Origin: a virus
DNA: 24,275 nucleotides
IMG/VR virus record: IMGVR_UViG_3300048549_000921
Location: 1 to 24,275 of that record
Direction: 5' to 3' (one strand)
The notes beneath the pieces are model-generated. The model did no database searches. It had not been told where the DNA came from and saw nothing but the letters and a program-made list of their open reading frames with translations. Shown piece by piece: positions 1-24,275 of this stretch; position 1 is the stretch's first letter; each line of letters opens with the position of its first letter. The position numbers and the translations under genes were made by a program.

Positions 1-33
1 ACCTTCTGAGCATTTGTTTTGTCCTTGCAGTTC

Positions 34-258
34 TTATTGACTGCTACTTTGAGTTTCATTTGCGGTATCTTTTTCACGTTGCTTTTCCTCCCTTTTCATT
101 CTGAAATACATTTTGTAGTATTTCTTTTTCATCTCTGCAAGGTAAGCAGTCTCTTCTTCATTTTCGGGATAAACCTGAGTAAATCCCCACAGAGCTTCAA
201 GGTGAGTCATTAACCGAAGAACGGTAATAGGATCTTCAGGGTGTGCGTTGTACGGCAT
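34..258 (-). CDS. Hypothetical protein, 74 aa, charged C-terminus
   Basis: I do not recognise this protein. It reads MPYNAHPEDPITVLRLMTHL at the N-terminus, then a Lys/Glu-rich stretch (about residues 43-66) that could form a helix or short coiled coil. Its start overlaps the 3' end of purC by 23 bases, which fits translational coupling in the same minus-strand operon. There is no signal peptide, membrane segment or cysteine motif. It is probably a real small phage gene because it continues the tight packing, but its function is unknown. Confidence 0.6.
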   Translation of the reverse strand: MPYNAHPEDPITVLRLMTHLEALWGFTQVYPENEEETAYLAEMKKKYYKMYFRMKREEKQREKDTANETQSSSQ

Positions 259-1000
259 CTTCCTGTTCGATCATCAGCTTCCTATCTAACAAGTCAACAC
301 AAATCTGTTGGTAAGCATCTAGTAGACGCTGACGTTGTGCCGCTAGTTCATTAGTCGCCTTACGGTAGATATCCTTATCGAAGCTTTCATTGGTTCCTTT
401 CTTCCATAGCCTGCAACTATCGGGACTGATTTCATCGGCTACAAGCAGCTCGCCTGTAGCAGTTGAATATCCAAGTTCAAGTTTGAAGTCAACTAGGTCA
501 TAACCAATCTCATCAAACACTCTCTTCAGTACATAGTTAACGTCATGAGCTACGGTTGCAAGTTCATTAGGTAGGTTGATGTCATAACCCATTTTAAGGA
601 TGCGTCCAGTTGTGAGTAACGGATCATTCTTGTCGTCGTCCTTTAGGAAGAACTCAACCAAGGCTGGTGACAGGACAGTACCTTCTTCAATTGTGGTGCC
701 TCTACATAATCCACCCGCTGCCTTGTTACGGACAACGACTTCGATTGGAATAATATCCACCTTCTTACAGATGATGGTGTCATTAGTAAGGCGTGTATCA
801 ATGTGAGTAGCAATGTTATTCTTCTCCAACTCTTGAAAGAGTAGCCAAGAAATATTGCAGGTATATCCACCTTTACCTAAGTAGATCGCTGACTTATCAC
901 CATTATTAGCAGTGACAACATCATCGAACTTCAGGCAAATCTTATCAGGTTGGTAATCCTCATAGATAGATTTAGTCTTTCCTCTAATTAGCCATTTCAT
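236..1000 (-). CDS. purC: PurC, SAICAR synthetase (auxiliary metabolic gene)
   Basis: This enzyme joins aspartate to CAIR using ATP in de novo purine synthesis, in the cytoplasm. Family motifs are in order: the N-terminal nucleotide-binding strand GKTKSIY (residues 8-14), FDDVVTANNG, the IPIEVVVRNKAAGG segment near the middle, VDFKLELG, and the EISPDSCRLW signature. At 254 aa it is slightly longer than the usual bacterial form of roughly 240 aa, with a short charged tail ending QEDAVQRTP. The start at 1000 overlaps the end of the upstream nuclease gene by 17 bases. In a phage this supplies purines for DNA replication, together with the nearby RNR, ThyX and MazG genes. It looks intact. Motif recognition is strong; the metabolic role in infection is inferred. 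Confidence 0.95.
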   Translation of the reverse strand: MKWLIRGKTKSIYEDYQPDKICLKFDDVVTANNGDKSAIYLGKGGYTCNISWLLFQELEKNNIATHIDTRLTNDTIICKKVDIIPIEVVVRNKAAGGLCRGTTIEEGTVLSPALVEFFLKDDDKNDPLLTTGRILKMGYDINLPNELATVAHDVNYVLKRVFDEIGYDLVDFKLELGYSTATGELLVADEISPDSCRLWKKGTNESFDKDIYRKATNELAAQRQRLLDAYQQICVDLLDRKLMIEQEDAVQRTP

Positions 1001-1733
1001 TATCGTTTTCCATATCGTGGAATTGTTTTGCTCTTTTCAGGAACCTGCTTTCTGCAAGATCCATTTGGTCGCCATCAATAAAGATGCCTTGTGTAGTCTC
1101 TTCAGTAGCAACAATGATGAGTGCTACGTCACACTTATAGCCAGTGCGCTCAGCTAATGCAAGGCGGTAAGCCGCCATCTGTTGAGCACACTTTTGGTAC
1201 TTTCGGAATCCTCCGAAACCCATGCGGTCACCCTTATCAGGGAACCTGTTCATGTAAGGACCATTGCTTGTTTTGAAGTCAGCAATGACCTTCACTCCAC
1301 CAATCTCTCCGATCAGATCAGGACACCCTGCATACAGGTGTTCCGTAGACCACACGTATGCGACTTCCTTATCGTCAGACCTTAGGTGATGCCAGTCCTT
1401 ACGCAGTGGGCGCTCGGACCAGTGAATAATGTCAAACCAATCTAAATATTGATCCATCCCATTCCAAAAAGAACTATAAGCATCGGGGCAGTCAATTGGC
1501 AACCCCCTTATATAGTTCTCAGCACACTTATGGATTGCAGATCCACGTGTACTTGCCTCCTCAAGCTTGCCTGGGTTATTAATGTTCCAGGTACGTAGCC
1601 CAGCCTTAGACTTTTCCGTTTCAGTGGCACTTAATACCGTCGTCACCGAGGGCATATATAAACCGGAACATAGATACTTCCGGTAACCCTGCGGTGTGCT
1701 TATTCGGAAAGGCTGATCTGGGGGATTAGACAT
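984..1733 (-). CDS. RecB/Cas4-like PD-(D/E)XK exonuclease
   Basis: This is a 249-aa single-domain nuclease of the PD-(D/E)XK superfamily. Visible motifs are RGSAIHKCAE (about residues 63-72, the RecB-like helical motif), YAGCPDLIGE with Asp139, VIADFKTS with the catalytic D-F-K pair (Asp152, Lys154), and a downstream QMAAYRLA (the QxxxY motif). Such phage nucleases usually act in recombination or DNA end processing. An in-frame upstream ATG at 1784 exists, but the internal ATG at 1733 (MSNPPDQP) shortens the overlap with the HNH gene to about 34 bases, so I prefer it. There are no iron-sulfur cysteines of the Cas4 or AddB type. The exact role (recombination exonuclease or host DNA degradation) is not certain. 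Confidence 0.85.
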   Translation of the reverse strand: MSNPPDQPFRISTPQGYRKYLCSGLYMPSVTTVLSATETEKSKAGLRTWNINNPGKLEEASTRGSAIHKCAENYIRGLPIDCPDAYSSFWNGMDQYLDWFDIIHWSERPLRKDWHHLRSDDKEVAYVWSTEHLYAGCPDLIGEIGGVKVIADFKTSNGPYMNRFPDKGDRMGFGGFRKYQKCAQQMAAYRLALAERTGYKCDVALIIVATEETTQGIFIDGDQMDLAESRFLKRAKQFHDMENDNEMAN

Positions 1734-2008
1734 AGTTGGTCTTGGTGGATTTTTACATGACAGGTAGGACAGAGAGGTACACATTTAAGAATTTCATTCC
1801 AGAAGCGCTCTTCATTCCAAGCACATCTCCAGACTTTCAATTCCTTAGTAGAGGGATCTAAGTGATGCCATTCAATAACAGTTGGGTCATTATGATCACA
1901 AGCTCTACAGTTGTACTGAGACAGCATCTCCTTGCGGCGTTTAATTGTTTTCGCTGCATTAATAGCGGAGACGCTAAGACATTTTTTTGTCTTCTCAGTA
2001 CTCAGCAT
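1700..2008 (-). CDS. Small HNH endonuclease-like protein
   Basis: This is a 102-aa zinc-binding HNH-fold protein. It has CRAC (Cys34, Cys37), then EWHHLDP (His48, His49), an intermediate Asn-containing helix (ERFWNEIL), and CPTCHVKIH (Cys80, Cys83, His84, His88). The two CxxC pairs bind structural zinc and the HH...N...H residues form the metal-dependent nuclease site in this family. A second start (MLSQYNCRAC, residue 28) is possible. Neighbours overlap at both ends (14 bases with the upstream ORF, about 34 with the nuclease downstream), so it looks like an integrated operon member. It could be a free-standing homing or nicking enzyme, or a DNA-processing factor. Confidence 0.8.
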   Translation of the reverse strand: MLSTEKTKKCLSVSAINAAKTIKRRKEMLSQYNCRACDHNDPTVIEWHHLDPSTKELKVWRCAWNEERFWNEILKCVPLCPTCHVKIHQDQLCLIPQISLSE

Positions 2009-2336
2009 CCTCTAGTGACGGCCTCGCCTCTTGGAAATTTGAGCTGTAATTTGAAGGTGCGGTTGTTTCCTGAAACGTCGCATATAGTTGACCGACTGCA
2101 TTACCAACCGCCTCCGTAACACGAGCAGAAGCTTCTACTTGTTGTGAAAGCTGATTAACTTCTTGACGGAGTGCAATCACATGATCCATCAGGGATGGAG
2201 GACGTGGTGCAGGAGGTGGTGCTTGTGGTGGAGCTGGTGCTTGACCAGGAGCTTGCTGGCCCTTAGCCATAATTTCAGCAAGTCTTGCCTGCATTTCTGG
2301 TGGCAAGTTCTCAAAGTTATTAGGTGTGTTTGTCAT
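1995..2336 (-). CDS. Hypothetical protein with Pro/Ala/Gln-rich linker, 113 aa
   Basis: Not recognised. The N-terminal 25 residues (ENLPPEMQARLAEIMAKG) form a probable helix. A Pro/Gln/Ala-rich linker follows (residues about 28-48). A heptad-like helical segment then includes MDHVIALRQEVNQLSQQVEA (about 51-70), which looks like a coiled coil. Its start abuts the stop codon of the preceding ORF, so it is translated in the same operon. It may be an oligomerising accessory protein, but nothing shows what it binds. Confidence 0.6.
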   Translation of the reverse strand: MTNTPNNFENLPPEMQARLAEIMAKGQQAPGQAPAPPQAPPPAPRPPSLMDHVIALRQEVNQLSQQVEASARVTEAVGNAVGQLYATFQETTAPSNYSSNFQEARPSLEDAEY

Positions 2337-2530
2337 CAGAGTTCCTCAGCAGTCATTTTTTCTACAACTTCTTCAACGATGTCGCTGAATGCACGACGAA
2401 GTTCATACTTCAGATCGTCCTTATCTTTCTTCGCTCTAGTTACAGTGATGGGTGGCAACGTTAGTGTTGCCTCCACTTCCCATAGCCCTAGCTCTCCGTT
2501 CTTATGTGTATCTAAGTCAAGTTTAGTCAT
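2336..2530 (-). CDS. Hypothetical protein, 64 aa
   Basis: Not recognised. It is short and charged, with VEATLTLPPITVTRAKKDKD resembling beta strands followed by a helical acidic tail (about residues 45-64). It sits directly between the possible ssDNA-binding protein gene (2530) and the coiled-coil ORF (2336), sharing stop and start bases with both. This compact coupling supports a real gene. Confidence 0.6.
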   Translation of the reverse strand: MTKLDLDTHKNGELGLWEVEATLTLPPITVTRAKKDKDDLKYELRRAFSDIVEEVVEKMTAEEL

Positions 2531-3267
2531 CAGAATTCAGCGTTAGTTTCTACTTTTGCTTTTGCTTTAGCGGGCATCACAGTTGATCCACGCTTATCGG
2601 TTCCACCAGCAGGCAGTCCCTTTTCATCAGTCCCTTTACCATCAAAGGGATCTTTACCTTCAAAGAAATTCGGAAGCCAGATAGTTTCCTTCTGCTTAGT
2701 CCATTCCTTTTTAATCTTCTCAGGCACAGCACGAACCTTTGGCAAGATGCTGTAGCTAGTTTCAAGACCTTGACCTTTACGGGAGATCTTGATTGAGAAG
2801 TTTGCTAGACCTTCTTCGGTCCAGGTGTAGTCCTCAACTTCTTGGAGAACTTCAGTCAGCTGCTCACGCAATGACTTCTGTTCAATGAACAGAACTTCAA
2901 GGCGACCACGGGTTGCTGATGTGCCTACCCAAGCAAGGAAGCGACGTGGCTTAACAAAGCTGCCGTCAATCTTTGGTCGGTCAGGCTTACTCCAGTCAGT
3001 CTCACGCGCAATGTCATTAGGCTGACCAGGGTGACTGCGTGTTACTACGTATCCGTTAAAGCGTAGATCACCAGTCTTGGCATCTTGTGTTTCAGATGCA
3101 TATTGCCAGCCAACAATGGCGTGACCTGTTTCGTAGCATCCAAGCAGTCTGAATTCTTCTGATTCTCCGTCTTTCAGTTGACTAGGTTTGAAGTAAGGTT
3201 GAGGTTCTTTCGTTTCAATTTTATCTTTAGCCTCCGTTAATTCTGGAGGTAGGACTTGTAATGTCAT
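2530..3267 (-). CDS. Conserved phage protein, possible ssDNA-binding protein
   Basis: This 245-aa soluble protein has a beta-rich core (FRLLGCYETGHAIVGWQY, PRRFLAWVG, RLEVLFIEQKSLREQL) followed by FSIKISRKGQGLETSYSILP and a hydrophilic Gly/Lys-rich tail. That arrangement recalls small phage ssDNA-binding or gp32-like proteins, where a late segment of the form IKI-R-GxGxxTxY is common. I rate this as a resemblance only. The gene begins a run of coupled genes down to purC and is separated from the next upstream gene by about 58 bases of AT-rich sequence that could hold a promoter. A separate two-OB SSB gene lies about 400 bases upstream, so two ssDNA-binding proteins would be somewhat redundant. 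Confidence 0.55.
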   Translation of the reverse strand: MTLQVLPPELTEAKDKIETKEPQPYFKPSQLKDGESEEFRLLGCYETGHAIVGWQYASETQDAKTGDLRFNGYVVTRSHPGQPNDIARETDWSKPDRPKIDGSFVKPRRFLAWVGTSATRGRLEVLFIEQKSLREQLTEVLQEVEDYTWTEEGLANFSIKISRKGQGLETSYSILPKVRAVPEKIKKEWTKQKETIWLPNFFEGKDPFDGKGTDEKGLPAGGTDKRGSTVMPAKAKAKVETNAEF

Positions 3268-3325
3268 TGCATATATTGTTTAGACAATTACAATATAATC
3301 CCTTATTTATAAAGATGTGACCTAA

Positions 3326-3565
3326 TTAAAAAGGTCCTGTCCACTCTTCAGCCTTCGCCCAAACCTCTCTGTTACCAGCGTCTCCGATATACTTTTTCAT
3401 ATCATCAGTAAGCTGTTCGTCGTCAAGAAACATAAGGGCATCAACCAATAAGTTCAATAGTTTGTCAAACCCTGCTGCTTGTTCCTGATTGTCGAGCAGC
3501 TTGATTGCATAGGCAGCACAGACAGCTTGTCTTTGTTCTGTAGTAATTTCGGATAATCGATTCAT
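3326..3565 (-). CDS. Hypothetical protein, 79 aa
   Basis: Not recognised. It is predicted all-helical (AVCAAYAIKLLDNQEQAAGF, then LLNLLVDALMFLDDEQ), acidic, with a C-terminal WAKAEEWTGPF. It lies alone between the SSB gene (stop at 3672) and the 245-aa protein, with non-coding gaps on both sides. No membrane segment or signal peptide is present. Confidence 0.55.
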   Translation of the reverse strand: MNRLSEITTEQRQAVCAAYAIKLLDNQEQAAGFDKLLNLLVDALMFLDDEQLTDDMKKYIGDAGNREVWAKAEEWTGPF

Positions 3566-3597
3566 AATATAAGCTTCAAATTTTTTGATACCATTTT

Positions 3598-3634
3598 TAG
3601 GGTCGCACGCGGGCTTTTCATTAAAAAGCGACCA
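3598..3634 (-). terminator. Possible hairpin downstream of ssb
   Basis: Arms GGTCGC and GCGACC enclose a nested GCTTTT/AAAAGC pairing in the gap after the ssb stop codon. It could fold as a terminator or processing hairpin on the minus transcript, but there is no clean T-run after it. Confidence 0.35.
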
Positions 3635-3671
3635 TATAGGCCGCCTTTATTATTTAAACCATCCCTTCTTA

Positions 3672-4331
3672 TCAATACTCCGGGGTTGGGTCAACTTCGC
3701 CATAACCTTTAGCGCCTCCCGTCGTCGGTGCTCCTCTTCCTGTACGCGGCGTTTCCTTTCTAGTCGTGAAGTCATTTGCAACGATAGCTCTGTAAGGGCT
3801 CGTGTCGCCTTCCTTTCTAAACTCCCGAATATATCCTTGCACACAGATAGGCCGCCCTTTACGGACTCTCTCAGTGAGTTTTGCTTTTCTTGATTCATGT
3901 GTCTCCATAAACAACCAGGTAGTGATGTCAGAGTTGTCTAGTGTGCTGCCAATCTTGATAGCAACTTGACCATTTTTACGTTCTTTAATCTCATCAGAAC
4001 CAAAGAACGCATTCCCCAGTACGACTTGATTACAGTACATTTCTTGGGGGATAGCATGTTCCAAAGTAGTAACAACTAGATCTAGTGGTTGTGACGAGTC
4101 ATCACTAAAGACTAAATTCCCAGTGACTAAAACACGGGTGCCTGTTTTCCATGATTGGAAGGCTGATAGCTTTGGACCTTGTCTATCGTAACAGAGTACT
4201 CTTAGTTTAACTTGACTACTGTCATTGTTACCTGGAATAACTGCTTCAGCAGCTACATAGTCAAGACCGTAAGCCTTGACTGGATCAGAGCAAAATTCTT
4301 TAAGCTCTACAGTTGCGGCGATAAAATTCAT
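3672..4331 (-). CDS. ssb: Single-stranded DNA-binding protein with two OB-like halves
   Basis: This 219-aa protein protects ssDNA during replication. The N-terminal half (residues 1-100) has SSB-like strands (MNFIAATVELKEFCSDP, VKLRVLCYDRQG, GTRVLVTGNLVFSDD). A second similar half follows (about 103-190: NQVVLGNAFFG, ITTWLFMETHES, GRPICVQGYIREFRK). The tail is Gly/Thr/Pro-rich and ends GEVDPTPEY, mildly acidic but not the classic DDIPF tip. Two concatenated OB domains exceed the usual single-OB bacterial SSB core. The neighbours are thyX, RNR and a small ORF. An ORF in another frame (3650-3898) overlaps its 3' end and is treated as a shadow. The SSB call is from motif layout, not alignment. 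Confidence 0.75.
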   Translation of the reverse strand: MNFIAATVELKEFCSDPVKAYGLDYVAAEAVIPGNNDSSQVKLRVLCYDRQGPKLSAFQSWKTGTRVLVTGNLVFSDDSSQPLDLVVTTLEHAIPQEMYCNQVVLGNAFFGSDEIKERKNGQVAIKIGSTLDNSDITTWLFMETHESRKAKLTERVRKGRPICVQGYIREFRKEGDTSPYRAIVANDFTTRKETPRTGRGAPTTGGAKGYGEVDPTPEY

Positions 4332-4360
4332 TATGACTGATATTGTTGTCAGTCCTTAGT

Positions 4361-4510
4361 TTAATCGCTCTTTTTAGATTTTGCGAGTTCCTGCTTGTCT
4401 AACTCTGCAATTTCACTTTTAATGTTGCCAGCCATAAAAGAATTGCCGAGATGTTCAACAGCTCGCAGTGCTTCTTCAAGTGTTTCACGTTTGTCGTTAC
4501 TAGGCATCAT
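4361..4510 (-). CDS. Small hypothetical protein, 49 aa
   Basis: Not recognised. It begins MMPSNDKRETLEEALRAVEH and continues as a charged, helix-prone peptide ending AKSKKSD. Its start codon (4510 or 4507) lies inside the last codons of thyX, which is typical translational coupling, and its stop is 29 bases before the ssb start. Such small acidic/basic helical proteins are common in phage operons; the function is unknown. Confidence 0.55.
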   Translation of the reverse strand: MMPSNDKRETLEEALRAVEHLGNSFMAGNIKSEIAELDKQELAKSKKSD

Positions 4511-5156
4511 TCTCAGGCCACATAGCGTTTGCAATTGTTGGTAGCTCTTTTTGTAGTATAGCCAACACTTCTAGTGCAATATTCTGATGCTCTAACTGTG
4601 TTCCGTTAGCAGAGCGTAAGTCAACATAATGAAGCCAGCTACGGATAGTACCTGACATGTACATCCTTGTTCCAGTATTCAAAGGCAGTACAGAACGAGC
4701 ACACTCCTTAGCAACTCCTTTCTCAAGCAGTGCTTTATAGAGATCCATTGAGTGTTTGAAGTGCTCTTCAGTAAGAAGATTCCACTGATCAATGTCAGCT
4801 TGACGTAAGTCAGCAATGCTGTTCTGTCTATTCTTTGAATCTTGGCGACGTAACTGAGGTGTATGTAAGTCAGTCACTTCAGCGTAGCGTTGTGAGAACT
4901 CTTGAAAACTAAAGCTACGGTGCCTCAGAATTTGAGGTGCAATAGCCCTAGTAGTTTGAATCTCCACGCACATTGAAGCCATTTCAAATGGGCTCCAGTG
5001 CCTGTGCTTGATTAGATACTTTAATAGTTTCTCACTATCTGGGTTATCTTCATTAGCGGGATTAGAAACTCTGGCAATTTTACCGATTAGTTTCTCAGCA
5101 TCAGGAGTAATCCAGATAAGGCGAGCATTATGAGTGTCGTTTGATATATCAATCAT
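4500..5156 (-). CDS. thyX: ThyX, flavin-dependent thymidylate synthase
   Basis: ThyX makes dTMP from dUMP with FAD, NADPH and methylenetetrahydrofolate. The signature loop RHRSFSFQEFSQRY (residues 78-91) matches the family motif RHRxxSxxExSxRY. Other family features are HRHWSPFEMA (51-60), LPLNTGTRMYMSGTIRSWLH and the late Leu/Glu-rich helix. The protein is 218 aa from the ATG at 5156, the usual family size. An upstream in-frame ATG at 5255 would add 33 residues that overlap the preceding ORF by over 100 bases, so I reject it; the chosen start overlaps that ORF by only 8 bases. It acts with NrdAB to supply thymidine nucleotides for phage DNA. Confidence 0.95.
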   Translation of the reverse strand: MIDISNDTHNARLIWITPDAEKLIGKIARVSNPANEDNPDSEKLLKYLIKHRHWSPFEMASMCVEIQTTRAIAPQILRHRSFSFQEFSQRYAEVTDLHTPQLRRQDSKNRQNSIADLRQADIDQWNLLTEEHFKHSMDLYKALLEKGVAKECARSVLPLNTGTRMYMSGTIRSWLHYVDLRSANGTQLEHQNIALEVLAILQKELPTIANAMWPENDA

Positions 5157-5349
5157 TTTCGCACCATCTATAAATGTCGTGTTCGTTATAAGGCTTATCG
5201 CAACAGTCGTATTCACCTGGATAATCAGGGTGACCAGCAGCCCAGGAGTCACCACCTAAGGCCCTTACTTCTATTTTGCAAAGCTGGTGCTCACTAAGCG
5301 TAGAGGTTGGTCCTGAAGCAATTGCTACTACAGCTAACAGCTCAATCAT
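5149..5349 (-). CDS. Hypothetical protein with N-terminal hydrophobic segment, 66 aa
   Basis: Not recognised. The N-terminus MIELLAVVAIASGPTS could be a short signal or membrane anchor, and the rest is polar with three cysteines (Cys24 and the CC pair). The stop overlaps the thyX start by 8 bases and the start shares bases with the nrdB stop at 5349, so it belongs to the nrdA-nrdB-thyX operon. A role in redox support of RNR is conceivable because of the cysteines, but that is speculation. Confidence 0.55.
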   Translation of the reverse strand: MIELLAVVAIASGPTSTLSEHQLCKIEVRALGGDSWAAGHPDYPGEYDCCDKPYNEHDIYRWCEND

Positions 5350-6083
5350 TAAGCATATTGGGGTAGGTTTCGTGAATCACTCTCAAAGAACGCTGGCATT
5401 CTGGAGGCTCTTGTGTCTGCAAGACCAGCAGCTTTACCAGTTTTGTAGAGACTATCGCTGCACTTCATCCAGAAGTTACTGGACAGGTGCTTGTTCTCAT
5501 TCTCAGCTTGGAGTGGTTCAGTAACCCAACGTACAGTTGCACGTCGGATTGCATTTAGTGTCTTATCTGATGTAGCACCAACTTCTTTAGCAACTAAAGA
5601 ATGAGCTGCGACATGGGTCATCTCGTCTCGGCTGATATCTGCCGAGGTTGTACGTAGGCCCGTGTCACCAAGGAACCTGAAGATTGGCAGAAGAACGAAG
5701 AATACACTTCGTTCGAGAATGGCTGCCTTGAGGACGGGGTGACGGTCCAATCCAATCCACGTTTTAGCAATCTTGTCAGCTTCAGCCTGTATTCTTCCAG
5801 GGACTTGATGAACATCTGCTGCATAGTTAAGGGCAAGATCATGATTAGTTTCGTCTTCAATGTTGGATAAGAGCAGCTCTTTACAGCCAGCAGCTTCAGG
5901 TAGGTCTCCCTTCATAGCGTCAGTAATAAAATCAGCTACAGGAATCTCAAGGATTCGTAGGGATAGGGCACGTTGAACAACCTCTTCACCACCAGGGAGA
6001 AGGTCTCCCTTAGTGATGGCTACAGGTGTCCAGGTACGCTTGCGTTCGTGAAGTTGAATATATGGAGTTGCTGCTTTTGTCAT
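5349..6083 (-). CDS. nrdB: Class I ribonucleotide reductase small subunit, short form without the usual Tyr
   Basis: This is the ferritin-like radical-generating partner of NrdA. At 244 aa it is much shorter than the usual 320-380 aa beta subunit. The dimetal ligands appear retained: Glu46, E78-x-x-H81 (EDETNH), Glu124 (AILERSVF) and E154-x-x-H157 (RDEMTHV). Four residues after His81, where E. coli NrdB has the radical Tyr122, I read Leu85, so a stable tyrosyl radical at that position is not possible. Short NrdB proteins of this kind are known in cyanopodoviruses such as Syn5, whose RNR was first called class II and later reassigned to class I (from memory). It lies 24 bases downstream of nrdA. 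The family call is firm; the cofactor chemistry is inferred. Confidence 0.85.
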   Translation of the reverse strand: MTKAATPYIQLHERKRTWTPVAITKGDLLPGGEEVVQRALSLRILEIPVADFITDAMKGDLPEAAGCKELLLSNIEDETNHDLALNYAADVHQVPGRIQAEADKIAKTWIGLDRHPVLKAAILERSVFFVLLPIFRFLGDTGLRTTSADISRDEMTHVAAHSLVAKEVGATSDKTLNAIRRATVRWVTEPLQAENENKHLSSNFWMKCSDSLYKTGKAAGLADTRASRMPAFFESDSRNLPQYA

Positions 6084-6107
6084 GGTAATTATGCGATGGA
6101 TTTATAG

Positions 6108-7520
6108 TTATTCAGCACATCCAACACACATAGTGGGATCTGAATAATTGGGTAGGTCAGGGATCTTGTCTGAGTCCTCATCAATCTCATTCATATCGAA
6201 TAGGTCTCTGAAGTCTTCATCTAAGGCGTTGGATATATCATCTTTGGCTTGTGTGTTCTCCATTACCTGCAGTGAGTAATACATACTTGTCTGAGGTGAG
6301 TTCAGCCAATCTTGGATAAACTCTTCGGAGTAGATAAGAATATCGCTCCAAGTGTTGAAACTATAGCCATGACAGAGTCCAGTGGACTGGAGCATCAACA
6401 TGATGCCGTTAGCGACACGGTAGTAATCGTGCCAACCAACCATCTCTGCCGTTTCTACAAGACCGTAGTCATACTGAGAGATTCCAAAAGTAGAGCTGTC
6501 CCTATCAACGATGCGTCCGACCGGCGGTGCGATTTCGGGGGCGGTTGTATAGCCTGCTCTGTCTTGTTGCGAGTAGGAACATGAAGCAGTTGGTGCAATA
6601 GCAAAGGCACGATCCATTTTGGCGGCCTTAGCAACTGAAGCTGCTTGATTGATTCCTGCTTGAAGTGCTTTTACGATTTTAACTGCTGCTGGAGTCGCAT
6701 CAGAATCACCTTCTAGTGCATCAGCAAACTCTGCATACGTTACTTTTTCAAGTGATAGCAGGTTGGCTAAGCCAAGCATCCCAAGACCTACTTGCCTATC
6801 AAAATGAGGATGTAGGTATTGTCCTGTATTCTCAACACCAGTCCTACCATGAAGCTCGACAAGCTCCGTCATACCATCAACAAATGCCTGTGGTAGATCC
6901 TCTACCTTGCCTGCCGCGACGTTTATATGTTGCAACAAGCAAGTGGCTCTTGATTTAATAAATACTTCCAGACAAACGTTGGCATAAATTCTATTACCGT
7001 GCTGGTCATAACGAACCTTCGCTAGCCATACATCACCACGCATAATGCCTCGCAGCACTGCGTCACGTGTATCAGCATTAGCTACGTCCCACATCTCTTG
7101 GTTGAGATTGATGCAACGCTTAGCCCAAGGTAGTTCTGACCTAGGTGCCTCACAGAATTCAATAACATCTGCGTGACTTAAGTCAAGATGAAGCACGACA
7201 GCCCCATTTTTATATACACCCCCCCTACGTAAAATTTCATTAATCGTTGAATAGATTTTTCCAAAACTTACAGGACCTGATGCAACCAAGCCTTTACCGT
7301 TTTCTTCACCTTTAGGCCGTAGTTGAGATAAATGGATTGCAACACCTGCTCCATTTCTTAGGGCGTGTGAAGCAAAGCGCCAGGAGGCTTCGATACCTTC
7401 GGCACCCTCCATGCTGTCCATGACGTTAAAAATCGTGCAGCTGACTGGAAGTCGGCTTTCAGGGTTGTCTAGCCAGCTTTGAACACGGCCAGTACGTGCA
7501 ATAAAATTGTTAATTGACAT
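6108..7520 (-). CDS. nrdA: Ribonucleotide reductase large (catalytic) subunit, compact form
   Basis: This subunit reduces ribonucleotides to deoxyribonucleotides. It is 470 aa, far shorter than E. coli NrdA (about 760 aa), with no N-terminal ATP cone. Visible parts are LPVSC (Cys28, likely the first redox cysteine), RNGAGVAIHL, the GGVYKNGAVVLHLDLSHADV segment, the catalytic loop NVCLE (Asn181, Cys183, Glu185, matching NxCxE), IAPTASCS near residue 310, and a C-terminal CVGC pair for re-reduction by thioredoxin-like proteins. Lack of an ATP cone implies relaxed allosteric activity control, which suits a phage. It is followed by nrdB and preceded by mazG, whose stop overlaps its start by 11 bases. 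This architecture can be mistaken for a monomeric class II enzyme; the adjacent NrdB argues for class I. Confidence 0.9.
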   Translation of the reverse strand: MSINNFIARTGRVQSWLDNPESRLPVSCTIFNVMDSMEGAEGIEASWRFASHALRNGAGVAIHLSQLRPKGEENGKGLVASGPVSFGKIYSTINEILRRGGVYKNGAVVLHLDLSHADVIEFCEAPRSELPWAKRCINLNQEMWDVANADTRDAVLRGIMRGDVWLAKVRYDQHGNRIYANVCLEVFIKSRATCLLQHINVAAGKVEDLPQAFVDGMTELVELHGRTGVENTGQYLHPHFDRQVGLGMLGLANLLSLEKVTYAEFADALEGDSDATPAAVKIVKALQAGINQAASVAKAAKMDRAFAIAPTASCSYSQQDRAGYTTAPEIAPPVGRIVDRDSSTFGISQYDYGLVETAEMVGWHDYYRVANGIMLMLQSTGLCHGYSFNTWSDILIYSEEFIQDWLNSPQTSMYYSLQVMENTQAKDDISNALDEDFRDLFDMNEIDEDSDKIPDLPNYSDPTMCVGCAE

Positions 7521-7956
7521 TGAAATCTTCGGGAGGAATTGTGTTAGAAGGGGCCACTAGATCGTCTAGTGTGGGTGGTTTATAGTTATCACCTTTTAAG
7601 ACCTTGCCGTCTCTGCGATATATGGGATTACCCTCATCATCTAATTTACTCATATTTGATTTATGAATGCGATCTAACGCTTCATCTAAATCAAGGTTAT
7701 AAGTAGCAGCGAATTGATAACAGACATACACAAGGTCTGCTAATTCTTTTAGAACTTCAGTTCGATTGTCCTGTGATTGACAATCGCTAGTCAAGATATC
7801 GCAGGCATCTAGGAATTCCTTAGCCTCTTCATCGATCAAACTGCATTGCATGTTGAACAACTTGAGCCTTAGGAATCCATAGCGTGTGAAGTTATTAAGC
7901 AGTGGCTGGTTGAATGCCTTACGGAATTCGATTGCTTGTTTGAATAGGTTTATCAT
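7510..7956 (-). CDS. mazG: MazG-like nucleotide pyrophosphohydrolase
   Basis: A 148-aa MazG/all-alpha NTP pyrophosphatase. The metal-binding pattern is visible as IDEEAKEFLDA (Glu43, Glu44, Glu47) and, 24 residues later, ELADLVYVC (Glu71, Asp74), followed by NLDLDEALDRIHKSNMSKLD, a segment common in phage MazG. The start at 7956 overlaps the infA stop in an ATGA arrangement, so I prefer it to an upstream in-frame codon at 8073, which lies inside infA. Cyanophage MazG has been proposed to act on (d)GTP/(d)CTP or to influence ppGpp; either role here is inference. The position between infA and nrdA suits nucleotide management. Confidence 0.9.
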   Translation of the reverse strand: MINLFKQAIEFRKAFNQPLLNNFTRYGFLRLKLFNMQCSLIDEEAKEFLDACDILTSDCQSQDNRTEVLKELADLVYVCYQFAATYNLDLDEALDRIHKSNMSKLDDEGNPIYRRDGKVLKGDNYKPPTLDDLVAPSNTIPPEDFNVN

Positions 7957-8177
7957 TTTTCTCTTAAGGTGATTCGTCCACGTGTTAAGTCGTAGGGTGA
8001 TACCTCGACTAATACTTTGTCGCCTACAAGCAGTTGTATCTTTCTCGTTATTAGCTTGCCTGATGCTCGACAAAGGCAGTGGTGACCTTCAGGTTCGTCA
8101 AGTTCAACGTTGAAATATCCGTTTCCCGACTCCTTAAAGATGACGCCTCTAGCTTCTATTACGTTCTTCTTTGTCAT
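7953..8177 (-). CDS. infA: Translation initiation factor IF-1 homologue, phage-encoded
   Basis: A 74-aa S1/OB-fold protein with the complete IF-1 pattern: MTKKNVIEARGVIFKESG, then FNVELDE, CRASGKLITRKIQLLVGDKV, VEVSPYDLTRGRITLREK. The GDKVxVExxPYDLxxGRIxxR ending is diagnostic of bacterial IF-1, which binds the ribosomal A site and assists start-codon selection. It has a small insertion (EPEGHHC) in the central loop compared with typical 72-73 aa IF-1. The ATG at 8177 overlaps the end of the thioredoxin-like gene by 29 bases, and the stop overlaps mazG (ATGA). A longer reading to 8315 would only extend into the upstream gene. Intact and likely functional; phage origin is clear from its operon. 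Confidence 0.93.
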   Translation of the reverse strand: MTKKNVIEARGVIFKESGNGYFNVELDEPEGHHCLCRASGKLITRKIQLLVGDKVLVEVSPYDLTRGRITLREK

Positions 8178-8505
8178 TAGATTGATCAGGGTGAATATTG
8201 TCGATGTTCGTTTCGATGTAGGTGTAGTCGCTAATAGTTGAAGGAAGGGATTGGATAATCGCCTTCGCTCCAACAACTTTCTCAATTGGTATTTCGCTCC
8301 TATCGTTATGAACAACGACCATAGTTGGTGTTAATTCAACACCTAGTTCCTCACACCAAGCAGTCTGCACTCCCCGTAGGGTTTTCATGTTGTAAAAGGA
8401 AATTACATCCTGCTGTCGTGTAGGTAGTTGTCGTATATGTTCGTGCAGATCTATGCAGGGCTTGCATAGTTCTTGCGTGAAAATAGCAATTGTATATTGC
8501 TTCAT
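8149..8505 (-). CDS. Thioredoxin/glutaredoxin-like protein
   Basis: A 118-aa thioredoxin-fold protein. It begins MKQYTIAIFTQELCKPCIDL, with the active-site CKPC (Cys14, Cys17) after the first strand, and has the cis-proline signature TPTMVVVH around residues 69-76. The C-terminal 30 residues are an acidic polar extension. I use the ATG at 8505, four bases after the upstream stop, rather than an earlier in-frame ATG at 8526 inside the upstream gene. A likely role is electron delivery to the RNR, whose large subunit ends in a CxxC pair and lies three genes downstream in the same operon. The substrate is inferred, not shown. Confidence 0.8.
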   Translation of the reverse strand: MKQYTIAIFTQELCKPCIDLHEHIRQLPTRQQDVISFYNMKTLRGVQTAWCEELGVELTPTMVVVHNDRSEIPIEKVVGAKAIIQSLPSTISDYTYIETNIDNIHPDQSNDKEERNRS

Positions 8506-8509
8506 ATTA

Positions 8510-8818
8510 TCAAGCTTGTCTTCCATCAGTGTAATAAAAATCGCCTATACAGTTGTCGTCGTTTGAGGTAGCTACATGTGTATCGTGTTGATACGCACGC
8601 ATACCTGAATGGTAAGAAACAAGCACGGGCTCATCTACTCTTACCGCATCAAGGCTATTACATAGTATAAGCCTTAATTCATTAGGCTTGCGTACATATT
8701 GCATCTCTGCATCGTAAGCAAGGTGTTGCACGGTGTGACCCGTGGCGGGCTCACGTACATCTCTCATGCACGGCAATGTCTTAGCTATCGCTGGCATTGG
8801 TGCTTGTGTTCTAAACAT
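8510..8818 (-). CDS. Hypothetical protein, 102 aa
   Basis: Not recognised. It reads MFRTQAPMPAIAKTLPCMRD and continues with mixed polar and hydrophobic stretches (LRLILCNSLDAVRVDEPVLV). There is no membrane segment or clear motif. Its start overlaps the end of the basic 65-aa ORF by 8 bases and its stop sits four bases before the thioredoxin-like start, so it is part of the same operon. Confidence 0.6.
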   Translation of the reverse strand: MFRTQAPMPAIAKTLPCMRDVREPATGHTVQHLAYDAEMQYVRKPNELRLILCNSLDAVRVDEPVLVSYHSGMRAYQHDTHVATSNDDNCIGDFYYTDGRQA

Positions 8819-9008
8819 TTTCCTCCATGATTAGTGGGAAGTTTTTAGCGAATCCTTTAGTGGTTTTAGGACGTGCTCGTTTTGGTTGCTTCCGTCGAGC
8901 TTTTCTTTCGATTTCTCGACGTATTGTTCTTGCTCTACTTTGACAGTCAGTCTTAGGATCACGAATACTCTTATCTATGTTGTACCGTTTGGCAAGAATA
9001 GTTGCCAT
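8811..9008 (-). CDS. Small very basic protein, 65 aa
   Basis: Not recognised. It is rich in Arg and Lys, especially RREIERKARRKQPKRARPKT (residues about 30-49), so nucleic acid binding is plausible. It lies 4 bases downstream of the beta-clamp homologue and overlaps the following gene by 8 bases. It could be a DNA- or RNA-binding accessory of replication or translation; no specific family is visible. Confidence 0.6.
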   Translation of the reverse strand: MATILAKRYNIDKSIRDPKTDCQSRARTIRREIERKARRKQPKRARPKTTKGFAKNFPLIMEENV

Positions 9009-9012
9009 GTAA

Positions 9013-9687
9013 TTAAGCTCTCACTTGTACAGGCATGAGTAGATGTTCAACAGTGACTTCACCTTCTAGTGGTAACCACTTTCTATCAACATGAAAGGTT
9101 TGAATCATTGGTGTTGTTGCAGCATTCATGCGCCACTTAACAACAAGGTTGCTTCCGTATTGCTTGGCTAACTTAAGAAAGTCAAGCAGGTAGGAAGGAT
9201 TGAATGCAAAGGGAGCTTCTGGTTTGTTGTGGAAGTTGTCTGGAATTAGTTGATCGTAGTTTGGAAATTCAAACTTCGTATCAGTAGTCTTCCAGAACAC
9301 TTTTCTAACCTCACGAGAACTACTATTAATAATCTCAGCCGTACCATCGGCAAAGAGTTCTATTGTTTTCTCGTAAGTTAGTGGGCGTTTCTTAAACGCT
9401 GCTGGATCAATAATCAGGCGCTGTCCAGGCTCTAGTTCCCCTATCTGAGTAGACCCTGCAGGTAGGGTAATCCTCATTAAGCGGTGGCCATCTGTTGCAG
9501 CAAGTGTAATATCACCAGATCCAACAGAGTCTTCGCGGTATAGCGAGATCTTGTTGATTGAAACTTTAACTGGATCAGTGCATACAACTTGCGCTACACA
9601 GTGCAGTAAATGAGCAGGTAGTGCAATCAGGAATAGTGGACTGTTGGGCTGGACTGTAGCTGGACGCTCAAGTGTCGTCGTTGTCAT
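9013..9687 (-). CDS. dnaN-like: DNA polymerase sliding clamp (beta/DnaN) homologue, two-domain
   Basis: The 224-aa product carries DnaN hallmarks: ATDGHRL (residues 64-70) in domain 2, FPNYDQLIP (141-149) at the domain 2/3 boundary, AFNPSYLLDFLK (161-172) opening domain 3, and a C-terminal HLLMPVQV resembling the MPMRL end of bacterial clamps. A normal beta clamp is about 370 aa with three domains and works as a dimer ring. Here the segment equivalent to domain 1 (about 125 aa) is missing and the protein starts directly with domain 2. The gene has its own start, overlapping the next gene upstream by 4 bases, and there is no remnant of domain 1 nearby. It probably acts as a phage processivity factor or a decoy for host polymerase partners. 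The homology is strong; the oligomeric form is inferred. Confidence 0.85.
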   Translation of the reverse strand: MTTTTLERPATVQPNSPLFLIALPAHLLHCVAQVVCTDPVKVSINKISLYREDSVGSGDITLAATDGHRLMRITLPAGSTQIGELEPGQRLIIDPAAFKKRPLTYEKTIELFADGTAEIINSSSREVRKVFWKTTDTKFEFPNYDQLIPDNFHNKPEAPFAFNPSYLLDFLKLAKQYGSNLVVKWRMNAATTPMIQTFHVDRKWLPLEGEVTVEHLLMPVQVRA

Positions 9688-9911
9688 TTAGTGTCAAGGA
9701 TGATGTTGGATGCAGGCATGTAATCTTTATTGTTCAAGTACTCATCAAAGGCTGCATGTTTCTCTGCAGGTAAGTAGCCATATGCGTTGTTCTTGATTCG
9801 CTCTAGGTAAAAAGCGATTGGATATGGTGGATTTTCTAATGATGCAACGTATGCATCACAAACCATATCGAACAGGTCGTAAACTTGAACTTCAACAGTA
9901 TCTTTAGTCAT
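9684..9911 (-). CDS. Hypothetical protein, 75 aa
   Basis: Not recognised. It reads MTKDTVEVQVYDLFDMVCDA and is acidic and helix-prone. The ATG at 9911 overlaps the stop of the upstream ORF by 8 bases and its stop overlaps the clamp start (ATGA). An in-frame start at 9956 would extend into that upstream gene, so it is less likely. Coupling to the clamp gene suggests co-expression, but no partner is evident. Confidence 0.6.
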   Translation of the reverse strand: MTKDTVEVQVYDLFDMVCDAYVASLENPPYPIAFYLERIKNNAYGYLPAEKHAAFDEYLNNKDYMPASNIILDTK

Positions 9912-10116
9912 CGCAATCTTCCCAGATTTGAAGTAATTCGGCAGTAGTAATAACACCTGCTTTTTGAGCTTCCAATAAAGGTTGCATCAAGTCATAGCAA
10001 CTGAATTCAGATAAAGCATCAGTAGTTTCATCCTTCTCAGTACCGCAAGCGATACCGGCAGGAATGAGCACCATGGCAGCTAAGACTGCAAGTATTTTTA
10101 AGTATTGGTTATTCAT
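9904..10116 (-). CDS. Small secreted or membrane-anchored protein, 70 aa
   Basis: Not recognised. The N-terminus MNNQYLKILAVLAAMVLIPA is a clear signal peptide or anchor, followed by GIACGTEKDE, where the cysteine might be a lipidation site although the lipobox is not canonical (Gly at -3). The mature part is acidic with two more cysteines (SCYDLM, EDCDD). The next gene starts within its last codons. An alternative start at 10137 adds seven residues. Confidence 0.6.
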   Translation of the reverse strand: MNNQYLKILAVLAAMVLIPAGIACGTEKDETTDALSEFSCYDLMQPLLEAQKAGVITTAELLQIWEDCDD

Positions 10117-10133
10117 TTTCTTAAGTAAATAAA

Positions 10134-10153
10134 GCACGGCAGGATTACCGTGC
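10134..10153 (-). terminator. Rho-independent terminator after the 221-aa acidic-tail gene
   Basis: On the minus strand, stem GCACGG/CCGTGC with an 8-base loop is followed by TTTATTT. It lies 19 bases past the stop at 10172 and before the next gene start, so it would end or attenuate the upstream transcript. Confidence 0.75.
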
Positions 10154-10171
10154 CTGTTACTTCTATTCTAT

Positions 10172-10837
10172 TTAGAACTCGTCTTGCTCATAGTCACCTT
10201 CAACTTGAGGTGCCTCCTCGATAACAACCTCAGCTTCCTGAGGGTTAATGGTGTGAGCAATTACAGCAACTGCGTCACGGCAGAGTTCTTCTATTCTGAG
10301 ACCGTCTTTGTCACTACGAGCTTCACGGAGTGCTTCATACATTCCGTTGTCACTCATCTTTTGTGAGCCGATACGTACAGCTGCGAAGCATGGCTTCATC
10401 TTGGAGTTACCTTTCCAAGTGTCGAAGGTAAGGCTCATAGTCAGCTGACCCTTAGCGAATACATCCATCAGTCCAGTGAGGATGCACTGCGCCCAGATGG
10501 TGGTCAAGCCTGCAGTCAGCATGACCGTGGTGCCTGTTTGTGGTGTTGTAAGGAACAGGTTTAGTTTGGTGCTTTTGTATTCACCTACTTTTTCAGCAAT
10601 AGAAATGCCAGTCAGCTTTACATCACCGATTCTGGTCAGTGGGTTACCCGATGGCTTAACAAGTGCAGACTTGCGGTCATCTCCCATGTATTGGAAGTAA
10701 ACAGCATCAGAGTCTTTTACTAGTCCAACACCGATCATCATTGATACGTCGGCGTTGCTACCTCCAAGTTCACTAACAAGTTCAGTGGATAGTCCACACT
10801 CTTCTGTAGTGGTTGGAGCAGTAGATACGATGGTCAT
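10172..10837 (-). CDS. Conserved acidic-tailed protein, 221 aa, function unknown
   Basis: I do not recognise the family. From the ATG at 10837 (MTIVSTAPTTTEECG) the protein has a beta-rich middle (VYFQYMGDD, LTRIGDVKLTGISIAEKVGE, KLNLFLTTPQ) and a strongly acidic tail (EVVIEEAPQV then EGDYEQDEF). The tail resembles those of ssDNA-binding proteins that contact other replication proteins, which fits its place upstream of the clamp gene. An in-frame ATG at 10876 would put the start close to a GC hairpin (10888-10903); the later start is preferred. It sits alone between two hairpins, one upstream and a terminator downstream, and so may form its own transcription unit, possibly highly expressed. 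Confidence 0.65.
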   Translation of the reverse strand: MTIVSTAPTTTEECGLSTELVSELGGSNADVSMMIGVGLVKDSDAVYFQYMGDDRKSALVKPSGNPLTRIGDVKLTGISIAEKVGEYKSTKLNLFLTTPQTGTTVMLTAGLTTIWAQCILTGLMDVFAKGQLTMSLTFDTWKGNSKMKPCFAAVRIGSQKMSDNGMYEALREARSDKDGLRIEELCRDAVAVIAHTINPQEAEVVIEEAPQVEGDYEQDEF

Positions 10838-10887
10838 TCTGTGTATAGATAAAGGAACAGAAGCCCCGAAGGGCATAAGGATATAGA

Positions 10888-10903
10888 GCCGCCAACCGGC
10901 GGC
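10888..10903 (-). terminator. GC-rich hairpin between two genes
   Basis: GCCGCC and GGCGGC with a 4-base loop form a perfect 6-bp stem, 6 bases after the stop of the 58-aa ORF and 50 bases before the start of the 221-aa gene. On the minus strand it is followed by TCTATAT, a weak T-rich tract. Confidence 0.6.
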
Positions 10904-10909
10904 AATAAG

Positions 10910-11086
10910 TTATTCGTAGTCGGAGTCCTTCATAGGACGTATTTGTATGTCTGTGGTGTCGCCGTCAAGCAGACGTTCGGTCCAGTAGTAGGCCTGTAGT
11001 CCAGCAAAGGCTGCCCATCCCAAAGGATTAAACAGCGCAACACCTGCAGCGGCTGCCGTGAGGGCAACCATTTTTTGATCATTCAT
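10910..11086 (-). CDS. Small membrane protein, 58 aa
   Basis: Not recognised. It reads MNDQKMVALTAAAAGVALFN with a continuous hydrophobic stretch (about residues 6-31, including PLGWAAFAGLQAYYW) long enough for one membrane helix, then a polar acidic tail ending MKDSDYE. The start overlaps the stop of the next ORF upstream by 8 bases. Its downstream end is marked by the GC hairpin. Confidence 0.6.
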   Translation of the reverse strand: MNDQKMVALTAAAAGVALFNPLGWAAFAGLQAYYWTERLLDGDTTDIQIRPMKDSDYE

Positions 11087-11252
11087 TAGATGATTGAATT
11101 GTGGTTAGTGTTTCTTTTTCAATCTCACTATCTGCACGCGCCTTAAGCATGATCCACAGTAATAGTCGAGAGCATCCAAGTGATTCGCCGGTATCTTCCA
11201 GTCGTCTGGCCACCATGTCCAGTTCTTGGTGGATCTGTCTAATTTCCACCAT
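11079..11252 (-). CDS. Small hypothetical protein, 57 aa
   Basis: Not recognised. It reads MVEIRQIHQELDMVARRLED and is almost entirely helical and charged, possibly a short coiled coil. It is linked to both neighbours by overlapping stop and start codons (TGATG upstream, 8-base overlap downstream). Confidence 0.55.
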   Translation of the reverse strand: MVEIRQIHQELDMVARRLEDTGESLGCSRLLLWIMLKARADSEIEKETLTTIQSSNE

Positions 11253-11419
11253 CAAACTGCCGCAAGCTCGCCTTTGAGTTCAGCAAGCTTTGCTGTACCT
11301 AGTGATTCGACAATGGTCCAAGCCAGCTGGCCTGAGATCCTGTGCTGATCACAATAATACTCAACTGAATCTTCAATGAGTTCAGTCAGCTCTGTCAGAT
11401 CTTCCTTAGATATCTTCAT
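11252..11419 (-). CDS. Small hypothetical protein, 55 aa
   Basis: Not recognised. From the ATG at 11419 it reads MKISKEDLTELTELIEDSVE, with a helical, acidic body. An in-frame start at 11491 lies within the GC hairpin at 11474-11489 and is less likely; the ATG at 11419 has GACGGA just upstream. It begins a coupled run of three small genes. Confidence 0.55.
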   Translation of the reverse strand: MKISKEDLTELTELIEDSVEYYCDQHRISGQLAWTIVESLGTAKLAELKGELAAV

Positions 11420-11473
11420 TCCGTCTTGATATATGGGTTCGCTGGGCACTCTTGTACCCACTTGTGAAATATA

Positions 11474-11489
11474 GCCGCCGATAGGCGGC
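11474..11489 (-). terminator. GC-rich hairpin after the two-helix membrane protein gene
   Basis: A perfect 6-bp GCCGCC/GGCGGC stem with a 4-base loop starts 11 bases after the stop at 11501. On the minus strand it is followed by TATATTTC. A terminator or processing hairpin is likely. Confidence 0.65.
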
Positions 11490-11500
11490 ATTGCAACCCA

Positions 11501-11893
11501 TCATTCGGTAATTATTTTAATAGGACGTTGCTCGATTTGAATTTTCTGAGTTGGGGCAGACTGTTGAGCAGCTTCGATAAGTTTCTCAAGATCTGCTTTG
11601 GTTATGTTACCCGTACCTGCAGCACCTCCGTTACTTTTCTTGGAAGCAGCTTGGACACCAAAGGTCGCCAATACTCCAGTAAATACACTTGCAATGAAGG
11701 TTGGATCTAGCTTCTGTTCAGGTATCCCTAAGGCTGGTGGTAGCTGTATATAAGCAAGAGTTAATATTCCTCCACTCCATATCAGAATTCCCAACCGGAC
11801 AAACGTAGACAGGATTGTCAGCTGCTCTTCCTTGTCATCAACTGATTGTTTCAGCTTTTTTAATAGACCCGGTTCCTTTTTTGGTTCTTCCAT
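11501..11893 (-). CDS. Two-helix membrane protein, holin-like candidate
   Basis: A 130-aa protein with a charged N-terminus (MEEPKKEPGLLKKLKQSVDD), membrane helix 1 at about residues 29-52 (VRLGILIWSGGILTLAYIQL), helix 2 at about 63-83 (PTFIASVFTGVLATFGVQAA), and a polar Gln/Ile-rich C-terminus. Both ends are predicted on the same side of the membrane. Size and topology suit a class II holin, but the long C-terminal tail is unusual and there is no endolysin next to it, so other membrane roles are possible. It is divergent from the plus-strand gene at 11941, with only 47 bases between the starts, which must hold both promoters. Confidence 0.6.
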   Translation of the reverse strand: MEEPKKEPGLLKKLKQSVDDKEEQLTILSTFVRLGILIWSGGILTLAYIQLPPALGIPEQKLDPTFIASVFTGVLATFGVQAASKKSNGGAAGTGNITKADLEKLIEAAQQSAPTQKIQIEQRPIKIITE

Positions 11894-11940
11894 GAGATAT
11901 TAAAGATACAATAAGGTAGTTGCTTATACTTATGTAAAAG

Positions 11941-12309
11941 ATGTACCGCCTCTTTCTATTATTACTCATAGCAGCACCAGTCTCTGCTCAGTCAGTTACA
12001 CCTAATTTCACAACAGGCTCAATGACGCAGACAGTCACGACAACTCAGGAAATTACAGAAGTAGTTGAAACAGAACGTTTTGGGTCAGCTATTAATGTAT
12101 GGAGTGGTGACAACATTAAATCAGTAGATGCAAATGGTGCAGCTACTACCGTTAATGCGACTGGTGTTCAGTTTGAGATCGTTGACACAGCCTTGCCATG
12201 GGAATTAGAAGTTACTTCAAGAGCTGCTGGCCTGATCGAAACAATCGATATAGACAGGACAATCGAAACCGATTCGGTTACAAATACCTTATCAGTATTC
12301 TCTCAGTAG
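11941..12309 (+). CDS. Secreted beta-rich protein, 122 aa
   Basis: One of only two plus-strand genes. It has a clear signal peptide (MYRLFLLLLIAAPVSA, cleavage before QS) and a mature part rich in Thr, Ser and Val with alternating strand patterns (GSMTQTVTTTQEITEVVETE). Similar small secreted proteins with Thr-rich repeats occur in cyanophage genomes near photosynthesis genes (recollection, not a search), with no known role. It probably is exported to the periplasm. Its 3' end overlaps the next ORF by 112 bases. Confidence 0.7.
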   Translation: MYRLFLLLLIAAPVSAQSVTPNFTTGSMTQTVTTTQEITEVVETERFGSAINVWSGDNIKSVDANGAATTVNATGVQFEIVDTALPWELEVTSRAAGLIETIDIDRTIETDSVTNTLSVFSQ

Positions 12310-12893
12310 TTCTTTCTACTCCTTGTTTCGCAAGTGATACCACTAATGTTAGTGCTCAGCCTAATGCTGCGATCACAGGATCAGTAGCTAATCAAGCAGT
12401 GCAGATTAACCAAGGTTCATTGAGCACTCAGGGATTCAGTCGGGGTCATTTTTGTAATGGTCCAGTTATAAGCTTTGCTCCGTATGTTCTACAGACAGAG
12501 AGCATGGCTAGTTCCTATGCTACGAGTGCTAGTTATGGTGGGCAGATCAGCCTGTCCATGCCTTTAGATGGTAGTGCTGTAGAGATTTGCAAAGAGCTAG
12601 GCAGACGACAGTTAGACAAATCACGGTTGGACTATGAGTTAGTTCGCATCAAAGAATGCATCAACATTTATAAGGCAGGATTTCAGATCCTCCCTGCCAG
12701 TCCGTTCTATCCAATCTGTGCAGATATCGTTCCAATCGCAGCATCTCCTGTAGTAGATCCAGAAGAGTTATCGAAGCCAGAAGGTAGTCCTATTTTGTTG
12801 GACCCTTCACCCGCTGATACTTCTGAGACCGACGTTCTCGCGCCCACGATGGAAGATCCTTCCCCCGAGCCTTCATCAGTTTCTTCAGAATAG
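12198..12893 (+). CDS. Secreted/periplasmic protein, start uncertain, 231 aa
   Basis: The mature part is Ser/Pro-rich. A signal-peptide-like segment (YKYLISILSVVLSTPCFA, residues about 28-45) is followed by SDTTNVSAQPNAAITGSVAN and a central part with Cys residues (EICKELG, IKECINIY, YPICADI). The only ATG in frame before this segment is at 12198, which puts an odd basic stretch (DRNNRYRQDNRNR) ahead of the hydrophobic core and overlaps the previous gene by 112 bases. No ATG, GTG or TTG lies closer. A non-standard start or a frameshift from the upstream gene is possible. The C-terminal region (EDPSPEPSS) converges on and overlaps the minus-strand gene by 104 bases. Confidence 0.6.
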   Translation: MGIRSYFKSCWPDRNNRYRQDNRNRFGYKYLISILSVVLSTPCFASDTTNVSAQPNAAITGSVANQAVQINQGSLSTQGFSRGHFCNGPVISFAPYVLQTESMASSYATSASYGGQISLSMPLDGSAVEICKELGRRQLDKSRLDYELVRIKECINIYKAGFQILPASPFYPICADIVPIAASPVVDPEELSKPEGSPILLDPSPADTSETDVLAPTMEDPSPEPSSVSSE

Positions 12894-13377
12894 TTTTGAA
12901 TAATGGTTTGAATACTTTTATTAGTTGCCTGAATACTTGATTGGCAACCATTGTTCCACCAACAGATGCAATAGCAGCAACACCAGCAGTAGTGACTGCA
13001 ATGACTACTATTTCAGTCTTCGGTAGTGGTACATCCATATTGATAATAGGGATAGTCACTTCATTGACCATCTCTGTTTCAGGGATGACTGCTTGCGGTA
13101 TTGGTATCGGTGGAAGTGTTGGTAGTTCTACCGGCGGTGGCTTTACTGGTGCTTGTTCTGGTTTGGCTTCAGTTTCAGCTTCCTCTTCTTGAACTTCTTC
13201 TTCAGTTTCGTCCTCGTTATCAGATCCGTTTACATTTCCAATACCTGGTACTTGGTCACGGTAAATAGGAACTGGTTGCCATTCAGGTACTTGAAATGTT
13301 GGCATTCCAATAGGTCTTCGTGGTGCAACAACTGGAGGAGGAAGCTTTATTGGTGGTGGGAAGTTTATGGATGGCAT
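12790..13377 (-). CDS. Proline-rich, single-pass membrane protein, 195 aa
   Basis: It has a Pro-rich N-terminus (NFPPPIKLPPPVVAPRRPIG), an acidic stretch (DNEDETEEEVQEEEAETEA, about 53-71), a second Pro-rich block (about 76-97), a membrane helix at about 122-145 (EIVVIAVTTAGVAAIASVGG), and a basic C-terminus (LKKLMKARGKD). I do not recognise a function; the layout suggests an envelope-spanning or membrane-tethered protein. It converges tail-to-tail with the plus-strand gene, sharing 104 bases. It lies just downstream of hli and the 30-aa membrane peptide. Confidence 0.65.
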   Translation of the reverse strand: MPSINFPPPIKLPPPVVAPRRPIGMPTFQVPEWQPVPIYRDQVPGIGNVNGSDNEDETEEEVQEEEAETEAKPEQAPVKPPPVELPTLPPIPIPQAVIPETEMVNEVTIPIINMDVPLPKTEIVVIAVTTAGVAAIASVGGTMVANQVFRQLIKVFKPLFKTILKKLMKARGKDLPSWARERRSQKYQRVKGPTK

Positions 13378-13402
13378 AACCTCCCTTGTGACTTATTTAA
13401 TT

Positions 13403-13495
13403 TTAGCTATCATTATTTATCCCATCATCATTAATCATTACTGATAGAAGTGAAGCTGTTAAACAGGCGGCTAGAACAAGAAATATAGGTCCCAT
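13403..13495 (-). CDS. 30-aa membrane peptide coupled to hli
   Basis: The peptide reads MGPIFLVLAACLTASLLSVM followed by INDDGINNDS. A single hydrophobic helix (residues 2-20) fills most of it. The ATG lies one base after the hli TGA stop, indicating coupled translation with hli. Its size and shape recall small photosystem subunits, though no specific family can be assigned. It could also be a small regulatory membrane peptide. Confidence 0.5.
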   Translation of the reverse strand: MGPIFLVLAACLTASLLSVMINDDGINNDS

Positions 13496-13496
13496 T

Positions 13497-13688
13497 TCAG
13501 AATAGGCCAGGAATGATTTGACCTGTTGCTGCATACGAAGCGATGGCAAACATAAAGCCCATCATTGCTGCGCGTCCGTTAGTCTTTTCAGCATTTTCCA
13601 TAGGAGTTCCGTAATCAGTGGTGTAATACATGCGTGGTTCTTTGGCGTAGATATTAGTTCTGCCGCCGTCTTCTGTAATTGTCGTCAT
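13497..13688 (-). CDS. hli: High-light-inducible (Hli) chlorophyll-binding protein
   Basis: A 63-aa Hlip. The diagnostic motif ExxNGRxAMxGF is present as EKTNGRAAMMGF (residues 34-45), followed by the rest of the single transmembrane helix (MFAIASYAATGQIIPGLF). Hlips bind chlorophyll and protect photosystems against excess light; phage copies are thought to preserve host photosynthesis in infection. The gene lies between talC (upstream) and a 30-aa membrane peptide that starts one base after its stop. The helix ends GQIIPGLF, as in many phage and host Hlips. Assignment is firm. Confidence 0.93.
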   Translation of the reverse strand: MTTITEDGGRTNIYAKEPRMYYTTDYGTPMENAEKTNGRAAMMGFMFAIASYAATGQIIPGLF

Positions 13689-13732
13689 TATGTTAAGTTT
13701 CGTAACCTCCTTAATATTAGCAGTATAAATGC

Positions 13733-14383
13733 TTAGTTGCGCTTAGTCATCTTCAGATCTTGACTAAAGATTTCTAGTCCAGCATCCGTCAAGATACTCT
13801 TGTACATCTGCTTGAAGATTGAAGGTGGCATCGTTACAATTTCAGCACCGTTGTAGAAGGATCTAACAACACGCTGAACGCTGCGTATAGACGCCGCTAG
13901 CACTTGTGTAGGGCGTCGGTGGATCTTATATAGGTCAGAGATAGCACGGACTACTTCAAGCCCTGCTACAGATTGATCATCAAGTCTTCCGACAAATGGT
14001 GAGACATAAGTAGCACCTGATTTACTGGCAAGGATTGCTTGTGCTGCTGTGAATATCAGCGTCACATTAGTTCCAATTAGTTCTTTGCTGAGTTTCCTGC
14101 AGACCTTGAGCCCATCAGGCGTGCAAGGTACTTTAATGGTCGCAACATCCCCGAACTTATCTGCAAGACGATGTGCATCATCAAGCATCTCATCAGCGTT
14201 ACCACTAACTTCCATGGAGATATCCTTAACACCAATGTCTTTGATGGCTTGGTAGATGTCATCAGGTTTCTCTCCAGCCTTCAGGATCAGGGATGGATTC
14301 GTTGTGACACCGTCAATTAGTCCAGTTGAGAAGTGCTTCTCAATCGTTTTCGGTTCCGCCGTATCCAGGAATATTTTCATCAT
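13733..14383 (-). CDS. talC: TalC, transaldolase of the small (TalC/FSA) type
   Basis: A 216-aa transaldolase moving a three-carbon unit in the pentose phosphate pathway. Motifs are MKIFLDTAEP, GVTTNPSLI (residues 25-33), the catalytic Schiff-base lysine in TIKVP (Lys84), NVTLIFTAAQA, and FVGRLDD. The size is typical of the short TalC/FSA family found in cyanophages, not the longer host TalB type. The phage enzyme is thought to push carbon into the pentose phosphate pathway for NADPH and ribose, working with RNR and D1. A 56-aa ORF overlaps its start by about 44 bases. Confidence 0.95.
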   Translation of the reverse strand: MMKIFLDTAEPKTIEKHFSTGLIDGVTTNPSLILKAGEKPDDIYQAIKDIGVKDISMEVSGNADEMLDDAHRLADKFGDVATIKVPCTPDGLKVCRKLSKELIGTNVTLIFTAAQAILASKSGATYVSPFVGRLDDQSVAGLEVVRAISDLYKIHRRPTQVLAASIRSVQRVVRSFYNGAEIVTMPPSIFKQMYKSILTDAGLEIFSQDLKMTKRN

Positions 14384-14510
14384 CGTTCTCGATTTTTTCT
14401 AATAGGTGATTGAAATATTTAAAGCGATCTGTACTAGGTGAGATGTGGTGCATTTGAAAATGTTTAACCACTTCAAGCACATCCTTTCTCTCTTCAGAAG
14501 TGAGGCACAT
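14340..14510 (-). CDS. Small ORF overlapping the talC start, 56 aa
   Basis: Not recognised. The peptide begins MCLTSEERKDVLEVVKHFQM and ends GYGGTENDWithin talC codons (last residues TEND). It is charged and helix-prone. It begins about 50 bases downstream of the psbA terminator on the minus strand and overlaps the talC start by 44 bases, so it may be a small coupled gene. Codon composition is reasonable, but there is no further support. Confidence 0.45.
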   Translation of the reverse strand: MCLTSEERKDVLEVVKHFQMHHISPSTDRFKYFNHLLEKIENDDENIPGYGGTEND

Positions 14511-14550
14511 TGTTTTATCCTATGTATCTATATTCATCATATATAGCTAA

Positions 14551-14582
14551 AGATTAAAAAAGAGCCTCATGTTTGAAGCTCT
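14551..14582 (-). terminator. psbA terminator
   Basis: On the minus strand, stem AGAGC/GCTCT continues after a mismatch as TGA/TCA around a short loop and is followed by TTTTTTAATC. It begins 19 bases past the psbA stop at 14601. This is a good Rho-independent terminator, which suggests psbA is transcribed as its own unit. Confidence 0.8.
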
Positions 14583-14600
14583 GAATTTTTCTAATCGAAT

Positions 14601-15689
14601 TTAACCAATCATAGGCGCTTTTAGTGCGACATGAGTACTGCCTGTTGATGCTAGATCCAAGGGGAAATTATGGGCATTTCTTTCGTGCATGACCTCAAAC
14701 CCAAGGTTTGCTCGGTTAAGAACGTCAGCCCAAGTAGGAACAACCCTACCCTGTGCATCTTGAATTGACTGGTTGAAGTTGAAGCCATTTAGGTTGAAGG
14801 CCATGGTGGAAACACCTAATGCCGTGAACCAGATACAAACAACGGGCCAAGCAGCAAGAAAAAAGTGCAAGCTACGACTGTTGTTAAATGAGGCATACTG
14901 AAAAATAAGGCGACCAAAATAGCCATGAGCAGCGACAATGTTATAAGTCTCTTCCTCTTGACCGAATTTGTAGCCATAGTTCTGACTCTCTACTTCAGTT
15001 GTTTCACGAATGAGGCTGCTTGTGACAAGCGACCCGTGCATAGCACTAAATAGAGAAGCACCGAATACACCGGCAACGCCAAGCATATGAAAAGGGTGCA
15101 TAAGAATGTTGTGCTCAGCTTGGAAGACGAACATATAGTTGAATGTTCCTGAGATACCGAGGGGCATTCCATCTGAAAAACTCCCTTGTCCAATTGGATA
15201 TATAAAGAACACAGCGAATGCGGCAGACAGTGGTGCTGAGTAAGCAACACAAATCCAAGGGCGCATACCTAATCGATAGCTAAGTTCCCATTGTCGTCCC
15301 AAGTAAGCAGAGATACCAATGAGGAAGTGGAATACGACGAGTTGGTACGTGCCGCCGTTGTACAACCATTCGTCAAGCGAGACAGCTTCCCAAATTGGGT
15401 AGAAATGCAGTCCAATCGCGTTGGAAGATGGGACGATGGCCCCACTGATGATGTTGTTCCCGTATAAAAGGGATCCGGCAACTGGTTCTCTGATTCCATC
15501 GATGTCTACAGGTGGTGCGGCAATAAAAGCAATAATGAATGCGGTGGTAGCAGTCAATAAGCAGGGGATCATTAGCACCCCAAACCAACCTACGTAGAGG
15601 CGGTTGTCGGTGCTAGTTACCCACTTACAGAAAGACTCCCACGTAGCCTCTGGACTACCAGTCCGAGGCAGAAGTGATGTTGAAGCCAT
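14601..15689 (-). CDS. psbA: Photosystem II reaction centre protein D1
   Basis: A 362-aa D1 protein, full length. It shows the family segments [100 protein letters not shown] and the C-terminal [10 protein letters not shown], after which D1 is normally cleaved. The residue equivalent to position 130 is Gln (YLGRQWELS; residue 133 here because of three extra N-terminal residues), the D1:1-type residue. Phage D1 replaces the rapidly damaged host protein and so sustains energy supply during infection. It is followed by its own terminator; upstream (15690-15754) is AT-rich leader sequence likely holding the promoter. No intron or frameshift is seen. Confidence 0.98.
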
Positions 15690-15754
15690 AATGAATTAGT
15701 GGTGTTGTAAGAAGGTAAAACTCGGAGATTGGTTACTCCTACTTATATAGTCTA

Positions 15755-15964
15755 TTAAGTTAAATGAACCTCAGCGGCAGAACTAGGTGTCAAATCATCA
15801 TATTCACTTTGGACATTCTTATGAATACGATTATGAGGGCTTATGTTAAAGCCAATCACGCGTTCATCCGCTTCGATTGCTTTTAATTGTCTGAGTTGAT
15901 TTAGTCGCTGAGGATGTCGGATTCCAGAGTCATTACAAGGTAACGCTCTGCTGGTATGAGACAT
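15755..15964 (-). CDS. Hypothetical protein, 69 aa
   Basis: Not recognised. It reads MSHTSRALPCNDSGIRHPQR and continues polar, including LRQLKAIEADERVIGFNISP. There is no membrane segment. It lies 65 bases upstream of psbA, and the AT-rich gap between them contains TATATAAG on the minus strand, possibly part of a psbA promoter. Confidence 0.5.
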   Translation of the reverse strand: MSHTSRALPCNDSGIRHPQRLNQLRQLKAIEADERVIGFNISPHNRIHKNVQSEYDDLTPSSAAEVHLT

Positions 15965-16031
15965 AGTTTCTATTTCAAACTTCTTTTATTTTATGTTGAA
16001 TTGATAACAATTGAGAGCTAATTAAAATTAC

Positions 16032-16340
16032 TTAATTAAGCGTCCAATCACAAATACTTTTGTAGTCAACAGATCCATCGAAGTACTCGTCAATCGCTGT
16101 CTCAGCCTGACGCTCTACTTTGGTATCCTTCTTAGACATCATCCAAGCAACACAGTCCTTAGCAAGTTCTGATTTCATTTGTGCCAGCTGTGTCCCTTTA
16201 GCTGTAGTGACTTCTGCCTTGTCCAGCAGTCTGTTAATACCTCCGGTCAAACCTAGTGATACAGGAATGAAGACTGAAGCAATAGCAACGCTTCTAACGA
16301 TGCTGGAGATCATATGGGCTTGGTTATTATCGTTACACAT
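16032..16340 (-). CDS. Hypothetical membrane-associated protein, 102 aa
   Basis: Not recognised. A hydrophobic N-terminal segment (MISSIVRSVAIASVFIPVSL, about residues 10-29) could be a signal anchor. The rest is a helical, charged domain with two Cys residues (DCVAWMM, SICDW). It ends in CDWTLN. A TGTGGTTTA motif, found repeatedly in the 18-19 kb region, lies just upstream at about 16354-16362. Confidence 0.55.
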   Translation of the reverse strand: MCNDNNQAHMISSIVRSVAIASVFIPVSLGLTGGINRLLDKAEVTTAKGTQLAQMKSELAKDCVAWMMSKKDTKVERQAETAIDEYFDGSVDYKSICDWTLN

Positions 16341-16361
16341 AATAGAAAATAGTAGTGTGGT

Positions 16362-16544
16362 TTAGCGCCAGTCAAAATGGCTCTTGTCTTCAAGTAGGCG
16401 GAATTGTTTCAGCCAGAATCTGAAGTCATTTTGATCTTCAATTGATACATGCCTTCGGTGCTTACCACCGTGCATGAACATAATTCCGATGCCTTCCTCA
16501 TTAGCGAGGAAGTAAATATTTCTACCTAACTTGACGCCTTTCAT
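16362..16544 (-). CDS. Small hypothetical protein, 60 aa
   Basis: Not recognised. It reads MKGVKLGRNIYFLANEEGIG and contains MFMHGGKHRRHVSIEDQNDF, giving a mixed alpha/beta look. Its ATG overlaps the stop of the RlpA-like gene (ATGA), so the two are co-translated. Confidence 0.55.
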   Translation of the reverse strand: MKGVKLGRNIYFLANEEGIGIMFMHGGKHRRHVSIEDQNDFRFWLKQFRLLEDKSHFDWR

Positions 16545-16891
16545 AGGAACTCAAAGGTCACAGGTACAACACCTGGATCAATCATTCCTATGGCTTCAGC
16601 AGCTCCTCGTGATAGGTCAAGGCCACGTCCAGCAATGTAAGGACCACGGTCATTGATACGAACATCAACGCATAGATCATTAATCTCGTTACAGACTTTT
16701 AGCCGTGTACCGAAAGGTAATGTCTTATGAGCAGCAGTGATTCCGTGCTGGTTATAACGTTCCCCATTAGCTGTCATGTTTCCGTGGAAACCAGGGCCAT
16801 ACCAGCTAGCATTTGTTCTAAATACTGCTGTCGCCGCTTGAGCTGGGAGAATAGAGCAAAGAATTGGCAAGGCATATAGTAGTTTCTTCAT
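16541..16891 (-). CDS. RlpA-like double-psi beta-barrel secreted protein
   Basis: A 116-aa exported protein of the RlpA family. It has a signal peptide (MKKLLYALPILCSILPAQA), then ASWYGPGFHGNMTANGERY (residues 28-46), TAAHKTLPFGTRLKV (52-66), RINDRGPY (78-85, with the conserved Asp81) and LDLSRGAAEAIG (91-102). Bacterial RlpA proteins bind or cleave peptidoglycan glycan strands. In a phage it may help loosen the cell wall during lysis or virion release, but no SPOR domain or separate lysozyme is seen here. It is followed by an overlapping 60-aa ORF and separated from the DUF932 gene by a hairpin. Domain assignment is firm; the role is inferred. Confidence 0.88.
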   Translation of the reverse strand: MKKLLYALPILCSILPAQAATAVFRTNASWYGPGFHGNMTANGERYNQHGITAAHKTLPFGTRLKVCNEINDLCVDVRINDRGPYIAGRGLDLSRGAAEAIGMIDPGVVPVTFEFL

Positions 16892-16910
16892 TTACTTATA
16901 AGAAATATAC

Positions 16911-16941
16911 TTTAGACTGCTACTTATTGCAGCAATCTAAA
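16911..16941 (-). terminator. Terminator-like hairpin after the DUF932 gene
   Basis: A TTTAGA/TCTAAA stem extended by TGCT/AGCA after a mismatch lies 29 bases past the stop at 16971. The following minus-strand bases (GTATATTTC) are only moderately T-rich. Confidence 0.6.
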
Positions 16942-16970
16942 GTCTAGGTGGTAATTATCTACTTTGAGAC

Positions 16971-17930
16971 TTAGGCGTAAGCCATATCTTGAGCAACTTC
17001 TAGAGCACGGGCAGAAGTAGTTAGACCAGTTCCGAAGTTAGCCTTCATGAACCTGCTCTTCTTATTCTTCCCACGCTTGGTGCTTGTCTCAAATTCAGTG
17101 ACTGCATTGACTGCAGCCCAGAGAGTTCCATGAACTCCAGGGATATCTGAACCAAATCCACGGTTCATGCTATGCATGATTGGCTTAATCTTCTTGAGGT
17201 CATCAAGTGACTTATCACCTTTAAGGTCTTTTGCATAAACCTGTTCTAGGAAATACCTGAAGTCTTCATTGCTCACCTTGTATTCAGCAAGTTCACGCAT
17301 GGCTTGAACTTCTTGAGCAAAGGATTGACGTGCTGTATCAATGGATGTGATCAGCTTGTCAAAACTACTGTTAGCTCCAGTTTTATGAATGATGGAAGTT
17401 TTATTCCCTTCACGCATAGCAGCAGCAAGAGTATTGGCACAGACAACTCTGACATTGGTGAAGATTGCACCGCAGCCAGTTTTTCCGTCATGTCCTAAGT
17501 AGCCGACTAAGCGTCTGAAGACTTTGTCTCCAGGGAGGACTTCCTCCGTCGCACCACGGAGTGTGGCGGTAAAAGCGACCCTTGCTCCGTTCTTAAGTAC
17601 GATGACGCTGTCCATGTCTGCCTCTTCTCGGATGAACTCCGCCATGCGTAGGAGGGCTTCGTTTTGAACGACTTCGTACGTTTGACTGACGATTCCGAGG
17701 AGAGATTGGGTATCAGTTCGGACAACTCCGAAGACACCTGCTGGTTCAACACCAACGATGTTTGGATCTCTAAAAACTGGGTATTGAAGCTCACGCTTTT
17801 CAACTTGGAAAAGTGCATCTGCTGTTTCAAACGCATCCCTCGCAGGGAGCGTTCCTTCAGTAACAACACCTTGGTTGTGCCAAGCGCATTCGTTGTTACC
17901 GAACCATCCGCTAGTGAATTCTGCGGGCAT
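16971..17930 (-). CDS. DUF932-family phage/plasmid protein
   Basis: A 319-aa protein matching the DUF932 (LGT_TIGR03299-like) pattern: an early CAWHNQGVV segment, GIVSQTYEVVQN (the VGxxYxxxQN-type motif), FRRLVGYLGHDGKTGCGAIF, TNVRVVCANTLAAAMRE (the RxVCxNT-type motif), and a helical C-terminal half. Members occur on plasmids and phages; function unknown, sometimes suggested to act in DNA replication or recombination. A TTG start at 17972 is possible but ATG 17930 (MPAEFTSGWFG) is better. The upstream leader holds a GC hairpin and a perfect palindrome. A terminator-like hairpin follows. It sits next to two RHH regulators. Confidence 0.8.
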   Translation of the reverse strand: MPAEFTSGWFGNNECAWHNQGVVTEGTLPARDAFETADALFQVEKRELQYPVFRDPNIVGVEPAGVFGVVRTDTQSLLGIVSQTYEVVQNEALLRMAEFIREEADMDSVIVLKNGARVAFTATLRGATEEVLPGDKVFRRLVGYLGHDGKTGCGAIFTNVRVVCANTLAAAMREGNKTSIIHKTGANSSFDKLITSIDTARQSFAQEVQAMRELAEYKVSNEDFRYFLEQVYAKDLKGDKSLDDLKKIKPIMHSMNRGFGSDIPGVHGTLWAAVNAVTEFETSTKRGKNKKSRFMKANFGTGLTTSARALEVAQDMAYA

Positions 17931-17964
17931 TGTGTGTGATGGATATAGGACATCAATCGAGATA

Positions 17965-17980
17965 GCGGCCAATAGGCCGC
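17965..17980 (-). repeat. GC hairpin in the DUF932 leader
   Basis: GCGGCC and GGCCGC with a 4-base loop make a perfect 6-bp stem 35 bases upstream of the ATG at 17930. It resembles the hairpins at 10888 and 11474, but there is no gene end nearby, so a leader-stabilising or processing role is as likely as termination. Confidence 0.5.
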
Positions 17981-18046
17981 AGTGAGTGGTTCAGTTGGGA
18001 ACCTAGCGGGACAAGCAGGCCGTGGTAGGGCCTTTAACACTATCTG

Positions 18047-18058
18047 TGGTGTACACCA
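18047..18058. promoter_or_regulatory. Perfect 12-bp palindrome, possible operator
   Basis: TGGTGTACACCA is fully self-complementary and contains the TGTGGT/ACCAC-type core repeated around the RHH genes (the flanking base gives TGTGGTGT). It lies about 120 bases upstream of the DUF932 start, a plausible repressor site. Confidence 0.45.
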
Positions 18059-18227
18059 GGGAGACAGAGCGGATCAGGGGCAGGAGTTTCAAGGAAACGA
18101 TGGCTAATCCGATGCTTAGTCGCTAAGTAACAAACATGAAGTTATAAGCTGCGTTGAATCTGTCTAGTTGTTATTCACAAAGGCCCACAAAAGGTTTAAC
18201 TTTAAGCCACATAGATGGGAAAAAGGT

Positions 18228-18410
18228 TTACCAGTTATCTGGTTTACTTCCGCAGCAATTATCCTCAGAACATTCAGCATGTTTATCCAGATATTCCTGA
18301 CATGCGTTTAGGAGGAGTTCTTGCAATGTCACTGACTCTGATATACAGAACAAGCGAGTTCTTTTATGGCAACATTTTGGCATTGTAATAGTGACTTTCT
18401 TGGATGCCAT
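18228..18410 (-). CDS. Ribbon-helix-helix-like protein, Cys-rich, 60 aa
   Basis: From the ATG at 18410 the protein starts MASKKVTITMPKCCHKRTRL, a strand-like N-terminus followed by two helices (SVTLQELLLNACQEYLDKH), the layout of an RHH DNA-binding domain. It has seven Cys (CC, FC, AC, EC, CC), unusual for RHH proteins, and the C-terminal CSEDNCCG could bind metal. The CHxxxxLFCxxxxxTxxxxxxxAxxxYL spacing is shared with the neighbour at 18695-18907, showing they are paralogues. An upstream in-frame ATG (18485) adds a hydrophobic stretch and is less likely. Probable regulator or partition-type protein. Confidence 0.7.
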   Translation of the reverse strand: MASKKVTITMPKCCHKRTRLFCISESVTLQELLLNACQEYLDKHAECSEDNCCGSKPDNW

Positions 18411-18503
18411 GACTAAGTTGTAAAGCAAATTGAATATACCACTTAGTGAAATAGCTGTAATTGTATTAATCAATACATTATGCAATTTACGAATAATGTT
18501 GAG

Positions 18504-18682
18504 ATGTGGTGATCAACAAAACAGCCTGAAGTGTTAGCAGTTACTCAATGCATTAAGAGTGCATTGATACCAACAGGTTAATCTTTGTAATAATTGATAC
18601 AAGTCAACAGGTAAGTTAGTTGGCAAATTTCGTTAGTTACTATGCATTAAAAAATGCCTAACGAATGTGGTGATGTGGTGAT
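18504..18682. repeat. Repeated ATGTGGTGAT sites between the RHH genes
   Basis: The 10-mer ATGTGGTGAT occurs at 18504-18513, 18665-18674 and 18673-18682, the last two overlapping in tandem. The opposite strand reads ATCACCAC, with ATCAC cores like the heptad sites of omega-type RHH repressors. Near them lies CGTGGTT (about 18688). These look like binding sites for the two RHH proteins. Confidence 0.55.
18629..18665. repeat. Inverted repeat TTCGTTAG/CTAACGAA with nested stem
   Basis: Perfect 8-bp arms at 18629-18636 and 18658-18665 flank a nested GCATT/AATGC pair, giving a possible cruciform or RNA hairpin. It abuts the first tandem ATGTGGTGAT copy. Function unknown; it may be a terminator of the upstream RHH gene or a structural site. 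Confidence 0.6.
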
Positions 18683-18694
18683 GTTTGAACGTGG

Positions 18695-18907
18695 TTATTT
18701 TTCTTGTTGAATTCCGTCGTCATTCATACATTCTTCTGACTCAAAGCAGTTTGGCCATAGCCTCTTCTCAGTCTCTGTTGAGTTCTCTGAAAGGTATTGC
18801 CTTCCAGCTGCAAGATAGAAGTCCTTGACCGTCATATCCCGCTTAGCACAGAACAGTTTCATTGTCTGATGACAGTCATCTCTGATGTCGAAGGACACGC
18901 GGCGCAT
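18695..18907 (-). CDS. Ribbon-helix-helix-like DNA-binding protein, 70 aa
   Basis: It begins with the strand MRRVSFDIRDDCHQTMKLFC, followed by a turn and helix (RDMTVKDFYLAAGRQYLSEN) as in small RHH regulators and ParG-like partition proteins. The C-terminal part is acidic with two more Cys (NCFESEEC). It shares spacing with the 60-aa RHH-like protein 285 bases downstream. Large AT-rich, repeat-bearing gaps flank both genes, consistent with auto-regulation through operators or with a centromere-like site. No ParA-type ATPase is visible in the window. Confidence 0.7.
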   Translation of the reverse strand: MRRVSFDIRDDCHQTMKLFCAKRDMTVKDFYLAAGRQYLSENSTETEKRLWPNCFESEECMNDDGIQQEK

Positions 18908-19229
18908 TTAAATAGTGTCGATGAATTTTGGACTAGTTTTCACAGTACCATCATGCTGCGAGTGCAGGTATAATTGGTGACATCAAAATATTAGTGCCGA
19001 TCTGTGAAACCGCATAAGTAGTGTGGTTTAGCAAACCCCAACGGCTGCAGTGGATCTCAGCGAAATATGCACCTCAAACCGCATCAACCGCACTAGTTCT
19101 CTTATATTCTTCTTTTTTAATACACTCTGATTTAAAATAGAAAGGGTATAGAAAGAACGTGGTTTAGTGTGGTTTTACGTCAAAAGGTAGTCCAGCACAG
19201 TGATTAGCCAGCCGCACTTCTACGTGGTT
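18908..19229. promoter_or_regulatory. Gene-free region with clustered TGTGGTTT/AACCGCA sites
   Basis: About 320 bases without a gene. It has AAACCGCA (about 19007) facing TGTGGTTT (about 19021) as an imperfect inverted repeat, a tandem pair AACCGCATCAACCGCA (about 19079-19094), CGTGGTTTAGTGTGGTTTTA (about 19160-19179), and CGTGGTTTT (about 19212). The common core is TGYGGTT. It lies directly upstream of the first RHH gene, so it is probably its operator/promoter region; an origin or partition site is an alternative. Confidence 0.55.
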
Positions 19230-19442
19230 TTAAAGAACCGTGTCGTGCTCTAGGAACCCAAAGGATTCCAGCTTCTTCTGTTCCCGCTGCTTGTGTGCAA
19301 GTTTACAGACGGTCTCCATCACCTTGAGGGTGTCCTCGGTGCTTGATCCTTTAGGCATGTCCTTAAGGACAATCGTGAAGAGCGGGAAGAACTTGTCAGC
19401 TGCTGCTTGCACCTCTTCAGGTGTTAATGGTTTATCACTCAT
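19230..19442 (-). CDS. Hypothetical protein, 70 aa
   Basis: Not recognised. It reads MSDKPLTPEEVQAAADKFFP and continues helical and charged (TLKVMETVCKLAHKQREQKK). It lies between the paralogue array and the regulatory region; its stop is adjacent to a CGTGGTTTTA site. Confidence 0.55.
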   Translation of the reverse strand: MSDKPLTPEEVQAAADKFFPLFTIVLKDMPKGSSTEDTLKVMETVCKLAHKQREQKKLESFGFLEHDTVL

Positions 19443-19489
19443 AATTCAATACTCAATATGTTCGTCTTAATTAGTTAGTTGTAGATTCT

Positions 19490-20368
19490 TTATCCGAAAG
19501 AGCCCATAAGACCACCAGCAGAACTAGCAACTAGGTCAGTAAATGGCTTCTTGTAGGGCTGCTTAGTATCTGTAGAAGATCTGCTTGTTGGAGACTTAGG
19601 AGTAGGTTCAGGAGGTTTAGTGCTAGCTGGTGGCTTATTACTACTTACATTGGACATTAGATTACTAGCCCCTCCCGTGAAGTCATAGTTCTGAGCCAGT
19701 CTTGATTCAGTTGGACGTTTATCGAATGTATGAGGATTATTTTCAGCTGGATTGAATGCTCCACTAGAACTTGGATTTTTAAAATTGACAGCACGTTCTT
19801 TAGCATCTTTAATGTGAGAACTCTCTGTGATAGATCCTTCAGGCTTCTTAGCTACAGGCTCAGCTTTAGGTGCTGGCTGATCAGCAACAGGCTCTGCTTT
19901 ATTCCAGTTTTCTGATAGATTCCATACATCTTTTTGAGTGAGGTCACCTTCTTTCATGAAGTCAGCATTACCAGCTTTATAGTTCTCTATTTCAGAGACA
20001 AAGCCCATAAGCTCATTAGAATTTTTGATGTTGAATTTACCTGTAGCTTGAACAGCATTCTCCCAAATACCGCGATTACTAGAACTGCGCCGGATATTTT
20101 CAATGCCGGTTGTGTCTCCATAATTTCCATCAGCCCAGTAATTACTAAACGCATTGTCTCTAAGCGGGTCATCCGCCTTGCCTTGACTAAGCTGACCAGG
20201 TCCTAGTCCTAATGTCTTAAGTCTTCTGTAATCTTCGGTACTTAAGTCTTTAAAGGCTTCTGTGTTAAATCCTTTGTCCTCAGGAGACCAGTCATTCCAT
20301 TTTGTGCCATGAGCTGATTTGGCTTGGTTGTCTGCCGCTCTTTTTTCTATTCTCCATTGGTCAGGCAT
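19490..20368 (-). CDS. Array paralogue 5, subgroup A, 292 aa
   Basis: Last-transcribed member of the five-gene array. The N-terminal domain has WNDWSPEDKGFNTEAFKDLS (about 25-44), then a Pro/Ala linker, the shared ESSHIKDAKERAVNF box (about 181-195), a FDKRPTESRLAQNYDFTGGA block, a Ser/Pro/Thr-rich stretch, and a C-terminal TDTKQPYKKPFTDLVASSAG. No cysteine, no membrane helix, no signal peptide. The last two blocks are nearly the same in paralogue 4, showing a recent duplication. I recognise no family. Low complexity, hydrophilic and Cys-free features suit an ejected, virion-associated or scaffold-like protein, but this is inference. Confidence 0.7.
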   Translation of the reverse strand: MPDQWRIEKRAADNQAKSAHGTKWNDWSPEDKGFNTEAFKDLSTEDYRRLKTLGLGPGQLSQGKADDPLRDNAFSNYWADGNYGDTTGIENIRRSSSNRGIWENAVQATGKFNIKNSNELMGFVSEIENYKAGNADFMKEGDLTQKDVWNLSENWNKAEPVADQPAPKAEPVAKKPEGSITESSHIKDAKERAVNFKNPSSSGAFNPAENNPHTFDKRPTESRLAQNYDFTGGASNLMSNVSSNKPPASTKPPEPTPKSPTSRSSTDTKQPYKKPFTDLVASSAGGLMGSFG

Positions 20369-20453
20369 GGCTATTATTAAATGAATTCATATACATCAAT
20401 TATATACAATACTGTGCTCAGCCTCTAGTGTTAGTCTATGTATTGACTGCTAG

Positions 20454-21323
20454 TTAAGAGTAATTGTTAGCAACTAGGTCAGTAAACGATTTCTTATAAG
20501 GCTGCTTAGTATCTGTGGAGGAGCTGCTTGTTGAAGGCTCAGGATCAGATTCAGGAGGTTTAGTGTTAGTTGTTGAATTATTACGAGTCACATTGGACAT
20601 TAGATTACTAGCCCCTCCTGTGAAGTCATAGTCTGTAGCAAGATTTGATTCAGTTGGACGTTTATCAAATGAATCAGGATTATGTGCAGTTGGATTGAAG
20701 GCTTGACTAGAACTTGGGTTTTTAAAATTGCTGGCACGTTCTTTAGCATCTGCTAGATGAGAACTCTCTGTAATAGGTCCTGAATTAGTTTCAGGCTTCT
20801 TAGCTACAGGCTGAGCTTTAGGTGCTGGCGCTTGTTCTTGTTGAGGCTGCTCACGCATCAACATGATGGCTTCTGGAGTCCAGCCATCTTTCAAGAAATC
20901 ACCATGTTTAGCTTTTACAGAATCAGCCCTATCAAGGAATTGATTTAACTGGTCTTTGTCTCCAATATTAGAAAGTCCCGTTTCCCAGACAGCCTGTTGT
21001 ACATTGCCACGGTTATGGGCTCTCTTTGATCCTTTTTCGCCGCCCCAATATGTGTGGTAGATTCCGCCCGCTTCGCCATGCACTCCATCACCCCATTGAC
21101 CTGTGTTAAAGGCAGTGGTCGCTCTCACCTTATCTCCTCTAAGTATAGAAGGACCTACTTGATGATCACGCAGTCGTTGACGTGTGGCATCATCTACGTC
21201 TTTAAATACATCTGGATTAAATCCACCTCTGGTATCTTTCCATGCGTCGTCTTTAGACCAAGCAGCGTTGTGATCTCTTACTCTCCGCATTCTCGCGTTT
21301 GATTGCTGTGACATAGTCGACAT
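20454..21323 (-). CDS. Array paralogue 4, subgroup A, 289 aa
   Basis: Close relative of paralogue 5. It shares the N-terminal WSKDDAWKDTRGGFNPDVFKD form, ESSHLADAKERASNFKNPSS (about 188-207), FDKRPTESNLATDYDFTGGA and TDTKQPYKKSFTDLVANN. The middle differs (GEAGGIYHTYWGGEKGSKRA). It is Cys-free and hydrophilic. The ATG at 21323 has AGGACATTGAT just upstream, a reasonable ribosome-binding site; a second ATG three codons later is possible. An AT-rich hairpin (21336-21360) lies immediately upstream. Function unknown. Confidence 0.7.
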   Translation of the reverse strand: MSTMSQQSNARMRRVRDHNAAWSKDDAWKDTRGGFNPDVFKDVDDATRQRLRDHQVGPSILRGDKVRATTAFNTGQWGDGVHGEAGGIYHTYWGGEKGSKRAHNRGNVQQAVWETGLSNIGDKDQLNQFLDRADSVKAKHGDFLKDGWTPEAIMLMREQPQQEQAPAPKAQPVAKKPETNSGPITESSHLADAKERASNFKNPSSSQAFNPTAHNPDSFDKRPTESNLATDYDFTGGASNLMSNVTRNNSTTNTKPPESDPEPSTSSSSTDTKQPYKKSFTDLVANNYS

Positions 21324-21335
21324 ATCAATGTCCTG

Positions 21336-21360
21336 TAATTGAAGAATATATCTTCAATTA
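21336..21360 (-). repeat. AT-rich hairpin between array genes
   Basis: A perfect 10-bp stem TAATTGAAGA/TCTTCAATTA with a 5-base loop lies between the stop of paralogue 3 and the start of paralogue 4. It resembles the hairpin at 22077-22099. Confidence 0.65.
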
Positions 21361-21366
21361 TACTTA

Positions 21367-22071
21367 TTAAACGCTCAACATATTCTGACCGCTAGCATTC
21401 TTGAGGAACTCGTCTTCTTCTTGTTGTGATTGTTGCTGTGAAGGCGTTTCAGGTACGTCTCCTCCCTGCTGATTGAGAGCAGTTTGATTGAACGCATTAG
21501 TCAGGTTAGATTCTGCAGGAGAGAAGTTATCCGCAAAGTCTTTTTTGTAGGCATTTAGCACAGCATTACTGTCTGGAGAATTATCATTCCGAGCGTCATA
21601 AACACCGTCAGATGGGTTAAAGTTTTCATGAGCACGTTCGCCACTCCAGCTCTTATTCTCCCACGCATTTACTCGGTCCCTAGCTTCTGCTAGGTGAGAG
21701 CTATCTACAGTAGATTTATTAGGTGGGGTCTCAAGAGAAGTATCAGGCTCAGGAGTTGTATCAGTTGGAGGTGCTGAATCGGTAGAGTCTGGACGTGGAT
21801 ATGTTTTAAAGATTCCGTAATTATCTCTGTCACTGTTAGCATCATATTCATCATGCAGGGAATCGAAGTCATTGGTGTAAGTTGTCAATGAATTGAGCTT
21901 ACTTGGCTTCTCACCCTTACCTAGAGATCTGACTTCGTACCCATCTTTTAATTTCCAAGCTGAGTCGTGGTGACTTTTAGGTCCTTTTTCCTCATCAAAG
22001 TACTTAGCCCTATCGGAGTCACTGATATTAGGACCGTCGCCCCACACTTGTTGTGGTAGATAGGTAGCCAT
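21367..22071 (-). CDS. Array paralogue 3, subgroup B, 234 aa
   Basis: It starts MATYLPQQVWGDGPNISDSD and has a short variable N-terminal domain, a Pro/Asp/Ser/Thr linker, the shared DSSHLAEARDRVNAWENKSW box (about 123-142), NAVLNAYKKDFADNFSPAES (about 170-189), and a C-terminal NAFNQTALNQQ...DEFLKNASGQNMLSV segment. The tail matches paralogue 2, while WENKSWSGERA matches paralogue 1, so modules are shuffled. Cys-free and hydrophilic. The hairpin at 22077-22099 precedes the start codon by 6 bases. Function unknown. Confidence 0.7.
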   Translation of the reverse strand: MATYLPQQVWGDGPNISDSDRAKYFDEEKGPKSHHDSAWKLKDGYEVRSLGKGEKPSKLNSLTTYTNDFDSLHDEYDANSDRDNYGIFKTYPRPDSTDSAPPTDTTPEPDTSLETPPNKSTVDSSHLAEARDRVNAWENKSWSGERAHENFNPSDGVYDARNDNSPDSNAVLNAYKKDFADNFSPAESNLTNAFNQTALNQQGGDVPETPSQQQSQQEEDEFLKNASGQNMLSV

Positions 22072-22076
22072 ATTGA

Positions 22077-22099
22077 TAATTAAAGCAATACTTTAATTA
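22077..22099 (-). repeat. AT-rich hairpin at the start of paralogue 3
   Basis: A perfect 9-bp stem TAATTAAAG/CTTTAATTA with a 5-base loop ends 6 bases from the ATG at 22071. It could stop or slow translation initiation, or mark an RNA processing site. Confidence 0.65.
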
Positions 22100-22105
22100 T
22101 AGTTA

Positions 22106-22885
22106 TTAAGCATTCAGTAGATTCTGACCTCTAGCATTTCTGAGGAACTCATCTTCCTGTTGTGACTGTGCTTGTGATGGCATATCAGGTACGTCTTCCT
22201 TCTGCTGATTAAGAGCAGTTTGAGTGAACGCATTATATAAGTTAGATCCGTTGGAAGAGTAATTTTTAGCAAAGTCTTCCTTATAAGCATTTAGTACAGC
22301 ATTGCTTTCTGGAGTGTTAGGTCCAGTGTACTTATTCCGCGCATCGTAACTTTTATCCTGTGTATTTGCAGTTGGAGCTGCATTCAAAGCTTGTTCATTA
22401 GATGGGCTAAAGGGTTCTTTAGGTGTAGTGAGCCTACTTTGTACACGCTCTTTAGCTTCTGCTAGATGATCGCTATCTACAACAGGTTCAGCAGGTTCAG
22501 CAGGTTTGGGCATACCATCCATATGTTTTTGAAACAAATGACTGAGAACTCTACCGCTTTTTAGATCACTATCGTTACTTTCCATACCAAGTTCAGACAT
22601 AGCCTGATTTACTTGATCTTTCTGTGCTCCTGTGTAGTATTCATCCTCATTCATTTTGGATAGGTCACGAGTTTGACGACCCATATAAAAGCCTTCGTCG
22701 TTTTGCATCGATTCAGGAAGATGGTCGCCTCTCAGGAATAGATCCTTGTCCTCCTCAGAGAAGTGATCTCTTGACTCTGTCCATTTTTCAGGACGACTCC
22801 GATCAAGTCCCCAGCTATTAAAAAAATCCTGGGCTCTAGCTTTATACTCGTCCGAACGAGAATCAGTGACCGCATATTCAGCCAT
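22106..22885 (-). CDS. Array paralogue 2, subgroup B, 259 aa
   Basis: It begins MAEYAVTDSRSDEYKARAQD with an extended charged N-terminal domain (WTESRDHFSEEDKDLFLRGD), then PKPAEPAEP, the DSDHLAEAKERVQSRL box (about 138-153), FSPSNEQALNA, NAVLNAYKEDFAKNYSSNGS and the C-terminal NAFTQTALNQQKED...DEFLRNARGQNLLNA. FSPSNEQAL is shared with paralogue 1. It is Cys-free. A strong Shine-Dalgarno, GAGGG, lies six bases before the ATG. Function unknown; subgroup B identity is clear from the C-terminal block. Confidence 0.7.
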   Translation of the reverse strand: MAEYAVTDSRSDEYKARAQDFFNSWGLDRSRPEKWTESRDHFSEEDKDLFLRGDHLPESMQNDEGFYMGRQTRDLSKMNEDEYYTGAQKDQVNQAMSELGMESNDSDLKSGRVLSHLFQKHMDGMPKPAEPAEPVVDSDHLAEAKERVQSRLTTPKEPFSPSNEQALNAAPTANTQDKSYDARNKYTGPNTPESNAVLNAYKEDFAKNYSSNGSNLYNAFTQTALNQQKEDVPDMPSQAQSQQEDEFLRNARGQNLLNA

Positions 22886-22899
22886 TAAAATCCCTCTTT

Positions 22900-22927
22900 A
22901 ACAATAGATATAACTATTCTATTAAAT
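22900..22927. repeat. 28-bp repeat, copy 1
   Basis: This exactly matches 23496-23523. It contains an AATAG/CTATT hairpin. It lies between the paralogue 1 stop and the paralogue 2 start. Confidence 0.75.
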
Positions 22928-23488
22928 TCAAGTAGGATTTACTTTAGTCATGTCTAATCCGTCTGGAGAGAAGTTTTTAGCAAATTCTTTTTTATAAGCA
23001 TTTAGTACAGCATTGTCATCTGGTTTGTTAAGTCCAGTGGATTCAGGACGAGCATCATAAGTATCCTTCGTTGGAGCTGTAGTTGCATCGAAACTCAAAG
23101 CTTGTTCATTAGATGGACTGAAGATTTCGTTAGCACGTTCACCAGACCAGCTTTTGTTCTCCCACTCCTTTACACGTTCTTTAGCCTCTGCTAGATGAGA
23201 ACTGTCTTTAACAGGGTCCTCTTTGGGAGCAGGTGCAAGTGCAGGTGCTTCTTTAGGTTGTTTTTGATCAGCTAATTTCTGGCGATACCAATCACCGACA
23301 GCTTTAACTTCTGATTGGGAATCAACTTTGCCATCAGTTACTTCTTCGGCACCTTGGTTCCAAGCACGTTCGTTAGCTCCGGGGATTTCGCTTTTAAGTG
23401 CGTCCTCCCAGTCACCTTTAATACGTCCTGTTGAGTATTTGTCAGTCTTCTCAAAGTGAAGAGAGCCTTCAGGATTCCAGGTAGCCAT
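22928..23488 (-). CDS. Array paralogue 1, subgroup B, shortened, 186 aa
   Basis: First-transcribed array member. From the ATG at 23488 it reads MATWNPEGSLHFEKTDKYST; a TTG at 23500 is also in frame. It has an N-terminal charged domain, an Ala/Pro linker (APALAPAPKEDP), the DSSHLAEAKERVKEWENKSW box (about 109-128), FSPSNEQAL, and NAVLNAYKKEFAKNFSPDGL, then stops at MTKVNPT. It lacks the C-terminal NAFNQTALNQQ...GQN segment of paralogues 2 and 3, so it is truncated or an ancestral short form. Cys-free; function unknown. The leader is one copy of the 28-bp repeat. Confidence 0.7.
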   Translation of the reverse strand: MATWNPEGSLHFEKTDKYSTGRIKGDWEDALKSEIPGANERAWNQGAEEVTDGKVDSQSEVKAVGDWYRQKLADQKQPKEAPALAPAPKEDPVKDSSHLAEAKERVKEWENKSWSGERANEIFSPSNEQALSFDATTAPTKDTYDARPESTGLNKPDDNAVLNAYKKEFAKNFSPDGLDMTKVNPT

Positions 23489-23495
23489 GAACTTG

Positions 23496-23523
23496 AACAA
23501 TAGATATAACTATTCTATTAAAT
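23496..23523. repeat. 28-bp repeat, copy 2
   Basis: Identical to 22900-22927. It overlaps the stop codon of the 65-aa ORF and lies directly upstream of the paralogue 1 start, so each copy sits in the leader of an array gene. Confidence 0.75.
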
Positions 23524-23707
23524 CTAAGTGATACTCTCGTTTAAGTACGAGTACTGCGCTCTGCATAGTACTTTTACTCCACCCGGCTGCATATGCAGCG
23601 GTTTTGATAGTAGGGCTATCGGATTGGTAATCAATACCATTAATGACTTCGATTGCTTGTTCTAGCTGCGTGGTTAGACACTCAACTTGCGAAATTGAAA
23701 GTGGCAT
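23510..23707 (-). CDS. Hypothetical protein, 65 aa
   Basis: Not recognised. It reads MPLSISQVECLTTQLEQAIE and contains TAAYAAGWSKSTMQSAVLVL, a possible helix-turn-helix-like region (residues about 36-55). It lies between the tmRNA terminator and the array, so it might be a regulator of the array, but this is weak. Confidence 0.55.
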   Translation of the reverse strand: MPLSISQVECLTTQLEQAIEVINGIDYQSDSPTIKTAAYAAGWSKSTMQSAVLVLKREYHLDLIE

Positions 23708-23730
23708 TAGGGATAATTATTAGGCATCGA

Positions 23731-23755
23731 CGAAATAAAGCCCCCGACCGGGGGC
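23731..23755 (-). terminator. Strong terminator after the tmRNA
   Basis: On the minus strand, stem GCCCCCG/CGGGGGC (7 bp, 2-base loop, 23740-23755) is followed by TTTATTT. It would end the tRNA-tmRNA transcript. Confidence 0.85.
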
Positions 23756-23761
23756 ATTGTC

Positions 23762-23935
23762 GTCACGGGTAGTTAGCTCAGGCGGCTACGGCTACGCGCT
23801 CAAAACGTACGATGTTGTTGAGAGTTATTCTCAATTAGCCTATGCAGTCGAGAACCAGTGCATCCCCGCAGTGGAGATGTGCGGAATCGAACCGCAGTCC
23901 TACATAAACTCAGCCTTTTAGGGTCGTACTGAGGA
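23762..23935 (-). ncRNA. ssrA: Permuted (two-piece) tmRNA, compact
   Basis: tmRNA rescues stalled ribosomes and tags the nascent peptide. The minus strand shows the permuted order: a T arm (TGCGGTTCGATTCCGCA, ending at 23880), acceptor 3' strand CATCTCC and discriminator A (23879-23872), a four-base spacer CTGC, then acceptor 5' strand GGGGATG (23867-23861), a D-loop-like GGTTCTCGAC, and the tag frame at 23819-23778: NNIVRFERVAVAA, stop TGA. Acceptor strands pair over 7 bp. A P2-like helix TGCATAGGCT/AGTTTATGTA joins the pieces. No CCA is encoded. The stretch from the acceptor strand to the tag is only about 48 bases, leaving room for little more than one hairpin (TTGAGA/TCTCAA). The tag resembles marine cyanobacterial ones (from memory). 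Ends are approximate. Confidence 0.9.
23778..23819 (-). other. tmRNA tag reading frame
   Basis: The frame encodes NNIVRFERVAVAA then TGA. The C-terminal VAVAA fits ClpXP-type degradation tags. The codon just before it is CTC (23822-23820); the usual cyanobacterial resume codon would be an Ala codon, so the resume position (CTC or AAC) is uncertain. Confidence 0.85.
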
Positions 23936-23937
23936 CA

Positions 23938-24011
23938 CGACAATGACGGGAATCGAACCCGCAACCTCCTGCGTGACAGGCAGGCGCTCTAACCGATTGA
24001 GCTACATCGTC
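23938..24011 (-). tRNA. tRNA-Asp (anticodon GTC)
   Basis: A complete 74-base cloverleaf. The acceptor stem is GACGATG/CATTGTC with one G-U pair, the D arm is GCTC/GAGC, the anticodon stem CCTGC/GCAGG encloses CTGTCAC (anticodon GTC), and the T arm is GCGGG TTCGAAT CCCGT. The 3' CCA is not encoded. It is followed on the minus strand directly by the tmRNA acceptor piece and then the terminator, so they are probably one transcript. Confidence 0.95.
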
Positions 24012-24162
24012 AAGTAGGTCCTATTCCGTATTCAAAGTCAGATAATTTCTTAGAAGCTTTATCAGCTTTCTTGATAATCTTCTGTGCTTGTTCACGGGTA
24101 GTGCAAAGTTCCGCAGCCATTAAGGCTTTGGTTAACTTCTTCTGTTGTTTAGCTGGATTCAT
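24010..24162 (-). CDS. Small hypothetical protein, 50 aa
   Basis: Not recognised. It reads MNPAKQQKKLTKALMAAELC and continues basic and helical (TREQAQKIIKKADKASKKLS). The stop overlaps the first base of tRNA-Asp by two bases and the start overlaps the upstream gene end (ATGA). The basic helices would suit nucleic acid binding, but nothing specific is visible. Confidence 0.55.
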   Translation of the reverse strand: MNPAKQQKKLTKALMAAELCTTREQAQKIIKKADKASKKLSDFEYGIGPT

Positions 24163-24275
24163 GCAGGCAGTTTATAGACTTTTTCGGGGTGTTGGTCCCA
24201 ATATTCATCGTTCTTACGTAAGTGTATAGCGTCAATTCCTTGGTGACCGGCTCCTTCAATATTGTAGGGAGAATC
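24159..24275 (-). CDS. C-terminal fragment of a gene cut by the window edge
   Basis: The last 38 residues of a longer protein are visible, including GAGHQGIDAIHLRKNDEYWD, then HPEKVYKLPA and the stop. The rest is outside the window, so no family can be named. The stop overlaps the start of the next ORF (ATGA), showing continuous minus-strand packing. Confidence 0.55.
   Translation of the reverse strand, partial: DSPYNIEGAGHQGIDAIHLRKNDEYWDQHPEKVYKLPA

Follow-up and report, generated by a model that had tools for sequence, protein, structure and literature searches.

Within the window, a linear IMG/VR contig of 24,275 bases, the minus strand at 23735-23936 carries what we read, with a probability of about 0.78, as a complete, compact, two-piece (permuted) cyanophage tmRNA gene shaped by selection for trans-translation inside infected cells. 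The anatomy of the RNA, its base pairing and the coding constraint on its tag are apparent in the sequence itself; active trans-translation by this compact tmRNA is what we infer. The preliminary description had placed the unit at 23762-23935. The locus was right, but the leader hairpin, the P2 helix and the terminator make the unit larger (Table 1).

The genes of the window include PsbA, TalC, ThyX, RNR and PurC, and the nearest relatives of its RNR are found in T7-like Synechococcus and Prochlorococcus podoviruses, with a best identity of 54%. On the basis of this gene set and the closest RNR relatives, the window is assigned to a cyanophage. A second contig (L009/L360) contains the same sequence, with 99.99% identity across 15.6 kb of the window, and a search for close DNA relatives in cultured phages gave nothing beyond a 58-nt match to S-CRM01. 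Transcription of the locus runs leftwards, from a tRNA-Asp through the tmRNA, which lies directly downstream of it, to a terminator-like hairpin. The tRNA-Asp, on the same strand and immediately upstream, is probably co-transcribed with the tmRNA. A pairing between the tail (ACGACAAUG) and the 3′ strand of tRNA-Asp (CAUUGUCGU) was seen in the window, was absent in the related contig L213 and was dropped.

Table 1. Features of the tmRNA locus, listed in the direction of transcription.
Feature	Positions	Strand	Basis or remarks
tRNA-Asp (GUC)	23937..24012	-	ARAGORN; RF00005, 74.2 bits; CCA not encoded
Leader hairpin CCUCAG...CUGAG, separating tRNA-Asp from the acceptor piece	23909..23934	-	Sequence; a hairpin of different sequence is present at this place in relatives too
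P2 helix, 5′ strand UUUAUGUAG	23900..23908	-	Pairs with 23839-23847
T arm UGCGG-UUCGAUU-CCGCA, canonical T loop UUCGAUU	23880..23896	-	RF04321 alignment; 5/5 stem pairs covary
Acceptor 3′ strand CAUCUCC and discriminator A, CCA not encoded	23872..23879	-	RF04321 alignment; sequence; covariation
Intervening segment (spacer) CUGC, four bases	23868..23871	-	RF04321 alignment; sequence
Acceptor 5′ strand GGGGAUG	23861..23867	-	RF04321 alignment; sequence; covariation
D-loop-like segment CACUGGUUCUCGA (CACUGGUUCUCGAC), containing the GG typical of a normal tRNA elbow	23848..23860	-	RF04321 alignment
P2 helix, 3′ strand CUGCAUAGG	23839..23847	-	Pairs with 23900-23908
Hairpin UUGAGA-AUAAC-UCUCAA at the PK1 position; 3′ arm overlaps the first tag codons	23818..23834	-	Sequence, folding, relatives
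AUAA-CU, position of the AUAG/AUAA tetramer, just 5′ of the resume codon	23823..23828	-	Relatives; PMC4236655
Tag frame CUC AAC AAC AUC GUA CGU UUU GAG CGC GUA GCC GUA GCC GCC UGA (LNNIVRFERVAVAA, stop)	23778..23822	-	Comparison with relatives
Hairpin resembling helix 5 that encloses the stop codon, GUAG-CCG-UAGC-[CGCCUGA]-GCUA-A-CUAC	23769..23795	-	Compensated in L213, L192 and L230
Tail motif CCGUGACGA	23760..23768	-	CGUGACGA common to L213, L192 and L230
Terminator-like hairpin GCCCCCGGUCGGGGGC, then UUUAU	23735..23755	-	Sequence, folding

The elements listed in the preliminary description, namely the T arm, the acceptor 3′ strand, a four-base spacer, the acceptor 5′ strand, the D-loop and a frame ending in VAVAA-UGA, are all present on the minus strand. 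The tRNA-like domain is circularly permuted, with the T arm and 3′ acceptor strand preceding the 5′ acceptor strand and D-loop. The spacer is expected to be removed during processing; in relatives it is mostly 5-6 nt long, reaching 64 nt in L213 and 86 nt in L230. The two pieces are joined by the P2 helix of nine pairs, seven of which show changes on both sides across the 14 relatives. The third acceptor pair is G-U (G3-U70) in 14 of 14 members. G3-U70 is the alanine identity pair.

Viral contigs were scanned for relatives with patterns describing the permuted acceptor/T-arm core, the linker hairpin and the spacing from D-loop to tag, and the hits were then checked for an acceptor stem of seven pairs. 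Many matches of the two hairpin/tag patterns were chance hits in unrelated genes, and matches lacking an acceptor stem were set aside. The hairpin-pattern scan is biased to like hairpins; L006, L007, L112 and L089 were found by the core alone. In all, 22 distinct compact tmRNAs were found, one of them in a Synechococcus genome (L067). The compact class recurs in unrelated viral contigs and in one Synechococcus prophage. For covariation, 14 members were aligned with the spacer excised, and P1, P2, the T stem and the linker hairpin were scored. Paired cells make up 94.8% of this alignment, against 76.1% in shuffles and 42-53% in slid controls, and both partners have changed in 17 pairs, where shuffles give 8.6; neither observed value is reached in any of 500 shuffles. 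L213 derives from a different kind of phage, its 53-kb contig matching just one of 22 window proteins (RlpA, 44%) and bearing at least 22 tRNAs. The tRNA-like body and an identical tag nevertheless recur in it despite the nearly unrelated proteins, which indicates that the compact tmRNA either moves between phages or is old. L067 lies in Synechococcus genome G146 (C1:917000-936900), within a T7-like prophage with a single-subunit RNA polymerase and an integrase; its compact tmRNA, with the tag ANNIKRTERTLAIAA, is present alongside the host's own tmRNA. Among 50,697 records there was no isolated phage of this class, and G146 with its prophage comes closest to one.

The linker from UCGAC to the resume codon is 24 nt in the window versus 52-53 nt in cyanobacterial host tmRNAs, in agreement with the earlier remark that there is no room for a full pseudoknot. 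The P2 3′ strand and a short hairpin occupy these 24 nt. The PK1 pseudoknot is missing, with a hairpin of 5-6 bp in its place, and no further pseudoknot region is left in the compact tmRNA of the window. The same linker hairpin occurs in 12 of the 14 members. L230 and L067 lack the UUGAGA-AUAAC-UCUCAA sequence, though they are members of the compact class, and have a hairpin of different sequence in the same place (GUUUGC-AGAC-GCGAAC in L230, a shorter one in L067). Because the hairpin hardly varies in 12 relatives, it is without covariation support, and single-sequence folding of the region is unremarkable (z -1.4). In E. coli tmRNA, a hairpin can stand in for PK1 with tagging retained, according to work cited in PMC4236655, and this laboratory result has a natural counterpart here. 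The RF04321 model spans the tRNA domain, and PK1 is not part of it (PMC11915505).

The tag frame ends in VAVAA with its stop codon at 23778, as originally described, but it needs one more residue, a leucine. The most likely first codon of the tag is CUC (23820-23822), one codon ahead of the start first proposed, and the tag would then be LNNIVRFERVAVAA. This resume codon is assigned because of the conserved position of the AUAA tetramer and the AAC second codon. In PMC4236655, tmRNAs are reported to prefer AUAG or AUAA upstream of the resume codon, and both the tetramer at -6 to -3 and the AAC second codon agree with the tmRNA requirements given there. CUC (Leu) is the resume codon in 12 of the 14 members (the window and 11 relatives); an Ala codon is found only in L230 and L067. 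An Ala resume codon is the usual rule in tmRNAs, by which CUC is unusual, and it is a usual, not a defining, feature of tmRNA. Across the members the tag has evolved mostly by synonymous changes. The window and L213 encode an identical 14-residue tag with four codon differences, all third-position and synonymous, and the tags of L184 and L187 differ at five positions, each a third position, with no residue changed. If the codon positions are taken as equal, the probability that nine of nine changes fall at third positions is, calculated by hand, (1/3)^9 or about 5e-5.

The stop codon is enclosed in a helix that was predicted by RNAalifold and refined by hand into two forms. In standard tmRNAs, helix H5/hp5 stands at this position. 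The hairpin of L213 reads GUUG-CCG-UCGC-[CGCCUGA]-GCGA-A-CAAC, the outer helix is kept with other letters in L192 and L230, and in the freshwater cluster the helix is continuous, with eight pairs. Two of the four tag changes between the window and L213 (GTA to GTT and GTA to GTC) are compensated beyond the stop codon, restoring the pairing, so that both the peptide and the hairpin are preserved. The C-terminal VAA of the tag in the window and L213 resembles, in sequence, the host degron PVAA. A C-terminal VA(A/V) is kept across relatives, and the VAV end found in the freshwater cluster may be a weaker degron. On the 3′ side of the hairpin, CGUGACGA is kept between the unrelated phages L213, L192 and L230, and in these as well as in the window a second in-frame UGA lies inside this motif.

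The conserved tag bears on the alternative that survives best, in which the compact RNA would be charged and would bind SmpB or stalled ribosomes, blocking or diverting the host tmRNA with no tagging of proteins. A phage RNA without pseudoknots and with a non-alanine resume codon would suit such a decoy, and PMC11915505 reports that a tag-less tmRNA form of mycobacteriophage DS6A inhibits endogenous tmRNA in E. coli. For a decoy, however, a tag would be superfluous, yet the relatives retain the frame, the stop codon, the upstream AUAA tetramer and the C-terminal VA(A/V), and their codons change synonymously at third positions; we regard this role as unlikely.

Much less probable still is a decaying, phage-acquired copy of a host tmRNA. 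Phages do pick up tmRNA fragments, and this RNA is much shorter than host tmRNAs and barely found by RF04321. The decay in homologous phages that would be expected was not seen: the acceptor stem, P2, the T stem and the tag frame are kept, all helices with compensatory changes, G3-U70 is invariant, the tag is under coding constraint, and the same reduced form is present in many unrelated contigs. Covariation and the synonymous tag changes contradict this reading, and it was rejected. To a comparably small degree, the locus could be a phage attachment site for integration into the host tmRNA gene, since tmRNA genes are frequent integration sites, and the compact copy L067 lies about 1 kb from the integrase gene of its T7-like prophage. 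The window, however, contains no integrase, and an attachment site keeps an identical core, whereas the compact copy departs from the host gene over its whole length, in tag, linker and spacer alike; in the prophage genome, moreover, the host's own tmRNA is 1 Mb away.

Covariance models agree with the earlier proposal of a phage-borne, reduced, permuted tmRNA with its own tag. Neither outcome that the preliminary description named as refuting it, the lack of a tmRNA-model hit or decay of tag frame and acceptor stem in homologous phages, was observed. RF04321 (tmRNA_permuted) matches with 48.6 bits (E 6e-7, cut-off 47), covering only the tRNA-like part (23835-23906), and the tag half gives a separate 14-bit match in the Rfam scan. 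In a cmscan of the region, beta_tmRNA scores 45.5 bits, under its cut-off of 84, and cyano_tmRNA (RF01851) gives no match up to E 1, overlapping same-clan matches being hidden in this search. ARAGORN calls a tmRNA at 23419-23961 with the tag AAYAAGWSKST..., which is wrong and runs into a neighbouring 65-aa frame. A second covariance model was built from 13 relatives, with the window left out and the L213 and L230 spacers shortened. It matches the window at full length (23758-23908, all 152 positions) with 121.1 bits and an E-value, rough as these are, of about 4e-29; the next-best match within the window scores 8.3 bits. Across 292 cyanobacterial genomes, its single strong hit is to the prophage copy L067, itself a model member, and ordinary host cyanobacterial tmRNAs score 46-66 bits. 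Chance resemblance or a mis-called tRNA fragment, which the RF04321 score just 1.6 bits above cut-off and the silent cyano_tmRNA model might suggest, is given negligible weight against a 121-bit match from a model built without the window and 17 covarying pairs. Annotation of phage tmRNAs is thus incomplete: ARAGORN gives the window gene a wrong tag, its Rfam score hardly clears the threshold, and its close variant L203 is missed.

In the preferred reading of a working trans-translation RNA, the transcript would start with tRNA-Asp or run across it, the 4-nt spacer would be cut out by RNase P and 3′ processing of the host, and the host would add CCA, giving the acceptor piece the 3′ end CUCCACCA. 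The two pieces would be held together by the acceptor stem and P2 and charged by host AlaRS. No SmpB gene was found in 11 phage contigs, which are fragments, nor in the complete S-CRM01, while control genomes gave SmpB matches; for this reason host SmpB is probably used. Host SmpB would bring the compact tmRNA to ribosomes stalled on broken mRNA, and translation would resume at CUC after AUAACU, adding Ala-LNNIVRFERVAVAA. Tagged peptides would end in NNIVRFERVAVAA, and tagged proteins would be degraded via the host ClpXP route. A likely use would be to maintain a supply of free ribosomes as host and viral mRNAs undergo cleavage in infection or, alternatively, to substitute for a depleted or attacked host tmRNA. 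That the virus benefits through redirected ribosomes or degradation, as the preliminary description put it, is a guess.

Phage permuted tmRNAs are already known; of the 53 two-piece forms that ARAGORN detected in a 2021 set, 50 come from marine or aquatic phages (PMC9004378), and a 2025 database lists 79 phage tmRNAs (PMC11915505). The closest likeness is to the permuted tmRNA of the marine Synechococcus/Prochlorococcus type (RF04321, formerly cyano_tmRNA RF01851), which shares the order of parts, the acceptor stem with G3-U70, P2, the T arm, the D-loop, the tag start NNIVRF, the stop-codon helix and the lack of an encoded CCA. In this host type the linker is 52-53 nt with PK1 and the tag is 16 aa (ANNIVRFSRQAAPVAA), whereas the window has 24 nt and a 14-aa tag with Leu first, a short tail, a 4-nt spacer and a compact-model score of 121 versus 46-66 bits. 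The tmRNAs of the cultured cyanophages S-CRM01, S-CAM1, S-CAM3, S-SSM7 and AG-345-P14 are likewise phage-borne and permuted, with a spacer that is also short (S-CRM01 and S-SSM7, 5-6 nt) and a host-like tag (ANNVVKFRRTAVTSLVAAL in S-CRM01), but their linker is about 40 nt or more, their resume codon is Ala, and the GAGA-UCUC hairpin is absent. The records of these five phages (S-CRM01, L001 2960-3180; the other four, L177, L178, L179 and L180) are unannotated at the tmRNA or have hypothetical proteins there.

Similar to the window RNA, the two-piece tmRNA described from marine phages and the methylophage Melnitz (PMC9004378) is permuted and resides in a marine phage, with no need for an SmpB of its own shown; it differs in being of the alphaproteobacterial type and under a glutamine riboswitch, and no pseudoknot-free form is described in the accessible part of that report. 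The E. coli construct cited in PMC4236655 has its engineered hairpin at the same position and retains tagging, but it is laboratory-made, in one piece and with the other pseudoknots kept, whereas the window RNA is natural and has none. The DS6A tmRNA (PMC11915505) is also a reduced phage tmRNA, without a tag frame, whereas the tag of the window is conserved. No description of a pseudoknot-free class, of a Leu resume codon or of the UUGAGA-AUAAC-UCUCAA hairpin was found in the accessible open-access literature, a scope in which absence is weak evidence.

With odds slightly better than even, these RNAs may form a distinct, naturally occurring class of two-piece tmRNA that is free of pseudoknots, is about half as long as the host RNA, occurs in unrelated cyanophages and tags with a Leu-initiated peptide via host SmpB, and whose tRNA elbow (T-loop and D-loop) is swappable as a unit for a GGCAGUR/AG form that is widespread in phage tmRNAs and almost absent from host genomes. 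Such a class would represent a minimal tagging tmRNA as it occurs in nature, with the pseudoknots lost under selection for small size but charging, frame choice and tag kept, and would make directly testable why phages carry their own ribosome-rescue RNA.

In many phage permuted tmRNAs (L203, L230, L243-L321 and others), a T-loop GGCAGUR inside CGG/CCG replaces UUCRANN. NAG replaces the D-loop GG in 36 of 37 GGCAGUR tmRNAs, as if the tRNA elbow were swapped as a unit, a contrast that is one-sided in that GG served in part to select the UUCRANN set. L203, which has the GGCAGUR elbow, is otherwise almost identical to compact tmRNAs with the normal elbow. The motif was seen in 105 viral contigs, one of 369 alphaproteobacterial genomes and none of 292 cyanobacterial genomes.

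Elsewhere in the window, the RNR large-subunit frame at 6108-7520 (470 aa) corresponds to no more than the last two thirds, the C-terminal part, of a usual subunit. At 19490-23500, five consecutive proteins, for three of which a Pfam search gave no match, have in common a C-terminal repeat region (DSSHLAEAKERV..., FSPSN..., YDARN...) that is 45-55% alike.
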